DNA of 64,000 nt from positions 1-64,000 of the forward strand of contig NZ_SDPU01000009.1 of NCBI RefSeq assembly GCF_004168035.1. The letters are read 5' to 3'. Shown here in pieces: positions 1 to 64,000 of this stretch. Numbering within the stretch: position 1 is the stretch's first letter; each line of letters begins with the position of its first letter. A model generated the notes under the pieces. The model saw only the letters and a program-made list of their open reading frames with translations. It did not search any database and was not told where the DNA came from. The stretch is from Nocardioides iriomotensis (GTDB lineage: Bacteria > Actinomycetota > Actinomycetes > Propionibacteriales > Nocardioidaceae). The position numbers and the translations under genes were made by a program.

Positions 1-48
1 GAGAGCCCCGGCACGCAGCATCTGGCGACGGGAAAGTTGTGGATCCAT
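1..48 (-). CDS. N-terminus of a Tat-exported protein (cut by window edge)
   Basis: Only the first 16 codons lie in the window, reading leftward from an ATG at 48. They encode MDPQLSRRQMLRAGAL, a typical twin-arginine start (S-R-R-x-M-L) leading into a hydrophobic stretch. A GGAGG lies 7 bases upstream of the ATG on the minus strand, which strongly supports the start. The mature protein is outside the window, so its function cannot be stated. Proteins with this kind of leader are exported folded, often with a bound cofactor. The gene diverges from the arsenic operon. Confidence 0.7.
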   Translation of the reverse strand, partial: MDPQLSRRQMLRAGAL

Positions 49-216
49 GGGGACGCCTCCACTTCAGATGTGTTGAGGTTCCGAGCCAAGCCACGGATAC
101 CGACCCATACCCGTCGTCCGGGGGACGAATGGGCGAACAGCGGACGAAGTCGGGGACAACGGCGGTGGTCGTGCTGGTCCAGGACGTCGTCCAGCCGGCG
201 CTCCTTGACTCCTTCG

Positions 217-242
217 ATTGACTCAGTCAGGCTTGAGTCAAT
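217..242. promoter_or_regulatory. ArsR-type operator, perfect palindrome
   Basis: Two perfect 9-base arms, ATTGACTCA (217-225) and TGAGTCAAT (234-242), are separated by 8 bases. The palindrome ends 23 bases before the GTG at 266 of the ArsR-like gene. ArsR/SmtB repressors typically bind such imperfect or perfect 12-2-12-like dyads over their own promoter and release on binding arsenite. The site probably covers the promoter of the operon at 266-2955. Confidence 0.75.
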
Positions 243-265
243 TCTTGCTGAGCGAAGGGAGCCAG

Positions 266-985
266 GTGACCGCCGTCCACATGACTGTCGAGCAGCGGGC
301 CCGCGTCCACGCCGCCCTCGCCGACCCGCACCGGCTCCGCATCGTCGACGCGCTGTTCGCGAGCGACCTCTCGCCCGCCGAGCTCGGAGACCGCCTCGGG
401 CTGGCGTCCAACCTGCTCGCCCATCACCTGCGCACGCTCGAGACGGCCGGCGTCCTGACCCGGCACCGCTCGTCCGGCGATCGACGCCGCACCTACCTGA
501 CCCTCGCCGCCTCCGCGCTGACCGACCTCACCCCGGTCGACTCGGGCCTCGATCGTGGAGCCGTGACCAGGGTGGTCTTCGTCTGCACCGCCAACACGGC
601 CCGCTCCCAGCTCGCCGCGTCACTCTGGACACTCGCGAGCCCCGTCCCGGCGACCTCGGCCGGGACGCATCCCGCGGACCGCATCGCGCCAGGAGCCCTG
701 GACGTCGCGCGTCGCCACGGGATGCCGCTCGAGCAGGCACGCCCGCGCTCCCTGGACCAGCTCGACCAGCCGGTCACCGACACCGACTACCTGGTCACGG
801 TCTGCGACCACGCGCACGAGGAGCTCGCCCTCGATCGCACCCGCCCGGCGGACGCGCACTGGTCCGTTCCGGACCCCGTCGCCGCCGACACGCCGGCGGC
901 GTTCGATGTCGCCTACGACGATCTCGCCGGCCGAGTCGCCCACCTCTCCCCACGCCTCATCCCGGGCCTCGAGCCCGCCAGCTGA
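266..985 (+). CDS. ArsR-family repressor fused to LMW-phosphatase/arsenate-reductase-like domain
   Basis: This 239-residue protein has two parts. Residues ~5-80 form an ArsR-type winged helix (DPHRLRIVDAL, then a recognition-helix region ending HHLRTLETAGVL). Residues ~100-235 form a low-molecular-weight phosphatase fold with the P-loop CTANTARSQ, catalytic Cys at 107. The C-terminal domain may reduce arsenate or act as a sensor; the sequence cannot separate these. I chose GTG 266 because AAGGGA sits 5 bases upstream and because an upstream in-frame start would lie inside the operator. ATG 281 is the alternative. It is the first gene of the ars operon and probably represses it; the next gene follows after 13 bases. 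Confidence 0.85.
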   Translation: MTAVHMTVEQRARVHAALADPHRLRIVDALFASDLSPAELGDRLGLASNLLAHHLRTLETAGVLTRHRSSGDRRRTYLTLAASALTDLTPVDSGLDRGAVTRVVFVCTANTARSQLAASLWTLASPVPATSAGTHPADRIAPGALDVARRHGMPLEQARPRSLDQLDQPVTDTDYLVTVCDHAHEELALDRTRPADAHWSVPDPVAADTPAAFDVAYDDLAGRVAHLSPRLIPGLEPAS

Positions 986-998
986 ACAGGACCCGTCC

Positions 999-1724
999 AT
1001 GTCGTCCATCTACGGAACGCCGCGCCTGCCCGACCACCCGGAAGCCGCGCGACCGATCGTCGCTCTCGAGGAGCAGGTCGCCCTCAAGGCCGCGACGGCC
1101 CGCCTCGCCGACGAGTTCCACGGCATCTTCGAGCCCGAGACCATCGAGCGGTTCCTCGTCAGCTCGTACGACGAGCTCGCCGACCGCGCCACCGTCACCA
1201 ACTTCGTCCCGCTCCTGGCTGAACGCTTCGCCCGGCAACGCCTGCACGCCCTCGCTCGCGTCGAGAGCCTCCACCACGACGGCAAGCCCGTGGTGCTGTT
1301 CCTGTGCACCCACAACGCCGGCCGCTCCCAGATGGCGCTGGGCTTCTTCGCCCGCCACGCCGGCGACACCGCCGTCGCCTGGTCGGGAGGGTCCGAACCC
1401 GCGGTCAGCACCAACCCCGCGGCGATCGCCGCGATGGCGGAGCGCGGCATCGACATCTCGGGCGAGTACCCCAAGCCGTGGACCGACGAGGTCGTGCGCG
1501 CAGCCGACGTCGTCATCACGATGGGCTGCGGCGACACCTGCCCCGTCTTTCCCGGCAAGCGCTACGAGGAGTGGACCATCGAAGACCCCGCTGGCCTCGA
1601 CGTCGAATCCGTGCGTCCCATCCGCGACGACCTCGAACGCCGCGTCCAGCGGCTCGTCGCCGAGATGCAGCTCGGCGCCGGTGCTGCTCTCACGCCGACC
1701 CCGAGCCGCGAAGGAACCGAGTGA
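999..1724 (+). CDS. arsC: Arsenate reductase (LMW-PTP type) with N-terminal three-helix domain
   Basis: The 241-residue product reduces arsenate to arsenite in the cytoplasm, probably with thioredoxin or mycothiol as thiol partner (family knowledge). Residues ~20-88 are a helical domain of the kind seen in actinobacterial ArsC proteins, ending FVPLLAERFARQRL. The catalytic domain has the P-loop CTHNAGRSQ with Cys 103, and MGCGDTCP downstream supplies candidate resolving cysteines. The start is ATG 999 with AGGA upstream. The stop overlaps the GTG of the aquaporin gene (GTGA), so the two are probably translationally coupled. The N-terminal domain recurs as a free protein at 3122-3340. Confidence 0.9.
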   Translation: MSSIYGTPRLPDHPEAARPIVALEEQVALKAATARLADEFHGIFEPETIERFLVSSYDELADRATVTNFVPLLAERFARQRLHALARVESLHHDGKPVVLFLCTHNAGRSQMALGFFARHAGDTAVAWSGGSEPAVSTNPAAIAAMAERGIDISGEYPKPWTDEVVRAADVVITMGCGDTCPVFPGKRYEEWTIEDPAGLDVESVRPIRDDLERRVQRLVAEMQLGAGAALTPTPSREGTE

Positions 1725-2509
1725 CCCACACGGCCGCAGCACCTCCCACGATGGCCCGGCGACTCAGCGCCGAGGCACTCGGCACCCTGCTGCTCGTCAC
1801 CGTCGTCGTCGGCTCCGGCATCGCCGCCCAACGACTATCTCCCGGCGACGTCGGGCTGCAGCTGCTGGAGAACTCGACCGCGACGGTGCTCGGCCTGACC
1901 GTTCTGATCCTGCTGTTCGGGCCGACGTCGGGAGCGCACTTCAACCCCGTCGTCTCGCTGGCCGGCTGGTTCCTCGGCCGCCGCACCCACAACGGGCTCA
2001 CCCTGTCCGAGGTCGGCGCCTACACGCTCGCCCAGGTCGCTGGCGGCATCGCCGGCGCTGTGCTGGCCAACCTCATGTTCGGCCTGCCGGCCGTCGAGAT
2101 CTCGACCACGGCGCGCACGGGGAGCGATCTCTGGCTCGCAGAGGTGGTTGCGACCACCGGGCTCGTCGCGCTGATCTTCACCCTGGCCCGCACCGGCCGT
2201 GGCGCCCTGGCCGCACCCGCGGTGGGTGCGTACATCGGGGCCGCCTACTGGTTCACCTCCAGCACCAGCTTCGCCAACCCCGCCGTCACCGTGGGCCGCG
2301 TCTTCAGCGACACCTTCGCCGGCATCGAGCCGGGGTCGGTCCCCGGCTTCGTCGCAGCCCAGGTCGTCGGTGCCTTCCTCGGCGTCGCGCTGGTGCGCTG
2401 GTTCCACCCCGACATCGACACCCCCGACACACCTGGTGCCGACACCGCCGCCCGCGCCGTCGTTCCCCATGCCACGGCGCCCAGCGGGACCGAGAGGAAG
2501 TCCGGATGA
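1721..2509 (+). CDS. MIP-family aquaporin/aquaglyceroporin, probable arsenite channel
   Basis: A 262-residue integral membrane protein with about six hydrophobic segments. The two half-helix motifs of the MIP family are visible: HFNPVVSL with NPV at 75-77 and FANPAVTV with NPA at 186-188. In Sinorhizobium an aquaporin (AqpS) sits in an ars operon and lets arsenite leave the cell after ArsC reduces arsenate; the same role is inferred here, and no ArsB or Acr3 pump is present in the operon. GTG 1721 has AAGGA 5 bases upstream. The end overlaps the next arsC by ATGA. Confidence 0.88.
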   Translation: MTHTAAAPPTMARRLSAEALGTLLLVTVVVGSGIAAQRLSPGDVGLQLLENSTATVLGLTVLILLFGPTSGAHFNPVVSLAGWFLGRRTHNGLTLSEVGAYTLAQVAGGIAGAVLANLMFGLPAVEISTTARTGSDLWLAEVVATTGLVALIFTLARTGRGALAAPAVGAYIGAAYWFTSSTSFANPAVTVGRVFSDTFAGIEPGSVPGFVAAQVVGAFLGVALVRWFHPDIDTPDTPGADTAARAVVPHATAPSGTERKSG

Positions 2510-2955
2510 CCACGACACCCACGCCGATCCCTCAGGTGGTCTTTGCCTGCGTCCGCAACGGCGGCCGCTCCGTCATCAGCCGCGTGCTCACCGAGCACTA
2601 CGCCCGGGGCCGCATCCGCGCCGTGTCGGCCGGCACCCAGCCCGGTGAGCACATCCACCCGGAGGTCGCACGGGCCCTGGAAGCCCTCGGCCTCGACACC
2701 AGCAAGGAGCGACCGGAGCTGCTGACCGCCGACACCATCGCCGCCAGCGACATGGCGATCACGCTCGGATGCGGTGAGGAGTGTCCGTACGTCCCGGGCG
2801 TGACGTACGTCGACTGGCCCGTCGACGATCCCGGCGGCCAGGACGACGCCACCGTCCTCCGGATCGTCGGCGACCTCGACGTCCGCGTACGCCGGCTCGT
2901 GGTCGACCTCGTCCCCGACATCGACCTCGCGCCGTCGGTGCTCGGGAGGCGCTGA
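2506..2955 (+). CDS. Short LMW-PTP-type arsenate reductase
   Basis: The 149-residue protein is a single low-molecular-weight phosphatase domain without the N-terminal helical domain of the upstream ArsC. The P-loop is CVRNGGRS with Cys 15, and LGCGEECP carries further cysteines in the place where redox partners lie in arsenate reductases. GAGAGGAAG precedes the ATG, which overlaps the aquaporin stop. It is the third LMW-PTP domain encoded in this operon, after the ArsR fusion and the long ArsC. It may prefer a different thiol partner; that is inference. Confidence 0.88.
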   Translation: MTTTPTPIPQVVFACVRNGGRSVISRVLTEHYARGRIRAVSAGTQPGEHIHPEVARALEALGLDTSKERPELLTADTIAASDMAITLGCGEECPYVPGVTYVDWPVDDPGGQDDATVLRIVGDLDVRVRRLVVDLVPDIDLAPSVLGRR

Positions 2956-2959
2956 CGAG

Positions 2960-2979
2960 CGCCCCTCGACAACGGGGCG
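2960..2979 (+). terminator. Possible weak terminator after the ars operon
   Basis: CGCCCC and GGGGCG form a 6-bp stem with an 8-base loop 5 bases after the last arsC stop. There is no T-run, so this is only a candidate. Confidence 0.3.
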
Positions 2980-3121
2980 GCGACGACGAGTTCCCAGGAA
3001 CGTCCTGAGGCGACGACAAACCGGAACAGAGCGGACAACAAGCGCGGAGTGCACGACGGCGGCGCCTCGTTCACGCAATGTTCACTTGAGGGTCACGGCG
3101 CGCCGGACCCACCATCAAGAC

Positions 3122-3340
3122 ATGACCCTCGCCTCCCAGGTCGCTCCCGACGAGGAGACCCGCGTGGCTGATGTGCGGGCCCGACTCCGCGAGCGCTTCC
3201 CCGACCTCGATGAGGACCTCATCACCCGGGCCGTCGACGAGGCTCACCGCGCCCTGGATGGCGCATCCGTCCGCGACTTCGTGCCGATCCTCGTCGAGAA
3301 GCGCGCCCGCGACGTACTGCTCGAACATTCCCGCCAGTAG
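3122..3340 (+). CDS. Free-standing three-helix domain protein related to ArsC N-terminus
   Basis: A 72-residue helical protein with no catalytic P-loop. Its segment FVPILVEKRARDVL lines up with FVPLLAERFARQRL of the ArsC at 999-1724, and the preceding helices also align. It is therefore a stand-alone version of that N-terminal domain. In actinobacterial ArsC proteins the domain is described as a dimerisation bundle, so this protein may pair with ArsC (inference). The start is unsure: ATG 3122 has a weak ribosome site, while GTG 3164 has GAGGAG 6 bases upstream and would give a 58-residue product. Confidence 0.7.
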   Translation: MTLASQVAPDEETRVADVRARLRERFPDLDEDLITRAVDEAHRALDGASVRDFVPILVEKRARDVLLEHSRQ

Positions 3341-3508
3341 CACGTCTCCCGGCGACGCCGGGCCGAGCGTCGGGCCCACCGGCCCGGGCTCGAATGACGC
3401 ACGCCAGGCGGCGCCGCCCGATCCGTCCCCCAGTTGTTCATCCGAACCGGGCGCCGGTTCTCACCGGGCCGTCACCCGGTGTTCGGCGATGCCGGTTGGG
3501 GTGGGCGC

Positions 3509-5380
3509 ATGTCTCGGACCCTCCGGGCGCGCGTCGCGCCCCTCCTCACCCTCCTGCTGCTCCCGCTCGCCGGCGCGACCGCCGGCCCGGCCCACGCCGC
3601 GCCGAAGCCGGCCTTCGACCTGCAAGCCCACCGGGGCGGACTCGGCCTGACGGTCGAGAGCACGCTGCCGGCGTTCGCCAAGGCGCTCGAGCTCGGCGTC
3701 AGCACCCTCGAGCTCGATGTGCAGATCACCGAGGACCAGGCCGCCGTCGTCACGCACGACCGACGAGTCAGCGGCCAGAAGTGTCGCGACACCTCTCCGG
3801 CCAGCCCTGACGACCCGGAGTTCCCCTACGTCGGGAAGTACCTCAACACCCTGACCCTCGCCCAGGTCAAGACGCTCGACTGTGGCAGCCAGCGGCTCTC
3901 CGCGCACCCGCAGCAGGAGCTGCACCCCGGGGAGCGGATGCCGACGCTTACCCAGGTGCTCGACCTCGTCAACCACTACCGGGCCCGTGACGTCGACCTC
4001 AACATCGAGACGAAGGTGGAGGCGGGCGCGCCGGCGGAGACGGCTCCCCGCGAGCAGTTCGTCCAGGAGGTCGTGGCCGACGTGCGCGCCGCCGGCCTGG
4101 TCGACCAGGTGACGATCCAGTCCTTCGACTGGGGCGCACTCATGCGCATGGCCGAGGTCGAGCCCCGCTTCCCGCTGATCGCACTCACGAACCGGGACTT
4201 CCTCCAGGTCGACCAGCCCGGCGCGTCGCCGTGGCTGGGCGGCATCGACATCGACGACTACGACGACTCGCTCGTCGACGCCGCCGCATCGTTCGGCGCC
4301 GACGCGATCTCACCTGTGCACGGCTTCCCGGAGGACGGCAAGGTCACCGACGCCGGCTACCAGCCCTACGTCACCACGTCGATGGTCGACGAGGCGCACG
4401 CCGCCGGCCTGGCGGTCGTCCCGTGGACCGTGGACGACAAGCCGACCATGGCCTCGCTCATGGACAAGGGCGTCGACGGCCTGATCACCGACTACCCGGA
4501 TCGGCTGCGCGAGCTGATGGCCGACCGCGGCTACCAGCTCCCGCGCGCGTACCGCGAGCCCCGGCGGGCCAGCGTCGAGCCGCTCCCACAGGCCCACGCC
4601 CACAACGACTACGAGCACGACCGTCCGCTCCACGACGCGCTGTCGCACGGGTTCACCAGCGTCGAGGCCGACGTCTGGCTGGTCGACGGTGAGCTGCTCG
4701 TCGCGCACGACCGCGACCAAGTCGTCCCGGGTCGCACCCTGGAGTCGCTGTACCTCGATCCGCTCGTCGAGCGGGTACGCCGCGAAGGTGGCGAGGTCTA
4801 CAGCGGGTACCGCGGCGTGTTCCAGCTGCTCATCGACGTCAAGAGCGAGGCCGGTCCCACCTACGCCGCCGTGGACGAGGCTCTGGCCGAGCACAGGCGC
4901 ATCATGACCACGTTCGAGTCCGGACGGGTCGAGCAGGACGCGGTCACCGCCGTCATCAGTGGCAACCGCGACCTCGCTGCCATGCAGGAGCAGCGCGTCA
5001 GGTACGCCGGCTACGACGGCCGGATGGCCGACCTCTCATCCGGACTGCCGGGGTCGGTCCTGCCCCTCCTGAGCGACAACTGGACCAAGCACTTCACGTG
5101 GCAGGGCGTCGGCCCGATGCCCGCCGACCAGCGGGCCAAGCTCCACGACATCGTCAGCCGCGCGCACGCGGCGGGCTACCGGGTTCGGTTCTGGGCGACC
5201 CCGGACACCCCCGGCGCCGCGCGGGACGCGGTCTGGAACGAGCTGCTCGACGCCGGCGTCGACCACCTCAACACCGATGACCTCGCCGGCCTCGAGGCCT
5301 TCCTCCGCGCCAGGCAGCCGGCCGCCCCCGCGTCAGCCCGGTCGGCCGCACGCCCCGCTCCCGTGCTTGTTGGGCACTGA
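3509..5380 (+). CDS. Secreted tandem glycerophosphodiester phosphodiesterase-like protein
   Basis: The 623-residue protein begins with a Sec signal peptide ending near AHA-AP. Two TIM-barrel phosphodiesterase-like domains follow. Domain 1 (~35-345) shows QAHRGG, ELDVQ and THDRRV, the HR/ED/HD catalytic and metal set of GDPD enzymes. Domain 2 (~360-610) shows AHNDYEHDR, VEADVW and AHDRDQV, a PI-PLC/GDPD-related set. GDPDs hydrolyse deacylated phospholipids to glycerol-3-phosphate and alcohol, here outside the membrane. ATG 3509 was chosen because it opens directly into the signal peptide; the ribosome site is weak. The gene appears to stand alone. Confidence 0.85.
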   Translation: MSRTLRARVAPLLTLLLLPLAGATAGPAHAAPKPAFDLQAHRGGLGLTVESTLPAFAKALELGVSTLELDVQITEDQAAVVTHDRRVSGQKCRDTSPASPDDPEFPYVGKYLNTLTLAQVKTLDCGSQRLSAHPQQELHPGERMPTLTQVLDLVNHYRARDVDLNIETKVEAGAPAETAPREQFVQEVVADVRAAGLVDQVTIQSFDWGALMRMAEVEPRFPLIALTNRDFLQVDQPGASPWLGGIDIDDYDDSLVDAAASFGADAISPVHGFPEDGKVTDAGYQPYVTTSMVDEAHAAGLAVVPWTVDDKPTMASLMDKGVDGLITDYPDRLRELMADRGYQLPRAYREPRRASVEPLPQAHAHNDYEHDRPLHDALSHGFTSVEADVWLVDGELLVAHDRDQVVPGRTLESLYLDPLVERVRREGGEVYSGYRGVFQLLIDVKSEAGPTYAAVDEALAEHRRIMTTFESGRVEQDAVTAVISGNRDLAAMQEQRVRYAGYDGRMADLSSGLPGSVLPLLSDNWTKHFTWQGVGPMPADQRAKLHDIVSRAHAAGYRVRFWATPDTPGAARDAVWNELLDAGVDHLNTDDLAGLEAFLRARQPAAPASARSAARPAPVLVGH

Positions 5381-5415
5381 GCCCCGGCGGGCGCGCAGGG
5401 AACCAGGACAGGCCA

Positions 5416-5745
5416 GTGACTTTGCCCCAAACGCGACGTTTCCCGCGCGCCCGATCGGCGGACTTCCTATACTTGGTGCCGCCTCGGGGCATCGCCTCCC
5501 ATGCGCGCGCACCGACGGCACCGCTCCGGCTCCTCGACGTCCCCCGCGCCGACGAGCCGGAGCGCCCACCAGCACTCGGGGGTGGATGGAGACGCGTCGA
5601 CGTGGGTTGCGACCACGAGGGCACCATCTGGGCGATCAACGTTCCCGACTGCCCCAGCGGGCCATGTCCCTGTGGCTACGAGTGCACCCGCTGCGGACAA
5701 CGTTGGGACGAGGACCCGCGCAGCGATCGACGGGACGCAACCTGA
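5416..5745 (+). CDS. Small cysteine-rich protein, doubtful
   Basis: A 109-codon open frame whose C-terminal half reads CDHEGTIWAINVPDC followed closely by four more cysteines (CPCGYECTRC), suggesting a zinc ribbon. The N-terminal half is arginine and proline rich and looks unlike a folded protein, so the true start may be later, for example near 5601. There is no clear ribosome site. It precedes a decayed DUF402 gene. I do not recognise the family. Confidence 0.35.
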   Translation: MTLPQTRRFPRARSADFLYLVPPRGIASHARAPTAPLRLLDVPRADEPERPPALGGGWRRVDVGCDHEGTIWAINVPDCPSGPCPCGYECTRCGQRWDEDPRSDRRDAT

Positions 5746-5894
5746 GGCGAGTCAGCGGCGGGTACCGAGGTTGGCGATCACGGCGCTCACGCGTCCCGGG
5801 CCATTGTTCGGCACGACCCGACCGCGGCACACTCGAAGGGTGGCCCGAGCAGTCCTCTTGGAGCGCCGTTTCGTCACCTCGTCCGGGGTCGGCC

Positions 5895-6417
5895 ATGACC
5901 AGTGTCCGAGTCGTGAAGTCCAAGTGGAACGGGCGCGTCTCAGCGTCGACGTAGCGCGCATGCTGGATGTGCCGGGCCACAGCTGGGCGTGGCTGGTCGC
6001 CGCTGGAACTCGCAGGGAACGACCTGCCTCGGGCAGGACCGACCTCATCGGAAGTGACGAACTCTGGGTCACGGTTCCCGGCGCCTGGTGGGTGCTTTGC
6101 GCGCACACGGATTCAGCCGGGTCCCTGACCGGCTACCTGGTCCACGCCGCGGCGCCGTTCGATCCGCCGGTCAATCCGCTCGAGATCACCTGGGTCGACC
6201 TCGCCCTGGACTTCGAGGTCCAGGGGGACGAGCTGCTGCTGCACGACGAGACCGAGTTCCACGATCAGGCCGCACCATGGGCTACCCCCACGATGTCGTG
6301 CGTGGAGCGTGGTCGGGCATCTCGACTATCGCCGCGCGGTTCACCACCGGCGAATGGCACTTCGACGGCACACTCCAGCAGTGGCTCGACTCCATCAAGT
6401 CGCGAGTCCAGGGCTAA
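5895..6417 (+). pseudogene. DUF402-family gene broken by two frameshifts
   Basis: Three consecutive frames together reconstruct one DUF402 protein. The N-terminus (VRVVKSKWNGR) starts at ATG 5895. The middle (VDVARMLDVPG through ITWVDLALDFEV and EFHDQAA) continues in a second frame from about 5940. The end (MGYPHDVV to FDGTLQQWL) lies in a third frame from about 6272. Each switch equals loss of one base. The family includes nucleoside-diphosphate phosphatases and RNA-binding proteins. Either the gene is dead or the sequence has two errors; two shifts in 520 bases favours decay. Confidence 0.75.
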
Positions 6418-6665
6418 CCCGGGGCGCGCCAACGACACCTCCATGAGCGGCCGCGGTCTTTGACGCAGCACACTTGTTCGTCGAGCGGGCCCGGCACCTG
6501 ACCGCCCGGTTCCGGGTGCTCACGCGGACCCTCGGCCGGTCGGACGGCGCCCGGAGGCGGCACGGCGACCGGGTATCCCCGCGTGTGACTAGGGCGTCAC
6601 ACGGGTTCGACGGTCACCCCACGGAGTGATGGTGATGGCAACCAACACAACCTGAGGAGGTTGAC

Positions 6666-7259
6666 ATGAGCACCACCACAACAACGTCATCCCACAGCAA
6701 GGAAACCCTGCGCCTCTTCCTGGTCCGTGGCGTCGTCGCCATCACCTGGGCGGCCGTCTTCGCGGCCGTCTCGGGATCGCTCACGACTGCCGTGACCGTA
6801 GGAGCGGGGATCCTCCTCGTGCTGTATCCGCTGATCGACGTCGTCTTCTCCCTGTTCGACGCGCGGAGCCAGCACGGCTCGGTCCGGCAGCTGCTGGTAG
6901 CGAATGCCGCGGTCAGCGCCGCCACCGCCGTCGCCCTCGGCGTGGCCTCGACTGCCGGCGTCTCCCAAGCCTTCGCGGTCTTCGGCGCCTGGGCGTTCGT
7001 CACCGGTGCAGCCCAGGTCGTGGTCGCCGTCCGGCGCCGTGCGCAGCTGGGCAACCAGTGGCCGATGCTGCTCGCCGGCAGCTTGTCCACTATCGGAGGC
7101 ATCGCATTCGTGATCGCGGGACTCGTCGGCACCCCGATGCTGAGCATGCTCGTCATCTACGCGGCCACCGGTGGCGTGGACTTCGCCGTGCAGGCCTGGC
7201 TGCTCGCCCGTCGTCGTCGCCGCGCTGGCCACGTGAGCCCGGTACTGAGCACCAGCTGA
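6666..7259 (+). CDS. DUF308/HdeD-like membrane protein
   Basis: A 197-residue protein with about six hydrophobic helices after a Thr/Ser-rich N-terminus, ending in a basic tail (RRRRRAGH). Size and helix layout match the DUF308/HdeD group of small membrane proteins. E. coli HdeD is linked to acid resistance, but that role should not be assumed here. AGGAGG lies 6 bases before the ATG, one of the best ribosome sites in the window. It converges with the oxidoreductase at 7375 across a hairpin. Confidence 0.75.
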   Translation: MSTTTTTSSHSKETLRLFLVRGVVAITWAAVFAAVSGSLTTAVTVGAGILLVLYPLIDVVFSLFDARSQHGSVRQLLVANAAVSAATAVALGVASTAGVSQAFAVFGAWAFVTGAAQVVVAVRRRAQLGNQWPMLLAGSLSTIGGIAFVIAGLVGTPMLSMLVIYAATGGVDFAVQAWLLARRRRRAGHVSPVLSTS

Positions 7260-7296
7260 CCGGGCGATCCCGACCCGCAACACCGAAGCAGGCCGC

Positions 7297-7324
7297 GCGC
7301 CGGTCCGGGCAACTGGGCCGGCGC
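7297..7324. terminator. Hairpin between convergent genes
   Basis: GCGCCGG (7297-7303) pairs with CCGGCGC (7318-7324), extended inward by one wobble and two G-C pairs, with an 8-base loop. It lies between the ends of the DUF308 gene and the oxidoreductase gene. No T-run is present, as is common in high-GC actinobacteria. Confidence 0.5.
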
Positions 7325-7374
7325 ATCGACCTGCGCCTACACCCAGCCGCGAGCTCCGGCTGTCGGGAGTCGCC

Positions 7375-8754
7375 TCACGTTCCGCGGGTCGCTCCAGCGT
7401 CGGCCGCGACCGCCCCGGCCGCGATCTCGGAACGGAGCGCCTTGAGCCCTTCGAGGTAGATCTCGCTGAAGGTGGGGAAGGGCTGGATCGTGTCGAGCAA
7501 GGTCTCGAGCGGGACGCGTGCGCGGATGGCGAGAGTGGCCTGCTGCAGCCATTCGCCGGCCTCCGGGCCGAGTGCGTAGGCGCCGGTCAGCCGCGCTCCG
7601 TCACTCAGCAGGGTCAGGAATCCGTTGTGCTCGGCGTACGAGCGGGTGTAGGTCGCGGTCTTCGCGACGCCGGAGATCGGGACGGTGCTGCGGTACGCCC
7701 CGGTGTCCGCCCCGACCGAGGCGGCCTGCGGATCCGTGTAGACCACGCGCGGCACCGCCTCGTAGGTGGCGGTCCGTTCCTCGCCCAGGATGTTGGCGGC
7801 GACGACGCGGCCTTGGTACTTGCCGACGTGGGTGAGCGGCCAGATTCCCGTGACGTCCCCGACGGCCCACAGCCGGTCGGCCACACGCAACCGCGCGTCG
7901 ACGGGTACCCCCCGTGCGTCGGGCTCGATCCCGACGGTCTCCAAGCCGATCCCGTCGACTCGGGGGCGACGGCCGGTGGCGACGAGGAGCCGGTCTCCGC
8001 GCAGCTCGCGGCCGTCCGCGAGCTCGAGGACGTACTCCTCGTCGTCCCGACGCGCCTGTGTGGTGTCGGCGGACAGGACGAGCTCGACACCGTCTCGGCG
8101 CAGCACCTCGCCGAGCGCCCGACCGAGCGGGGCCGGCTCCCGGGCGAGCACATGATCGCCCCGGTTGATCAGGACCGCCTCGCCGCCGAGGCGCTGCACC
8201 GCTTGCGCCATCTCCACGCCGACCGGCCCACCGCCCAGGATCAGCAGGCGACGCGGCACCGCCTTCATCGCGGTCACCTCGCGGTTGGTCCAGACCCCCT
8301 CGAGCTCGCGCAGCCCGGGAATGGGTGGGATCACCGCGTCGGCGCCGTTAGCGAGTACGACGTCGTCGGCGGTGTGACGCACTCCGTCGACCTCGACGGC
8401 CCCCGGCCCGGCCAGGCGGCCGCTGCCGCGCAGCAGGGTGATGCCGCTGTCAGCCAGCCACTTCTCCTGCCCGACGTCGGAGTAGTCGGAGACCATGAAG
8501 TCTCGCCAGGCCAGCGCCGCGTCGACATCGACCTCGGCACTCGCCAGCGCCTCGCGTGCGCCTTGCACCGCCTCGCCCGGGCGCAGCAAGGTCTTCGAGG
8601 GGATGCAGGCGTAGTAGGAGCACTCCCCGCCGACCAGCTCGCGCTCGACCACGGCGACCCGGAGTCCGCCGGCGGCGAGCGCACCGGCGCAGTGTTCGCC
8701 GGGCGACCCGCCGCCGATCACGATCACGTCGAAGTCGTTCGATGTGCTGTTCAT
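7375..8754 (-). CDS. FAD-dependent pyridine nucleotide-disulfide oxidoreductase
   Basis: The 459-residue protein has an N-terminal FAD-binding motif ([13 protein letters not shown]), a redox CX4C pair at Cys 45 and Cys 50 ([13 protein letters not shown]), an NAD(P)H-binding GGGPVGVE motif, the second FAD motif WAVGDVTG and a dimerisation domain. Architecture matches dihydrolipoamide dehydrogenase/mercuric reductase/mycothione reductase. The usual C-terminal HPT-type catalytic histidine is replaced: the sequence reads PFPTFSE, so it probably is not a standard lipoamide dehydrogenase. ATG 8754 has GAGGAGG upstream; an in-frame upstream start lacks one. Substrate unknown. Confidence 0.88.
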
Positions 8755-8854
8755 CGGCTTCGCCTCCTCAGCGGCCCACCAGCCAGGCGCGGCCATTTCA
8801 GCCAAGGACCGGGGTCAATGACTGTCAAGACACACCGCGGACCCCACCGTCGGT

Positions 8855-11632
8855 CTAGCCAGCTCCGTGCCCGTATCGGCGTCCCGCCGGGAGGGCGCCC
8901 CGCAGCTCCTTGCGCGAGCGGATGCCGAGCTTGCCGAACACCTTGCGCAGGTGCCATTCGACGGTGCGAGTGCTGATGTAGAGCTCGGCTGCGATCTCCG
9001 GGTTGGTGCGGCCGTCGCGGGCCAGCCGGGCGATGTGGTCCTCCTGGGGGGTCAGGTCGTGAAGCGTGTCCGGCCGGCGTTTGCGGACCTTCTCGCCGGT
9101 GGCAAGCAGCTCGCGGCGCGCCCGCTCGGCGAATGCCTCGGCGCCCAGCGCTGAGAACGCGTCGAACGCGGCATGCAGGTAATCTCGGGCGTCCACACGC
9201 CTGCCCTCACGACGCAGCCACTCGCCGTACAGCAGCCGGGCCCGCGCGAGCTCAGGTCGCAGGGGGGTCCGGCCGAGTCGCTCCAGTGCCTCGGCGTACG
9301 CCTGCTCTGCGGCCTCTCCCTCGGCCAGCAACGCCCGTGAGCGTGCCTCGAGGCCGACGGCCCAGTCCGAGCCGGTGATGGCGGTCGCGGCCTGCAGGCG
9401 CCGCATCGCATCGGCCGCGACGTCGGGTTGGCCGGCTCGGGTGGCGGCCTCGACAAGGTCGGGCAGCGCCTGCCAGGTGAAGGGTCCGAAGTTCCCGGTC
9501 GCGGCTCGGTCCGCGGCCGCCATGCCCTCCGCATAGTGCCCCAGCCCGATCTGCAGCAGCGCGGTGGCCCGGTCGGCGATCTGCTGGCCGAGTCCCTCAC
9601 CGCGGACGAGCGCCTCGTCGGCGGTGGCCGTGATCAGAGGCGTCGCCTGGTCCGGCTGACCTTGGTATGCGGCGAGGAAGAGGCCCCCGTAGGACGCGCG
9701 GCGGGCGCCGGTCACTTCCTTCACGACCTGTTCCTCCAAGCCCAGCGTGATCGCGGTCTCGAAGTCGCCACACCAGATGGCCACGACCCGGCGGACGTTC
9801 AAGGCGGCTGCCAGTGGGGCCAGCGCGCCCGACGTGCGGGCCAGCTCGACGTGGCGGGCGCTCACCCGGTCCCAGCAGTCGACGTCCCACAGAGCCAGTG
9901 CCGCGTTCGAGGCCAGGGTGCCCCAGTGCAGCCAGTGCTCACCCGGCAGCTGGTCACCGACGAATGCGTCCACCGCCTGTCGCAGGCTCGGCTCGGCGCT
10001 CTCCGGACCCTCGAGGATCACCGTCGCAAGCCCGTCGAGGAGCAGGTCACCGGGCTCGACCGGGCCCGATGCCGACGAGGCTGGTCGTGCGGCTGCGGAC
10101 ACGTCACGCAGCGTGCCACCGGGTGCGGCGAGGTGGCCCGCGACGAGTGCTGCGCCCCAGGCATCGAGGTAGGTCTCGCGCGCGAGCCGGGGTTCCAGCG
10201 TCTCCAACCGTCTGGCTGCTTGGAGGAGCAGAACGGGGGCTTGACTGCCCGACGTGGACGCCCGGCTGATCTCCCCGCGCAGCTGCTCCACGCGGGCGCG
10301 CTGGAGGTCGGTGACGGCGTCGGCCTCGGCCACCGCCAGCAGCCCGAGCCCGGCCTCCAACGTGCCGGCGTGCAGGTGCGCGTGCGCGGCGGCCAGCGCC
10401 CGGTCCGTACGACGCTCGGCCTCGGGTGTCAGCGCGACCGAGCGCTCCAGGAAAGCCGCGCAGCCGGCGAGACCTGCTCGCGCGTGCGCCCGCTCCGCTG
10501 ATCTCTCGAGCTCGGTGGCCAGGTCTTCGTCCGGCGCGGTTGCCGCGGTCGCGAAGTGCCAGGCGCGACGGTCCGGGTCGGTCTTGGCGTCGGTGGCGGT
10601 CGCGACTGCCAGGTGCGCGGCGCGGCGGTCCTCCGACGAACCGGCGGCGTACGCGGCCGCCCTCATCAGAGGATGGCGGAAGCGCACCGCCGAACCGACC
10701 TCGAGCAGCTGCCGCACCTCCCCGGAGCCGACCGCGTCGCGTCCCACGCCAAGGATCTGCGCCGCCCGCCACAGGAGCGCCGGGTCCCCGGTGGGATCGG
10801 CGGCCGCCAACAGCAGCAGCCGGCGAGCCGGTTCCGGCAACGCACGCACTCGCTGCAGGTAGCGGTCGTGCAGCTGGTCGGGAACGGATGACGCGGTGGA
10901 CGGGATGGCGAACCCGCCGGCCAGCTCCGCCTCACTGGTTCCTTTCACGAGCTCCAGCAGGGCCAGGGGGTTCCCACCGGTCTCGGCGACCAGCCGATCA
11001 CCCACGCGGTCGTCCACCGGGCCCGTGACGGCAGCGGCGAGCAGCAGCCGAGCATCCTCCGCCTCGAGCCCCTGGAGCGTGAGCTCCGACAGCCCGGGGA
11101 GCAGCCGCTCGTCATCGGTCTCCCGGACCCCGAACAACAGCAGCACCGACTCGGCGAGCAAGCGTCGTGCGACGATTCCCAGAACCTGGCGGGTCGCCTG
11201 GTCCAGCCACTGGGTGTCGTCGACCAGGCACACCAAGGGTTGCTTGGCGGCTTCCTCGGCGAGCAGGCTGAGTACCGCCAGTCCTACGAGGAAGCGGTCC
11301 GGGACATCACCCGAGGCGAGCCCGAAGGTCACCTGGAGCGCGTGCTCCTGTGGTTCCGGGAGCGCAGCCAGACCTCCGAGCATGGGTGCACAGAGCTGGT
11401 GCAACGCCGCGAACGGCAGCTCCAGCTCGGACTCGACGCCGGCGATCCGGGCCACGCGACAGTCGGTCGCCTGCCCGGCGGCGTACTGCAGCAGCGCAGT
11501 CTTCCCGACCCCGGCCTCGCCACGCACGACCAGCACCGCGCTCTCACCGCGACGGACAGCCGCCAGCGCGTCGTCAAGGCGTCGGCGCTCGCCTGAACGC
11601 CCCCACAGGGTCGTCGGGCCCTGTTCCGCCAT
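8855..11632 (-). CDS. LAL-type LuxR regulator with AAA ATPase domain
   Basis: A 925-residue regulator. The N-terminal ATPase shows Walker A GEAGVGKTALL near residue 40 and Walker B LVCLVDDTQWLD. A long helical, TPR-like middle follows. The C-terminal ~60 residues are a LuxR helix-turn-helix (LTPQEDHIARLARDG, then TRTVEWHLRKVFGKL). Large ATP-binding LuxR regulators switch on pathway genes on sensing a ligand. The start at ATG 11632 lies directly before the conserved WGR-S-E-R segment; codons further upstream are arginine/proline rich and not coding-like. Possible targets are the flanking VOC and oxidoreductase genes (inference). Confidence 0.85.
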   Translation of the reverse strand: MAEQGPTTLWGRSGERRRLDDALAAVRRGESAVLVVRGEAGVGKTALLQYAAGQATDCRVARIAGVESELELPFAALHQLCAPMLGGLAALPEPQEHALQVTFGLASGDVPDRFLVGLAVLSLLAEEAAKQPLVCLVDDTQWLDQATRQVLGIVARRLLAESVLLLFGVRETDDERLLPGLSELTLQGLEAEDARLLLAAAVTGPVDDRVGDRLVAETGGNPLALLELVKGTSEAELAGGFAIPSTASSVPDQLHDRYLQRVRALPEPARRLLLLAAADPTGDPALLWRAAQILGVGRDAVGSGEVRQLLEVGSAVRFRHPLMRAAAYAAGSSEDRRAAHLAVATATDAKTDPDRRAWHFATAATAPDEDLATELERSAERAHARAGLAGCAAFLERSVALTPEAERRTDRALAAAHAHLHAGTLEAGLGLLAVAEADAVTDLQRARVEQLRGEISRASTSGSQAPVLLLQAARRLETLEPRLARETYLDAWGAALVAGHLAAPGGTLRDVSAAARPASSASGPVEPGDLLLDGLATVILEGPESAEPSLRQAVDAFVGDQLPGEHWLHWGTLASNAALALWDVDCWDRVSARHVELARTSGALAPLAAALNVRRVVAIWCGDFETAITLGLEEQVVKEVTGARRASYGGLFLAAYQGQPDQATPLITATADEALVRGEGLGQQIADRATALLQIGLGHYAEGMAAADRAATGNFGPFTWQALPDLVEAATRAGQPDVAADAMRRLQAATAITGSDWAVGLEARSRALLAEGEAAEQAYAEALERLGRTPLRPELARARLLYGEWLRREGRRVDARDYLHAAFDAFSALGAEAFAERARRELLATGEKVRKRRPDTLHDLTPQEDHIARLARDGRTNPEIAAELYISTRTVEWHLRKVFGKLGIRSRKELRGALPAGRRYGHGAG

Positions 11633-11802
11633 CTCGTCACAGTAGAACCGGAGCCGGGTGCAGCGACACCACGAGCCGGACGCCGATGTCCGGTGCGGCC
11701 GGCGGATCGTGCCGGTCCGCACCGGACAGGGAGCGTCACGCGGTCGCCGTCGACCAGGCGGGGCTAGTCGTGTTGGGGGTGGTTGTCCCGGACGGGTGGG
11801 TG

Positions 11803-12483
11803 TCAAAGCGGCAGCTCGGAGCCGGAGCGCTCGGCGACCATGTAGGCGGCGTACCAGGCCGGCCACTGCTCGTCGTACTCGCCGCCGTTTCGCTTCTCGT
11901 GCTCGCCGTGCGCGACGGCCGCGCGGATCAGCGCCTCCATCAGGTCGTTGACCGAGGCGAACGCGGTCTCGGCGGTGTCGATGCGGCCGGGCAGTCGAGT
12001 GGTGACCTCCTGGAGCAGGTAGCCGTTGCCGTCTGGGTCGCGGAACGTGGCGAAGGAGCCGTAGCTGGCTCGGTCGTCGGCCGGTCCGTCGACTCGTCCG
12101 GCGCTGGAGGCGACCTGGAACTGCGCACCCGGCGCCTGGGCATGGAAGACGTCGCTGACGTCGACACCGAGCGCGGCGAGCTCGTCCCGGGCCGCCTGGA
12201 CGTCGGAGGCGACCAGGTAGATGCCCTGGGCCGAGCCGGGTTCCGCCGTGGTGATGTTCGTGCCGAACTGGATCGAAGCGGGCGAACCCGGCGGGGTGAA
12301 CTGGACCACCCGGAAGCCGTTGTCGAAAGCGAAGTCGGCGTCGAGCCGCCAGCCGAGGCTGCCGTAGAACGACTTCGACCGGTCGACGTCGGTGACCGGG
12401 ATGACCACGGCTTCGAGCTTGAGATCGACCTCACCCGCGGTCGCGTTGCTCACCAGCGTGGTGCGAACTTCTGTGCTGTTCAT
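11803..12483 (-). CDS. VOC-superfamily (glyoxalase-like) protein
   Basis: The 226-residue protein has a glyoxalase/dioxygenase-fold domain at ~20-165: VIPVTDVDRSKSFYGSLGW, FTPPGSPASIQF and FRDPDGNGYLLQEV are typical beta-alpha-beta landmarks. A further ~55-residue helical tail (DEQWPAWYAAYMVAER) follows. Substrate is unknown; members bind a divalent metal and act on small molecules. AAGGAGG before ATG 12483 is strong. A shorter paralogue sits at 13224-13691 on the other strand. Confidence 0.85.
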   Translation of the reverse strand: MNSTEVRTTLVSNATAGEVDLKLEAVVIPVTDVDRSKSFYGSLGWRLDADFAFDNGFRVVQFTPPGSPASIQFGTNITTAEPGSAQGIYLVASDVQAARDELAALGVDVSDVFHAQAPGAQFQVASSAGRVDGPADDRASYGSFATFRDPDGNGYLLQEVTTRLPGRIDTAETAFASVNDLMEALIRAAVAHGEHEKRNGGEYDEQWPAWYAAYMVAERSGSELPL

Positions 12484-12644
12484 TCGAGATTCCTCCTTGG
12501 TGGGTGTTGCTGACAGGACGAACCTCGCGCGAAGAGCGCCGCGTCACACCAGTGAGTCCTACGGGTCCATCCACGGGCGCCTGGTCCCAGCCCGGCCAGG
12601 CCCTGGTGGTCGCGACGACGACTGACCACCGACTGCCCGGTAGT

Positions 12645-12959
12645 TCAGCCCGTCGGAGGGATGGCGCTGGCCGCTTGCTGGTCGGCTCGGCTTATGGCCC
12701 AAGCGGCGTTCACCAGGCCGATGTGGCTGAACGCCTGGGGGAAGTTCCCTGAGCAGCTCCCCGGTTTCGGGGTCGACATCCTCGGCGAGCAGGCCGACCT
12801 CCTTCACGTACCGGATGGCTCGCTCGAACACGGAGCCGTCACCGTCGGGCTGTCGAAGCGCGGGAAAGGGAGCCACTCGATCGACCCGGCGACGTCGACG
12901 AGGGCACTGGAATGGCAGTCCGACAGCAGGGCGTGGTCGCCGATCGGTGTGCTGCTCAT
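12645..12959 (-). pseudogene. Internally deleted GH15 glucoamylase/trehalase remnant
   Basis: The left and right ends of a GH15 protein survive, the middle is gone. From ATG 12959, with GAGG upstream, the frame reads IGDHALLSDCHSSALV and then IEWLPFPRFDSP, the standard GH15 start, and stops soon after. Out of frame, from about 12855, ERAIRYVKEVGLLAEDVDP is a GH15 C-terminus; after one more frameshift near 12757 it continues GNFPQAFSHIGLVNAAW to a stop at 12645. Only ~315 of an expected ~1,800 bases remain. It cannot encode an enzyme. Confidence 0.85.
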
Positions 12960-13223
12960 GCGGCCTCACCTCTCCGGTGGTGTCCGCTGTGGAGATGGAG
13001 TGTGGGCGCTGCGTGCGTCGACGTTTGCGAGTCTGGCAGTTCCAGCGTGGCCACTGTTGGCAAACGCAGAGTGGAACTGCTCCTTGGTGAAGCCCACCGC
13101 GCGGTGCCGCGTCTAGCCCTCTGGGAAGGGTCCGGTGTTGGCATGGACTTCCGGCTCGGCCGGACCAGCCACGACCCCACTCGAGTGCCAGAAAGCCGCC
13201 AGACAACGTCACAAGGAGTAGCC

Positions 13224-13691
13224 ATGAACACCACCACCACGATCCCGTCCCCGCCGGCGGGCCAGGACCTGGCCAACGTCCCGATGAAGTTCGAGGCCAC
13301 GCCGATCCCGGTCGCCGACTTCGACCGCGCCAAGGCCTTCTACCAGCGCCTCGGATGGCGCTTGGACATCGACCTTCAGTTCACCGAGCAGATCCGCGGT
13401 GTGCAGTTCACCCCACCCGGCTCACCGGCCTCGATCCAATTCGCGCCGGCCGGCCCGAAGCCCCTGCAGCGCCTGCTGCTGGTCGTCGATGACATCGAGG
13501 CCGCCCGCAACGAGCTGATCGACCGCGGCATCGACGTAGGCGAGATCTGGCACGCTGCACCCGGACAGCCCCCGGAGCCGGGCCGTGATCCGAGGGGTCA
13601 GTCCTACTCCAGCCAGGCGGCCTTCTCAGACCCCGACGGCAACCAGTGGGTCCTCCAGGAAGTCACCGAACGCATCCCCGGGAGGGTCTGA
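13224..13691 (+). CDS. VOC-superfamily (glyoxalase-like) protein, short paralogue
   Basis: The 155-residue protein is a single VOC domain: PIPVADFDRAKAFYQRLGW, FTPPGSPASIQF and FSDPDGNQWVLQEV. These blocks are nearly the same as in the protein at 11803-12483, but this one lacks its C-terminal helical tail. AAGGAG stands 6 bases before ATG 13224. The two paralogues diverge around the dead GH15 gene. Function beyond small-molecule binding or metal-dependent chemistry cannot be told. Confidence 0.85.
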   Translation: MNTTTTIPSPPAGQDLANVPMKFEATPIPVADFDRAKAFYQRLGWRLDIDLQFTEQIRGVQFTPPGSPASIQFAPAGPKPLQRLLLVVDDIEAARNELIDRGIDVGEIWHAAPGQPPEPGRDPRGQSYSSQAAFSDPDGNQWVLQEVTERIPGRV

Positions 13692-14179
13692 CCTCCGACC
13701 GCTGCAGGGCGGAGCATGCGGGGTCGTCGTACCAACCGCCTGACATCGACCGCACCGTCGCCGCTGCCACTCCGCGTGATCCATGGCCCTCATCGGCGCC
13801 GAGCCCTGTCCGCGCCGCGGGCTGGCCCGGGCCCGCGCTGCTGGTGGTGGTGGCCTACTCGATTGCGTGGATGCTGCTGTTCCGCGGCAGTCTGGCCGCC
13901 GCCGGCTCGATCAGCAGCCGCGAGTACCTGCCGTACTGGGGTCTGGTCCTGGTGACCGGCGTCCTCGAGGCCGTGGTGGCTCTCATCCTGCTGACCCGGC
14001 CGGACATCACACTCAACGCGACGGTGCTGGCGATCGGGTTCGCGACCATGCTGTACGGCGCCCTGGAGACCGTCGCGGCGTTCGAGGTCAGGAACCTACC
14101 CGCCCGCTTCGACGACCTGACCGAGCAGGCCGGGACGGAGCCCACCCAACATCTCGCCCCGATCGGCGCCCAACGTTGA
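13646..14179 (+). CDS. Small membrane protein, start uncertain
   Basis: The convincing part runs from about 13835 to 14179 and encodes three or four hydrophobic segments (LLVVVAYSIAWMLLF, YWGLVLVTGVLEAVVALILL, VLAIGFATMLYG) with a charged tail. The only upstream in-frame start is GTG 13646, inside the end of the VOC gene, and the first ~55 codons look poor; GTG 13844 would start within the first membrane segment. The true start may have been lost, or begins at a non-standard codon. I do not recognise the family. Confidence 0.5.
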   Translation: MGPPGSHRTHPREGLTSDRCRAEHAGSSYQPPDIDRTVAAATPRDPWPSSAPSPVRAAGWPGPALLVVVAYSIAWMLLFRGSLAAAGSISSREYLPYWGLVLVTGVLEAVVALILLTRPDITLNATVLAIGFATMLYGALETVAAFEVRNLPARFDDLTEQAGTEPTQHLAPIGAQR

Positions 14180-14450
14180 CCACCCAGGAGGACGGGCGCC
14201 GCGCGGCCACCGCCGCGCGGCGCCTGTCCACGTCCAATCCGCGACATCATCCGGTGGACCTGGCCGGGCTGTAGGAGCGCGCCGACGACCAGGCGAGCAT
14301 CGCGGTCCAGATTACCGCGGTCTCCGGGTCGATGTGCTTGGTGTACCTGCGGCTCGCGCCAGGGCCAGGGCCAGTGGCGCACACGGGTGCGACTCCCACC
14401 AGGACGCGGCACCTTTACGTCGTAGGCAATGGCACAACAGGAGGCACATC

Positions 14451-14735
14451 ATGCAACTGAACGTGAAGAACTCAGACACCATCACGACGGAGCCGACCAC
14501 CTCGAACATGCCCACTATCAGGCCACGGTCGTCCCGGAACGATCGACACGCGCCCTCGGGCTCACTGGTCTCGTTCGTCAGCGCGCTCGCCACCCTGATG
14601 CGGCCTGAGGCCGCCATCGCACTCGCGTACGGCGTGCCGAGCCCGGACCGTCCACGGCCGGGTGAGTTTTCCTCAACGCACGCCGCATCCCCTCATGAGG
14701 CGCCAGTCCCACGTGCCTGGCAAGGGCACCGGTGA
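14451..14735 (+). CDS. Hypothetical 94-residue protein
   Basis: AGGAGG lies 6 bases before ATG 14451, which argues for real translation. The first ~60 residues are polar and Thr/Ser/Arg-rich with one short alpha-helical patch (LVSFVSALATLM). The 3' half runs antisense over the end of the decayed DUF4375 gene, so the C-terminus may be accidental. No family recognised. Confidence 0.4.
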   Translation: MQLNVKNSDTITTEPTTSNMPTIRPRSSRNDRHAPSGSLVSFVSALATLMRPEAAIALAYGVPSPDRPRPGEFSSTHAASPHEAPVPRAWQGHR

Positions 14736-15094
14736 CGTCGGTGACGCACTCGAGTGCGAAATAGACCTGGTCGAGCTCCACAAGCGCGCGCCAGCCCGCG
14801 CTTCTCGATGATGGCGGCCCGATCCTCGGGGGACGCTGGGTACTCCTCGCCCAGGAGCCGCATCGCCGCCTCGAGCATCTCCGCCCACTCCTCGCCCAGC
14901 AGGTCAGGAAGGACACGGAGTGCGGCCTCCGCCGAGTTGCCGCGCCTGGACCCGAAGTACCCACCCAAGCCGTCGAAGCTGACCTCCTGGAACAGGTCGC
15001 ACATGAGGACCAGCTCACGCAGAGCGGGGGTCAGCGTCTTGGGATCGACCCCGGACAACTCTTGGTACAACGACCACACGGTGATCGACGACAT
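14578..15094 (-). pseudogene. Frameshifted DUF4375-like gene
   Basis: From ATG 15094 the frame reads VWSLYQELSGVDP, LRELVLMCDLFQEV, LGGYFGSRRGN and LLGEEWAEML, matching the DUF4375 pattern. At about 14795 the homology jumps to another frame, which continues GWRALVELDQVYFALE and VTGALARHVGL and stays open to 14578. One base gained or lost explains this. Without repair the product loses its last third. Function of the family is unknown. Confidence 0.65.
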
Positions 15095-15302
15095 GGCCCC
15101 GATGCTAGGAACGGGCCGTCAGCACAAACCTTCCGAAGGATGAACACTCTGGCGACGTCCGATGAACGATGACGCGGCACCCGGCGGGGACGGGCGCCGT
15201 TCATCGGGTTCCCAGCCCAAACGGGCTATGTCGGGCATCCTGTTACGGCTCTAGCGTCGTTTCGGGCTTGCGGTCCCGTGCCGGGGACAGGACGGCAAGG
15301 GC

Positions 15303-15360
15303 GCCCCACCTGACCGGGTCGCTGCGTCAAGGGGAGGCGGAGGGCGAGGTCAGGTGGGGC
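15303..15360. repeat. 13-bp perfect inverted repeat
   Basis: GCCCCACCTGACC (15303-15315) and its exact complement GGTCAGGTGGGGC (15348-15360) flank a 32-base GC-rich spacer. It lies just before the first recognisable codons of the decayed phosphatase-fold gene. It may be a terminator, an operator or the end of a lost insertion. Confidence 0.6.
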
Positions 15361-15372
15361 ACTCGACGAAAC

Positions 15373-15976
15373 GTGACCGCATCCGCCCCAGCGGTCGTGG
15401 GCGACGCGGTCGCGACCATCCAGGCGCAGGACACCGAGGCGGTGTCAGTCAACGAAGCGTGCAGCGGCGACGCGGACGAGATCGCGGAGCGCACCGGGTA
15501 CCACGTCCGGTTCGCGACGGTGATCTACCGAGGCGCTCCACTCTCCTGCGCCAAGCCGGACGGTCGTGGCCTGTCGGAAACGCCGTGCTCACCACGGAGC
15601 GGATCGTGACTCGGAGGACCAGGCGTTCGCCTCGCAGGCAGGTGTGGAGGAAGGACGGTGGATCTGCGCGACGACCGCCCGTGACGTGACGGGTGCTCGG
15701 CGCACTTGAGCAGCGCAGTGGCACCGAGGTTCAGCGCGCGAACGACGAGCAGTGCGCTCAGCTCGCCTCCCTCATGGCGGCTTACTCCGACCGCGGCGAC
15801 ACGATCTTCGGCGGTGACGTGGACAGACTGGAGCCGTGCGCACCCGATGGTTCGTTGACCCGAACCGATGTCGACGAAGAGCAAGCGCCCGGGATCCAGC
15901 ACGTCTACGGCAGCCCTGAGCTGACCTCGCACCATCGCGCCGGCGACGTGCACCGACCACGACTACCTCCGGGGTG
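15373..15976 (+). pseudogene. Decayed endonuclease/exonuclease/phosphatase-family gene
   Basis: Pieces of one protein appear in successive frames. VSVNEACSGDADEIAERTGYHVRF through CAKPDGRG is followed after a shift near 15575 by GNAVLTTERIV, then EDQAFASQAGVEEGRWIC and TARDVTG in a third frame, then EVQRANDEQCAQLASLM, TIFGGDVDRLEPCAPDG and GIQHVYGSPEL, and finally TDHDYL. The order (VNE, GNA, GGD, TDHDY) matches DNase I-like EEP proteins. There are at least three frameshifts and no plausible complete start, so the gene is dead. Confidence 0.75.
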
Positions 15977-16161
15977 ACGCCCGGATGGCACCGCGCGCAA
16001 CGCTGATCCCGTGCCGAGGGGCGTGCGACACGGTCTGGCCGACTGGGCACGAACACGGGGGACGCCCAGCACCGAAGATGGCGACACCGGACACACGATG
16101 TGCATCCGCCGTTCACGCACGCCGCGCAGCGCCGGCCACCGTCCCGCGAGAGGAAGTCCCC

Positions 16162-17190
16162 ATGACCTCTACCCGCGCTCTCCTCGCTGGCCTCGGCGCA
16201 GTCACGCTCGTCTCAGCCCCGCTCGCGGCTGCGCCGTCCTCCGCCGCACCCGGCCAGGACCAGCCCACGAGAACGAGCTTCGCCGTCATCGGCGACGTGC
16301 CCTACGGCGCTGCGCAGATCGCGGCCTTCCCAGGCTGGATCGACCGCATCAACGCCGAGCCCGGCCTCGACCTCACCGTCCACGTCGGCGACATCAAGAA
16401 CGGCTCGTCACCGTGCACCGACGAGTACAACGCCATGATCCGCGAGCAGTTCGAACGCATTCAGATGCCGCTCCTCTACACGCCCGGCGACAACGAGTGG
16501 ACCGACTGCCACCGCCCAGCCGCCGGCACGTACGACCCGCTCGAGCGACTCGACGCCGTACGCAACACCTTCTTCGCGATGCCGGGACGCACCCTCGGCG
16601 CCGACCCGATCAAGGTCGACAGCCAGGCCGATCTTGGCTTCCCCGAGAACCAGAGCCTCCGCGTGCGGGGCGTCGAGATGGCCACCCTTCACGTCGTCGG
16701 AAGCAACAACGACCGCGCACCATGGACCGGCCTCGGCTTCACGGCGCCGACAACGGAGCAGCTCGCCGAGGAGCGCGACCGCATGACCGCCACCCTCGAC
16801 CTCGTTGCGGACACCTTCACCCGCGCCCGCCAGACCAACGCCCGCGCCGTGGCGATCTTCCAGCAGGCCGACATGTTCGACCCGTCCTACCAGCCCGCCT
16901 GGGACGTCAGCGCCTTCCGGCCTCTGGTGCAGAAGCTCATCGACGAGGCGTCGACCTTCGAAGGCGAGATCTACTTGTTCGACGGCGACAGCCACGTCTA
17001 CAACGTCGACCGGCCCGTCTCCGCGGGCTCTCGCTGGCTCGATATCTACGACGTCGACGGCAGCGCAGACAACCTCACCCGGGTCACAGTCGACGGCGAG
17101 GCCAACAACACCAACTTCCTCGAAGTCACCGTGAGTCGACCCGGCGCCCCTTCCGTCCTCTCGTGGCGGCGCGTGGCGTACGACTCTTGA
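16162..17190 (+). CDS. Secreted metallophosphoesterase-family protein
   Basis: The 342-residue product starts with a Sec signal peptide (LLAGLGAVTLVSAPLAAAPSS). Metallophosphoesterase landmarks follow in order: VIGDVPYG, VHVGDIKNG, YTPGDNEW, and later FDGDSHVYN. The last differs from the canonical GHxH block, so metal binding at the C-terminal site may differ. It probably cleaves a phosphate ester outside the cell. AGAGGAAG precedes ATG 16162. It converges with the phosphoesterase at 17451 and shares the terminator at 17385. Confidence 0.8.
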   Translation: MTSTRALLAGLGAVTLVSAPLAAAPSSAAPGQDQPTRTSFAVIGDVPYGAAQIAAFPGWIDRINAEPGLDLTVHVGDIKNGSSPCTDEYNAMIREQFERIQMPLLYTPGDNEWTDCHRPAAGTYDPLERLDAVRNTFFAMPGRTLGADPIKVDSQADLGFPENQSLRVRGVEMATLHVVGSNNDRAPWTGLGFTAPTTEQLAEERDRMTATLDLVADTFTRARQTNARAVAIFQQADMFDPSYQPAWDVSAFRPLVQKLIDEASTFEGEIYLFDGDSHVYNVDRPVSAGSRWLDIYDVDGSADNLTRVTVDGEANNTNFLEVTVSRPGAPSVLSWRRVAYDS

Positions 17191-17384
17191 CGCTGATCCC
17201 ACATCCCACCCCGGCCCGCCCGCCAACGATGCCGGCGGCCCGCGCGGTGATCTCCCTATCTGCGACCTGCACAACGGGCGGCCGGCCACCATTCGTGACA
17301 CTGCGAGTCATGGGTTCACATGCTCGACGCGCTCGACGCACGCCATCACGTCCCGGAAGAAGATGCTGCCAACGCGGCTAAGGA

Positions 17385-17417
17385 AAGGCCCCACCGGGGA
17401 TCTCCCGGTGGGGCCTT
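17385..17417. terminator. Strong bidirectional terminator
   Basis: A perfect 14-bp stem, AAGGCCCCACCGGG with CCCGGTGGGGCCTT, encloses a 5-base loop. AA/TT at the stem base serve both directions. It lies between the convergent genes ending at 17190 (+) and 17451 (-). Confidence 0.9.
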
Positions 17418-17450
17418 GAGTCCTGTGAAGGCTCAGCCGTCAGGACGAGG

Positions 17451-20231
17451 TCATTCGACCTCCGAGCCCGGCAGCGCCGCGCCGGGAACCTCGCTCGGCA
17501 GGTAGATCCTCGAGTCGCCCGGGTACGGCAGGTCCCAGTGGTGGGTCTGGTACCAGGTCCACCGGTTGAACTGCTCTGGGTTCGCGAAGTCGGCCTGCGC
17601 CTTCTTGCCGGTGAGGTGCTTCTTCGCGGCCCACTTCTCCCACGCCCAGGAGTAGGAGACGTACTCCCTCGGCGTCTCGGGCGCCGGCGCCACCGCCTTC
17701 GCCCCGGTCGGGGTGTCGAGGCCACACGCGGGCGGGACCGCGATGTTCTCGGTGAGCGACACCCGGTTCGGCACAGCCTTGTACGGCGTGAGGTCCGGCT
17801 TCGACTGGAAGGCGCCGTACATCGGCGTCGCCGCGGCCACCTTCTGGTTGAGCGGCTCGGCACCGAGGATCTGCTCGATGGTGCGGACCATGCTGATCTG
17901 CGAGTAGTACGTCGAGATCGTCTTGCCGTGCGCGGCCCAGGGGCTGATGACCTGGATCGGCGCGCGGTGGCCGTCGACGTGGTCGGGACCGTTCTGGCTG
18001 TCGTCCTGGACCACGAAGATCGCGGAGTCCTTCCAGTACTTGCTGTGCGAGATCGTGTCCACGATCTTGCCGAGTGCGAGGTCGCCGCCGGCGACGTTCG
18101 ACCGTGGCGTCACCGGACCACCGGTGTGGTCGTCGGAGAGCCACATCATGTTGAAGTCGGCCGGACCGTTCTTCTCGAAGTCCTGCTTCCAGATCTGGTA
18201 GCGGTAGAGGTCCGGGATCTGCATCTCGAACGGCGGTGCCTCGGGCACGGTGATCTCGTTGAGCGACGGGATCGGCGAGCCGTAGTTGCCCTTGAGTTCG
18301 GGCGTGGTCAGCTGTGCAGGGTCACCGCCGTCCTCGACGGAGGTGGCTGCGCAGTAGTACTGCTGCCAGGTCGAGCCGACCGGCTTGCCGCTCGAGGAGT
18401 AGACGAACTCGCCGAAGTTCCGGGCCGAGTGGCCGGCGTCTTGGACGGCGGTCCACAGGAACCCCGAGCGCTGGTGGCCCAGCACGTCCTCCTCGGTGTC
18501 GTAGCTGCGGACGTACTCGCCCGCGCTGGACTCCGTGTACTCCGGGTTGTCGCCCTGCATGATCCAGTTGTGACCCTCGGCGGAGTTGGTGCCGGTGTCG
18601 TAGGTGTTGTCGTAGAGACCGAACTGGCGGGACAAGGCGTGGATGTTGGGGGTCACCGACTCCCCGAACTGCGCCAGAGAGGGGTCGCCGTTACCCTCGG
18701 GCATGTCGCCGTGGACCTGGTCGTAGGTGCGGTTCTCCTTGACCAGCATGAACACGTGCTTGATGGTCGACGGGTCGCCGATCCGCTTCGGCACGGGGAC
18801 GGGGTTCGCCTTCTGACCGCTGGCGTGCTTGACGTCAGTGTTCGCGTCGCCCCAGCCGTTCTGGGCGAACACGGTCGCTGTGTGGTTCTCCCTGATCTCG
18901 AGGTCGGTCGGGAGCGCGAACCGGGTCAGCGAGGCGGTTGTGCCGTGGGTGCCGTACCCGGTGGCCGGCGTGGTGCCGTAGCCCGCGTTGAAGGTGATCT
19001 TTGGCCCGCGAGCGTCGATGCCGCGGCGGTTGGCCACGACGAGCCGGTCACCGACCGGGAAGACGTCCTCCGGGTAGAAGTCGGTCGGGACGAGGCCGAT
19101 GTAGCTGACCGGGTCGAGCGCGCTCTCGCCGAGCTTGTAGACGGCGATCGCGTTGGCCCGGCCGAGGCTGACCAGGAGCCGACCCTGGTGCACGGTGACG
19201 GCGTCGGGCGCGTAGCCGACCTCGGAGCCCTGCCACGGCTTGGTCTCGATGGTCTGCACGACCTGGTCGGTTTTCGTGTCGACCACGGAGACCGTGTCGT
19301 TGTTGGTGTTGGCGACGTACAGGGCATCGCCCTCGAGGTGCATGGCCGTGGGGTGCAGCCCGACGTCGATCTGGCCTACCGGAGCGGCGGGGTCGGCGGT
19401 GTCGATGACGCTGAGCACGCCGGTGGTCGACGTGCCGAGCTCGTGGTCGGCCGGGACCTGGCTGCCGTACGACGGGATGGTGTCCTCGCCCGGCTTGGCC
19501 TGCCGGCCGCCCTCATCGCTGACGTAGAGCTCGTCACCCACGAGCTCCACCTGGCGGGGAGCGATGCCGACGCTCCAGGTCTGCCTGACCACCCCGAGAG
19601 TCGGGTCGATCGCGACGACCGCGTCCTGGCCGTTGACGGCGGCGTACAGGGTCGACCCGTCCGCGGAGAACGTCATCCCCGCGGTCAGCGCCCGACGGCC
19701 GTTCACGTCCGGGATCGGAATCTTGGTGCCGGCCGCAAGGCTGCCGTCGGCGTTGACCGGGAACCGGGTGATACCGGTCGCGTTCGGCATGAAGAGGAAC
19801 TTGCCGTCAGGAGAGTAGAGCGGGCTCTCCTGGCCGACGGTGTTGTCCGACAGGCGCATGTTGACGCCAGCGGCGGTACCGCCTCGCCAGATCAACTGGT
19901 AGGTCGAGAGGTCGAAGATCTGCAACGAGACCGAGCGGTCGTTGGACGTCGCGGCCAGGAAGCGGCCGTCCGGGCTGACCGTGGAGCCCATGAACTTTCC
20001 GTACGGCGTCATGAGCCGCTCGCCGAGGGGCTTGATGACCTGGTTGGAGGAAATCTGCAGGCCGGCGGCGTACTCCTGGCCGACCTGCTGGGAGCCGAAC
20101 CCGACCGTCGTGCCCCAGGCGACGCCTCCGGTGACCGCAAGGGCCAGGCCGCCGGCGATCACACCGACGGCGCGTGTGCTGACGAGGCCCCGAGAAGCGG
20201 GCTTCACCACGCGGTTGCGCGTGACATTCAT
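17451..20231 (-). CDS. Exported beta-propeller/phosphoesterase fusion
   Basis: A 926-residue protein with a basic N-terminus and a hydrophobic signal/anchor (VGVIAGGLALAVTGGVAW). Residues ~75-460 are a YVTN/YncE-type propeller, with repeated units such as LYAAVNGQDAVVAIDP and LYVANTNNDTVSVVDT. From ~485 there is an alkaline-phosphatase-superfamily phosphoesterase domain (IKHVFMLVKENRTYDQVHGD, then TPNIHALSRQFGLYDN, TDTGTNSAEGHNW-like block, VVQDDSQNGPDHVDGHR). Similar proteins are annotated as bifunctional YncE/alkaline phosphatase. It starts 13 bases after the ABC permease gene, with AAAGGAC before ATG 20231, so it is likely cotranscribed with the ABC genes. Confidence 0.85.
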   Translation of the reverse strand: MNVTRNRVVKPASRGLVSTRAVGVIAGGLALAVTGGVAWGTTVGFGSQQVGQEYAAGLQISSNQVIKPLGERLMTPYGKFMGSTVSPDGRFLAATSNDRSVSLQIFDLSTYQLIWRGGTAAGVNMRLSDNTVGQESPLYSPDGKFLFMPNATGITRFPVNADGSLAAGTKIPIPDVNGRRALTAGMTFSADGSTLYAAVNGQDAVVAIDPTLGVVRQTWSVGIAPRQVELVGDELYVSDEGGRQAKPGEDTIPSYGSQVPADHELGTSTTGVLSVIDTADPAAPVGQIDVGLHPTAMHLEGDALYVANTNNDTVSVVDTKTDQVVQTIETKPWQGSEVGYAPDAVTVHQGRLLVSLGRANAIAVYKLGESALDPVSYIGLVPTDFYPEDVFPVGDRLVVANRRGIDARGPKITFNAGYGTTPATGYGTHGTTASLTRFALPTDLEIRENHTATVFAQNGWGDANTDVKHASGQKANPVPVPKRIGDPSTIKHVFMLVKENRTYDQVHGDMPEGNGDPSLAQFGESVTPNIHALSRQFGLYDNTYDTGTNSAEGHNWIMQGDNPEYTESSAGEYVRSYDTEEDVLGHQRSGFLWTAVQDAGHSARNFGEFVYSSSGKPVGSTWQQYYCAATSVEDGGDPAQLTTPELKGNYGSPIPSLNEITVPEAPPFEMQIPDLYRYQIWKQDFEKNGPADFNMMWLSDDHTGGPVTPRSNVAGGDLALGKIVDTISHSKYWKDSAIFVVQDDSQNGPDHVDGHRAPIQVISPWAAHGKTISTYYSQISMVRTIEQILGAEPLNQKVAAATPMYGAFQSKPDLTPYKAVPNRVSLTENIAVPPACGLDTPTGAKAVAPAPETPREYVSYSWAWEKWAAKKHLTGKKAQADFANPEQFNRWTWYQTHHWDLPYPGDSRIYLPSEVPGAALPGSEVE

Positions 20232-20244
20232 CGCTGTCCTTTCG

Positions 20245-21585
20245 TCATGAACCAAGCAGGTCGACGACGCCGTCGAACTGCCACAGCGGGTTCGGCGCGT
20301 CGCCCGCGGGGGTGCGCACCTGGAAGAACCCGTTGACCTCCTTGGGGCCGTCGCCGTCGGCGACGTACCGGCCCTCCGGCGCGATCTCGAGCTGGTAGAT
20401 CGCGGTGCCAACCGCCGTCGTGCCGGGCAGGGTCCACGTGACCGTGCAACGCCAGCCAGCGCCCGCGCCCTCGTCCGTCACCCGGGAGCCGCCCTTCTCG
20501 CAGCTCGTCGTGGTGCCCAGCTGGCTGACGGTGACCGGCGGCCGGTTCAGCTGGTCGGTCTGGAGCACGTAGAGGTTCGAGAACGACGTCGACAGCGCCG
20601 CCTCGACCTTCGCCTTCTCGATTCCCGAACCGGTGGCGCCGGTCGTGGCGGCCACGACGACGGTCGTCACCACCACGAGCACGGCCAGGGGAGCGAACCC
20701 CCGGAGGACGAGGCGGCTGGACCCGTCGTTGGCCAGGTCGGTGAAGTCCCTGCGCACGAAGAGGCGGTAGGCCAGGAGCGTGGCGAGCACGGTCCAGGAC
20801 AGGCTGACGACGAGCCCAACCCAGAACGGCCCGAGCTGGGCGGGATCGGTGAACAGACCGCGGTAGGCGATGAAGGCGTTCGTCGGCAGCGCGACCCGGA
20901 GCGCGACCGGCACCGGCATGACCTGGACGCCCATGAGCACCAGCGCGAGAGCCACCGGCGCCAGCAGGCCCAACGGCGAGCGACCCAGGGCAACCGACCC
21001 CAGCAGTCCGACCGCGGAGAAAGCGAGTGTGGGTGGGACGACCGTCAGCCAAGCCAGCACGACTGTTCGCGCGAGCTCGGCGGAGCCGATCAGGTGCCCG
21101 TCGAGGCCGGGGAGTGGATGGCTCCCTACCGAGACAAGGCCACCGGTCGTTGACGACACCATGAGGCAGACGAGGAGCACCAGGATCACGGTGAGCGCGG
21201 CCAGCGCCTTCGAGACGAAGATGCGGCGTGGGGAGCGTACGGCGACCAGCAGGTGTCGCCATGTGCCCAGCCGGTCCTCGACGGCGAAGATGTCGCCGGC
21301 GACGACGCTGGTGAGCAGCGGCAACAGAAGCGTGCCCAGGAAGACGAGGATGGCCAGCGAGCCGGCCCATCCGGACTGGTTCATCAGGCGGCCGTAGACG
21401 GCATCAGTCGGCAGTGAGGTCTGCTGACTGACCACCGCGGAGTAGGCCGCCGGAGCGATCAGGCAAGCGACCATGAGCAGCCGGATGCGCCACTGCGAGA
21501 CCAGCTTGACCATCTCGAACCGGTAGCCGCGGCTGAGCGCCACCGGGTTCGTGCGGACGAGAGGAACGCCGACGATGGCGGTCAT
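20245..21585 (-). CDS. ABC-2 type transporter permease
   Basis: The 446-residue membrane protein has an N-terminal transmembrane helix (LLMVACLIAPAAYSAVV), a cluster of about five more, and an extra C-terminal extracytoplasmic domain of ~110 residues with two cysteines (SCEKGG, WRCTV). It pairs with the ATPase at 21582: the ATG at 21585 overlaps the ATPase stop (ATGA). The cargo is unknown; the downstream phosphoesterase suggests an envelope or lipid-related role (inference). Confidence 0.85.
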   Translation of the reverse strand: MTAIVGVPLVRTNPVALSRGYRFEMVKLVSQWRIRLLMVACLIAPAAYSAVVSQQTSLPTDAVYGRLMNQSGWAGSLAILVFLGTLLLPLLTSVVAGDIFAVEDRLGTWRHLLVAVRSPRRIFVSKALAALTVILVLLVCLMVSSTTGGLVSVGSHPLPGLDGHLIGSAELARTVVLAWLTVVPPTLAFSAVGLLGSVALGRSPLGLLAPVALALVLMGVQVMPVPVALRVALPTNAFIAYRGLFTDPAQLGPFWVGLVVSLSWTVLATLLAYRLFVRRDFTDLANDGSSRLVLRGFAPLAVLVVVTTVVVAATTGATGSGIEKAKVEAALSTSFSNLYVLQTDQLNRPPVTVSQLGTTTSCEKGGSRVTDEGAGAGWRCTVTWTLPGTTAVGTAIYQLEIAPEGRYVADGDGPKEVNGFFQVRTPAGDAPNPLWQFDGVVDLLGS

Positions 21586-22550
21586 CGTGTGGTCTCCTCG
21601 GCATTGATGTCGGCTTCAGTGCCGGTCAGCGCCAGGAACGCAGCCTCCAGCGGTGGCACAACCGGTCCGAGCTCCCGAATCGCGATCCCCGCGCCGATCA
21701 GCTGCGCGACCAGGCGGTCGAGCGCCGCCTCGGGTCCCCGTACGACCAGCGCCTGCTCATCGCCTTGCCGAGATCCGTTGCGGGCGGTGACTCGACGGAG
21801 CGACGGCGTCCCGTCGGCGACGCCGCGGGCGCCCTCGGGGTCGGAGGTGATGAGCCGGTAGTCGAGCTCGCCGCTCTCCGCGGCCAGCTTGTGCACGGGC
21901 CCGGAGAACACAACGCGGCCGGCTGACAGCAGCGTGACCTCGTCGCACAGCGAGGCCAGGTCATCCATCCGATGGCTGGAGAGAACGACGGTCGCACCCG
22001 AGTCCGCGAGATCGGTCAGAACGTCGTGGACCTGCCGCCTTCCAGCTGGGTCGAGCCCGTTGGCCGGCTCATCAAGCACCAGCAAACGGGGTCCGCCGAG
22101 GAGAGCGGCCGCGAGACCGAGCCGTTGCCTCATCCCGAGGGAGAAGCCACGCACGGCGTCACCTGACACTTCTGCGAGGCCGACCCGTCCGAGCAGCTCG
22201 TCGACCTCGCGCGAGCGGCTGGTCCGCTCACCGCGCAGGGCAAGCAGCGTCATGAGGTTCTGGCGAGCAGTCAACGTGGGATAGAGGCCGGGGCCGTCGA
22301 CGAATCCGGCGACACCGTCGGCCACGGACAGCGCGCGCCCCATGGGCATGCCGAGGATCTCGAGCGTGCCGGCGTCAGCCGCCGCAAGGCCAAGCACGAG
22401 ACCCAGCAGTGTGGTCTTCCCCGCCCCGTTGGGGCCCACGAGCCCGTGGATCTGCCCGGCGGCTACGTCAAGGTCGACACCGTCGAGCGCAATGACGTCG
22501 CCGAAGGTCTTGACGACACTGCGCGCACGCACGGCATCGAACGGATGCAT
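21582..22550 (-). CDS. ABC transporter ATP-binding protein
   Basis: The 322-residue ATPase carries Walker A GPNGAGKTT near residue 38, signature FSLGMRQRLGLA and Walker B LLVLDEPANGLDP. This is the DrrA/CcmA type used with ABC-2 permeases. ATG 22550 was chosen over an upstream in-frame codon because GGAG stands 5 bases before it and the family's N-terminus begins here. It is the first gene of a three-gene operon with the permease and the propeller/phosphoesterase. Confidence 0.9.
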   Translation of the reverse strand: MHPFDAVRARSVVKTFGDVIALDGVDLDVAAGQIHGLVGPNGAGKTTLLGLVLGLAAADAGTLEILGMPMGRALSVADGVAGFVDGPGLYPTLTARQNLMTLLALRGERTSRSREVDELLGRVGLAEVSGDAVRGFSLGMRQRLGLAAALLGGPRLLVLDEPANGLDPAGRRQVHDVLTDLADSGATVVLSSHRMDDLASLCDEVTLLSAGRVVFSGPVHKLAAESGELDYRLITSDPEGARGVADGTPSLRRVTARNGSRQGDEQALVVRGPEAALDRLVAQLIGAGIAIRELGPVVPPLEAAFLALTGTEADINAEETTR

Positions 22551-22924
22551 GGGGGCTCCAGGATCCCGAGAAGGTGCCAGCCAGAAAGTTGCACCCGGCA
22601 ACTTCCGAGCAGGAATCTAGGAGCGCCGGACGACCTCCGGGGGTCGGTATGCAGAATGCTCCGCAAACGGAACATTGCTTGTCGGTGGCGCTACCCCGGC
22701 GCGTCGTTCGGACCATGGACTCGGGTCTGTTCGCAGTTCCGACGCTGGTCGCGCAACGGCACCTGGGCGACGGGCCCCGCACGCGGCCGCGCCAGGCGGA
22801 TGGGAGGGCCGAGGAGACACCCTCGATGGTCGTCATCGACTGCCGGTGAGCGAAGGCTCATCCGCGGCCGAGCGTGGTTGGCGAGCGGGCGTGATTCAGA
22901 AGTACGGATACCTTGCCTGCTTGG
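22551..22924. other. 374 bases without a gene
   Basis: This stretch separates the ABC operon start from the 3' end of the conjugation operon. It should hold the ABC operon promoter. I see no gene, no clear terminator and no insertion-sequence end in it. If the conjugation cluster was inserted, its left border may lie here. Confidence 0.5.
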
Positions 22925-24829
22925 TCATCGGACTCCTCCCGTCGGAATCACGGACGTCGTGACAAGGGGATGATCGCTGACTTCGCCGCGGATCCCAGCA
23001 CTCAGGGATTCGTGCCCGATGAGTCGGACGTCCGGTGAACCGAGGATCCAGTCGATGCCGGCATCGGCTGGAGGGGAGCATGACGATCCACCGTTCCCGC
23101 CAGCAGATGCTGCGAGAACCCCTCCCGCGGTCAGGCCGCAGAAGGCGTCGCGCCGGTCGTTGAGATCGCCTGTGAGGAACGTAGGAATGGCGTACCGCTG
23201 CCGCAGCGAACGGACAAGTTCGACCTGGCGGCGGACCGCCTCGGCACGGTGGGCTGCCTGGTTGGGGAAGCGACTTGTATTCGCTGGGTTGTGGACGTTG
23301 ATGAAGATGCTGTCCTGGTTCGTCGTGCGGTCGCGAAGCCGAACGATCGGCATCTGGCGGATGCGGCCGTTGAAGTAGGGGATGGCGACGGTGTCGGCGG
23401 CGACGAACTCGAACCGGGCGGTGCGGAAGGCGATGGAGTTCTCGGTGTCGCCGGGCGGGGAGTGCAGCTCGTAGGTGGATCCCGCGAGGCGCCGGAACTC
23501 CTCGGCCTGGATCGGCTGGAGCTCTTGGAAGCCGATGACGTCGATGGCGTGCTCGTCGAGCAGCTGCACGGTGGCGCGCATGCGCTCCTGGCTCGAGGCC
23601 CAGCCGGGCTTGTTCCCGCCCGGCTTGGTGTGGGAGTGGCCGAGCACGTTGAAGGTCGCGAGGGTGTACGCGCCGGCCTGGTCGACGTCGGGATCGAGAC
23701 CGGGGTCCTCGAGTTCGTGGCCGGCGTTCTCGCGGAGCCACTGGGAGGGGTCGATGCCGTCCTCGTAGATCGAACCGCCCCGGGAGTGGACCTCGAAGTG
23801 CAGGTGGCAGCCGGTGGAGTTGCCCTCGCTGCCGACGGTGCCGATCTGGTCATCGGGCTGGACCTGGTCGCCGTCTTCGACGGTCAGGGACTGCATGTGG
23901 CCGTACCAGGTGGTCAGGCGTCCGATGCCGGTGGAGACCTGGACCAGCCAGCGGCCGGACCAGGGCTGGTCGGTGCGGATCACGACCGTCCCGGCGGTCG
24001 ACGCTACGACCGGGGTGCCGCAGGAGGCGGAGAAGTCGGTGCCGGTGTGGCCCTTGGACCAGTTCGCGCCGGCTGAGCCGAAGTTGTGCGCGTCGATGTA
24101 CCCGGACGACGCCGGAAGCGGGTAGGTGACCGTGCCCGGGGGCATGTCCCCGAGGAGGCAGCCCCCGGAGACTGACTCGAGCGAGGCGGACGTGACTTCG
24201 GCTGCGCCCGCGGTCGCAGGGTCGGCGAGGAGTGCTTCCGCGAGGGGCACGTCGTCGGCGTACGCGTCCGGGTAGGCGGAAATCTGCACCGCCTGACCGG
24301 CGGCCGTCTCCCGCATCGACTCCCAGCCCCTGACCTTGAGCAGGGCGCGGTAGAACTTCTCCGCCGCCTTGGCTGGATCCATCAGCTCCTCCATCGAGCC
24401 CCACCACGGCCACTGCTGCTGGAACACCCCGAGGGAGCCGTGGTCAGAACCGACCGCCTGGTGCGGCAGGCCCAGGGAGTCCTCGATGCCGGCCTGCAGG
24501 AAGATCAGGTCCCCTCCGCGGCCGTCGTTGGCGTAGTTGAGGAACCCCGACTCCTGGTGCGCCACCGCGAGCGCGACCACGATGCCCTTGCGCGAGACAC
24601 CTAGGCGGTAACCGACACCGATGATTGTCGCCGCGTTGGCTAGCTGTGGCTCCGAAAGCTCGCGCAGTGACTCAACCTGACTCGGTGACGCCAGGCTGAC
24701 ATCGGGTCCGTTGCACGACTCCACGTCATCGTTGATGAACAGCGGAAGTCCGAGCAGCGTGCCCAGGAGCGCGAAGACCCCGAGGAACGCCACGAACCCG
24801 ACGACCAGCGCACCACTCCCCCGTCTCAT
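22925..24829 (-). CDS. Conjugation-associated wall hydrolase: lytic domain + M23 peptidase + EEP nuclease-like domain
   Basis: The 634-residue protein has an N-terminal membrane anchor (VVGFVAFLGVFALLGTLLGL). Residues ~65-190 resemble a lysozyme-like domain (AVAHQESGFLNY, GSLGVFQQQ). Residues ~235-345 are an M23/LytM peptidase with metal motifs HTGTDF and HLHFEVH. Residues ~385-630 are an EEP domain (LATFNVLGHSH, IGFQELQ, TGDLND, GIDWIL, SDHPLV). The first two domains would cut peptidoglycan for the channel, as VirB1-like proteins do. The EEP domain is an unusual addition. It is the last gene of the conjugation operon, 3 bases after the preceding stop. Confidence 0.85.
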   Translation of the reverse strand: MRRGSGALVVGFVAFLGVFALLGTLLGLPLFINDDVESCNGPDVSLASPSQVESLRELSEPQLANAATIIGVGYRLGVSRKGIVVALAVAHQESGFLNYANDGRGGDLIFLQAGIEDSLGLPHQAVGSDHGSLGVFQQQWPWWGSMEELMDPAKAAEKFYRALLKVRGWESMRETAAGQAVQISAYPDAYADDVPLAEALLADPATAGAAEVTSASLESVSGGCLLGDMPPGTVTYPLPASSGYIDAHNFGSAGANWSKGHTGTDFSASCGTPVVASTAGTVVIRTDQPWSGRWLVQVSTGIGRLTTWYGHMQSLTVEDGDQVQPDDQIGTVGSEGNSTGCHLHFEVHSRGGSIYEDGIDPSQWLRENAGHELEDPGLDPDVDQAGAYTLATFNVLGHSHTKPGGNKPGWASSQERMRATVQLLDEHAIDVIGFQELQPIQAEEFRRLAGSTYELHSPPGDTENSIAFRTARFEFVAADTVAIPYFNGRIRQMPIVRLRDRTTNQDSIFINVHNPANTSRFPNQAAHRAEAVRRQVELVRSLRQRYAIPTFLTGDLNDRRDAFCGLTAGGVLAASAGGNGGSSCSPPADAGIDWILGSPDVRLIGHESLSAGIRGEVSDHPLVTTSVIPTGGVR

Positions 24830-24832
24830 GAC

Positions 24833-25813
24833 CTACTCCGCGAGGGACACGCGGGCCTTGACCAGGCGGCGCTGTTGTGGCCAGAGCGCGTTGAGCCGAG
24901 CGTACGCATGGCTCGTCGTGTTGAGCGACGGGTCATCGGCTGCGCGTTCGAGCTCTTCGGAGGTCGCGATGACAGCACTCTTTACGGACTGCTCGAGCAC
25001 ACGCCGCGCCACCAACTCCGCCCGACCGACCGTCGGCGCAACCGGGCGAGCGACGAGGCCGTCCGAGATGGGGCCCTCGATCCCGACCTTGGCGGCCCGC
25101 CACGCCAGCGTGATGCGGTCGACGGGGTTGCCGGCGTCGTGAAGTACGACGAGCTCTCCGAAAAGGCTGCCGGCCTCTTCGTCTCCGAAGTCACCTGACC
25201 GCAGCCACTTGGCCACGTTGCCGATCGCAGCGGGATGATCCACAAGGGCGAGGATCGCGTCGCGTTCGACGATGCTGTGCTCGTAGCGAGGGAAGCGAGT
25301 CAGGGTCGTGAGCCCTTCGAGCACGGCGGGCGCGACACTGTGGGACCGCGCTGCCTCCGTCTCCCGCTTGTGCAGATCCTCAACACCCCGCCGGAGACTG
25401 TCCACGTGTGCGAAGACGAGGTTCAACTCGTTTGTGGTGTCGGCCTTCTCGGCACGTTGGCGCAGGCCGATCGCTTCCGTCGAGACCCGACGTCGGATCG
25501 ACATCTCGAGCACCATGCGACCGTAGACGGCGACCCGCGATGCCTCCGGCGTCTCTTGCATGACGCTGACGAGGTGCGCGGCGTCGGCAACCTGAGTACC
25601 CGGGCTGACGTCCTCCCGGACCTCCGCCTCGACGGTCTCGGCCGAGATGTCCGCCGCACGTCGCCGCAGCCGGGTAATCGCCCCAAATGCCTGGAACTCA
25701 GCAACGCCGTCGAAGTCCGTGGCCTCGAGCCAGGAGGCGACCTCGTCGTAGCGGGCGGGCTCGTTCAGGAGACCTCCGACGACAGCTCGTTCCGCCGCCT
25801 GTTGGAGGTTCAT
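24833..25813 (-). CDS. DnaB-like N-terminal domain protein of the conjugation operon
   Basis: A 326-residue all-helical soluble protein. The first ~100 residues (LQQAAERAVVGGLLNEPARYDEVASWL) resemble the N-terminal domain of replicative helicase DnaB, and a second such repeat appears near residue 185 (VERDAILALVDHPAAIGNVAKWL). No ATPase motifs follow, so it is not a helicase. It may dock replication or relaxosome proteins (inference). Its ATG overlaps the DUF4913 stop. Confidence 0.75.
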   Translation of the reverse strand: MNLQQAAERAVVGGLLNEPARYDEVASWLEATDFDGVAEFQAFGAITRLRRRAADISAETVEAEVREDVSPGTQVADAAHLVSVMQETPEASRVAVYGRMVLEMSIRRRVSTEAIGLRQRAEKADTTNELNLVFAHVDSLRRGVEDLHKRETEAARSHSVAPAVLEGLTTLTRFPRYEHSIVERDAILALVDHPAAIGNVAKWLRSGDFGDEEAGSLFGELVVLHDAGNPVDRITLAWRAAKVGIEGPISDGLVARPVAPTVGRAELVARRVLEQSVKSAVIATSEELERAADDPSLNTTSHAYARLNALWPQQRRLVKARVSLAE

Positions 25814-26592
25814 CGCCCGTCCTCGTCTCGTCTATCCCCCGTGGCGAGCTTCAACCTCTGTTGCGCGTCGCGCAGGAAGATGACGGTCTCGTCGTCCTCG
25901 ACTTGCGTCCACCCCGATTCGGTTTCCACCCAGAAGGCGCCGTCGAGCTCAACCGGCGTCCCGGGCAGTTCGCCGAGCCGCTTCGCGCGACCCTCGGCGA
26001 GAGCGCGCGCGAGGTCATCGGTAGGCATGTTGTCTCCTCCATGGGTCTGCGTCGTCCCTGTGATTGCTGCTTGAAATGCGGGACGGTCGTCGACGGAGCG
26101 GCCGTCGTAAAGGTTCTCCACGACAGGTCGGTGCTCGCCCTCGCAGCCGATGTTCCAGCCGCCGGCACGTATGCGTCGGACCGCCTCGGGTAGCCACCTC
26201 CCGTGCCAGTCGGCGCCAGCGCTCAGCGGTGCACCCTTCTCGACGTACGCCTCACGCCAGGAGAGCCAGAGCGCGGTCAGCTCCTCGACGAGCTCCGGGT
26301 GTCGCCACCAACACGGTGGCACCTTCTGAGCCAACGGATAGCGACCTCTCAGCCAGCCCACCCAGGCAGCGAGTGCCTCCCAGGTCTGCGCACTCTCGCG
26401 TGCAGACAGCTGGGCCCAGACCACGGGCCGGGAGCCGGGTCCGCGAGGCGCGGAGCCTCCGGCACTGTCACCCTCGATCAGGTCCCGCAGCTCGAGGATC
26501 TGCTCGTCGTGAAGTGCCGCGATCTCAGCCAGTCCCGGTATCGAGTCGGCATCGAGGAGCTGCCCGGTGGCTCGGTTAACGATCTCAATCAC
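25810..26592 (-). CDS. DUF4913 protein
   Basis: The 260-residue protein has the tryptophan-rich block of DUF4913: WEALAAWVGWLRGRYPLA, PPCWWRHPELVEELTALWLSW and WHGRWLPEAVRRI, within residues ~70-160. The family is found in actinobacterial conjugative elements and has no assigned activity. The C-terminal ~90 residues are polar and contain FWVETESGWTQV. It overlaps both neighbours by ATGA. Confidence 0.8.
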   Translation of the reverse strand: MIEIVNRATGQLLDADSIPGLAEIAALHDEQILELRDLIEGDSAGGSAPRGPGSRPVVWAQLSARESAQTWEALAAWVGWLRGRYPLAQKVPPCWWRHPELVEELTALWLSWREAYVEKGAPLSAGADWHGRWLPEAVRRIRAGGWNIGCEGEHRPVVENLYDGRSVDDRPAFQAAITGTTQTHGGDNMPTDDLARALAEGRAKRLGELPGTPVELDGAFWVETESGWTQVEDDETVIFLRDAQQRLKLATGDRRDEDGR

Positions 26593-28295
26593 GCGACGTC
26601 TCCTCGGCCTTGGGAGGCGTCTTGGTGCAGGTCACGCAGTCCGCGGTCCTTGAACCAGAAGCGCAGCCTCACCTTCGCTGGCGGCAGGTTCTCGTAGAGC
26701 AGCAGGGCCTGCCCGCGCGGCAGCTGCTGCAGGCGATGGATGGGCGCGAGTGGCTCGTGGTGCTCCGACTGGGCGCTCGAGCGTCGTCCGTCCGGGCCGG
26801 TCTGGTGGGACGTCACGGCCACCGCCGTCTGCCCGAGGAGATCGCTGAAGTAGCGCAGCGTCTCGACGTCTCCGACACCGGGCAGCAGCATCCGCAGCTT
26901 GGCGTTGGACAGAATCGTGCGGGCCACATCGCGGCCGCCGAAGAGGTGTTCGATCTGCGCGATGTCGTGGTACGCAAGCAGGAGCTGCACGCCGTTGCCC
27001 CGCGCCGTCGTGAGGAGGTGCGGAAGCCGCGGGTAGCGAAAGACGTTGCCGGCCTCGTCCAGGGCGAGCAGCAGACGGGGGTTCACAGGTCCGCCGAGCG
27101 CAGCCGCGTGCTGCTCAGCCGCGTGGACGATCGAGGAGATCAGTGACGTGAAGTACGGCGTGAAGCGTTCGACGTCCGACTGCGGCGTGACCAGCAACAG
27201 GGTCGCGGGCGCTGACCCGAAGAAGTCGTCCGCGCTGAAGTCGCTTCGCGTCGTGGCTTGCATGACGCCGGGGCGGTTGTAGGTGTCGGCGAGACCGAAG
27301 GCCGTGAACATGACGGACCCCTTCCCCTCTTCGTGGATGCGCCACGTGGATCGGTACTCACGCAGGACATCGACGTAGCCGTGCTCGGCGAGGATCTGGC
27401 TGACGTGCTCGCTGGCCAACTCACCGTCGTAGGCCCACTCAACGAAGCCCGCCATCCCTCGGCCCGACAACCGGGCGGCCAGAAGGAGACCTTTCAGGTA
27501 CTTACGTGCCTGGGCGTTCCACGGTCGCGCTCGAGGATCGCCGGTCATGCCCGACGAGTCGACCAGCCACCCGGCCATGCGGTCAGCCGCATCGGCGTCT
27601 GTCGCATAGTCGACCGGGGACCACGACGCTGTGGGCCGTCCCGGCGCGCCGCCGGGAGCAATGATCCAGACCGGGCCGATCCTTGCTCTTGCCGCGACGA
27701 CAGCGTCGAGGTCCTGGGGTTTTGCGGTGGTCATGACGACGCTTCCCGACCACTCAAGCGTGTTCGGGACGACGAGCCCGGCGGTCTTCCCTGATCCGTT
27801 CGGTCCGAAGACCACGGCCGAGACGCAGTCCTCCCCGGCAAGGAGACGCCGTGACAAGGTGCTGATGCCTGCGACCAGGCGGTAGTGGCGAGCGTCCGTG
27901 TCACGGGTAACGACGAGCGCGGACTCCTCGCGTCGGGTCGCCCAGTTGGCCCCCTCAGAGGTGCCGGTCTGACGCTCGCTCGCAACCTTGAGGCCTACCC
28001 AAGCGAGCGCAATGCAGAGCGAAATCGCCACCAAGGCAGTCGTTGTGAACAGCCAGCTGGGTGGAGCCGGACGGTGGAAGCTCGCCTCCCAGGCCGAGTT
28101 GGCTGAGCCGCCCGCGAGGAGTTCGGCCCAGAAGGCGAGGGCCGTGCGAGCCGTCACCGTCACTTCTCTGCCCGCGAGGACCGAGGTGGCCCAGATCTGC
28201 GCGGCGCCGACGAACGCGAGCGCCAGGCACGTGACGACGGCCAACAGGCCCATGTCTGTGCCGCTCGATCGGTTCCGGTCATGTGCTGCGGTCAT
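26589..28295 (-). CDS. Type IV coupling protein, VirD4/TraG-like
   Basis: The 568-residue protein has two N-terminal membrane helices, Walker A FGPNGSGKTAGLVVPN near residue 170, Walker B LLLALDEAGNVFRYP near 415, and the TraG-type motif LLLAYHDIAQIEHLFG. Coupling proteins link the DNA-relaxase complex to the secretion channel and drive transfer with ATP. The C-terminal segment LPRGQALLLYENLPPAKVR is typical. Overlap by ATGA with both neighbours shows tight coupling in the operon. The partner relaxase is not in the window. Confidence 0.92.
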   Translation of the reverse strand: MTAAHDRNRSSGTDMGLLAVVTCLALAFVGAAQIWATSVLAGREVTVTARTALAFWAELLAGGSANSAWEASFHRPAPPSWLFTTTALVAISLCIALAWVGLKVASERQTGTSEGANWATRREESALVVTRDTDARHYRLVAGISTLSRRLLAGEDCVSAVVFGPNGSGKTAGLVVPNTLEWSGSVVMTTAKPQDLDAVVAARARIGPVWIIAPGGAPGRPTASWSPVDYATDADAADRMAGWLVDSSGMTGDPRARPWNAQARKYLKGLLLAARLSGRGMAGFVEWAYDGELASEHVSQILAEHGYVDVLREYRSTWRIHEEGKGSVMFTAFGLADTYNRPGVMQATTRSDFSADDFFGSAPATLLLVTPQSDVERFTPYFTSLISSIVHAAEQHAAALGGPVNPRLLLALDEAGNVFRYPRLPHLLTTARGNGVQLLLAYHDIAQIEHLFGGRDVARTILSNAKLRMLLPGVGDVETLRYFSDLLGQTAVAVTSHQTGPDGRRSSAQSEHHEPLAPIHRLQQLPRGQALLLYENLPPAKVRLRFWFKDRGLRDLHQDASQGRGDVA

Positions 28296-29803
28296 CGCAT
28301 GCGCATATCGGTGTCGACGAGGTCGGCTTCCTCTGGGGACCGCAGGTGATCGACTACGAAGGAGCGGCGACCCACCTTCCAGAGTCCTCGGCCGATCGGC
28401 AGGTTGGGCAGGAGGCTGGCCTCGACATCCGTCAGCCCCAGCTGCGACGCGGTCGAGGCGAGCTGATCTGTCTCCTGCGCGTAGACGATCCGGGTAGAGC
28501 AGTCAGCCAGGAGGCCCCGCGCCAGCGCGACGGCTTCGCTGTTGGCGTCGCCGACGGCTCCGAGGTCGCTCAGCCGGTGGATGACCGCGACGTTCGAGAT
28601 GCCCCACGCACGTGACAGCTTCCAGTGCGCCTGCATGCGTCGTACCAATGCGGGCAGTCTCATCATCCGCCACGCCTCGTCGTACACGACCAGGCGACGC
28701 CCGGACGAGGGATCCGCGATCGCCGCCTCCATCCAGGCCGAGGCGCAGGTCATGAGCAGGGCCACGGCAGTGTCGTCACCCGCGAGGCGTGAGGTGTCCA
28801 CTACCTGCATCGCCGCGTCGAATTCGAGCGGGTGTGTCGTCGGTCCGTCGAAGAGTCCGGCCAGGTCCCCCACGACCAGGCGGCGCAGCTCGAGAGCAGC
28901 ATCGCGCGCCTGAGCCGCCAGCTCGGCGCCGGACCTGATGCCGATCGCCCTGGCCATCTCGGCCGTGGGATTCATGAGGGCGTCAACGACGTCGGGGAGG
29001 ACGGGCGTACGTCGGCGCTCGAGGTCAGCCTCCGACTGGGCGACCCGATCCAGCGCGAGGTACAGCGCGTTGCGCTCGACGGGGCGGAGCGGCCGTCCCA
29101 ACCCAGTCTCAGTCAGGGCCTGCAGCAGTGAGATCCGGCGTGCGCGCACCTCGCGGTCCCACGTCGGCTCGTCGATGCCCGATGGCCGTCGCCCCGGGTC
29201 AAGCGGGTTGATCCGTGTGGCCATTCCTCGACCGAGGACGAGCGGTCGCGCTCCCAGGGCTTCGGCGACGGGGCCCCACTCCCCCTTCGGGTCGCTGGGC
29301 ACGTAGGTGCGGACCCCGAAGGCGGCGAGCCGGAATGCCATGGTCTTGGCGAGAGCTGACTTCCCTCGCCCCAGGACGCCCGCGAGCAGGATGTTGGCGT
29401 TGGTGATGGCCTGCGTGTTGTAGAGGCGCCACGGGTCATAGACGAAGGAGGCGCCCGATCCTGTCTCGCGTCCTACGTAGCATCCCTCGGACCCGAGACC
29501 GGTCTCCACGACGAACGGGTACAGGGCCTGCAGGTTGGCCGTGGTGGCGCGGTGGACCGGGAGCTGCATGGGAAGAAGGACACGGCCGGCGTTCGCACGA
29601 GGCTCCCCGCAAACGGAGAGTGAGATCCCAAGGTGTTCCCTGTGGCGCCTCTGTCGCGAGAGGCGACGGGCCGCACGGGTCTCGCGGGAGTCGGCGCGTC
29701 GTCTTGCACCTGGATTCACTGGCTTCTCGCGCACCCAGGGTGGTGGCGCTTCTGTGTGTCGCACGTGCCGCGTAGTGAGCTGCGGCAAGGGCCGGTCGTT
29801 CAT
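28292..29803 (-). CDS. VirB4/TraC-like conjugation ATPase
   Basis: The 503-residue ATPase shows P-loop LAGVLGRGKSALAKT, Walker B RRLVVYDEAWRMM and the conserved tail VYAQETDQL. It corresponds to the ATP-binding protein that follows SCO6880-type proteins in actinobacterial T4SS clusters and powers channel assembly. ATG 29803 begins MNDRPLPQL; its TG overlaps what was probably the original stop of SCO6880 (TGATG). Codons further upstream lie inside SCO6880 and are not supported. Confidence 0.9.
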   Translation of the reverse strand: MNDRPLPQLTTRHVRHTEAPPPWVREKPVNPGARRRADSRETRAARRLSRQRRHREHLGISLSVCGEPRANAGRVLLPMQLPVHRATTANLQALYPFVVETGLGSEGCYVGRETGSGASFVYDPWRLYNTQAITNANILLAGVLGRGKSALAKTMAFRLAAFGVRTYVPSDPKGEWGPVAEALGARPLVLGRGMATRINPLDPGRRPSGIDEPTWDREVRARRISLLQALTETGLGRPLRPVERNALYLALDRVAQSEADLERRRTPVLPDVVDALMNPTAEMARAIGIRSGAELAAQARDAALELRRLVVGDLAGLFDGPTTHPLEFDAAMQVVDTSRLAGDDTAVALLMTCASAWMEAAIADPSSGRRLVVYDEAWRMMRLPALVRRMQAHWKLSRAWGISNVAVIHRLSDLGAVGDANSEAVALARGLLADCSTRIVYAQETDQLASTASQLGLTDVEASLLPNLPIGRGLWKVGRRSFVVDHLRSPEEADLVDTDMRMR

Positions 29804-31277
29804 CAGATCCCCGTCCGAGTGGCAGCGCCGCCACGGCGAATGCCTGGTCTTGCTCGCCGTAGATGCGGCGAACCTCGAGGACACTGCGGACGGCTGCCTG
29901 CTCGACCTGGGCGCAAGCGTCTTCGAGTTCGCTGCGCGTGACTGCCGAGACAGTCACGTACCCCGTGAACCGATACTCGACGTGGCCCTGGACGAGCTCG
30001 CGCTCACGCCTCAGCAGGGATTGGTGCTCCTCGTGGTCGAGAGCGGAGTCGACCTGGCCGAATCGGTCGCGTTGCGCCTCGTCCGTCAGCTTCTGCACCT
30101 TGGCGCTCCGAACCTCGCGAAACGACTTGGACTGCGGGACTGGCTCAGCGGTTACCGAGATCGTGCGCCGGACACCTCCAAGGACCAGGAGCGGATAGAG
30201 CCAGGCCGCTTGGACTTGCATGCGCGGCCATGACGCCACCCAGTAGACGGCATGGAACCCGGAGTCAGTTCGGTAGTGGCTGAACTCCGCGCGGGCGGCC
30301 ATCGGCCCGGCTGCGCGCAGGTGGACTCCTGTGCCCAACCCGTCGGCGCCTCGGCGGTCGATGTGATGGCTGGCCTGGGGGTCGTACTGCGTCCGGATGA
30401 GTCGACCTAGCTCGGCGGCACCGAGCCAGGCCTGAACCTCGACATCGCTGCGTTGCAGGCCCGACTCGACCCACGCGAGCTCCTGTGCCAGGACGCGTGC
30501 AGTGCCATCTGGCCCGCCACCGGAGGAGCGGATTGCTCGTCGAGCGCGACGCTCGTCGATCGTGACGGCGACGAACGTCTCGTGCTTGGTTGCGGCCGGC
30601 CCGGCGTTCGCGATGAGCTGCTCGTACGAGCGAGCGCTTGGTGCGTCGGGGTCGCCGTGCCGACTCCACCAGTCCGTGAGTCCCTTGCCCGTGTCGGGGA
30701 TCGTGCGCTCCAGCCACTGGAACGAGGCAATCCGTGAACCCTCCTGGCCCAGTTGGGCGAGCAGAGAACCCCAGGCCTGCACCCGTCCTTCCTGAGTGCC
30801 CCGGTCCGCCAGAGGGAAGGCGGGCGCCGTGACCTGTAGGACCGCTGTCCATCGGGAGCCTTGCCGAATGATCGCGACCTCGCCTCGTCCGACGTCGAAG
30901 CATCGGACCAAGCACCGCGCAGCGATCCCGGGCAGACGCAGTTGCCGGAGGCCGCCCGTCGGCGCATGCAGGGCCCACGGGCCTCCCAGATATGTCGCCT
31001 GTCCCGTGATCCGCCCGTAGGCATGGTTCAGAACGGGGCGGAGCCAATCGACGAGGGGACGTTCCTGGACTGGCAGAAATGCGAGCATGGCAGAGATGAC
31101 CAGGGCGCTCACACCCAGCGCCGTCCAGACAGAACCACCCCGCAGCAGTCCGGTCAGCATCGTCGCTGCGCCCATGGCCAGCAGCAGGATCTGCGACAGC
31201 CGCAGCCCCAGCAGAAGTGTTCGCCGATCGCGTGGGCCGAAGAGGTACGTCGGTTCACTGTCCGTCGTGCCGCTCAC
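29436..31277 (-). CDS. SCO6880-family T4SS protein with lost stop codon
   Basis: The real gene starts at GTG 31277, with AAGGAG upstream, and reads SGTTDSEPTYLFGPRDRR. It has two membrane helices near the N-terminus (residues ~20-75) followed by a VirB4-N-like soluble domain up to VAALPLGRG near 29815. Family members end about there. Here the frame does not stop: it runs 122 more codons to 29436 through the start of the downstream ATPase in another frame, giving an arginine-rich tail. One extra G in the run at ~29808 would restore GGG-ATC-TGA overlapping the next ATG. So either a base was lost recently or the tail is real. Confidence 0.8.
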   Translation of the reverse strand: MSGTTDSEPTYLFGPRDRRTLLLGLRLSQILLLAMGAATMLTGLLRGGSVWTALGVSALVISAMLAFLPVQERPLVDWLRPVLNHAYGRITGQATYLGGPWALHAPTGGLRQLRLPGIAARCLVRCFDVGRGEVAIIRQGSRWTAVLQVTAPAFPLADRGTQEGRVQAWGSLLAQLGQEGSRIASFQWLERTIPDTGKGLTDWWSRHGDPDAPSARSYEQLIANAGPAATKHETFVAVTIDERRARRAIRSSGGGPDGTARVLAQELAWVESGLQRSDVEVQAWLGAAELGRLIRTQYDPQASHHIDRRGADGLGTGVHLRAAGPMAARAEFSHYRTDSGFHAVYWVASWPRMQVQAAWLYPLLVLGGVRRTISVTAEPVPQSKSFREVRSAKVQKLTDEAQRDRFGQVDSALDHEEHQSLLRRERELVQGHVEYRFTGYVTVSAVTRSELEDACAQVEQAAVRSVLEVRRIYGEQDQAFAVAALPLGRGSDERPALAAAHYAARATHRSATTLGAREASESRCKTTRRLPRDPCGPSPLATEAPQGTPWDLTLRLRGASCERRPCPSSHAAPGPPRHHGQPAGPVPVRRGDRSRVRGMLRRTRDRIGRLLRL

Positions 31278-32574
31278 GATGGGCTCCTTCCTGGCTGCTG
31301 GGACCGTGGACGGTCGGAGGTGCCGCCGTGTTGTCCCCAGCGCCCGACGTGGCGATCGACTTGGCGACACGTGTCGGAACGGAAGCTGCCGAGCGGGCCA
31401 GCTTCGCGCCAGCGACCACGGCCACCCCCACTCCGCCGGCGACCGCTCCCCCTGCCGCGCCGGTCGATGAACCGGCAGCCGCGGGTGACGCACCCGCCGC
31501 GGTCGGGGTGGCGGCATGGCCGCCGAGTCCGGGCATCCGTGATCCTGCACCCGTGGCGGTAGACCTTCGTGCCGTGGACGCGTAGTCACGCGCCATCACA
31601 TGGCGTTGAGCCGGCGATGACCCGGTGCTGCCGACAACCCTGCGCGCAGTCGGCATTGCCCCGGCGCGCATGGTGCCGACCATGTCGCTCGCCAGGTGTG
31701 AGTCGGCCGCGAAGTGGACGAGCTTAAGCGTGACCAACGGTGCGAAGCACGCCCCGCACAGCAGGACGATCACCCCGACGAAGTCGGAGAGCGTTTGGTC
31801 GCCACGGATCAGCATGCTCATCCCGATCGCGAAGATCATGTAGATGACAGTCTTGGCGAAGACCAGGGCGACGAGGACCTCCGTCGCCTTCCTCGACCAG
31901 GGCCGCGTCGGCGCCCACAGCCATCCCACGATCAGCAACGGCGCGAACGCAACGACGACGAGGATCGCCATCTTCCGTAGCAGGAGGACAATCCAGAGAA
32001 CGACGCCTGCCACAAGTGCAACGCCCATGAGGATGAGCATCAGGGCGTTCGCGGCGATAGAGCCGCTCGCACCCATCGACTCGAACTTGGAGTTCAGGTC
32101 GGCCATCTGGACTCCGAAGTCGGCGCCCGTGACCGCGACGATCCCGTGTGCCAGCCAGTCGTCCAGCGCGATCAGGAATTGGGCGAAGACGACGTACACC
32201 GACCCGCCGATGACAGCCACGCCGGTCCCGACGACGGCGCGGCTCAGCGCTCGGACGTCTCGCCGCAGCGCCGACGAGATGAGGGCCGCGAGGAACACGA
32301 CGCTCACCACCGGAACCGCCAGCGCGGCGAACCCGTAGTAGGTGTCGCGATAGGTGGGATCGGCGAGAGGGACCCTCGTCGACTCATCGACGATCTTCGT
32401 GATCTGCCCAAACAACGCGACCAGGCCGTTGCTCATGCTGCTGGTGATGGCGGAGAGACCGCTGTCGGCGAGCTGCTCGCCACCCTGGCAGACGAGGTCC
32501 CACCATGAGCAGCCTCTTGCGGTCGGCTGTTCTGGCAAGGGGACCGGCTCGAGCGCGAGGAGCATCGCGGTCAA
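31255..32574 (-). CDS. VirB6/TrbL-like polytopic membrane protein
   Basis: The 439-residue protein has about seven hydrophobic segments between residues ~30 and 315, including MAILVVVAFAPLLIVGWLW and VIVLLCGACFAPLVTL, and a low-complexity Ala/Gly/Ser-rich cytoplasmic or extracellular tail of ~110 residues. This layout matches TrbL/VirB6 inner-membrane channel components of type IV secretion. The gene overlaps SCO6880 by 23 bases and the upstream small gene by ATGA. Confidence 0.85.
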   Translation of the reverse strand: MTAMLLALEPVPLPEQPTARGCSWWDLVCQGGEQLADSGLSAITSSMSNGLVALFGQITKIVDESTRVPLADPTYRDTYYGFAALAVPVVSVVFLAALISSALRRDVRALSRAVVGTGVAVIGGSVYVVFAQFLIALDDWLAHGIVAVTGADFGVQMADLNSKFESMGASGSIAANALMLILMGVALVAGVVLWIVLLLRKMAILVVVAFAPLLIVGWLWAPTRPWSRKATEVLVALVFAKTVIYMIFAIGMSMLIRGDQTLSDFVGVIVLLCGACFAPLVTLKLVHFAADSHLASDMVGTMRAGAMPTARRVVGSTGSSPAQRHVMARDYASTARRSTATGAGSRMPGLGGHAATPTAAGASPAAAGSSTGAAGGAVAGGVGVAVVAGAKLARSAASVPTRVAKSIATSGAGDNTAAPPTVHGPSSQEGAHRERHDGQ

Positions 32575-32855
32575 ACCCTCTGACCGAGCTCGTTGAAGAA
32601 GTTGATGAGAGCCGGTGCCGCGCCGACGAGCAGGGCCGTGACCCCTGCGATGAGCACGCCGGTCTTGCCGCGGCCTGCTGCGTGGTAGTTGCCGCTGTGC
32701 GACCCGAGGCCCCAGACCAGAGCGCTGATCAACAGCGCGAAGAGCGAGCCCCAGAGTGCCCAGCCGGCGAGACCGTCGGCGAGTTGTTGGATGACGTTAT
32801 TGCCGGGGAGCTTCCCGGGGTCGGGGCGGATGTCGACAAGGGGGATCGGTGCCAT
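32571..32855 (-). CDS. DUF6112-like small membrane protein of T4SS
   Basis: A 94-residue protein with two hydrophobic helices (LWGSLFALLISALVWGL and GVLIAGVTALLVGAAPALIN) and the conserved GSHSGNYHAAGRGK between them. It resembles DUF6112-type proteins preceding VirB6-like genes in actinobacterial conjugation clusters and may be the VirB2/pilin-like or channel subunit (inference). ATG 32855 with GAGGAG fits the family N-terminus; an in-frame ATG at 32954, also with a fair ribosome site, would add 33 residues. Confidence 0.8.
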   Translation of the reverse strand: MAPIPLVDIRPDPGKLPGNNVIQQLADGLAGWALWGSLFALLISALVWGLGSHSGNYHAAGRGKTGVLIAGVTALLVGAAPALINFFNELGQRV

Positions 32856-33190
32856 GGCGGTTCTCCTCTGCGTGTGGAAGGTCCGTCGCAGATGGCCGAC
32901 CATGGCTCGGGCGCTGAGCACCATGTGCTCTGCTGCAGCATCAACCCGAGTCATGCTTGGCTCCCGTTCGTGGACCTGGGACTGGTATCGACCATGCCGC
33001 CTCATCGGCTTTGTGCCGACCACCAATTCGGCGACTGTGGATAACCCGGCTCGGCGATCCCGGTGCAGCTCGGGCCGGCCCCGGCCTGGCATCCGCCTCC
33101 AGGCAACCCGGGTTCACGCGGCGCAGGAAGGTGCCGCGGGTTGCGGGGCACGCGACAACCTCGCGCTACGGGAGCGGCTCGCAGAGCCCG
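32856..33190. other. 335-base gap inside the conjugation operon
   Basis: This is the only long gap in the operon. It may hold an internal promoter for the T4SS core genes. An in-frame extension of the downstream gene covers part of it from 32954. No hairpin or other gene is evident. Confidence 0.4.
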
Positions 33191-33487
33191 TCAGCGAAGG
33201 ACAACAGGCAGCATGAGAAGGACGATGAGGGCCAGTGCCGAGACCATGGCGATCGTCAAGAGACTGCGGCGACGTCCGCGGTGCACGACGTACATCCGTA
33301 CATCGTCAATGGTCGCGCGGCCGGCGGCGTACCCCTCGGCATAGGCGCTCTCCCTCGCAGCCGAGATGGCGCGCTGGTGTTCCTCGAGCCAGACGAACTC
33401 GCCTTGGATCTCGGTGAGGGGATCGTCCGCGTCAACGATCACGACCCGATCAGGTCGCCTCACTGCGTCACCTTGGTCCCGAGCCAT
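33191..33487 (-). CDS. Small single-span membrane protein of the conjugation operon
   Basis: A 98-residue protein with a charged N-terminal part (DRVVIVDADDP, EFVWLEEHQRAISAARES) and one C-terminal transmembrane helix (IAMVSALALIVLLMLPVVL). AGGAGG upstream of ATG 33487 supports this start over longer forms. No family recognised; the position suggests a T4SS accessory. Confidence 0.65.
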   Translation of the reverse strand: MARDQGDAVRRPDRVVIVDADDPLTEIQGEFVWLEEHQRAISAARESAYAEGYAAGRATIDDVRMYVVHRGRRRSLLTIAMVSALALIVLLMLPVVLR

Positions 33488-33688
33488 GGGTCTTCGCCTC
33501 CTGCCCCCAGAGAACCACAGCAAGAAGGCATCGGGAAGTCGCCGCTGCGAAACGGTGAACGACCCGGAGGCACACACCTCTTGCAGATGCTCTGCCGCTG
33601 TGTCCCCTCCCAGCCCGAACTACCGCACGGTGGGACGTACAAGGCCGCCCCACCGCCCTCGTCGGGCGATGGGACGGCCACGGACCCG

Positions 33689-35017
33689 TCAGGCGCGCAG
33701 TGTCCTGTTGGGTGCCGACGAGCGACGGAAGCCCTGTTCATTCAGACGTCGTCTCAACACGGATGTCTGCCGCTCTGCAGCAGTCGACATGGGGTCAGGT
33801 TCCACACCGCCGACCGCCTCGACGCGCTTAGATGCGAAGCCGAGATCCATGGCGCTCTTCTGGGCGAGATCAGATGAGGCGCTCACGATCCGGGGTGACT
33901 CGGTCGGGCTGACGCGGCGCCACGCGACCTCAGTGGCGCTCTCGTCGAGAACGAGATAGCTACCGTTCGCGACCGCATGGACGACGGACCGACCCAGCGC
34001 CCGCCCGATCGCTGCCTGGTGGGGTTCGAGCGCCGCGATCTGGCCGGTGACTGCCAGCGGCTCGGTGCGCGCGAAGCGGCTGACGCCCAGCGCGATCTCG
34101 TTGAGCTGGGCGAGAGCAGCCATGCCTCCGGGCCGGTTGATGCTGCCCACGCGGGCGGTACTCGCCGCCAGCATTCGGTAGGCGTCGAACCGGCGACTCA
34201 GGGACTCCACGAGTGTCTCGTGGGTTGGGTTGACGAGGTCCCCACACCTCCGGGCGAAGACGGCCTGAGCCAGGGCGAACGAGCGGAGCTCGGCGGCGCT
34301 GAAGGGTCGCCGCTCGACGACCTCGACCAGCCGTTCTAATGCCGCTTCCAGGTCACGTGGACGGCTCACTGCGAGCGTGCGCGTCGACCGGGAACGGCGG
34401 TCGAGGTGGGCGACGGCGTCGTCGTTCTGCCCGCTCTCCGCGAGCGTCGCCACGTAGCGAGACATGAGCCTCAGCCGGTCATTGCGTTCCCAGAAGTCGA
34501 CGCTGGAGGATGCCTCGCGGCTTGCGAGCGGAACCAGGTCACGGTCAAGGAGCGAGAGGGCCTCGGAGACGTCGGCAACGTCCGCGATCACCGACCAGGC
34601 CTGACTCGGGTTGCCCGTCCACTCGCTTCGATCGAGCAGGGTCTCAGCTGCAACCGTCCAATGCCTCGCTGCTTCCGCCCAGGCGCGCAGGTGTGGCGAG
34701 GTCGTCGTTCGACTGAGGGCATCCATCAGCGCTGAAGCCTCCGGCGTCAGCCGTGGGTAGCCGGCGAGCTCTCCCACCAGGACGATCGGTGCACTGATCA
34801 CCACCCGACGTAGGTCGACCCGCTGTCGCGGGGGGTAGCTGCGGAGCAACGGGTCGGCACCGTGCACCGCCCTGTAGCTCAGCTGGTGTGCCGCGGCCAC
34901 GACTGCGCCTCGGTAGGCGAGGAGCTCCGCCCTGTCACTGTCGCTGGTGGGCGCGCCGTTGCTCAGCAGCCAGCTCAGCGCCGAGTAGGTCCGATCCCGA
35001 TGCTCGCCGTACGTCAT
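33689..35017 (-). CDS. Unknown helical protein of the conjugation operon
   Basis: The 442-residue protein is soluble and mostly alpha-helical. It has no signal peptide, no membrane segment and no recognisable nucleotide-binding or nuclease motif. The last ~40 residues are basic and polar (TSVLRRRLNEQGFRRSS). The ATG at 35017 overlaps the stop of the upstream gene, and GCGAGGG lies upstream. Its place, where relaxase or relaxosome genes might be expected, makes a DNA-processing role worth testing, but nothing in the sequence shows it. Confidence 0.65.
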   Translation of the reverse strand: MTYGEHRDRTYSALSWLLSNGAPTSDSDRAELLAYRGAVVAAAHQLSYRAVHGADPLLRSYPPRQRVDLRRVVISAPIVLVGELAGYPRLTPEASALMDALSRTTTSPHLRAWAEAARHWTVAAETLLDRSEWTGNPSQAWSVIADVADVSEALSLLDRDLVPLASREASSSVDFWERNDRLRLMSRYVATLAESGQNDDAVAHLDRRSRSTRTLAVSRPRDLEAALERLVEVVERRPFSAAELRSFALAQAVFARRCGDLVNPTHETLVESLSRRFDAYRMLAASTARVGSINRPGGMAALAQLNEIALGVSRFARTEPLAVTGQIAALEPHQAAIGRALGRSVVHAVANGSYLVLDESATEVAWRRVSPTESPRIVSASSDLAQKSAMDLGFASKRVEAVGGVEPDPMSTAAERQTSVLRRRLNEQGFRRSSAPNRTLRA

Positions 35018-35340
35018 GAGTCGGCCCTCGCTCGTGCCACGAAGTGAGCGGCGAACCCGACTGGCAAGCTCAGCACCCGGAACCGGGTCACGTCCTCGAG
35101 CACGACCTCGAGGTCGGCGGCGACGGTGCCGAGCGTGGACGCCGCGCAACGGATGCGCGTTGGCGGAGGAGGAGGCCCCCAGACATCGAGTCCCGCTCGC
35201 TCCAAGTGGTCCATCGCCAGGAGGACCGACATGTGGTCATCCGGTGTCAGCAGTCCGGGGGCTTGCTCGGCCAGGTCCGCGAGCAGGCCGCGGGCTTCCT
35301 GAAGCGGGTTCAGCGTTCTGTTGTCGGTAGGTGCTGTCAT
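35014..35340 (-). CDS. Unknown 108-residue protein, first gene of the conjugation operon
   Basis: The protein has a helical N-terminal half (LQEARGLLADLAEQAPGLL) and a C-terminal half that reads like a beta-rich or sugar/nucleotide-binding fragment (VLEDVTRFRVLSLPVGFAAHFV). A short proline stretch GPPPPPT divides them. The stop overlaps the next gene by ATGA. It has no close resemblance I can name. Confidence 0.6.
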   Translation of the reverse strand: MTAPTDNRTLNPLQEARGLLADLAEQAPGLLTPDDHMSVLLAMDHLERAGLDVWGPPPPPTRIRCAASTLGTVAADLEVVLEDVTRFRVLSLPVGFAAHFVARARADS

Positions 35341-35451
35341 GGGCTCACGCTCGACCGCGGAGGTCTCGTCTGGTAGCCGTCTGCGGTTGTCGTCGCCCGG
35401 GCCACCCGCAGCAACCCATCACGACGCCTTCGGTCGGGGTACGTTCGCAGC

Positions 35452-36012
35452 ATGAGTGATCGCGGCGAGACGGACGCCGAGTGGGTCACCGGCACAAGCA
35501 GGTCCCTCTACAGCAGTCGCTGGCTCGACCTGCAGCTGGTGCAGGTGACGCCGCCGGGCGGCGAGGCCTTCGAGCACCACGTTGTCCGGATGCAGCGCGT
35601 CGCAGTCTCCGTAGTGCTCGACGAGGTCGGCGAGCGAGTCCTCATGATCCGGCGACATCGGTTCATCGACGACAGCTGGGGGTGGGAGGTCCCGGTGGGC
35701 ATCGTCGAGCCCGGCGAGCGGTCGATCGACACCGGGTTGCGCGAGGTCGAGGAGGAGACAGGGTGGCGACCTCGCGGTCTCGAGCTGTCGCTCTCGTTTC
35801 AGCCAGCGATCGGCATCGCCGACAGCCCGCACGACGTCCTGTCGGGACGAGGCGCTGACCTGATCGGTGCGCCGACCGACCGAACGGAGGCGGCCGAGGT
35901 CGACTGGATCCAGCTGTCGGCGCTGTTGCCGTTGATCAGCGACGGTCAGATCCGCGACGGCGCCACCCTGGTGGCGCTGCTTCACCTGCTGGTGTTACGA
36001 CGCGACGCGTAA
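35452..36012 (+). CDS. NUDIX hydrolase
   Basis: The 186-residue enzyme has a perfect Nudix box from G at GIVEPGERSIDTGLREVEEE followed by TGW. Such enzymes cleave nucleoside diphosphates linked to another group; ADP-sugar or ADP-ribose compounds are common for proteins of this size. The start has a poor ribosome site, so it may be leaderless or weakly expressed. The gene overlaps the XRE regulator tail-to-tail by 18 bases. In the Streptomyces element pSAM2 a NUDIX protein (Pif) gives transfer immunity; a similar role is conceivable here. Confidence 0.88.
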   Translation: MSDRGETDAEWVTGTSRSLYSSRWLDLQLVQVTPPGGEAFEHHVVRMQRVAVSVVLDEVGERVLMIRRHRFIDDSWGWEVPVGIVEPGERSIDTGLREVEEETGWRPRGLELSLSFQPAIGIADSPHDVLSGRGADLIGAPTDRTEAAEVDWIQLSALLPLISDGQIRDGATLVALLHLLVLRRDA

Positions 36013-37101
36013 CGCTTCCAGCCTGGCCAGGATCCGCCGAGAGCCGACGCGCCGAGCGAGCTCTGTCGCTCGCTGCGAGCGCTCCGCGGCCTCGTCCTTG
36101 CCTCCCCGCTGGAGCTGCGCAGCGGCTAGGTCAAGATTAAGAGATGCAGCCGCGCGGATGAAGCTGGGATGCATCTCCGACTCAGCCTCGAGCAGCACGG
36201 CTTCGGCAGCAGGGTCGCGCATCTGGACGAGGGTGTGGCCCCGCCACCGCGAGAGGTGCGCACGGTCAAGCACGACGTACGCCGGCGCGCTGTCGGTGGC
36301 GTCGACCAGCGACTCGGCCTTTGCCAGCATGCGCCGACTCGAGGCCGGGGCCTCCTCCGCCTGCAGTTCTGCGACTGCGGCGGCCATCCAACACCGGACC
36401 GGCTCACTTACGCGTCGCCGGGTCTCGGTCCAGATCGACTCAGCCAGCCTGGCCGCTACGTGCGCCCCCGCCAGCTCGTGGACGATGTGCGCCTGCTCGA
36501 GCCGCGCGAAGGCAAACATAGAGAAGTCGTTTGCGCGCAGCGCCGCCGCGCTCGCGAGCTCGAAGAACCGCCATGCCTGATCAAGACCTCCCACATCGAG
36601 GGCCTGCCATCCCGCCAGCGCACCCGCGTCGGCCAGCTGCTCGGCGAGAGCGCGGCGATTCACCTCGAACACGGCATGACCTAGATGCTGGTCGATGCTG
36701 GCGACGTGCCCGCGAACCACCTCGAGCAGCAGGCCGGCACCGAACTGGCGATCCTGGATCCGGATGGCATCGGTCTGAGACCTGAGTGCCTCGATCAGGC
36801 AGCCATCTGACTCCAGGGCCGACAGCAGGCGCATACGCAGGTCATCCGCCGCAGTCGGTTCGTCGTCCGACCGCTCCTCTAGCCCGAGCTCGCGGTCGTC
36901 CAGTCCGAATGCCTCGCGCAATAGCTGCCGATAGAACTCGTCCGGCGCGGCGTGGCCGTTCTCCCACCGCGAGATCCTCGATTTCATCGTCTGACGGTTT
37001 GGGATGGAAAGCGACCGACGAGCTGCCGCCTGCTCGAGCTCGAAGATCAATCGCGACTGCGACCAACCTCGCTCCGCTCTTGCCGTCCTAATTCGATTCA
37101 T
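35995..37101 (-). CDS. XRE-type transcriptional regulator with TPR-like domain
   Basis: The 368-residue protein begins with a helix-turn-helix (IRTARAERGWSQSRLIFELE, then RQTMKSRISRWENG) at residues ~3-65. The rest is an alpha-helical repeat region (ALAGWQALDVGGLDQAWRFFELASAA), like the sensor halves of actinobacterial XRE/TPR regulators. ATG 37101 has GGGGAAG upstream. It converges with the NUDIX gene and probably controls the element or the NUDIX gene (inference). Confidence 0.85.
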   Translation of the reverse strand: MNRIRTARAERGWSQSRLIFELEQAAARRSLSIPNRQTMKSRISRWENGHAAPDEFYRQLLREAFGLDDRELGLEERSDDEPTAADDLRMRLLSALESDGCLIEALRSQTDAIRIQDRQFGAGLLLEVVRGHVASIDQHLGHAVFEVNRRALAEQLADAGALAGWQALDVGGLDQAWRFFELASAAALRANDFSMFAFARLEQAHIVHELAGAHVAARLAESIWTETRRRVSEPVRCWMAAAVAELQAEEAPASSRRMLAKAESLVDATDSAPAYVVLDRAHLSRWRGHTLVQMRDPAAEAVLLEAESEMHPSFIRAAASLNLDLAAAQLQRGGKDEAAERSQRATELARRVGSRRILARLEALRVAS

Positions 37102-37438
37102 GTGGCTTCCCCGTTCCCGAGACATCCTGCAGACTGCCGCAGTGCGCCGACAGGATGGAAGGCATGCACCACGTCATCCCAACACTGGCCGAGGCGCAAG
37201 GTGTCACTGCGAATCTGTGGAGAACGGCCCACGTTTCGCCAAGGACCGCGCGGCGGCGGTCACATGGTCTCGCGGCCTTGTCTGTTGACTAACGAACGCT
37301 CGACGTAATCGCTCCCTTGACGCGTCGCGCGCACCCGCGCGACGACTCAGTCCCTCGGTTAGCTGTACTGCACGCGCACACTGTCTGCGGTATGAGCGGA
37401 CAGTCGCAGCGTCGCACGCCATCTGCGGCCTTAGCGGA
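37102..37438. other. 337 bases without a gene
   Basis: Upstream region of the XRE regulator. No open frame with coding character, no tRNA and no att-like repeat was seen. If the conjugation cluster has a right border, it could be here or just beyond. Confidence 0.4.
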
Positions 37439-37465
37439 GCGCCGCCCGATCGGCTCGGGCGGCGC
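37439..37465 (-). terminator. Terminator of the coiled-coil gene
   Basis: A perfect 11-bp stem, GCGCCGCCCGA with TCGGGCGGCGC, encloses a 5-base loop 25 bases past the stop of the minus-strand gene at 37490. Confidence 0.75.
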
Positions 37466-37489
37466 GTGAGGAATGGTCGGATGCGCGCT

Positions 37490-37921
37490 TCAGGCCTTGG
37501 TGGCTGCGATGCGCTGATCGGCGTACACGCGTGCGTCAATGGCGTCGAGGACGGCAAGCCGGGCGTTGTCGATCGACCACACGGCCCAACTCACCGCGTC
37601 TTCAGCCTCCATCTCGGCCCACTCGGCGTCGTGCTTGGCCATCTTGGCGTCCAACTGGTCAGACCGCTTGTCAACCTTGGACCTGACGTCGTCCATCTTG
37701 GCCGATGCGTCGGCCCGCATCTGGGCCCACTTGCTCTGGGCCTTGTCACCGGCCGCGGTGGCCTTGTCGTGGGCGTCCTTCCCGGCGAGGTCCAGTTGGA
37801 CCTGAGCCTCGTCGATGCGCTGTCGGAGCTGGGCGCGCGACTCGGTCGCCGCGCTCTTCACCGACGCCAGCCCTTCGGCAGCCCTCTTCTCAAGCTCCTC
37901 GAACTGCGCGGAGTAATCCAT
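37490..37921 (-). CDS. Coiled-coil protein
   Basis: The 143-residue protein is highly charged and alanine rich, almost certainly one long coiled coil (FEELEKRAAEGLASVKSAA, then repeated K/A/D/E heptads to ~110), ending in a less charged helix (SWAVWSIDNARLAVLDAID). AAGGAGG before the ATG is strong and a good terminator follows, so it is a well-expressed single gene. Similar proteins are common hypothetical proteins in actinobacteria; a structural or stress role is possible but unproven. Confidence 0.75.
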   Translation of the reverse strand: MDYSAQFEELEKRAAEGLASVKSAATESRAQLRQRIDEAQVQLDLAGKDAHDKATAAGDKAQSKWAQMRADASAKMDDVRSKVDKRSDQLDAKMAKHDAEWAEMEAEDAVSWAVWSIDNARLAVLDAIDARVYADQRIAATKA

Positions 37922-38247
37922 CGATCCTCCTTCTGGAAGACGGGTTGGGGGGACCTTCCAGCAAACCCACTTGGGCTTGCCGCCACAACCCGGACCCGAC
38001 GGTTTCCGGTTTCCGCGCTGGACCGCTCAAGGTTCATCCGAAGGATTTGTACGACCCGGAGGCGTCCGCGCTGCTCATGGAGCGTGTGCCGCTGCTTTGC
38101 GCGGCGCGCCCCAAAGTTCGTGCTTTGACTGCGGAGCCCGACCAGGGGCCCCGCCTCCGCGGGTTCTGTTGTCGTGAGTTGAATCGCCACCGGCGCGACG
38201 ACGCGCCGGCTCCAAGGTCCACGCTCGTGCTCGATCGCTGGGGTTGT
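37922..38247. other. 326 bases without a gene
   Basis: Upstream of the coiled-coil gene and downstream of the DUF4267 gene. A small hairpin CCCGC-CTCC-GCGGG at 38150-38163, followed by TTCTGTT, could be a plus-strand terminator, but no plus-strand gene precedes it. Nothing else is seen. Confidence 0.35.
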
Positions 38248-38610
38248 TTAGCCCGACGCCAGAACGAAGCCTGCTGCGATTAGCAGCGCGGCCGTGAGCC
38301 CGTGGATGCCAAGTGCGGTGGCGAGTCTCCCGCCGTTGGTGCGCACGATGATGGCGTCGCCGATCGGAGTGATGGCTGCGGCGATGAGCGCCCAGCCGAG
38401 CACCTCGCGGTCGCCGGCTGCCCAGGCCACAAGCACCACGACGCCGGAGGCAACATCGCGGACGCCCTTGATCGAGGTGAGCGCGCGGAAGTTGTCAGCC
38501 GCGACGCCGAAGTCGAGGGTCGCACGCTCAGGCGTCAAGAGGAAGCGGATGCCGAGGACCATGATGGCGACACAGCCGATGACTGCGACGAACAGTGCTG
38601 CGATTTCCAT
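38248..38610 (-). CDS. DUF4267-like membrane protein
   Basis: The 120-residue protein has four hydrophobic segments (IAALFVAVIGCVAIMVLGIR, ASGVVVLVAWAAG, WALIAAAITPIGDAIIV, LTAALLIAAGFVLA) and the GVAADNFRALTSIKGVRDVA loop seen in DUF4267 proteins. AAAGGTG precedes ATG 38610. It diverges from a TetR gene over a perfect palindrome, so it is the likely target of that repressor. Confidence 0.8.
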   Translation of the reverse strand: MEIAALFVAVIGCVAIMVLGIRFLLTPERATLDFGVAADNFRALTSIKGVRDVASGVVVLVAWAAGDREVLGWALIAAAITPIGDAIIVRTNGGRLATALGIHGLTAALLIAAGFVLASG

Positions 38611-38634
38611 GGGAGCACCTTTCGATGATCGAAA

Positions 38635-38662
38635 GTTAGCATTGTTATCTAACAATGCTAAC
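38635..38662. promoter_or_regulatory. TetR-family operator, perfect palindrome
   Basis: GTTAGCATTGTTA and TAACAATGCTAAC are perfect 13-base arms separated by TC, centred between the divergent DUF4267 and TetR starts. This is the classic place and size for a TetR autoregulatory site. It is also strikingly AT-rich for this genome, so it likely includes promoter elements. Confidence 0.88.
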
Positions 38663-38670
38663 CTAGGCTC

Positions 38671-39213
38671 ATGGCACCCCGCCCAGCCCCAGACCTCAAC
38701 GCCAGACGCGAGCAGGTCATCCGCACCGCCCGAGACATCGCCGAAGCCGATGGCTGGGCCGCTGTCACGATGCGCCGCCTCGCCGGAGAGCTCGGCGTCA
38801 CCCAACCCGTGCTCTACTCGGCCTTCGCCAGTCGACAGACAATTGTCGACGCGGTAGCAATCAACGGCTTCGCGGACATGGCCGCGGCTCTTGCGAAGGT
38901 GGACGCTTCGCCCATGCCGCGGATGCGCGCCTACCTCGAGTTCGCGGCCGCAAACCCCGGAGTGTACGAGGCGATGTTCTCGCTACCCACAGGACTGCAC
39001 TTCGCGGCCGAAGACACACCAGACGCACTCCACGATGCGTTCTCGCGTCTTCGCGAAGCATTTCCCGACGCCGACGGCACCCGAGCTGAGGTCGCCTGGT
39101 CGGCGATGCACGGCCTGGCCACCCTCCAAGCCGGCGGACGCCTCCGCCCTGCCCAGGCGCAAGCTCGGCTGGACCTCGTCCACCGCATGCTTACTCGCAA
39201 GGAGACCAACTGA
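38671..39213 (+). CDS. TetR-family transcriptional regulator
   Basis: The 180-residue protein has a TetR helix-turn-helix (VIRTARDIAEADGWAAVTMRR, LAGELGVTQPVLYSAFASRQ) and a TetR_C_33-like ligand domain (NPGVYEAMFSLPTGLHF). It starts 8 bases after its presumed operator, giving a very short leader. The stop overlaps the next ATG (TGATG). It likely represses itself, the DUF4267 gene and the downstream DUF1772-like gene. Confidence 0.88.
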   Translation: MAPRPAPDLNARREQVIRTARDIAEADGWAAVTMRRLAGELGVTQPVLYSAFASRQTIVDAVAINGFADMAAALAKVDASPMPRMRAYLEFAAANPGVYEAMFSLPTGLHFAAEDTPDALHDAFSRLREAFPDADGTRAEVAWSAMHGLATLQAGGRLRPAQAQARLDLVHRMLTRKETN

Positions 39214-39587
39214 TGCCCATGCTCATCGAGAGCCTCGCCGGTCTCGCGATCCTCGCCAACGCTGTCGTATACGGCACCGACGTCTTTGGTGCGATCGTCC
39301 TGCGCCCAGCCATCGCCGCAGTCGATGACCGCACCCTGACCCAGTCACTCGGCCACATCCACCGCGTCGCCGACCGCCGCTTTCCCGTGATCGGCGCCAG
39401 CGGCCTGATCGCAGCAATCGCGAGGACAGGTCTCGCCGCGGCCCACCGCGCGTTGAGCGCCACGGTTCGGGACAACGACGTGGTTCTGCGGCCGACACCA
39501 GGCCACCGGGCCATCCTGCTCGACTACTCAGCGGTCCCCTCGTCCGCAATGCCCAGATTCCAGTCCAGCGCGTCCAGCACTCCCTGA
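39213..39587 (+). CDS. DUF1772-like protein, C-terminus replaced
   Basis: The first ~75 residues (LAGLAILANAVVYGTDVFGA, VLRPAIAAVDDRTLTQSLG, FPVIGASGLIAAIA) match the start of DUF1772 membrane proteins, which run ~150-160 residues with four helices. From there the sequence becomes polar and lacks the expected later helices, so the gene is probably truncated or recombined near 39425. It is translationally coupled to the TetR gene. Confidence 0.65.
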   Translation: MPMLIESLAGLAILANAVVYGTDVFGAIVLRPAIAAVDDRTLTQSLGHIHRVADRRFPVIGASGLIAAIARTGLAAAHRALSATVRDNDVVLRPTPGHRAILLDYSAVPSSAMPRFQSSASSTP

Positions 39588-39701
39588 CGAACCTCCCGCC
39601 CGAGGCATGAGCATGCGGCGCTCTGGCAGTGGGTCGCGGGCTCCGGGCGTTCCTCGAGCCGGATGTCGGGGACTGAGGCCGTCCTGGCAGGATCCTCTCC
39701 C

Positions 39702-40175
39702 GTGACTGAGCCTGAGGACTGGAAGCGTGACCGCGTTGGCTCCGCGCTGCGTGGCGGGAACCCCACCGTGCTGGCTCGGCTCGACGCCGGGTTCGCGGTG
39801 ATCGGCGACGTGCAGTTCCTGCCGGGCTACTGCGTCTTCATCAGCGACGCCCCCGGAGCGGACCGGCTCACCGACCTTCCCCGGGACCGGCGCCTCGCGT
39901 TCCTGGCCGGCGCGGAGCGGCTCGCCGAGGCGGTGGAGAACGTCTGCGGGCGGCGCGACGCGGACTTCCGGCGCATCAACCTGGAGATCCAGGGCAACCA
40001 CGACGCGTTCCTGCACGCCCACGTCTGGCCGCGTTACTCCTGGGAGGGCGAGTTCGCGCACGGGCCGGTCGGGCAGTACGACGCCGGCCGCTGGTCCGAC
40101 CCGGCCACCAGTTTGGGGGCCGAGCACGACGACCTCCGGGAGGAGCTTGTCACGGAGCTCGCCCGCCTCGGTTGA
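39702..40175 (+). CDS. HIT-family hydrolase
   Basis: The 157-residue protein has a HIT-type catalytic segment, QGNHDAFLHAHVWPRYSWE, where the histidines and tryptophan replace the classical HxHxHxx. GDVQFLPGYCVFIS and LPRDRRLAFL fit diadenosine tetraphosphate hydrolase-like relatives. Likely substrate is a nucleotide ester. GTG 39702 was chosen with AGGA upstream; codons further 5' are not homologous to the family. Confidence 0.8.
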   Translation: MTEPEDWKRDRVGSALRGGNPTVLARLDAGFAVIGDVQFLPGYCVFISDAPGADRLTDLPRDRRLAFLAGAERLAEAVENVCGRRDADFRRINLEIQGNHDAFLHAHVWPRYSWEGEFAHGPVGQYDAGRWSDPATSLGAEHDDLREELVTELARLG

Positions 40176-40528
40176 TCCATGTCATGCCTGACCGATTGAG
40201 TGCCGACCCAAGACTCGACTTTGCCGGCGCCGTCGAGCGGTGGGACCCGGACGGGAAGCCCTCGAACGCACTCCGTGAACCCATGATGGGTAGGACTCGC
40301 ACGTAGCGGTGCGTGCCCCCTGGTGATCGTCCTCAACGCTCACGCGCCTCCGAGTCAAGCCCGCACGACCCCGGAACCAGCACCGCTCGTCCTCGGCTCT
40401 GAACGAGTGGTCGCTGTGGACACAGTCCAGCACACGGGTCTGGAGATTCCGGTCGGACACGTCAACGCGGAAGCGGAGTGGCTCCGTCTTCCGGGTGAGA
40501 CTGTCGAGTCGCACCCAGGAGGACACAC
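40176..40528. other. 353-base leader before the sigma-factor gene
   Basis: No coding frame, hairpin or repeat was recognised. It should contain the promoter of the sigma/anti-sigma pair, but I could not identify a convincing ECF-type -35/-10 pair. Confidence 0.4.
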
Positions 40529-41035
40529 ATGCGCAGGAACGAGGCGGAGTTCGCCGCCTTCGTCGCGGCTCGCCGCCCGCACCTGAGACGGGTCGCCTAC
40601 GCCCTCTGCGGCGACTGGCACCAGGCCGAGGACCTCGTCCAGACAGCGCTGGCCAAGCTCTACGTCGCGTGGCCGCGAATCCACAAGGCCGGGGCCGAGG
40701 AGGCCTACGCGCGTCAGGTGATCGTCCGCGCCAACATCGACGAGTCCCGCCGTCCGTGGCGACGCGAGCGGGCTTGCGCCGAGCAGCACGACCGGCCGGT
40801 CGCAGCCGATATCTCGGTCGAGGACCGCAGCGAGCTGGTCGCCGCGCTGCAGCAGCTGACCCCGATGCAGCGAAGAGCGGTCGTGCTGCGGCACTGGCTG
40901 GACCTGTCGGTCGAGCAGACCGCGGCCGAGCTCGGCGTCTCAACCGGCACCGTCAAGGCCCACACGTCCCGCGGTCTGGCCAACCTGCACTCGGCGCTGA
41001 ACGTCGACGCGTCCGCCCTGAGGAGAACCCGATGA
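40529..41035 (+). CDS. SigE-family ECF sigma factor
   Basis: The 168-residue protein has region 2 (FVAARRPHLRRVAYALCGD, AEDLVQTALAKLYVAWPRI) and region 4 (LQQLTPMQRRAVVLRHWLDL, VEQTAAELGVSTGTVKAHTS) of the actinobacterial SigE-family (ECF group) sigma factors. CAGGAGG before the ATG is strong. The ATGA overlap with the next gene, a single-span membrane protein, makes a sigma/regulator pair. Confidence 0.92.
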   Translation: MRRNEAEFAAFVAARRPHLRRVAYALCGDWHQAEDLVQTALAKLYVAWPRIHKAGAEEAYARQVIVRANIDESRRPWRRERACAEQHDRPVAADISVEDRSELVAALQQLTPMQRRAVVLRHWLDLSVEQTAAELGVSTGTVKAHTSRGLANLHSALNVDASALRRTR

Positions 41036-42018
41036 CCGAGCTGGACCCGACCGACTTCTCCGAGCTGCTGAACCGCTCGTTCGGTGCGGAGCCGCCGCCT
41101 GCAGACCCGGCCGCCGACCTGCGGCGCGGGCGCCGCCGGCTGCTCCGCCACCGGACCAGCACCTCGCTGACGGCCGTGGCAGCGATCGCGGTCATCGCCG
41201 GCGGCACCACCATGCTGCCCACCCTGGGTGTGAACCGGACCGTGGGCCCGGCCGCGGACGGCGAGAGCGTGACGCGCCCCGTCTCCGCCGAGGAAACCGT
41301 CGCGACGTGCCTGCGCAAGGAGAACGTGCTGCACGTCGAGGGCGACGACTACATGACCGAGGCGGCCTCACTGCGGCTGATGGGCCGCGAGCCGCGGCTG
41401 ATGAGCTCGTCGTCCGACGCCGACCGGACCGTAGCGACGCTGCTCTCCGCGGACGGCAAGTACTGGGGCTCGTGCCAGTTCAGGAACCAGCCGCACGCCA
41501 ACGTCAAGAACATGATGAACGTCTTCTCGACCAAAGTCGCATTCCCGACAGCGACGGTGGCCGGGGTCGAGGCGTACCAACCGGACAGCGCGTCCGACCC
41601 CCGGCTGGTCGCCACCGCGGACCCCCCGGTGCCCCAGCTCGAGGTCGACTGCCCCGCCAGCGAGCCCGAGGAGACGCCTGCGCGGTACGCCGAGCACGCC
41701 GCGTGCCCGGAGTTCACGATGTACTGGAACGACCGACGTCCGGCCAACGTGGCCGCCGTCCGGATCATCGCTCCGGACGGCGTGTCGTCCTGGGCCGACG
41801 TAACGCACGGCTATCTGTCGTGGACCTACCGAAGCAAGATGACGCCCGAAGTCGCGGCCGACCTCGCACACGGTGAGGTTCCGGGCGCGCAGCGGGTCGT
41901 CTTCTACGACCGGCTTGGCAAGGTACTGGTCGACGACCGCTACCCCGGTCAACTGCCCCAGGACGGCGACCTCTCGATCGCGAACTTTCCGTCGCTCGCC
42001 TGGTGGCTGAAGGACTAG
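41032..42018 (+). CDS. Membrane protein coupled to SigE-type sigma factor, possible anti-sigma factor
   Basis: The 328-residue protein has a short cytoplasmic N-terminus (FSELLNRSFGAEPPP), a basic stretch, one transmembrane helix near 45-65 (SLTAVAAIAVIAGGTTML), and a ~260-residue outer domain with four cysteines (ATCLRK, WGSCQF, DCPASE, AACPEF). This topology fits a regulator that holds the sigma factor at the membrane and senses an outside signal. No zinc-binding anti-sigma motif is visible, so the role is inferred from position. Confidence 0.75.
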   Translation: MTELDPTDFSELLNRSFGAEPPPADPAADLRRGRRRLLRHRTSTSLTAVAAIAVIAGGTTMLPTLGVNRTVGPAADGESVTRPVSAEETVATCLRKENVLHVEGDDYMTEAASLRLMGREPRLMSSSSDADRTVATLLSADGKYWGSCQFRNQPHANVKNMMNVFSTKVAFPTATVAGVEAYQPDSASDPRLVATADPPVPQLEVDCPASEPEETPARYAEHAACPEFTMYWNDRRPANVAAVRIIAPDGVSSWADVTHGYLSWTYRSKMTPEVAADLAHGEVPGAQRVVFYDRLGKVLVDDRYPGQLPQDGDLSIANFPSLAWWLKD

Positions 42019-42673
42019 CGCGGCCGCTCCGGTTCTCCAGACATCGGCGTGAGAGTGAAAGCCTGCGCTCGATGCGGCGGCAGGACGCAGGCGCAGCGAG
42101 GCCCGCGATCCTGCTTCGAACGGCATTGGCGTACCCACCTGGCGATGGCTGTGGGGTGGGCAGATGGGGACGCGTTTGAGCAACACCCCGTTGCGGCGGG
42201 GGCGTAACGAAACCAGCACGATAAATCGGTCCGCCTTGCCCGCTGGATCATCCCCCGACCGGCGGGCAAGGCCTCGGGCGATGCGGTCTCGACACGCGGC
42301 CCCCCCTGGGATGGAACGAGTGCCCCGTCCCTAGGCGGTACCGGCTGTCGATCAACACGCCCGCCCTACGCCCCGGTCCTAGTAGCGGTCGGGTCCAGTC
42401 GTCGAGTTGGCCGGGAAGTCGGCGGTCGTGCTGGTTGTGGCCGTGCAGTCCCACGCGGCGTGGCTGCCGGTGACCGATTCATCAGCCTCACGCACGGTTG
42501 CCTCGGCCCGTGCGCGTCCCGTATTCCCCGCTTGTCGCCGGGTACGTCTTCTGCGGCAGCTTCGGCTGCATCCGTTTTGGGCGTCGTTGCTATGCCAGGA
42601 TCGGTCAGCGGACACGCAAGCCAGCATCGGGCCACGAGGTTTCGCTTGTGAGCGCGCCAGCGGACGGGGGACG
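42019..42673. other. 655 bases without a gene
   Basis: Apart from the repeat at 42046-42092, nothing recognisable was found on either strand. Frames over the end of the FGE gene are not coding. The stretch may be a remnant of rearrangement associated with the repeat-bounded sulfatase/FGE block. Confidence 0.5.
42046..42092 (+). repeat. Dispersed ~48-bp repeat, copy 1
   Basis: The element contains GTGAGAGTGAAAGCCTGCG and ends in CGCAGGC. CCTGCG and CGCAGG can pair, so it can fold into a stem. A second copy in the same orientation lies at 45438-45487. The two share the GAGAGTGAAA core, the CCTGCG arm, a GCGGCGG stretch and the CGCAGGC end. Confidence 0.65.
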
Positions 42674-43687
42674 TCAGTCGTTCGCGCAGCGGAACCCGAT
42701 GTTGCCGGCTGAGGATTCGGGCGTGTTCTGCGAGCGCGCGGCGACCCGGTAGCGGTTGCAGTAGGAGTGGTGGCACAGGTAGGAGCCGCCGCGCATCACC
42801 TTGGCCTCGCCGTGCTCGGGGCCGGTGGGTGCCTCGCGGGGCGAGGTGGCGTAGTAGTCGGCGGAGAACCAGTCCCGGCACCACTCCCAGACGTTGCCCG
42901 CCATGTTCCACAGTCCGTGGCCGTTGGGCCGGTACCGCTTGACCGGGGCGGTGCCGAGGAAGCCGTCGTCCTCGGTGTTGCGGTGGGGGAAGTCGCCCTG
43001 CCAGATGTTGCACATCCAGCGCCCACCGGTGGCCAGGTCGTCGCCCCAGGCGTAGCGCGCCCCCTGGAGGCCGCCCCGGGCGCCGAACTCCCACTCCGCC
43101 TCGGTCGGCAGTCGCTTGCCGGCCCACGTGCAGTAGGCCTGGGCGTCGTGCCAGGACACGTGCACCACGGGGTGGTTCTGCTTGCCCCCGATCGTCGAGT
43201 CGGCACCGCCGGGACGACGCCAGTCAGCATGGCGGACGTCCAGCCACCACGGGGTTGCGGCCACCCGGCCGAGGACGTCGGCGGCGGGCGCCTCGAGCAG
43301 CAGGTGGAAGACCGCCGAGGAGCCGTACCGCTCGGCATCGGTGACGTAGCCGGTGGCCTTCACGAAGGTCGCGAACTGGGCGTTGGTGACCGCGATGGCG
43401 TCGAGGTGGTACGGCGGCAGCCGGACCTCGTGGACGGGGAGCTCACCGTCGCCTGGATAGCCCTCGCCGAACGCGTCGCCCATCGCGAAGCTGCCGCCGG
43501 GCAGTCGCACTTGCCCGCGCAGCGACCGCGGGCCCGCGACGGCAAGGCGGGGCCGGTCGCCGGCGGCGGTGCTCACCGCCTGCGCGGGCGCACAGCACGC
43601 CGAGGCACCCTCGCCCACCGGGTCGGTCCGGTCCGGAGAGGCGGCGGTGCGAGCTGCCCCAGGACGTGGCTGGGTCTCGGCGGTCAC
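42674..43687 (-). CDS. Formylglycine-generating enzyme (SUMF1/FGE family)
   Basis: The 337-residue enzyme converts the active-site cysteine of sulfatases to formylglycine. The FGE domain shows VRLPGGSFAMGDAFGEGYPG, WEFGARGG, NMAGNVWEWC and VMRGGSY. The two copper/redox cysteines are present as C305 and C310 in SYLCHHSYCNRYR, as in catalytic FGEs rather than EgtB-like relatives. It starts at GTG 43687 with GGAGA 5 bases upstream, 51 bases after the sulfatase gene, its evident substrate. Confidence 0.92.
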   Translation of the reverse strand: MTAETQPRPGAARTAASPDRTDPVGEGASACCAPAQAVSTAAGDRPRLAVAGPRSLRGQVRLPGGSFAMGDAFGEGYPGDGELPVHEVRLPPYHLDAIAVTNAQFATFVKATGYVTDAERYGSSAVFHLLLEAPAADVLGRVAATPWWLDVRHADWRRPGGADSTIGGKQNHPVVHVSWHDAQAYCTWAGKRLPTEAEWEFGARGGLQGARYAWGDDLATGGRWMCNIWQGDFPHRNTEDDGFLGTAPVKRYRPNGHGLWNMAGNVWEWCRDWFSADYYATSPREAPTGPEHGEAKVMRGGSYLCHHSYCNRYRVAARSQNTPESSAGNIGFRCAND

Positions 43688-43738
43688 CTGTCTCCTAGAG
43701 CGTCAACGAGTGGGTGCGGCCGCTGCGGGCCGGGCGCC

Positions 43739-45214
43739 TCAAGCGCTCTTGAGGTCCTGGAGCAGCGCAGCGAGCTCGGTTCGCCGTCCGGCGTAGGCAG
43801 CGTCGTCGTGGCGGCTGTCCAGCTGGTACGGATCGCTGGCCAGGTCGTACAGCTCGACGTCGCGGCCACCGTCCGCGTAGTCGTACTCGGCGTAGAGGTA
43901 CCGCCGTGTTCGCACGGCGGCGCCGCGCGGGTGGATCGAGGTGTTGGAGTGCCCCACGCGTTCGACCTCGAGCAGGATCGGACGGCCCTGCGCGACCCGC
44001 GGGTCGCGGGCCAGCTGCTGCAGCGGTCGCCCGTCCATGTCGAGCCCTGCCGTGGCCCCGGCCGCCTGCACGATCGTGGGAGCGAGGTCGATGTTGGCGA
44101 CCTGCTGGCCGCGGGTGACGCCCGCCGGGACGCCCGGCCCCCGCACTATCAGTGGGACCCGCACCGACGGCTCGTAAAACTGGCTCATCCAGGCGGCGAG
44201 CCGGTGCTCGCCGTTGAGGAAGCCGTTGTCGCAGGTGAAGATCACCAGGGTGTTGTCGCTCTGCCCGGTCTCGTCCAGCGCGCGGAGTACGTTGCCGACG
44301 GCCTCGTCCACCGACAGCAGCGCCTCCAACTGCTGCTGGTAGCGCTCCCGAACGTTGGCCTGCCGCTCCGGTGGGAGCAGCGGCACGTCCTGCTTGAAAC
44401 GGGGCTTGTCGGAGAAGTCCGGCTCATTGAACGACGGGTCGTCCGGCAGCGGCTCGGAGGCGAACGCATCCCGGTGCCGGGGTGCCACCGTCGGCGTCAC
44501 CCCCGGCCCGCTGGTGCCCGGGTCGTCGGGCTCGCGGTAGGCACCCGCCCCCTGCTCGGCATGCGTGGCGGTGAAGCAGATCCAAGTGAAGAACGGCTTG
44601 CCCGTCGCCGCGGCCCGACGGACGATGTCGGCGCCCTTCTCGGCGTACACGTCGGTCTGGTAGCGACCCTGGTAGTTCACCAGCGCGCCGTTCTCGTTCA
44701 GGGTCGTGTTGAAGTAGTTGTAGGTGTTGACCGAGGCGTTCCAGTCCGACCAGCCGGGCGGGATCTGCGACGGGTCGGCCCTGCCGACCTCCTCGTAGTG
44801 GTTGACGTACTTGCCGAGATGGGCGGTGTGGTATCCGGCCCGCTGCAGCCACACCGGGAGGGTGTTGGTGTGGTCCAGCTGGCCGTAGTTGTCCTCGTAG
44901 ACGCCCTCGACGCCATGGTTGTGTGCGTACTGCCCGGTCAGCAGCGTGGCCCGCGACGGCGCACACCAGGGCGTGGTGCAGAAGCTGTTCGCGAAGGTGG
45001 TGCCGCGGTCCGCCAGCTCGCGTTGCACCGTCTGCATCACGCGCACCGACTCGGCGTTGTGATTGTCGGTCAGGAAAACCACGATGTTCGGCCGCGATGC
45101 TGCGGCGGCAGCCGCCTCCATCATCGGCCTCGTCGCGGCTAGCGCCCCGACCCCGGCTATCCCACCGGCCAGCACCGTCCGCCTGCTGACCTGGCTCACT
45201 CGCCGATCGCTCAT
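43739..45214 (-). CDS. Tat-exported type I sulfatase
   Basis: The 491-residue protein begins with a Tat signal (VSRRTVLAGG, Arg 11-12) and has the sulfatase signature CAPSRATLLTGQ with Cys 84 for formylglycine conversion. FTCDNGFLNGEH and VPLIVRGPGVP are further sulfatase landmarks. Folded export through Tat fits modification in the cytoplasm by the FGE encoded next. GGAGGAGG before ATG 45214 is very strong. The substrate, a sulfate ester, is unknown. Confidence 0.92.
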   Translation of the reverse strand: MSDRRVSQVSRRTVLAGGIAGVGALAATRPMMEAAAAAASRPNIVVFLTDNHNAESVRVMQTVQRELADRGTTFANSFCTTPWCAPSRATLLTGQYAHNHGVEGVYEDNYGQLDHTNTLPVWLQRAGYHTAHLGKYVNHYEEVGRADPSQIPPGWSDWNASVNTYNYFNTTLNENGALVNYQGRYQTDVYAEKGADIVRRAAATGKPFFTWICFTATHAEQGAGAYREPDDPGTSGPGVTPTVAPRHRDAFASEPLPDDPSFNEPDFSDKPRFKQDVPLLPPERQANVRERYQQQLEALLSVDEAVGNVLRALDETGQSDNTLVIFTCDNGFLNGEHRLAAWMSQFYEPSVRVPLIVRGPGVPAGVTRGQQVANIDLAPTIVQAAGATAGLDMDGRPLQQLARDPRVAQGRPILLEVERVGHSNTSIHPRGAAVRTRRYLYAEYDYADGGRDVELYDLASDPYQLDSRHDDAAYAGRRTELAALLQDLKSA

Positions 45215-45622
45215 GCCAACCTCCTCCGTAGGGCAGCAAGACACTAAGAGTGACCATCTGGGTAAGTCAACAATCTCGATACTATTAGAGCCACTTGCCG
45301 TACCGACGATTCAGCCCTTCCGCGCACGAGACGGTCGTTGAGATCGACAGCAACCGGTCAGGGGCAGGGCGCCGGCTTAATTGATGCAACGAGTGAGCTT
45401 CCTCAGCAACCGCCCAACCGGTGACCGCCCGGAGAGCGGCATGAGAGTGAAAACCTGCGTGTCCCGACGCGGCGGATGAACGCAGGCCGTCACTCAATGT
45501 CATGCGCCCAAAGGGGACCACCTCATTGCCGCATTGGTCGGCGCACCGAAGCTATGCGCGACTGGCTACGGACGCGCGGGGGCGCGGTGTGGAACCAGGC
45601 CTGCGATTGAGTCCGGGGCCGT
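45215..45622. other. 408 bases between sulfatase start and giant gene end
   Basis: It holds the sulfatase promoter and the second repeat copy. No gene was recognised. I found no convincing terminator for the giant gene that ends at 45623. Confidence 0.5.
45438..45487 (+). repeat. Dispersed ~48-bp repeat, copy 2
   Basis: This copy reads ATGAGAGTGAAAACCTGCG, then a GC-rich centre with GCGGCGG, and ends CGCAGGC. It is a direct repeat of 42046-42092 with a few substitutions and three extra bases. The two copies bracket the sulfatase/FGE genes exactly. Confidence 0.65.
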
Positions 45623-48600
45623 TCAGATACGGACGGGCGTGGGTGGCTTGGCGTATTGCTTCCAGCCTCCGGCCACGGGCGTTGGCATGTTGATGGGGTT
45701 CAGGACGAGGCTTTCGTAGTCGGTGAGTTCTTCGGATGCTTCGACGTCCACATACTTGCGCAGCGTCGGGGCCATGGCGAGTCCCAGTGAGCAGCCCCAC
45801 AGGTGCGCTTTCCCGTTCGCGGAGAACACCGCTGAGGGTGCGGCGGAGAGGGCCGCGTCGAGGTCGGCGGTAGTGATGACGACTTCGCCGGCTGGTTCGT
45901 TCGCGTCGCCCTTCTTGTTCTCCCAGCCGTACTGGAGGAACCAGCTGTCGTCGTTGGAGTGTCCGAAGTAGTCGAGCCGCTTGACCTTGACTTGGGCGCG
46001 GTCTATCTGGGGCATCTGCCATTGCGAGGGGGCCTTGCGAGAGGGCATGCGGGTGTACCAGTCGTACCAAGTGCCGGTGCGGTCGGTGGCGGTCGGTCCT
46101 CCCCCGCCCATGTCTTCCTCGTCGTGCTTGTCGAGCAGGTGCCGCCAGTGTTCACCGGTGAACTGGCCGAGGGTCAGGTAGGACAGGATCTGGCCAGGGT
46201 CGGTGACCATGAGCAGCTTGACGAGGACGTTGGGAACCTTTGCGGGTCCGCCGAGGGTCTTGCCGTGCACGATGAGGCGGGGCAGGTCGTGGAGGCGGGT
46301 GAGCCACATGTCTGGGTCGTGCGGGCGTGCCTCGTAGGTTTGCCCGGGGCGAAGCGCTTCCGTCGTGGTGCGCATGAGAATCTCGTGGTCGATGCGTTCC
46401 TCATTGACCGCTTGGCTGACGAAGGCCGTGGACGGCCGTTTGGGTGCGCTGGCAGGTGTTGGACGTGCGATGACCGGGATGTTGCCTTGTTCGGTGCGCC
46501 GCACCATCGGGTCGTAGGGGTCCTTGTTTGCCACCCACGGGGAGCCGAGCCACTTCATCGTGTTCCATGGGGACGCAGCCCAGTCTCGTTCCGAGCGCGC
46601 CGCGTAGGGCGGGTAGTAGACGAGGATGGTGAGGATGTCGCCGTCGGCGAGCCTGGCGATCTTGTTGCTGTACAGGCGCGGGATCGATTCGATGAAGTTC
46701 GCCCAGTACAGGTCGTGGGTGATGTTGCCCTGGTTGGGGTTGCAGAAGGCCGCGACTCCGGCGATGTTGGTTGGGGCCGTGTTCAGCGTGAAGGTGAATG
46801 ACCCGCTGCCCGCCGGTGTTTCGATGTCTTTGCCGAATCCGTTGTAGAAGTTGCTGGGACCGCCGGCGACGATGATGTGTTCCACCGGCTTCCGGCCGCC
46901 TCCTCCGCTGGCGAGGATGATGTCGGCGTCGCCGAAGGCCGGACCGGCGGCCTCGTCGAGTGGCTCGCCGTCACCGAACGCGACACGAACCTCACCTTCA
47001 GCAGTGCTGGCTTCGATGGTGCTGCCCGGTTGCATGCGGGCGGCGTGGATCGCGTCGACGATGGCTTCTTCTTGGTGCGGTCGTGTCGGCCGGGGCGTGG
47101 TGTGCATCTCTTCGAGGACGTGCTGGGCTTGCTCGGTGGCCTGCTCGGGTGTGACGAGCTGCTTCTGCTTGGCCCGGTCGATGGACGCGAGCTTCTGGTC
47201 TGCGGTCTTGGTGGCGTGTTCTTGTGCGGCCAGTTCTGCGAGCTTGAGCTCTGCTGCCTTGTTCCCGAACGTGGTCGCCAGGGACGCCGCAGTTTCGAGG
47301 CCCGCGCGTGCGTTTGCCTGGGTACCGGCGAGACCGGCCATGTCACGGAACGCGTTGGCGTTGGTGAGCGCCCCGAGCACCTCGGACAGGCCGGCTGGGG
47401 CGGGAGCCTCGGGGGCGTTCTGCAGGTTGATGAGGGTCGCCGGGAACGCGGTTGGCGTGGTTCCTTGGGGTTCGGCACGCCGCGACGTGAGCAATTCAGG
47501 TGGGAGGTCGGCAAGGGCGGGGTCGGGGTCCGCGAGGACCCAGTCGGTCGACCCGTAGTGCTCCTCGAGCGCCTCACACTCGTCCATGACGGTTTGCGCG
47601 TAGAGGCCGTCGGTGGGCAGGGAAAGGTAAAGGGGTTCGCTGACGGCTTGTTGCTGTGCGTAGTAGTTGTGCAGGTTGGCGGGGGTGTCGACACCGGGCA
47701 TGCCAAGGAACGACCCGGCGGAAACTCGATACACCAGGGCGTTTCCCATGATTGCGATTGGCTCGCGTTCGACAACGGATGCCAGGCTTACGCCGTTGGT
47801 GCCAGGCACGTAGTAGCCGTCGAGCATCATGTAGAGCAGGTCGCGGTCCATCGTCCACCAGATGAGCTTGTGGTAGTACTCGCGGTGCTCGTTAAGGTGC
47901 TGGACGAGTTCTTGCACGGAGCGTGTGATCTGGGCCCGCAGGTCGACACGTTCCCAGGCTGTCGGCGGGGCGCTGACCGTCGCGCCACTCGCGTCGACGG
48001 CGCCGGTGAGGGGCTGGATAAGGTCCAGGGCGCCTTGTTGAACGGCGACGGTGCGCTCGAAGGTGTCGGTCTGGTAGGTGAAGGAGATACGGACAAGGTT
48101 GGCGACGGAGCCGGGCGTGAGGCCTTGGGTGGCGTCGACGCGCAAGGTGGCGAGGCTTTCACGCGTCAGCGTTGTGCCGGGAGGGATGGGTGCGGAGAAG
48201 TCGATGCGAACGGTGCGGTTGAACGAGTAGCGGCTAGCCAGCGTGAAGTCCGCGAACAGCGGCTGGTTGCCGACTTTGAGGGTGAGAGTATTCGCCCAGT
48301 TGGCCGCAATTCCGGGGGCGTGTTCGGTCTGGAACAGGCGGTCCCGGACGGCCCGCGCCTGTTCGAGCAGCCGCGCGTGAATGGCGATGGCGGGCAGCGG
48401 CAGGAAGACGCGGAGGACTGCCCAGGCTTCATCGTCGAATTTGTCGTCTTCCTTGTCCTTGGGGCGTTCGACGGCGAGGTCGACGTACAGCGACCCGTGG
48501 ACGTGCCGGACGGGCTGGTCGGAGCGGCGCCCGGCCACGATGCTGGAGTAGGCGAAGCCAGTGAAGACGTCACCTAGGTTGTCGAGGGCCGGCTGGAGCC

Positions 48601-50617
48601 GGCGGTCCTGAAGCCCGGTAGCGAGTGTGTCGCGCCAGCGGTAGGCGCGCGGGATGGTGAACGGTTTGACGGCCAGCGGGACAAACACGCACTCCCTGAC
48701 CGCCGCGAACTCGGTGGTGACCTTCAGGTGCCGGAGGATTTGGTGGTAGATGACAGTGAGCGAGTGCGCGTAGTTCGGGTTGCGCACGACTTCGGTCGTG
48801 CCGGTTACCGTCTCTTCCTGTGCGACTTCGTTGACGACGGTGCTCTCCTGGCGTCGCAGGGAGTCTCCGAAGCGCCGGATGCTGTCGCGGAGTCGTTGCT
48901 CTTCGCTGGCAGACGTGCGCCTGCCGCCCTGCTGCTCAGATGAGCTGCTCGCGTTGCTGTGGGCGGCGCCTCCGCCGATGACGAAACCGGGGAGTGCAAA
49001 CCCGGCGCCACCAGCGGCGGCCGTGACGTCGGAATGGCTCTCTCCGCGCGCCCACTCGGAGAGGCTGCCGCGGACCGCGTTCTCGTAGTCTCTTTCTCGA
49101 CTCGTGGCGTCAGAGACCCGTTCGGTGACCTCGGTGACCTCGGTGCGGCGGCTGCGTTCGAGTCGTTCCCATTCGATCTTCTGGATGCGCTTGACCTGTC
49201 GGGGTGTGAGCGTGAGGGTCTTGGCGACATTCCCGAGGGAGTAGCCGTTGGACCGCCATCGCACGCGGAACTCGATGATGTGCCCGCGCGCCACGGTGAC
49301 GGCTTGGTAGCGGGCCGCGTCCCCCTCCCAGTCGAGTGGGTGGTCGCCGTCCAGCGCGGATCGTCCTCGGCTGAACTTGGAGAGGAAGTCGAGGTACGGC
49401 TTGGGCAGCGAGTGAATGCCGAACTCGGGGGTGAGGGTTGATAGGAGGCTGGGCTCCGGTAGCGCGCTCAGGCGGCTGCGCGCCGAGGTTGCCACTCGTG
49501 CGATGCGGCTGACGATGCCGCGCGGGCCGCGTGGGTTACGGGGCCGCGGCGGCACTGCAACTGGATGGATGACGTCAACGACGGGCAGGGCACCCGTTCG
49601 GACCGTGCCCTCGGCGCCAATGGCCGGTTGTTCGGTGCGAAGGATGGTAAAGAACGCTCGCTCGCTGAGAATGCGTTCCGGGTTGGAGAACGGTCGGCAG
49701 TACTCACCGGGGTCTTCGGTGAAGACCTGTGGGTTGTCGGCGAGTTCGGCGTCGTCGGTGGCGGTCGGTGTGCGCCCTGGAGCAGTAACTGTGTCTGTGC
49801 CGCTGGTTGTGGCTGGTTCAGGGAAGACAGGCAGCGTGACGATGAGCGGCGTGCGGAGTGGCTTGGAGAGATCATCGGTCACGAAACCGATGGCGCCGCG
49901 TGTTCCGATGAGCCACCACAGCCAGCCGGAGGTCGTCTCGGACATGAAGCGGTGGCGGAACCGGCCATCGACACCCACAGTGGCGCCCTCCCATGCGGCG
50001 GCAGCGGGCGCCTGCGTCTGGTCGGTGTTGACCCACACGATCGTGGTGGTGCGGGCGGTGTTCGACTGGAACAGCTTGTCCAAGCCAAGCGCGCTCCAGG
50101 TGGCGGCATCCTTCACCGGCGCAAGCACCAAGGTCGCGAGTGAGAACGGGTAGGCGAGGTCACTCGTCGCGGCGAACACACCAACTCGTTCCATCGTGTC
50201 CGGCCCGGCGGCCGGCTGGGGAAGGCTGGAAGTGGCAGCAGCGAGGTCATTCGCGTCCAGGTCAACCAGGATAGAGCCGTCGGCCGTGGGCGTTCCCACG
50301 GGCTTAGATGCTGCAACACGTCCAGTTCGGTCCAACACATTGAGGGCTGCGGCGGACCCCGGGGCCGCGTCCTCGACAATGATCGATCCGCGACCATTGG
50401 CATCGAGCTCACCTCGAACGGTGCTGGAAATCGTCGACGTTTCGGCACCGCCAGTCCGGGTCACAGCACGGACCTGATCTTCGCCGCCGTTACCCCCGCC
50501 TGCTGCTTCGATGTGGGCGACGTAATTCAGTTCGATGGCGACGCCAACAGCCTGCGCTGCCTGGACCCCCTGCTTCAGCCGAACATCAACGGTCAAACGC
50601 ACTCGTGGCTGCGCCAT
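45623..50617 (-). CDS. Giant 1,664-residue protein with caspase-like C-terminal domain
   Basis: No signal peptide is seen after ATG 50617 (GGGGGAG upstream). The N-terminal ~130 residues are beta-rich and Gly/Ala-rich. Around 440-640 lie YQAVTVARGHIIEFRVRW, YSLGNVAKTLTLTP, a charged Arg/Glu coiled-coil stretch, a glycine-rich hydrophobic hairpin-like segment near 545 (GFALPGFVIGGG) and SLTVIYHQILRHLKV. From memory these resemble a family of large uncharacterised bacterial proteins. A long helical segment rich in Ala/Glu/Lys occupies ~1150-1290. The C-terminus has DYFGHSND with His 1553 and HLWGCSLG with Cys 1609, a His/Cys dyad as in caspase-like (clan CD) peptidases. Codon use is less GC-biased than neighbours, suggesting transfer. 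Confidence 0.75.
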   Translation of the reverse strand: MAQPRVRLTVDVRLKQGVQAAQAVGVAIELNYVAHIEAAGGGNGGEDQVRAVTRTGGAETSTISSTVRGELDANGRGSIIVEDAAPGSAAALNVLDRTGRVAASKPVGTPTADGSILVDLDANDLAAATSSLPQPAAGPDTMERVGVFAATSDLAYPFSLATLVLAPVKDAATWSALGLDKLFQSNTARTTTIVWVNTDQTQAPAAAAWEGATVGVDGRFRHRFMSETTSGWLWWLIGTRGAIGFVTDDLSKPLRTPLIVTLPVFPEPATTSGTDTVTAPGRTPTATDDAELADNPQVFTEDPGEYCRPFSNPERILSERAFFTILRTEQPAIGAEGTVRTGALPVVDVIHPVAVPPRPRNPRGPRGIVSRIARVATSARSRLSALPEPSLLSTLTPEFGIHSLPKPYLDFLSKFSRGRSALDGDHPLDWEGDAARYQAVTVARGHIIEFRVRWRSNGYSLGNVAKTLTLTPRQVKRIQKIEWERLERSRRTEVTEVTERVSDATSRERDYENAVRGSLSEWARGESHSDVTAAAGGAGFALPGFVIGGGAAHSNASSSSEQQGGRRTSASEEQRLRDSIRRFGDSLRRQESTVVNEVAQEETVTGTTEVVRNPNYAHSLTVIYHQILRHLKVTTEFAAVRECVFVPLAVKPFTIPRAYRWRDTLATGLQDRRLQPALDNLGDVFTGFAYSSIVAGRRSDQPVRHVHGSLYVDLAVERPKDKEDDKFDDEAWAVLRVFLPLPAIAIHARLLEQARAVRDRLFQTEHAPGIAANWANTLTLKVGNQPLFADFTLASRYSFNRTVRIDFSAPIPPGTTLTRESLATLRVDATQGLTPGSVANLVRISFTYQTDTFERTVAVQQGALDLIQPLTGAVDASGATVSAPPTAWERVDLRAQITRSVQELVQHLNEHREYYHKLIWWTMDRDLLYMMLDGYYVPGTNGVSLASVVEREPIAIMGNALVYRVSAGSFLGMPGVDTPANLHNYYAQQQAVSEPLYLSLPTDGLYAQTVMDECEALEEHYGSTDWVLADPDPALADLPPELLTSRRAEPQGTTPTAFPATLINLQNAPEAPAPAGLSEVLGALTNANAFRDMAGLAGTQANARAGLETAASLATTFGNKAAELKLAELAAQEHATKTADQKLASIDRAKQKQLVTPEQATEQAQHVLEEMHTTPRPTRPHQEEAIVDAIHAARMQPGSTIEASTAEGEVRVAFGDGEPLDEAAGPAFGDADIILASGGGGRKPVEHIIVAGGPSNFYNGFGKDIETPAGSGSFTFTLNTAPTNIAGVAAFCNPNQGNITHDLYWANFIESIPRLYSNKIARLADGDILTILVYYPPYAARSERDWAASPWNTMKWLGSPWVANKDPYDPMVRRTEQGNIPVIARPTPASAPKRPSTAFVSQAVNEERIDHEILMRTTTEALRPGQTYEARPHDPDMWLTRLHDLPRLIVHGKTLGGPAKVPNVLVKLLMVTDPGQILSYLTLGQFTGEHWRHLLDKHDEEDMGGGGPTATDRTGTWYDWYTRMPSRKAPSQWQMPQIDRAQVKVKRLDYFGHSNDDSWFLQYGWENKKGDANEPAGEVVITTADLDAALSAAPSAVFSANGKAHLWGCSLGLAMAPTLRKYVDVEASEELTDYESLVLNPINMPTPVAGGWKQYAKPPTPVRI

Positions 50618-50925
50618 GGCTCCCCCGTCCGATGAAGTACAGCGGCTTCTACGTTCAGGTTCGCGGCGGCAAGACACGCACGCAATGACCCGAGTGGGCC
50701 AGTCGCAGGCCTTGCGATTGGCGATCTGGGCCCGAAAGTCGTCATGGCTGACGACACAAACTCGGATCGCCGTGCCTTCGGGTGTTCCGCGCCAAGCGGC
50801 AGCATCACTTTGGCCTGTGCACTCGAACATCAGCCCCTGGCCACTTCAGGGTGGCGACGGAACAGCTGCCGAGGCACCATCAACGTCTATGCGAGCTAGA
50901 CCGGCTTTTCCGTGCAGGAGTGCCA
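50618..50925. promoter_or_regulatory. Divergent promoter region of the giant gene and its neighbour
   Basis: The 308 bases separate two outward-facing starts. Open frames extend into it from both sides but with non-coding composition. I see no clear operator dyad. Confidence 0.4.
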
Positions 50926-51576
50926 ATGACGACTTCTCAGTTCGACGACGACAGCCCAGACCGGGAGGTGCTGGCCTCGTTCGTCTATAGGGTGTGTGAC
51001 GACCTCAACACCGTGACCTGGATGCGGGGTCCTCTGTTTGCGCCGGATCGGTCCGATCGAGACCAAGTGATTCCTGCGATGGGTGAGGCATGGGAGGAGG
51101 TTCGGACACTCGTTCCGGATCTCATCGAAGCCGTGAGGTCTCCCCGACCCGGCGATGGCCGGCTTCCGGACGCCGGACTCGTGGGCGGGCAACTCCGCTT
51201 CAGTGTCGCAGCCTGGCGGGAGTCACGAACAGGGCTTCTGCTGGCGTTTGAGGAGGGCTACGACGTCGGCGCCTTGACTGCCTCTCCGATGCCCAACCCG
51301 CTCCCGGGGGTGGCGCATGCCGTCGTGCTGGATCCGGCGCTGCCGCCTCGGCGGCCGCGTTGGATGAAGTGGGCCCTCAAGAGGCTCAGCCAAACACTCG
51401 GACACGCAGACACTCTGCTTGAGAGCCTCGCCTCAGTCATCAACCTCGCAGAGCCCGTCAAGGAATATAGAAGGCCGTGGAAAAGCTCGCCAACGATCGA
51501 GCTGACACACTCACTGGGCCGACTCCGCCCCGTCCGTAGTCATTACCTTGGGACGTCCTCGCTCGCGGCGGATTGA
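50926..51576 (+). CDS. Unknown 216-residue protein divergent from the giant gene
   Basis: CAGGAG precedes ATG 50926. The N-terminus is acidic (FDDDSPDREVLASFVYRVCDD) and the middle helical (AMGEAWEEVRTLVPDLIEAV). The C-terminal part is basic (PPRRPRWMKWALKRLSQTLG), which could bind nucleic acid or membrane. No family is recognised. As the immediate divergent neighbour it is a candidate partner or immunity protein of the giant protein. Confidence 0.6.
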   Translation: MTTSQFDDDSPDREVLASFVYRVCDDLNTVTWMRGPLFAPDRSDRDQVIPAMGEAWEEVRTLVPDLIEAVRSPRPGDGRLPDAGLVGGQLRFSVAAWRESRTGLLLAFEEGYDVGALTASPMPNPLPGVAHAVVLDPALPPRRPRWMKWALKRLSQTLGHADTLLESLASVINLAEPVKEYRRPWKSSPTIELTHSLGRLRPVRSHYLGTSSLAAD

Positions 51577-51676
51577 CGCAGCCGCACGGATCGCGAATGC
51601 GCGGGAACCCCAGGCGCTGCTGACTCTCGGTCGGCTCTCGGAGGGCACGGAACATGTGCCCTGGTTCAGCTCCTGC

Positions 51677-51973
51677 CTAGAAGCGACTGAGGATGTCTTC
51701 CTTCGCGGTGTTCTTCGCGATGCCGATGAGCATCAGGAGTGTCTGTTGCAGCCAGCCCATGGTGACGTAGACGGAGATTGCTGCGACCACGCCGTAGACG
51801 CTGATGATTAGGGAGATCGCGTCTCCGAAGGGGTTCTGGCCCGCCAGGCTGAGTGCTGTCGCGCCGAGGACGCCGACCGCGATGACGGCTAGTGCGATCC
51901 ACTTCAGCAGTCCGATCACGTAGACGAGTCGGGTCGCCGCTCCGGTACTGACGGCTCCGCCGGACTTTGTCAT
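51677..51973 (-). CDS. Small two-helix membrane protein
   Basis: A 98-residue protein with two or three hydrophobic segments (WIALAVIAVGVLGATALSLAG and AISLIISVYGVVAAISVYV), followed by MGWLQQTLLMLIGIAKN. GGGGGAGGG before ATG 51973 supports translation. It resembles holin-like or channel-like small proteins in size only. It lies tail-to-tail with the unknown gene at 50926. Confidence 0.65.
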   Translation of the reverse strand: MTKSGGAVSTGAATRLVYVIGLLKWIALAVIAVGVLGATALSLAGQNPFGDAISLIISVYGVVAAISVYVTMGWLQQTLLMLIGIAKNTAKEDILSRF

Positions 51974-52006
51974 GTGCCCTCCCCCGGGGGTTCTCTCACG
52001 AAAAGT

Positions 52007-52044
52007 GGACGGCCGCTGGCGTCTCGGGTCACCAGCGGCCGTCC
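52007..52044 (-). terminator. Terminator of the thermonuclease gene
   Basis: GGACGGCCGCTGG and CCAGCGGCCGTCC form a perfect 13-bp stem with a 12-base loop, read on the minus strand and followed by ACTTTT. It lies 59 bases beyond the nuclease stop. Confidence 0.85.
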
Positions 52045-52102
52045 GGGATCAATTGAACCCGACGGTGCGCTTACGCGTCCGTGGATTCGTGCACGTTCTC
52101 GC

Positions 52103-52822
52103 TCAGCACGTGCCCCAGATGCCGCGGTGGGCGCCCTTGGCCATGGTGGCGGCCTTCTTGTAGCCGCTGGTCCGCTTGAAGGGGTTGTTGTTGTAGACGT
52201 AGACCGTGGCGTGGCCGAAGTAGACCTGCTGACGGTTCACGTCCTTCCCGGTCGACTTCTTGTGCACGTAGCGCAGCAGACGCCCGTACCGGTCCTTGAG
52301 GTCCTGCGTCGGGTCGGAGTACATGACGACCTTGGTGCCGATGGGCAGGATCCTCTTCAGACTCGCCGACGCCTCGGGGCCGCCGCACTCGGTGCCGCCG
52401 TAGACCTCGGGGGTGTCGATGCCGATCAGTCGGACGTCGGGCGTGCCGCCGGTCGCGAGGCGGACCTTGATGGTGTCGCCGTCGGTCACCTTGATCACGA
52501 TGGCCGACTGGGTCAGGGTCGAGCCGCCGCCGCTCCCGGACTTCGGGTCGGTGCTGGGCTGGCCTCCGCCGCCGGTCGACCTCTTGTACAGGCAGGGGCA
52601 TGGGTTGGACTCGCAGGCGATCCCGTCGCCCTCGGCGTCGAGGCCGTGCGGGTCGCTGCTGGGGCCGCCGTTGTTCAGAAAGAAGATCTGGGCGGCGCGC
52701 TGGGTAGCGAAGTCGCCGCAGTCCCGGTCGTAGGCCTGGGCCGGCGCCATCGTCAGGACGCTGAGGATGCCCGCGAACAGGGCAAGGATGGGCATGGCAA
52801 AGAGGGCGCGCGAGCGCGTCAT
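52103..52822 (-). CDS. Secreted thermonuclease with Excalibur calcium-binding motif
   Basis: The 239-residue protein starts with a signal peptide (LFAMPILALFAGILSVLTMA, cleaved near AQA-YD). An Excalibur motif follows at ~33-70, ending GLDAEGDGIACE. After a Gly/Ser-rich linker comes a staphylococcal-nuclease domain with VTDGDTIKVR, RLIGIDTPE, KDRYGRLLRYV and AHRGIWGTC, including the catalytic Arg/Glu/Arg positions. It probably degrades extracellular DNA or RNA with Ca2+. In SNase-Excalibur proteins the order is usually reversed, with Excalibur C-terminal. Confidence 0.88.
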   Translation of the reverse strand: MTRSRALFAMPILALFAGILSVLTMAPAQAYDRDCGDFATQRAAQIFFLNNGGPSSDPHGLDAEGDGIACESNPCPCLYKRSTGGGGQPSTDPKSGSGGGSTLTQSAIVIKVTDGDTIKVRLATGGTPDVRLIGIDTPEVYGGTECGGPEASASLKRILPIGTKVVMYSDPTQDLKDRYGRLLRYVHKKSTGKDVNRQQVYFGHATVYVYNNNPFKRTSGYKKAATMAKGAHRGIWGTC

Positions 52823-53070
52823 GGTTCCCCCGAAGTGCAGAGTGGTTGTCAGGTCGACGAGACCATAGGCAGCTTTGACCGCCGCCTTAGCGATCGACGC
52901 GGGGATACGCCGAGCTCTGAACAGACGGTCGATCTTGATAGTCAGTTAGAACCATCTCGGTCGGCGGCTCCACGCGAAGCGACCCGTCACCGACCGCGAC
53001 GCCGGCCATGGCCGGTGGTCGTCCCAGACGTGTCACGGTCCTGTGCGGCGGTTGGCTGGCGGTACCAGGG

Positions 53071-53394
53071 TCAGAGCTTCTCGCAAGCGATGCCGTCGTT
53101 GTCGCGGTCAAGGTCGTACTGACCCTGGCCCATAGCCGCGCCAGGCGTACGTGGACCATCGTTCAGGAGGTAGACCCTGGTATTGCGCGTGAAGTTGGTG
53201 ACGCGCTCTGACGACGTCTTATCGACTGCGCCACGCCGACCAACGCCATGCTTGAAGTCCCTGTTGAGGGACTTGCACGACGGGTACGTACGGTCCTGGC
53301 CCTGGTGGTCCGCCTCGGCCGGTCCGCTGATGGAGAGTGTGGTCGTGGCGGTGATGGCGAGAACGGCGGCGCTCAACTTGGTCTTGGTGTTCAT
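53071..53394 (-). CDS. Small secreted Excalibur-domain protein
   Basis: The 107-residue protein has a signal peptide (LSAAVLAITATTTLSISGPAEA) and ends in an Excalibur motif: YPSCKSLNRDFKHGVG followed at the C-terminus by YDLDRDNDGIACEKL (DxDxDGxxCE). The pairing cysteines are present. The motif binds calcium and occurs on secreted actinobacterial proteins. It is upstream of the Excalibur nuclease in the same direction, 248 bases away. Confidence 0.82.
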   Translation of the reverse strand: MNTKTKLSAAVLAITATTTLSISGPAEADHQGQDRTYPSCKSLNRDFKHGVGRRGAVDKTSSERVTNFTRNTRVYLLNDGPRTPGAAMGQGQYDLDRDNDGIACEKL

Positions 53395-53728
53395 GGCTCC
53401 CCCCGATGGGTCTATTGACTGCCAATGCACGATCTACTCACGTTAGGCAGACGGTCGCGGCTCTGTCCTGGTTTCTGGGAACGGGTGCAGCGTTCTCGTA
53501 AGTCTCGAAATGGTGGTGACGTCGCCAACTGAAGAAGCAAATCCCACAAGGGATGAGACTGCGCTGCACCGGCCGGTCGGCACCCGTAGTTCAGCGGCTG
53601 ATCCTTGCTCCGGCTCGCGGCGGTTACACGCACTGACTGAGGGGCAGCGTCCGCGGCTCTCTGCCAAGGATTCAGGACCATGCCTGGTCGAGCCGTGACT
53701 CCGCATCCAAGGACTGGCCGACGCCGAT
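53395..53728. other. 334 bases without a gene
   Basis: Upstream region of the Excalibur gene and downstream of the EAL gene. A tRNA-like stretch at 53581-53602 is not a complete tRNA. No terminator was recognised. Confidence 0.4.
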
Positions 53729-55135
53729 TCAGGTGTCTGCGGGGGTGGGTCGCGTTTCGAGTTGCCCGACTGCGGGCGCCGGGTCGGGTAACCAGCGTCG
53801 GTTCAGCCAGTCATGCCATTCGGCTGGGTTGATCGAGGGGTGCGCGATTGCATAGCCCTGGGCCTGGTCCACCCCGAGGGTGCTGAGGAGGTCGAGCTGA
53901 GCGGCTGTCTCGGTGCCTTCGCCGAGGACGACGGACCCGGTTTCGAGTGCGACGAGGACCAGCGCCGTGACCAGGGCTCTGCGCGCCCGATCGGACTCGA
54001 GGTCCACGATGAGATCTCGGTCGAGCTTGATGATGTCGGGACGCAGGTTCAAGACGTGGTTCAGCGACGAGTACCCCGCTCCGGTGTCATCAATGGCGAA
54101 CCGCACTCCTCTTGTTCGTAGTTGGGTCAGAGCGGTGTTCAATTCCGCGTAGTCCGCGACCCGGTCGTGTTCGGTCAGTTCGATCACCAGCCGAGTCAGG
54201 TCGACCCGGGTGCGGAGCAGACGGGCGCGAAATGTTGCGTCGAGGAGTAGCGCGGGGCTCGCGTTGACCGAGAGGTAGCCGGTCCCGCGCATCGTGCGCA
54301 GCACGTCCACCGCGGCGAAGAAAGTCAGTTCGTCGAGCTCGCGGGTCAGCCCGGCGGCCTCGGCGTCTTGAAACCAAAGTCGCGGACCCCGACCGTCGCC
54401 GAAGCGCGCCAGTCCTTCGGCGCCGACCATCCGGCGGGACTCAAGGTCAATGATCGGCTGGAGGGCCACCCTGACCCGTCCGTGGGACAGCAGATCCAAC
54501 ACCCGGCCGCGTGCCCTCAGCGCGCCGTCGTGCCCTGCCGAAGAAGTGTCCACGCGGCGTCTAGTGCCGCGGAATCCAAAGACGCGTCCACGCCTGTCGC
54601 GCATCGGCACCCCGGCACCGGACAGCCACACCGCATGGCCGTCGCGGTGGCGCCACCGCAGTTCGAGTCGGCCCCACGGTGCCGCGTCGTCCCTCGCCAC
54701 GCCCGCAGCCGCGCCGAGCCCGCCCGCCGCCAGTTGGCGCGCGTCCTCATCGACCAGCAGGTCCATCGACTGGCGACCCACGAGTTCGCTGGGTGAGTAG
54801 CCGAGCAAGGCTTCGACGCCGGGGCTCGAGTACGTGATGACACCGTTGGTGTCGCTCTCCCACAACCAGTCCTCGGTGGTGCGTGCCGTGGCGTCCAGCT
54901 CCTCGCCTCGCCGCTGCAGCTCATGATTGGAGAGGCTGAGCCAACGCCCGACGAGCATGACGCCGGCGATGAGCACGACACCCGTGCCGGCGCCGGAGAT
55001 CGCCAGCAGAACCGGAGCGCTCCACCACCGGCCATGCCTGAGGCCGGCGAACTCGTCCATCGCCAGCATCACGGTGAGCGTGACGTCGAGGACCCCAACG
55101 GCAACCAGAAGAACTGACCAGCGGTCGAACCTCAT
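53729..55135 (-). CDS. Membrane PAS-EAL protein, putative c-di-GMP phosphodiesterase
   Basis: The 468-residue protein has two N-terminal transmembrane helices (SVLLVAVGVLDVTLTVMLA, APVLLAISGAGTGVVLIAGV), a PAS domain at ~85-200 (WESDTNGVITYSSPGVEALL) and an EAL domain at ~220-455. EAL landmarks are QPIIDLESRRMVGAEGLARF (EGL in place of EAL), SVNASPALLL, IELTEHD, IDDTGAGYSSL (T for the usual F), IIKLDR and GEGTETAAQ. All metal and catalytic residues seem present, so hydrolysis of c-di-GMP to pGpG is likely. No GGDEF domain is present. ATG 55135 follows GGAAGGG. Confidence 0.85.
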   Translation of the reverse strand: MRFDRWSVLLVAVGVLDVTLTVMLAMDEFAGLRHGRWWSAPVLLAISGAGTGVVLIAGVMLVGRWLSLSNHELQRRGEELDATARTTEDWLWESDTNGVITYSSPGVEALLGYSPSELVGRQSMDLLVDEDARQLAAGGLGAAAGVARDDAAPWGRLELRWRHRDGHAVWLSGAGVPMRDRRGRVFGFRGTRRRVDTSSAGHDGALRARGRVLDLLSHGRVRVALQPIIDLESRRMVGAEGLARFGDGRGPRLWFQDAEAAGLTRELDELTFFAAVDVLRTMRGTGYLSVNASPALLLDATFRARLLRTRVDLTRLVIELTEHDRVADYAELNTALTQLRTRGVRFAIDDTGAGYSSLNHVLNLRPDIIKLDRDLIVDLESDRARRALVTALVLVALETGSVVLGEGTETAAQLDLLSTLGVDQAQGYAIAHPSINPAEWHDWLNRRWLPDPAPAVGQLETRPTPADT

Positions 55136-55354
55136 CACGAACGCCCTTCCAAGGCCTCCACGAGCGGAGCCGAACCCGTCGTCACCGCAGCGGCACGGCT
55201 GACGCATGACGTATCACCCCAATCATGCCGAAACCGGTACCAACAGGGAACCCACGGCTCCCAACCCTCCACTGAGCCCGCTGGACGCTGAATGATGATT
55301 ACGAGCCCTGGTCGTGGGTATCGGCCCCGACGAAACGGTGCGCAAGGGGGACAG

Positions 55355-55726
55355 ATGACTCGACTGCTTTGGGAACGACTGCACCTCGGCGACGCCCAGG
55401 ACAGGCCCACTGTGGCGCGCGAATACGTGGCCGACTGCCTGCAGGCATTCGGCAGGACCACAAACGTCACGCTGCTCGACGCGACCAGCCAACTCGTCAA
55501 CTACGCGATCCGTAACCAACGCGGCGCCCTGTCGGTGATGGTGGACCTGCCGACGTCCGAGACGACCCGCGTCACCGTGCAGGACGACGGCCCGATCCCA
55601 CCCGCACACGTGCTCCGGCCGAACTCCCGTGACTCCAGCATCCGCGCGCTGAACGCAATGGGCCTCGCCTGGGGCGTGGGACGTGGGCCAGCGGGGCGCG
55701 GCATCGGCATCTGGGCCGAAGCCTAG
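55355..55726 (+). CDS. Small HATPase-like (anti-sigma-type) ATP-binding protein
   Basis: The 123-residue protein resembles the SpoIIAB/RsbW-like kinase fold. LLDATSQLVNYAIRN stands where the N-box (ELVTNAxxH) would be, and VTVQDDGP gives a G1-like DxG. The asparagine and acidic residue needed for Mg-ATP seem partly kept. Such proteins bind sigma factors or anti-anti-sigma factors. AAGGGGG before ATG 55355 supports the start. It diverges from the EAL gene. Confidence 0.65.
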   Translation: MTRLLWERLHLGDAQDRPTVAREYVADCLQAFGRTTNVTLLDATSQLVNYAIRNQRGALSVMVDLPTSETTRVTVQDDGPIPPAHVLRPNSRDSSIRALNAMGLAWGVGRGPAGRGIGIWAEA

Positions 55727-56063
55727 TCAGCCGGACGCGGTGCGCTGCCGCGTCGTTCGGCCCGACCGGGACGTTGGCTGGACGCCACTCCAGCGCGACC
55801 AACTCGCGGCGGTACGACGCACGACAAGGCGCGTTGGCCTAGGCGGTGGCACACCGCAACCACCGGGCCGCGGCTCGCTTCGACTGTCACGTGGTTGCCG
55901 GCCAAGGCCACCCAATCCGCTGCTGCCCTGCGGCACTGGGTGACGCATGGCCGACGGACGACAGACCATAGAAGGCCGGGTGATCGGGCGCCGTGTCGAC
56001 GCGGACCTGTCGTTCGCGAAACCAGCCCTCGGGATTCCCGGAGCGTAACGCCACGTGCAGCGC
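55727..56063. other. 337 bases between convergent genes
   Basis: Separates the HATPase-like gene from the NTF2-like gene. No gene, repeat or convincing terminator stem was recognised. Confidence 0.4.
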
Positions 56064-56477
56064 TCAGGCCTCGGGCTCGCCATGCGTCACATCCGCGAAC
56101 TGCCAGGTGTCGGTGTATTGCTGCCAACGAATGGCCTTGCCGTCGCGGAAGTCCCACACGTGGGCCACCTGCGCGTCCAGGGGCTTCCCGGTCGACTTCG
56201 CAGTCGCCCGGTAACGACCCTCCACCAAGAGGGTCTCTCCGAGCTCGCTGATGCGCTCCACGTCGACGAGAAAGCCCTCGAAGTCGTCCCCGATCCGTGA
56301 GAAGACGCCCTTCAACACCGCTTGAGGGCCGGTGAAAGGACCTCCGGGCCAGTAGGCCACGTGCTCGGCCTCGTGCCATTCGACCTCGTCATCCAGCAGC
56401 CCGAGGATCGGCTGCACATCCCCATGGGCCAGCGCGTCGTAGGCCTTGCGAACGAGTTCGGCTGCTTCTGCGGTCAT
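56064..56477 (-). CDS. NTF2-like (SnoaL-type) protein
   Basis: The 137-residue protein is a full-length NTF2-like fold: AAELVRKAYDALAHGDVQPIL, DDEVEWHEAEH, GRYRATAKSTGKPL and HVWDFRDGKAIRWQQYTDTW. The family covers isomerases, cyclases and stress proteins; no catalytic residue is diagnostic. AAGGAGG before ATG 56477. It lies 65 bases after the Crp/Fnr regulator gene on the same strand and may be its target. Confidence 0.85.
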   Translation of the reverse strand: MTAEAAELVRKAYDALAHGDVQPILGLLDDEVEWHEAEHVAYWPGGPFTGPQAVLKGVFSRIGDDFEGFLVDVERISELGETLLVEGRYRATAKSTGKPLDAQVAHVWDFRDGKAIRWQQYTDTWQFADVTHGEPEA

Positions 56478-56542
56478 GGTGCCCTCCTTGGACTCAGGCC
56501 TGCTTGGGGTGTGTCAACACTCGCTCCCTCTGGCCCCTCCCG

Positions 56543-57262
56543 TCAGGAACTTCTGTTCCATTCGGCCTCGCGAGCAAGACGGACGGGATCGGCGATGACG
56601 ATCCGATTCCGTCCCGTCCGGATGACGCCTTCCTCTCGCAGTTCCCGAAGAACCCGGACGACCACCTCACGGGCCGTTCCTACCGCGTCTGCCAGGTCCT
56701 GCTGGCTCTGGCTCACGGCCAGCTCGCCTGGCCGCTGAAGGTCGGGCAGCCGGCCGACTTCCAGTCCAAGGGACAGGTCGAGCAGATGCCGGGCGACGCG
56801 CTGCCTGACCGTGGCGAACGCGTTGCCGGGGATCTCGTAGATGAAGCTCATCACCCGTTCTCCGAGTTCGCTAAGGAAGGCACCCGCGACGCGCACGTCT
56901 CGAGAGGCCGCCCGTGTCACCGCCGCGGCGGGCATCTTCAGCAGCCGTGAGTCCACCAACGCCTGGGTGGTGACCGGCGTCGCATATTCAGGCGCGAACA
57001 GAGAGACCGCTCCGATGATCGCGCCGGCGCGGCAGTACCGGACCGTCATGGTGCGGCCATCGGACGCGACGACGAACAGTCGCAAGGCGCCCGTGATCAC
57101 CAGCTCGACGTGGCGCGCGCGCTCGCCCTCTCGTGTGCTCACCGAGCCCGCAGGAAGCCTCACTTCAATGGCGGTGCTCAAGATGGACCCAAGGACCTCC
57201 GGTGGCACGTCACGAAGGTTCGACAACCTCAGGGCGGACTCAATCTGTGGGTCCACCACCAC
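56543..57262 (-). CDS. Crp/Fnr-family transcriptional regulator
   Basis: The 239-residue protein has a cyclic-nucleotide-binding fold at ~20-135 (VRLPAGSVSTREGERARHVELV) and a C-terminal winged helix (ELAVSQSQQDLADAVGTARE, VVVRVLRELREEGVIRT). The N-terminal half has one cysteine (RYCRAGA), not the set needed for an Fe-S cluster. The phosphate-binding arginine motif of true cAMP binders is not obvious, so the ligand is open. GTG 57262 or 57259 is the likely start. Confidence 0.85.
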   Translation of the reverse strand: MVVDPQIESALRLSNLRDVPPEVLGSILSTAIEVRLPAGSVSTREGERARHVELVITGALRLFVVASDGRTMTVRYCRAGAIIGAVSLFAPEYATPVTTQALVDSRLLKMPAAAVTRAASRDVRVAGAFLSELGERVMSFIYEIPGNAFATVRQRVARHLLDLSLGLEVGRLPDLQRPGELAVSQSQQDLADAVGTAREVVVRVLRELREEGVIRTGRNRIVIADPVRLAREAEWNRSS

Positions 57263-57680
57263 ACCCTAGTCACACACCGGACTCGGTCGGTGCTCGAAGC
57301 GGTAGCAGGTGGATCGAGCGGCATCCTCTGTGCCCGACGTTGCCGGCTGCATCATTCTGGGCTGCGGAACGACGTACGCTGCGGCGTCGGTCCGTGCTCC
57401 AGCCGCCGGACACGTCCGCCGCGCGGGGCCATTCCCCACCCGCGATTAGCTCGACGAGCTCGCGGCCGCCCGCCGGGGCGTCTACGCCGACGTCGTGAGG
57501 CTCCTCGGCTTCGCGGGGGTCTGCGTTTGGGCGAGTCGGACCCGATGGTCACCGACGGCAAACACATGATCGGAACACTCAAGCGTTACGGCCTCGTGGG
57601 GTGAAGCAGCCCGACGGACCCAACGTGTTTGACCGAAGGTCGGACGCGGCGAAGTGACGCACCTACCCCACAGGGCGGCC
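57263..57680. other. 418 bases without an intact gene
   Basis: Open frames on both strands change character repeatedly. A minus-strand stretch, near 57540-57600, reads LECSDHVFAVGDHRVRL, which could be a flavin-reductase-like remnant, but I cannot confirm this. It separates the Crp gene start from the cyclase terminator. Confidence 0.35.
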
Positions 57681-57731
57681 GGGCTGTCGAGCATTCCTGG
57701 GGAGCACCCTCTACGAGGTGCTCGACAGCCC
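57681..57731 (-). terminator. Inverted repeat past the adenylate cyclase gene
   Basis: GGGCTGTCGAGCA (57681-57693) and TGCTCGACAGCCC (57719-57731) are a perfect 13-base pair of arms with a 25-base loop, 7 bases beyond the cyclase stop. The loop holds GAGCACC, which can also pair with GGTGCTC of the right arm, so two folds compete. Confidence 0.65.
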
Positions 57732-57737
57732 AGACGG

Positions 57738-59063
57738 CTACTGGTGGACCGCGAAGAGCCGCCACCGGCCGGGGACTCCCTTCAGGTGGTGGCTGCCGCG
57801 GTCGTCGAACCGCAGCCCCGAGCCCACGACCAGCTCCTTGACCGTGCTCGACGCAAGCACCTCGCCCGGACCAGCGAGAGCACTGATGCGAGCGCCGATG
57901 TTGACCGCCATGCCGGCAACGTCGCCGTCGTGCACGGCCAGCTCCCCGGTATGCACGCCGGCGCGGATCTGGATGCCCAGCCGTCGCACCGCGGCAGTGG
58001 CGGCAAGGGCGCATCGCATCGCGCGGGCGGGACCGTCGAACGTCACCAGAAAGCCGTCCCCGAGCGTCTTGACCTCGCGCCCCTGGTGGACGCCGAGCAG
58101 ACGGCGGATCTCGCGGTCATGACTCTCGACCACGTCGCCGTACCGACGGTCGCCCATCTCGGCCCGGCTCCTGGTCGAGTCGACGATGTCGGTGAAGAGC
58201 ACGGTCGCCAGCACCCGATCGGCGTCCCTGGTCCCGTGACCGCCGACGAGCATCTCCTCGATCTCGTCGAGTACGGCGTCGTAGTCGCCGGCCATCAGCA
58301 TGTGGTCCTGACCGGGGAGTTCCACATAGCGGGCACCGGGGATGCGCTCGGCGAGGTAGCGTCCCTGGTCGGCGCGGATCATCAGGTCGCCGCGACGGTG
58401 GAGGACGAGCGTGGGGACGTGAATCGAGGGCAGGATCGCGCGTACGTCGATCTCCCGGTAGAGGTCGAGCAGCTCGATCGCGCCGCGCGGGCCGATCCCC
58501 TGGCGGAGCATCCGTGCCCACCAGTCGGCGAAGGCGACGTCGTCACGGGCGCTCGGCGCCCATTGGTCGATCCCCACCGCACCGCCCCACCCCGCCCGGA
58601 CCCGGTCGCCCCACCGGTCGAACACCTGCTCGGGCAGGGCGTGCGGGAAGTCCGGCGCGCGCAAAAGCCGTGCGTATGTGCCGTAGAGGATCAGGGCCGA
58701 CACCCGCTCAGGGTGGGCGGCGGCGAACAGAGTCGACATGGGTCCTCCCATGTCGACGCCGAACAGCGCTACCTGATCGCTGCCGACGTCGTCGATGACC
58801 GAGCGCACATCCGCCATCGACTCCTCGAGCGTCGGTGGGCGCCCAGGGCGGTCGGAGAGGCCCTGTCCCCGCTTGTCGAACAGGATCAGCCGCGAGAACG
58901 AGGCCAGCCGGTTGAGCATTCGCGCCACCCGTGGGTGCTCCCACACGGCCTCGACGTGGAAGACGAAGCCGGCGACGAACACCAGGTCGACCGGCCCGTC
59001 GCCGTGGACCTGATAGGCGATGCTGACCCCGTCGCTGTCGGCGTAACGCGTCGAGGAGGCCAC
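57738..59063 (-). CDS. Alpha/beta-hydrolase-adenylate/guanylate cyclase fusion
   Basis: Residues ~1-270 of this 441-residue protein are an alpha/beta-hydrolase (VDLVFVAGFVFHVEAVWEHP, LFDKRGQGLSDRP). The nucleophile elbow reads FGVDMGG with Asp 104 where Ser is usual. Residues ~285-440 are a class III cyclase (VLFTDIVDSTRSRAEMGDRR, VKTLGDGFLVTFDGPARA, GVHTGE, VNIGARI) with the metal aspartates. It would make cAMP or cGMP. The hydrolase part may act as a ligand sensor. Start GTG 59063 is chosen; TTG 59069 is two codons upstream. Confidence 0.85.
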   Translation of the reverse strand: MASSTRYADSDGVSIAYQVHGDGPVDLVFVAGFVFHVEAVWEHPRVARMLNRLASFSRLILFDKRGQGLSDRPGRPPTLEESMADVRSVIDDVGSDQVALFGVDMGGPMSTLFAAAHPERVSALILYGTYARLLRAPDFPHALPEQVFDRWGDRVRAGWGGAVGIDQWAPSARDDVAFADWWARMLRQGIGPRGAIELLDLYREIDVRAILPSIHVPTLVLHRRGDLMIRADQGRYLAERIPGARYVELPGQDHMLMAGDYDAVLDEIEEMLVGGHGTRDADRVLATVLFTDIVDSTRSRAEMGDRRYGDVVESHDREIRRLLGVHQGREVKTLGDGFLVTFDGPARAMRCALAATAAVRRLGIQIRAGVHTGELAVHDGDVAGMAVNIGARISALAGPGEVLASSTVKELVVGSGLRFDDRGSHHLKGVPGRWRLFAVHQ

Positions 59064-59657
59064 GCACAACTATCCGCCCGGCCTGCCGACCTTGTCACGC
59101 GGTCAGCTCCGGGCCCGACGTCCCGGAACCACGCGCGTGCTGCGGGATCTCAAGCCGTGTCGCACACCGAGCGCCCGCGTCGGTGCCCGTGTTCGCGAGC
59201 GTTGGCTCGTCGTCAGCTCCTCGGCGAGTAGCACCAAGATGCCGCCGGCCGCGAACACAGGTGGGCTTGGACACGTCCCGATAGGTCGCCACGCCGCGCA
59301 TCGGGTGGCAGCCGCGTTTCGCGGCAATTTCGAGGACCTCGTCGATGTCGTCGACCGAGTGCCGGTCCACACTCCACTGCCGCGTCACGGTCGAAGGATG
59401 TGAGCCCGAGGGTCGGCGACGAAGGCGATCGCTTCCAGGTCGCGGACAGCGATCCCGTCGTTCTCGAGCTTGACGAGCATGGGTGGCACTCCGACAAGGA
59501 GCCGACCATGGAGACCGCGGGCCCGGCCGTTGCGGACGTTCGTCGCGCGCCTCAACGCGGCGGAAAGACGCGCCGTCAAAACGCACTCGGAGCGGCAGAT
59601 CTGGTAGCCGCCGCAAGTGACGCCAGCGCCTCACCAGACTCACCCGGACGCACGACG
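59064..59657. other. 594 bases, probable decayed sequence
   Basis: Short minus-strand segments look coding in different frames, for example MLVKLENDGIAVRDLEAIAF (59420-59480) then DDIDEVLEIAAKRGCHPMRG (59290-59350). Together they suggest a decayed gene, but I cannot name the family. No intact gene is present. Confidence 0.4.
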
Positions 59658-59691
59658 GCCCGGCAGCCCTCGACAGGGAGGGACCGGGCCG
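59658..59691 (-). terminator. Terminator of the secreted protein gene at 59725
   Basis: GGCCCGG (59658-59664) pairs with CCGGGCC (59685-59691), with an inner partial CCCT/AGGG pairing. It is 33 bases beyond the stop of the minus-strand gene. Confidence 0.6.
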
Positions 59692-59724
59692 CCTGCCGTT
59701 ACGCGCGACGCCTCACGGGGAGTG

Positions 59725-61326
59725 TCAGCGCCGCACGGTCACGCACCTCTGGTTCGACCAAACTGTCCAGCCGTCAGGGGTGAGCCCACGGGCCGCGTAG
59801 CATCGCTTCTCGCCGCGCGGCCTGGTCACGTCCTTGAACCGCTGTCCCTCCGGCACGGCGACGTTGCGCCATGCGCCGTACCGCTTGCCCTTGTCGACCC
59901 GCGCCCGAACCTGCCAATCGCTCGCGTACGCCCAGGTCGTGTTCCACGCGATCGTGTAGGTGCGGACCTTCTGCGTCCGGTTCACCGGCCGTGTCATCTT
60001 CGAAACCTGCCTCGGTGCGTCAAACATGAACGCGTAGACGCCGCGCGCGTCACCCACGATCGTGGTCAGGTCGCCGTTGGGCTGCGCGGTGCCGAGCGCG
60101 TTGTGCTCGATCGTGGATGCCTGCGGCGCCGGGGCCGCCAGGCTCTGCCAGCGCGTCCAGCTGGACTTGCCCGCGGGCAGGTGCTTCACCTTCAACGGCG
60201 ACCAGCGGCCCGTGAGTGGCTGCGCCAGGACCGTGATGGTGCCCGCCGGCGACACCGTGACCTTGGTCTCGGTCGACCGCGTGCCGCCGATGAACGTCGG
60301 CCGCTCGAGGTACTTGCCCTGCGGCCGGTCGGCCTGCCACACGATCGTCCCGGCGCCCGCTGCGGTGTCTTCCCGCCAGTAGACGGTGAGGTCGCCGCGG
60401 CCGTCGATGACCGCCGTCGGCGTCGCATTCGACGGGTGCAGCACCCTCTTCTCCCCAACCGTCCAGACGCCGGGGTTGGTCACATCCGGGGTCGTGAGGT
60501 CGTACATCGTCACGCCGTCGGAGCCCGCCCCGATCAGGGACTGGACACCCGGCGCCCGGTGCACGATGTCGATGCCGGAGAGCATCGGGACGGACTGTGG
60601 GTCGGTCCAGGTCGTGCCCGTGCCGTCGGCGGTCGGAACCTGCTTGCGCAGCACGAGGCTCTGTCCGTCGGCGGAGGGGTTGACTGCCAGGACGCCGCCG
60701 CTGACTAGGAAGTAGTCGTGGTCGGTGGACGGGTCACCGTCGGCGTCGGCGTCGGTCACGTCGGTCCAGTACGCCGGGCGGGGGTCGGTGTTGCCCTTGC
60801 GGGCGGGCACGCGCTGGATGAGCCGGTCGCCGTACTCGATCAGACCTAACCCGTTGAGGCGATCGGCCGCGACCACGCGCGGCACCTCGCTGGCGACCGC
60901 GCGCGCGAGCTCGCTCGTGCTGGCGACACGACCGCGCGGTGTGTGCAGCACGCCGAACAGGGCGCCGTCCTTGACGTAGGCGCCGATTGTCCAGCCGTTC
61001 GCGTTGGTGTCGTGGCGGAACCAGTTGACGTAGGCGGGCAGGTTCTCTGGGTTGCGCCACACGCCGTCGCGGCCGCGCTCGCGGAGCCGCGCTGCGCCGG
61101 TCTCTTCGATCTCGTTGCCGTAGTCCTGGGCGAGCAGGGCCCACCGGTTGCGGGCGGTGACGAGCGTCTTGCCTGCCTCGTCGTCACCGGCGATTCGGAG
61201 TGCGCGCGTGCCGGACCAGTCGGCCTTGTCGTTGTCGCCTGCGGTGGCGGTCGGTGTGGCTGCGCCGACCAGGCCGACCGCGAGCACGGTGGTGAGTGAC
61301 GCGCCGAGTAGGCGTCTTGTTCGCAT
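59725..61326 (-). CDS. Secreted protein, paralogue A of a divergent pair
   Basis: A 533-residue protein with a Sec signal peptide (LLGASLTTVLAVGLVGAATP, cleaved near TATA-GD). The body is beta-rich with repeated W/Y-G motifs (GVWRNPENLPAYV, WTDPQSVPML, LTVYWREDT, GTITVLAQPL), suggesting a propeller. The C-terminal ~100 residues (IAWNTTWAYASDWQVRARV, then VTRPRGEKRCYAARG and QRCVTV) contain two cysteines that may form a disulfide. The same ending occurs in the divergent paralogue at 61704. GGGGAG precedes ATG 61326. Function unknown. Confidence 0.75.
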   Translation of the reverse strand: MRTRRLLGASLTTVLAVGLVGAATPTATAGDNDKADWSGTRALRIAGDDEAGKTLVTARNRWALLAQDYGNEIEETGAARLRERGRDGVWRNPENLPAYVNWFRHDTNANGWTIGAYVKDGALFGVLHTPRGRVASTSELARAVASEVPRVVAADRLNGLGLIEYGDRLIQRVPARKGNTDPRPAYWTDVTDADADGDPSTDHDYFLVSGGVLAVNPSADGQSLVLRKQVPTADGTGTTWTDPQSVPMLSGIDIVHRAPGVQSLIGAGSDGVTMYDLTTPDVTNPGVWTVGEKRVLHPSNATPTAVIDGRGDLTVYWREDTAAGAGTIVWQADRPQGKYLERPTFIGGTRSTETKVTVSPAGTITVLAQPLTGRWSPLKVKHLPAGKSSWTRWQSLAAPAPQASTIEHNALGTAQPNGDLTTIVGDARGVYAFMFDAPRQVSKMTRPVNRTQKVRTYTIAWNTTWAYASDWQVRARVDKGKRYGAWRNVAVPEGQRFKDVTRPRGEKRCYAARGLTPDGWTVWSNQRCVTVRR

Positions 61327-61703
61327 GCTGAAGTCTCCCCGTGGTTGAGATTGGAAACCTTGACGTTATCGAGCAGGTCACACCTGTCACATAGGTGTCA
61401 CTCTCCATCTGACGCCTTGGTCGCCCCAGGACGTCACACAGACCGTGTCTCGAGAGTTCCGCTGGAGGCAGCGGTTTGTCCACGGACAGCAGCGGCGCCG
61501 GCGTGCGACGGCGCCGAATGACACAGCCCACGAACGCCTGGAGCGCGAAGGAAGCGACTCGGCGTACGGCGAACCAGATGTTGTTCTCAGGCAAGACATC
61601 CCCAGGTCGGCGGGGCTTACACCCTGCCGCCGGGACCTCGCGAGCGCGTTTCCTGGTGCCGTATGGTGGCCAGTTCCGTGACGTCGGCTCTCGGGGGAGA
61701 CAC
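61327..61703. promoter_or_regulatory. Shared divergent promoter region of the secreted paralogues
   Basis: 377 bases lie between two outward-facing, related genes. The segment near 61350-61400 is relatively AT-rich and contains TCACACCTGTCACATAGG-like half-repeats (TCACACC/TGTCACA), possible regulator sites. No gene is supported. Confidence 0.4.
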
Positions 61704-63320
61704 ATGACTTTCAGGAAGATCATTGCCCAGGTTGCTGCTGCTGCTTGCACTCTCGCGTTGTTGGCGGTCGCGCCAGCCATCACGACACCGGGTGTGGCCG
61801 CGGAGACCAAACGGGACGGGTGGGGCGCTCAGCGGATCCTGAAGCAGGACGACCGCGACACCAGTGTGCGCGTCTCGACCGGCCGCAACGGTTGGGCGCT
61901 AGTGGCGCGACAACGTGCGACCTGCGAAGAGTGCTCGACGGTGCACGTCCTGCGTGAGCGGACACCGGGCATGGGCTGGGGAAAGCCCCGCAACGTGCCG
62001 GCTCGCGTGTCCAAGTTGGCGACCGGCAGCAACGCGAAGGGCACCACGTGGGTGGCGTACTACTCCGGCGAAGGGCTGGTGGCAACCCAGCACACGCCGC
62101 GGGGTCGCCGGCTGCGTGAGCCCGTCGTGCTGGCGCGCGGCCGGGTATCGCCGTCGTGGGAGACGACGCCGACCGTCGAGGTCGGTACCGGTGGTCGGGT
62201 CCTGGTGACCTTCGGGGAGACGTGGTATGAACGCTCGCGCGACGGGACGTGGTCCTCCTACCGGACCCCGTCCATCGATCAGCAGTTCACCTACCTACGC
62301 GGTCACGGCTTCACGCGCGCCGGCGACCTTCTCGTGTTCTTCTCGTCCTGGGGACCTTCCGCGCCGAGTTTGATGGTCTCGCGCAAGGTGGACTCGGCGG
62401 GCGCGACGTGGTCGGAGCCGACCAGGGTCGGCCCAGCCGGGACAGCCCAGCTAGCCGCCACCGCTCTGGGCGAACGGCTGGTCACGCGTGATGACACCGG
62501 GCACGCGATCCGGCTCTACCGCTACGAGTCCACCGACGCCGCGGGGCGGCCGGCGTTCACGCTGCTGCGCGAGCTGCCCCGGTCTTCCCCGGAAACGCCC
62601 GCGACGACGAGGTTCCACTCACCGGTGGTGCTAACCGATGACGACGGCACCCTGACGGTCGCCTGGCGAGAGCCGATGCCGCGCGGCGGTGTCATGGTCT
62701 TCCAGGAGGACCGCCCGAGCGGGCAGCACCTGGAATATCCGACGCTGGTGCCCGGGACCCGGTCGGTGGGCGAATGGTCACTGGTGACCGACCCGATGGG
62801 AAACCTGAGCATCTCCTACGAGGACCTCGACAATGCGCTGCCGCGTCCGGCCAGGACGCGTCACTTGCCGGCAGGCAAGTCCGCGTGGACGCGGACGCAC
62901 CGGGTCATCAGCCCGAAGCCGACCGACCGCGGCGAACCGCTCGTGCTCGGTCCGCCGGCGTCCGACGGGGACATCGTCGCGGCGATGTCGGACCGCGCGG
63001 GCGTGTTGGCCTTCGACACCAGAGTCCCGGCGCCGGTGACCAAGGTGACGCGACCGGTCCGTCACCGCGTCGCGACACGCGAGTACCGGTTGGCCTGGAA
63101 CACCACATGGGCAAACGGGGACCGGTGGCAGGTGCACTTCCGAACAGACAAGGCCGGCGGCTACACACGGTGGCGCCGGCTCGACATAGATCCGTCGTCC
63201 CGCTCGCAGACAGTGACGCGGCCCCGCGGAGAGAAACGTTGCTACCAAGCTCGTGCCCGCATCTCCACAAGCGGGAATTGGACCCCTTGGTCACGCGCGC
63301 GCTGCGTCACCGTGAAATGA
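61704..63320 (+). CDS. Secreted protein, paralogue B of a divergent pair
   Basis: A 538-residue protein with a signal peptide (VAAAACTLALLAVAPAITTP). Like paralogue A it is beta-rich with segments such as GTLTVAWREP and GNLSISYEDL and DRPSGQHLEYPTLVPGTRS, matching DRPQGKYLERPTFIGGTRS of A. Its ending, LAWNTTWANGDRWQVHFRT then TRPRGEKRCYQARA and ARCVTV, is nearly the same as in A. It has two additional cysteines in the N-terminal half (TCEECS). GGGGGAGAC precedes ATG 61704. Role unknown. Confidence 0.75.
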   Translation: MTFRKIIAQVAAAACTLALLAVAPAITTPGVAAETKRDGWGAQRILKQDDRDTSVRVSTGRNGWALVARQRATCEECSTVHVLRERTPGMGWGKPRNVPARVSKLATGSNAKGTTWVAYYSGEGLVATQHTPRGRRLREPVVLARGRVSPSWETTPTVEVGTGGRVLVTFGETWYERSRDGTWSSYRTPSIDQQFTYLRGHGFTRAGDLLVFFSSWGPSAPSLMVSRKVDSAGATWSEPTRVGPAGTAQLAATALGERLVTRDDTGHAIRLYRYESTDAAGRPAFTLLRELPRSSPETPATTRFHSPVVLTDDDGTLTVAWREPMPRGGVMVFQEDRPSGQHLEYPTLVPGTRSVGEWSLVTDPMGNLSISYEDLDNALPRPARTRHLPAGKSAWTRTHRVISPKPTDRGEPLVLGPPASDGDIVAAMSDRAGVLAFDTRVPAPVTKVTRPVRHRVATREYRLAWNTTWANGDRWQVHFRTDKAGGYTRWRRLDIDPSSRSQTVTRPRGEKRCYQARARISTSGNWTPWSRARCVTVK

Positions 63321-63509
63321 CCACCCCTTGCCCTCATCTCGAACGCTTCGCGCTGTCCTCAGGTCTCGACCCTGGGAAACTGTAGGGACGACCGCTTAGA
63401 AATGACATCGTCGCGGCGGAAAGACGCTGTGGATGTCGTGGGGCCGTCCCCGGGCAGGGAGTGCCAGTGGACCTCGCGCCGCGCGACTGGCTAGGTTCAA
63501 TGAGTGCCT

Positions 63510-64000
63510 GTGACGAGCACCCGCTCGAAGAGAAGCAAGGTGCCGCTCAACAAGCGGCATCTTGCTCGGCTCTCGAAGATCGCGGCGGAAGATCACGAGA
63601 GTTTCTACGCTCGCCGACCGGAGTATCAGGGCCGCCTGATAGCGGTGGTGCTGGCCCAAGGGGCGGCTCTGCACTACCTGGACCGATCCAACGGAGTGAA
63701 GGACCTCGATGTCTGGTCGTTCTTCGCGCTGCCGGTCGAACAAAATCGGTTCCCTGAGGATCAGCGCAAGAAGCACGTGGACTTCGGCCCCTCAGACCTC
63801 GGCCGGCAACGGTACGAACTGAAGTTGGCGAAATCGCCTCGCCAGAAAGCACTCATGGCGCGGTGGTCGAACGAACACGTGGGCCGTCGGGTCGACTTGA
63901 TGATGCGCGGACTTGCCTGTGATCCTGAGGACGACCCAGCCGACGCGATACGAACCTGGCTTGCGTCCGGCGTGAGGAAGCCAGGAAGTTCTCCATGGCA
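63510..64000 (+). CDS. Hypothetical protein, possible nucleotidyltransferase fold (cut by window edge)
   Basis: An open frame from GTG 63510 stays open to the right edge (163 codons). It reads PLNKRHLARLSKIAAEDHES, then AVVLAQGAALHYLDRSNGVK directly followed by DLDVWSFFALP, and later RRVDLMMRGL and DPADAIRTWLASG. The AQGAALHY...DLDVW arrangement resembles the D-x-D region of nucleotidyltransferase-like proteins, though this is only suggestive. The ribosome site is weak. The C-terminus is missing. Confidence 0.65.
   Translation, partial: MTSTRSKRSKVPLNKRHLARLSKIAAEDHESFYARRPEYQGRLIAVVLAQGAALHYLDRSNGVKDLDVWSFFALPVEQNRFPEDQRKKHVDFGPSDLGRQRYELKLAKSPRQKALMARWSNEHVGRRVDLMMRGLACDPEDDPADAIRTWLASGVRKPGSSPW

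What the first reader, a model, noticed from the sequence alone, without database searches (positions are those of the whole stretch)
45623..50617. Giant protein with a caspase-like His/Cys pair at its C-terminus, in an otherwise unexplained island
A 1,664-residue single gene combines N-terminal beta-rich parts, a charged coiled coil, a glycine-rich hydrophobic hairpin and a helical stalk with a C-terminal module showing FGHS (His 1553) and LWGC (Cys 1609), 56 residues apart, as in clan CD peptidases. Codon use is less GC-biased than around it. Size and modular end resemble polymorphic toxins or abortive-infection effectors. Basis: motifs seen; peptidase call and role inferred.
Basis: partly seen in the sequence, partly recalled or inferred. 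Interest (0 to 1): 0.85.

Follow-up and report, generated by a model that had tools for sequence, protein, structure and literature searches.

The report
Giant toxin-like protein, swappable enzyme ends
This is one member of an apparently undescribed, widely scattered family of very large bacterial proteins that keep the same body but swap the enzyme at their tail, as toxins that bacteria use against rivals do; the tail of this copy is an orphan that may, but need not, be a caspase-like protease.

Summary
The gene is real: 1,664 residues, window 45623-50617 (minus), with His1553 and Cys1609 as described; no Pfam, NCBIfam, PHROGs or PDB-sequence match. Residues ~1-1205 are a scaffold shared with 43 loci of many phyla (28-60% identity); none of the 43 matches reaches the FGHS/LWGC part. 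The relatives' tails differ: papain-like C70, OmpA, DUF2272, Tae4, M15, PETase-like, DUF5675, beta-lactamase-like and (by motif) caspase-like. On a scaffold tree the named tails need 21 changes, so tails are swapped: a polymorphic-toxin architecture. The scaffold model has Ig-like domains, long strands with a conserved glycine-rich uncharged hairpin (weak aerolysin/lysenin matches) and a PLAT/C2-like domain; I read it as a membrane-engaging carrier of C-terminal enzymes. The three caspase-like relatives carry a conserved small downstream gene; the window gene has none. Its own tail (1230-1664) has no detectable homologue and did not fold (pLDDT 30): the peptidase call is plausible, not shown. 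Delivery is unknown: no signal-like N-terminus, and no sheath or Hcp match in this genome. Target, toxicity and pore formation are inferred.

The parts
45623..50617 (-). the whole gene, 1,664 aa
   Evidence: frame open upstream to 50830
46931..50617 (-). conserved scaffold, residues 1 to about 1205-1225, with linker to 1229
   Evidence: similarity to the four closest relatives (51-60% identity) ends at residues 1171-1225
50228..50608 (-). Ig-like/pilin-type beta domain 1, residues 4-130
   Evidence: model; VIA rows Z about 5-7, which may be only a common arrangement
49808..50200 (-). Ig-like/pilin-type beta domain 2, residues 140-270
   Evidence: SpaA, Z 6.0, 3.8 A, 103 aligned; same caution
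48677..49291 (-). four very long predicted beta-strands, residues 443-647
   Evidence: weak Foldseek matches to aerolysin, lysenin and other beta-pore toxins
48938..49027 (-). glycine-rich uncharged hairpin, residues 531-560, presumed membrane-inserting tip
   Evidence: the longest uncharged run of the row lies in the 505-590 region in 36 of 47 rows
47966..48511 (-). PLAT/C2-like domain, residues 703-884
   Evidence: lipoxygenase Z 8.7 (6.0 A, 121 aligned) and 8.6 (3.5 A, 113); pancreatic lipase-related Z 7.3 and 7.1; pLDDT high there
47165..47329 (-). long helix (stalk), residues 1097-1151
   Evidence: partly low confidence
45626..46930 (-). variable C-terminal module, residues 1230-1664, without detectable homologue
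45959..45961 (-). His1553 codon (FGHS)
45791..45793 (-). Cys1609 codon (LWGC)
50941..51576 (+). divergent orphan gene, 211 aa; possible but unproven partner
   Evidence: no Pfam match; GC3 0.72; only weak matches in 2 of 146 other genomes

Best explanation
A polymorphic-toxin-like effector. SHOWN: a scaffold of about 1,200 residues is conserved across distant bacteria while its C-terminal module is repeatedly replaced by unrelated enzymes or peptidoglycan-binding domains. INFERRED: the Ig-like N-terminus spaces or docks the protein, the PLAT/C2-like domain engages lipid, the long strands with the glycine-rich uncharged hairpin insert into a target membrane, and the C-terminal enzyme is thereby presented to or passed into the target, where it cuts wall, lipid or protein. 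In this copy the enzyme is an orphan module of about 435 residues, most likely (about 50%) a cysteine peptidase using His1553 and Cys1609. How the protein leaves the producer is unknown; with no signal-like N-terminus and no contractile-sheath or Hcp match in this genome, release by lysis or an unrecognised exporter is the working guess.
For: 43 loci with the scaffold; 0 of 43 matches reaches beyond query residue 1256. Pfam on 56 tails, the window's included: C70 10, OmpA 8, DUF2272 6, PETase 4, C39_2 3, Tae4 2, M15_4 2, Abhydrolase_3 2, DUF5675 1, Beta-lactamase2 1, three other families one match each, window 0. Quick tree of 56 scaffolds: 25 changes among 15 labels (least possible 14), 21 when 'other' is left out; seven close Marinobacter scaffolds carry OmpA (5), DUF2272 (1) or M15 (1); the caspase-like tail needs 3 changes, forced by starred branches, though two of its three copies are 77% identical. 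A related small gene lies directly downstream in 3 of 3 caspase-like members (L040 64% and L027 36% identical to the L016 copy). Lower GC3 fits horizontal gain. Few sampled genomes carry the family: 2 of 296, 5 of 147 and 2 of 396, own included (lower bounds, as only 2-3 first-look candidates per genome were scored). Structure. A 2012 survey (PMC3482391: found passages and sections 11 and 36 read) reports caspase-like and OmpA domains at the extreme C-terminus of polymorphic toxins.
Against: No toxicity, secretion or immunity is shown. The window gene has no credible ORF just downstream. No immunity-like neighbour is common to the family; partner genes were found for two tail types only, and the gene downstream of the Tae4-tailed L050 member has no Tai4 match. 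Foldseek support for a pore is weak (E 5e-5 but probability 0.25, TM 0.04) and the hairpin region has pLDDT under 50. Labels also follow the tree partly (25 changes against 40.3 in shuffles, as low in 0 of 200), so swapping is repeated but not free.
Confidence: 0.6

Rival explanations
1. Cargo of a contractile injection machine (eCIS/PVC or T6SS): the scaffold is a loading or spike-associated part and the tail is the payload.
For: In G404 an eCIS cluster (sheath, CIS_tube, GpD-like hub, AAA ATPase) begins about 8.5 kb after a distant member, its sheath about 12 kb after. An Hcp-family gene directly follows the members L004, L031 and L033, which form one clade (PF05638 in L004 and L031; L033 by tblastn; tree). 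OmpA-tailed toxins were assigned to the PVC route in PMC3482391 section 36.
Against: No PF04984 sheath match in the window's genome; 22 of 28 genomes tested (own included) lack one at E up to 0.001. No Hcp match in the window's genome; 20 of 31 lack one. In G436 member and sheath lie on different long contigs. Members occur in mycobacteria and other actinobacteria.
Confidence: 0.2
2. A housekeeping envelope protein: wall hydrolases, OmpA and proteases used on the producer's own surface.
For: Many tails belong to families that act on or bind peptidoglycan (functions of the families recalled); Ig-like pilin-type domains.
Against: A signal-like N-terminal stretch was seen in 0 of 47 rows (rows trimmed, starts approximate); sparse distribution; tail swapping between close scaffolds.
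Confidence: 0.13
3. A cytoplasmic suicide (abortive-infection) effector.
For: Caspase-like domains occur in such systems (recalled).
Against: PADLOC: only a chance-like PglZ match, E 0.018, to scaffold residues 52-105; peptidoglycan-directed tails would find no substrate in the cytoplasm (inference); the ten neighbours scanned with Pfam show no family that I recognise as defence, four of them having no match at all.
Confidence: 0.05
4. Not exclusive of the above: the tail is not a peptidase; FGHS and LWGC are a chance pair and the module has another enzymatic or binding function.
For: No homologue, no profile match, no usable model; no link to the caspase-like tails; a tighter motif regex misses the window.
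Against: Order and setting (hydrophobic run, His-Ser, 11 residues to a Gly, later a hydrophobic run and Gly-Cys) resemble the three caspase-like tails by eye; other tails of the family include cysteine peptidases.
Confidence: 0.45

Closest known systems
TANFOR polymorphic toxins of Bacteroidetes (PMC7073777; outline and section 6 read)
   Same: large proteins, conserved N-terminal part, many C-terminal toxin domains, peptidoglycan hydrolases among them, often downstream immunity genes
   Different: about 87% have a predicted Sec signal and they are almost exclusive to Bacteroidetes; here no signal-like N-terminus, many phyla, no immunity gene found next to the window gene
Polymorphic toxins with C-terminal Tox-Caspase or OmpA domains (PMC3482391; found passages, sections 11 and 36)
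   Same: caspase-like and OmpA domains at the extreme C-terminus
   Different: the parts read do not describe this scaffold; whether the OmpA example protein named there belongs to this family was not tested
Aerolysin/lysenin-type beta-pore toxins
   Same: long strands with a glycine/serine-rich uncharged hairpin; top Foldseek rows
   Different: TM-scores of about 0.03-0.06 on the query's length; far larger; extra PLAT-like and Ig-like parts and an enzyme
Caspase-like tails of L016, L027 and L040 (same scaffold family)
   Same: same scaffold and tail position; His and Cys in the same order
   Different: no detectable sequence link; they have a downstream partner gene, the window gene has not

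Membership tests
polymorphic toxin (architecture) | conserved N-terminal part with unrelated, exchangeable C-terminal domains | tested here: met
polymorphic toxin (architecture) | cognate immunity gene next to the toxin | tested here: inconclusive
   related downstream gene in 3 of 3 caspase-like relatives; none credible next to the window gene; no Tai4 match next to the Tae4-tailed L050
polymorphic toxin (architecture) | toxicity of the C-terminal module | not testable with these tools
   needs expression
clan CD (caspase-like) peptidase | caspase-like alpha/beta core | tested here: inconclusive
   single-sequence model pLDDT 30; no Pfam match at E up to 10
clan CD (caspase-like) peptidase | catalytic His and Cys conserved among homologues | tested here: inconclusive
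   residues present, but no homologues of the module found
aerolysin-type beta-pore toxin | aerolysin fold with insertion loop | tested here: inconclusive
   weak Foldseek rows; region at low pLDDT
PLAT/LH2 domain | PLAT beta-sandwich fold in residues 703-884 | tested here: inconclusive
   VIA Z 8.7 and 8.6, just above the level of common arrangements; no Pfam match
eCIS/PVC or T6SS effector | sheath or Hcp machinery in the carrier genome (here: the window's genome) | tested here: not met
   own genome: 0 PF04984, 0 PF05638
anti-phage defence protein | match to a defence family of PADLOC-DB 2.0.0 | tested here: not met
   only a weak PglZ match, E 0.018, outside the tail

The most novel reading that the evidence does not exclude
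A one-protein delivery device: a single giant polypeptide, released without any dedicated secretion machine, docks through Ig-like and PLAT domains, inserts a beta-hairpin pore and presents an exchangeable C-terminal enzyme; the same chassis serves Gram-negative and Gram-positive bacteria of many phyla, with payloads swapped between lineages.
Probability: 0.28. Interest if true: 0.9.

Novelty: new variant of a known kind. Interest (0 to 1): 0.72.

Why it matters
It joins a large set of unannotated giant genes into one family with a readable logic (fixed carrier, exchangeable enzyme), suggests functions for their tails, and gives new candidates for antibacterial enzymes. If the carrier really crosses membranes unaided, it would be a compact protein-delivery chassis outside the known secretion systems.

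Tried and rejected
Single-sequence scans of genome and viral contigs with the whole protein found nothing; alignment scans of viral contigs found nothing; the tail alone found nothing in plasmids, phages or viral contigs. The genome search with the tail gave only chance-level matches: 23 of 296 genomes at E up to 0.1 (own included) and 1 of 398 at 9.6e-4 over 96 query residues. The single relative in the phage collection (L004) looks like a bacterial chromosome fragment from its ORFs, read by eye. BFVD fold search of the scaffold: one row at E under 0.001, over 271 columns. A neighbour shared across the family was sought and not found; the widest neighbour clusters span 4 loci, one of them a general ABC-type ATPase by eye (near-copies L015, L025, L030, L043 left out). 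My first ORF caller misread GC-rich loci; one search uses a GC3-aware one, and neighbour calls in GC-rich loci remain rough. Literature: six searches held 265 papers, overlaps counted, of which 60 were listed to me; no listed title or abstract start describes this scaffold. Beyond listings I saw PMC8213781 (found passages), PMC3482391 (found passages, sections 11 and 36) and PMC7073777 (outline, section 6). Papers outside the library were not searched.

Full report
THE GENE. The ORF 45623-50617 (minus) is open and encodes 1,664 aa; an in-frame ATG at 50830 would add 71 residues. It is the only match of its kind in the 4.7 Mb genome. No match in Pfam, NCBIfam, PHROGs or PDB sequences at E up to 1. 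GC3 is 0.80 against 0.90 and 0.92 in the sulfatase and FGE genes downstream; the divergent gene at 50941-51576 has 0.72 and hardly any relatives (2 weak matches among 146 other genomes).

A FAMILY WITH EXCHANGED TAILS. tblastn of the whole protein found 27 plasmid records and 1 record of the phage collection. A four-sequence alignment (A3) then gave 43 loci in genome contigs with 28-60% identity in the best segment, among them Marinobacter, Alteromonas, Paracoccus, Roseibium, Pseudomonas, Acidovorax, Mycobacterium, Planobispora, Nonomuraea, Ornithinimicrobium and Demequina, and MAGs labelled Chloroflexi, Acidobacteria and, on a short and possibly misbinned contig, Nitrososphaera. The 43 matches end at or before query residue 1256; those of the four closest relatives (51-60% identity) end at 1171-1225. 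The window tail (1206-1664) has no blastp hit at E up to 1 among the ORFs of 150 aa or more of these loci. Tails fall into blastp clusters of 15, 11, 10, 4, 4, 3 and 2 plus singletons, the window among the singletons.

WHAT THE TAILS ARE. Of 64 family ORFs nine were left out before the Pfam scan: four with tails under 100 aa (L008, L029, L049, L052), four near-copies (L015, L025, both of L043) and a short ORF of L046. The other 55 tails plus the window's: Peptidase_C70 10, OmpA 8, DUF2272 6, PETase 4, Peptidase_C39_2 3, Tae4 2, Peptidase_M15_4 2, Abhydrolase_3 2, DUF5675 1, Beta-lactamase2 1, and Chlorophyllase, DUF3238 and DUF5828 one each, at E up to 0.01; one tail can match several families. 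The labels SLT-like, GH19-like, HExxH metallopeptidase, papain-like 'CGP' and caspase-like are mine from motifs, without a family match. Eleven distinct loci hold two or more copies (L043 not counted, as a near-copy of L042): in nine the first copy has an alpha/beta-hydrolase-like tail and the second a C70-type tail; L034 pairs an M15 with a metallopeptidase-like tail and L046 holds other copies.

SWAPPING. On a quick tree of 56 scaffolds (near-copies L015, L025, L030 and L043, the divergent L008 and ORFs under 850 aa dropped; L028 is a fragment) 15 labels need 25 changes (least possible 14; shuffled mean 40.3, as low in 0 of 200, so labels also follow the tree in part); without 'other' 21 changes. 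Seven close Marinobacter scaffolds carry OmpA (5), DUF2272 (1) or M15 (1); Alteromonas, Paracoccus and a gammaproteobacterial MAG are neighbours with DUF2272, caspase-like and HExxH tails. The caspase-like label needs 3 changes, forced by starred branches. The window groups with L028 (beta-lactamase-like) and the DUF2272 members L004, L031 and L033 (support 100). Labels per member were set by me from clusters and motifs; the Pfam call gives only counts, with which they agree.

PARTNER GENES. Directly downstream of the three caspase-like members is a related small gene (L016 111 aa and L027 86 aa as called, L040 by tblastn; 64% and 36% identity to the L016 copy), though their scaffolds are not one clade: it travels with the tail, as an immunity gene would. 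An Hcp-family gene follows L004, L031 and L033 (PF05638 for L004 and L031; L033 by tblastn), one clade only. The gene downstream of the Tae4-tailed L050 has no Tai4 match. The window gene has no credible small ORF behind it.

SCAFFOLD STRUCTURE. AlphaFold2 with 47 rows: mean pLDDT 69, pTM 0.49; ten-residue means of 87-96 over residues 641-920, but under 50 at 499-588. Long strands lie at 443-470, 475-502, 585-612 and 618-647. Foldseek's first six rows are aerolysin structures (best E 5e-5, probability 0.25, TM 0.04), then a pilin (PitA), Cry51, lysenin and other beta-pore toxins: weak, and driven by long strands. VIA-align places 703-884 on PLAT domains (Z 8.7 at 6.0 A and 121 aligned; 8.6 at 3.5 A and 113), just above the level that the tool calls common, and 4-270 on Ig-like pilin domains (Z about 5-7), within that level. 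The longest uncharged run lies in the 505-590 region in 36 of 47 rows; a signal-like hydrophobic stretch in the first 60 residues was seen in 0 of 47 (some rows start upstream of the true start or are trimmed).

THE TAIL OF THIS COPY. Residues 1230-1664 have no Pfam match at E up to 10, no PDB sequence match at E up to 10, no relative in plasmids, phages or viral contigs, none beyond chance in 296 and 398 sampled genomes, and fold at pLDDT 30. The caspase-like tails (A5) show His-Gly, 12 residues to a Gly, then a hydrophobic run and Cys; the window shows His-Ser, 11 residues to a Gly, then LWGC. hhalign finds no link. I put the peptidase call at about 50%.

DELIVERY. The own genome has no match to the phage-type sheath or Hcp families; among the genomes tested 6 of 28 have a sheath match at E up to 0.001 (5 over the cut-off) and 11 of 31 an Hcp. 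In G404 an eCIS cluster starts about 8.5 kb from a distant member. So a contractile machine may serve some relatives, but not, as far as can be seen, this one.

VERDICT. An apparently undescribed polymorphic-toxin-like family (six literature searches; one listed papers, none describing it by title or abstract start) with a probably membrane-engaging carrier. Tail swapping is shown; toxin role, pore, peptidase activity and delivery are inferred.

Noticed in passing
42674-43687 and 43739-45244 (-): Sulfatase next to its formylglycine-generating enzyme (PF00884, PF03781), directly downstream of the giant gene; ordinary.
   Followed up: partly
50941-51576 (+): Orphan 211-aa gene divergent from the giant gene, low GC3, no Pfam match, almost no relatives among 147 genomes; could belong to the same island.
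   Followed up: partly
52103-52822 and 53071-53430 (-): Staphylococcal-nuclease-type protein with an Excalibur-like motif, and a small Excalibur protein.
   Followed up: no
53729-55207 (-): PAS-EAL protein.
   Followed up: no
40529-42018 (+): ECF sigma factor overlapping a following gene without Pfam match, perhaps its anti-sigma or envelope partner.
   Followed up: no
L032 14882-15166; L035 6833-7156; L036 5885-6202; L037 14858-15142: Small conserved ORF (about 94-107 aa) between the hydrolase-tailed and C70-tailed copies of tandem pairs; no Pfam match for the L032 copy.
   Followed up: partly
L045 7200-8402; L047 7098-8474; L050 7110-8336; L051 7189-8487; also L003 5161-6318: Gene directly upstream of members of one clade; four form one blastp cluster. 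The L003 gene matches OmpA, the L050 gene only very weakly.
   Followed up: partly
L075-L076 (G404), L078 (G436), L079 (G289): eCIS-type clusters in three carriers of distant members; only in G404 is the cluster shown to be close to the member.
   Followed up: partly
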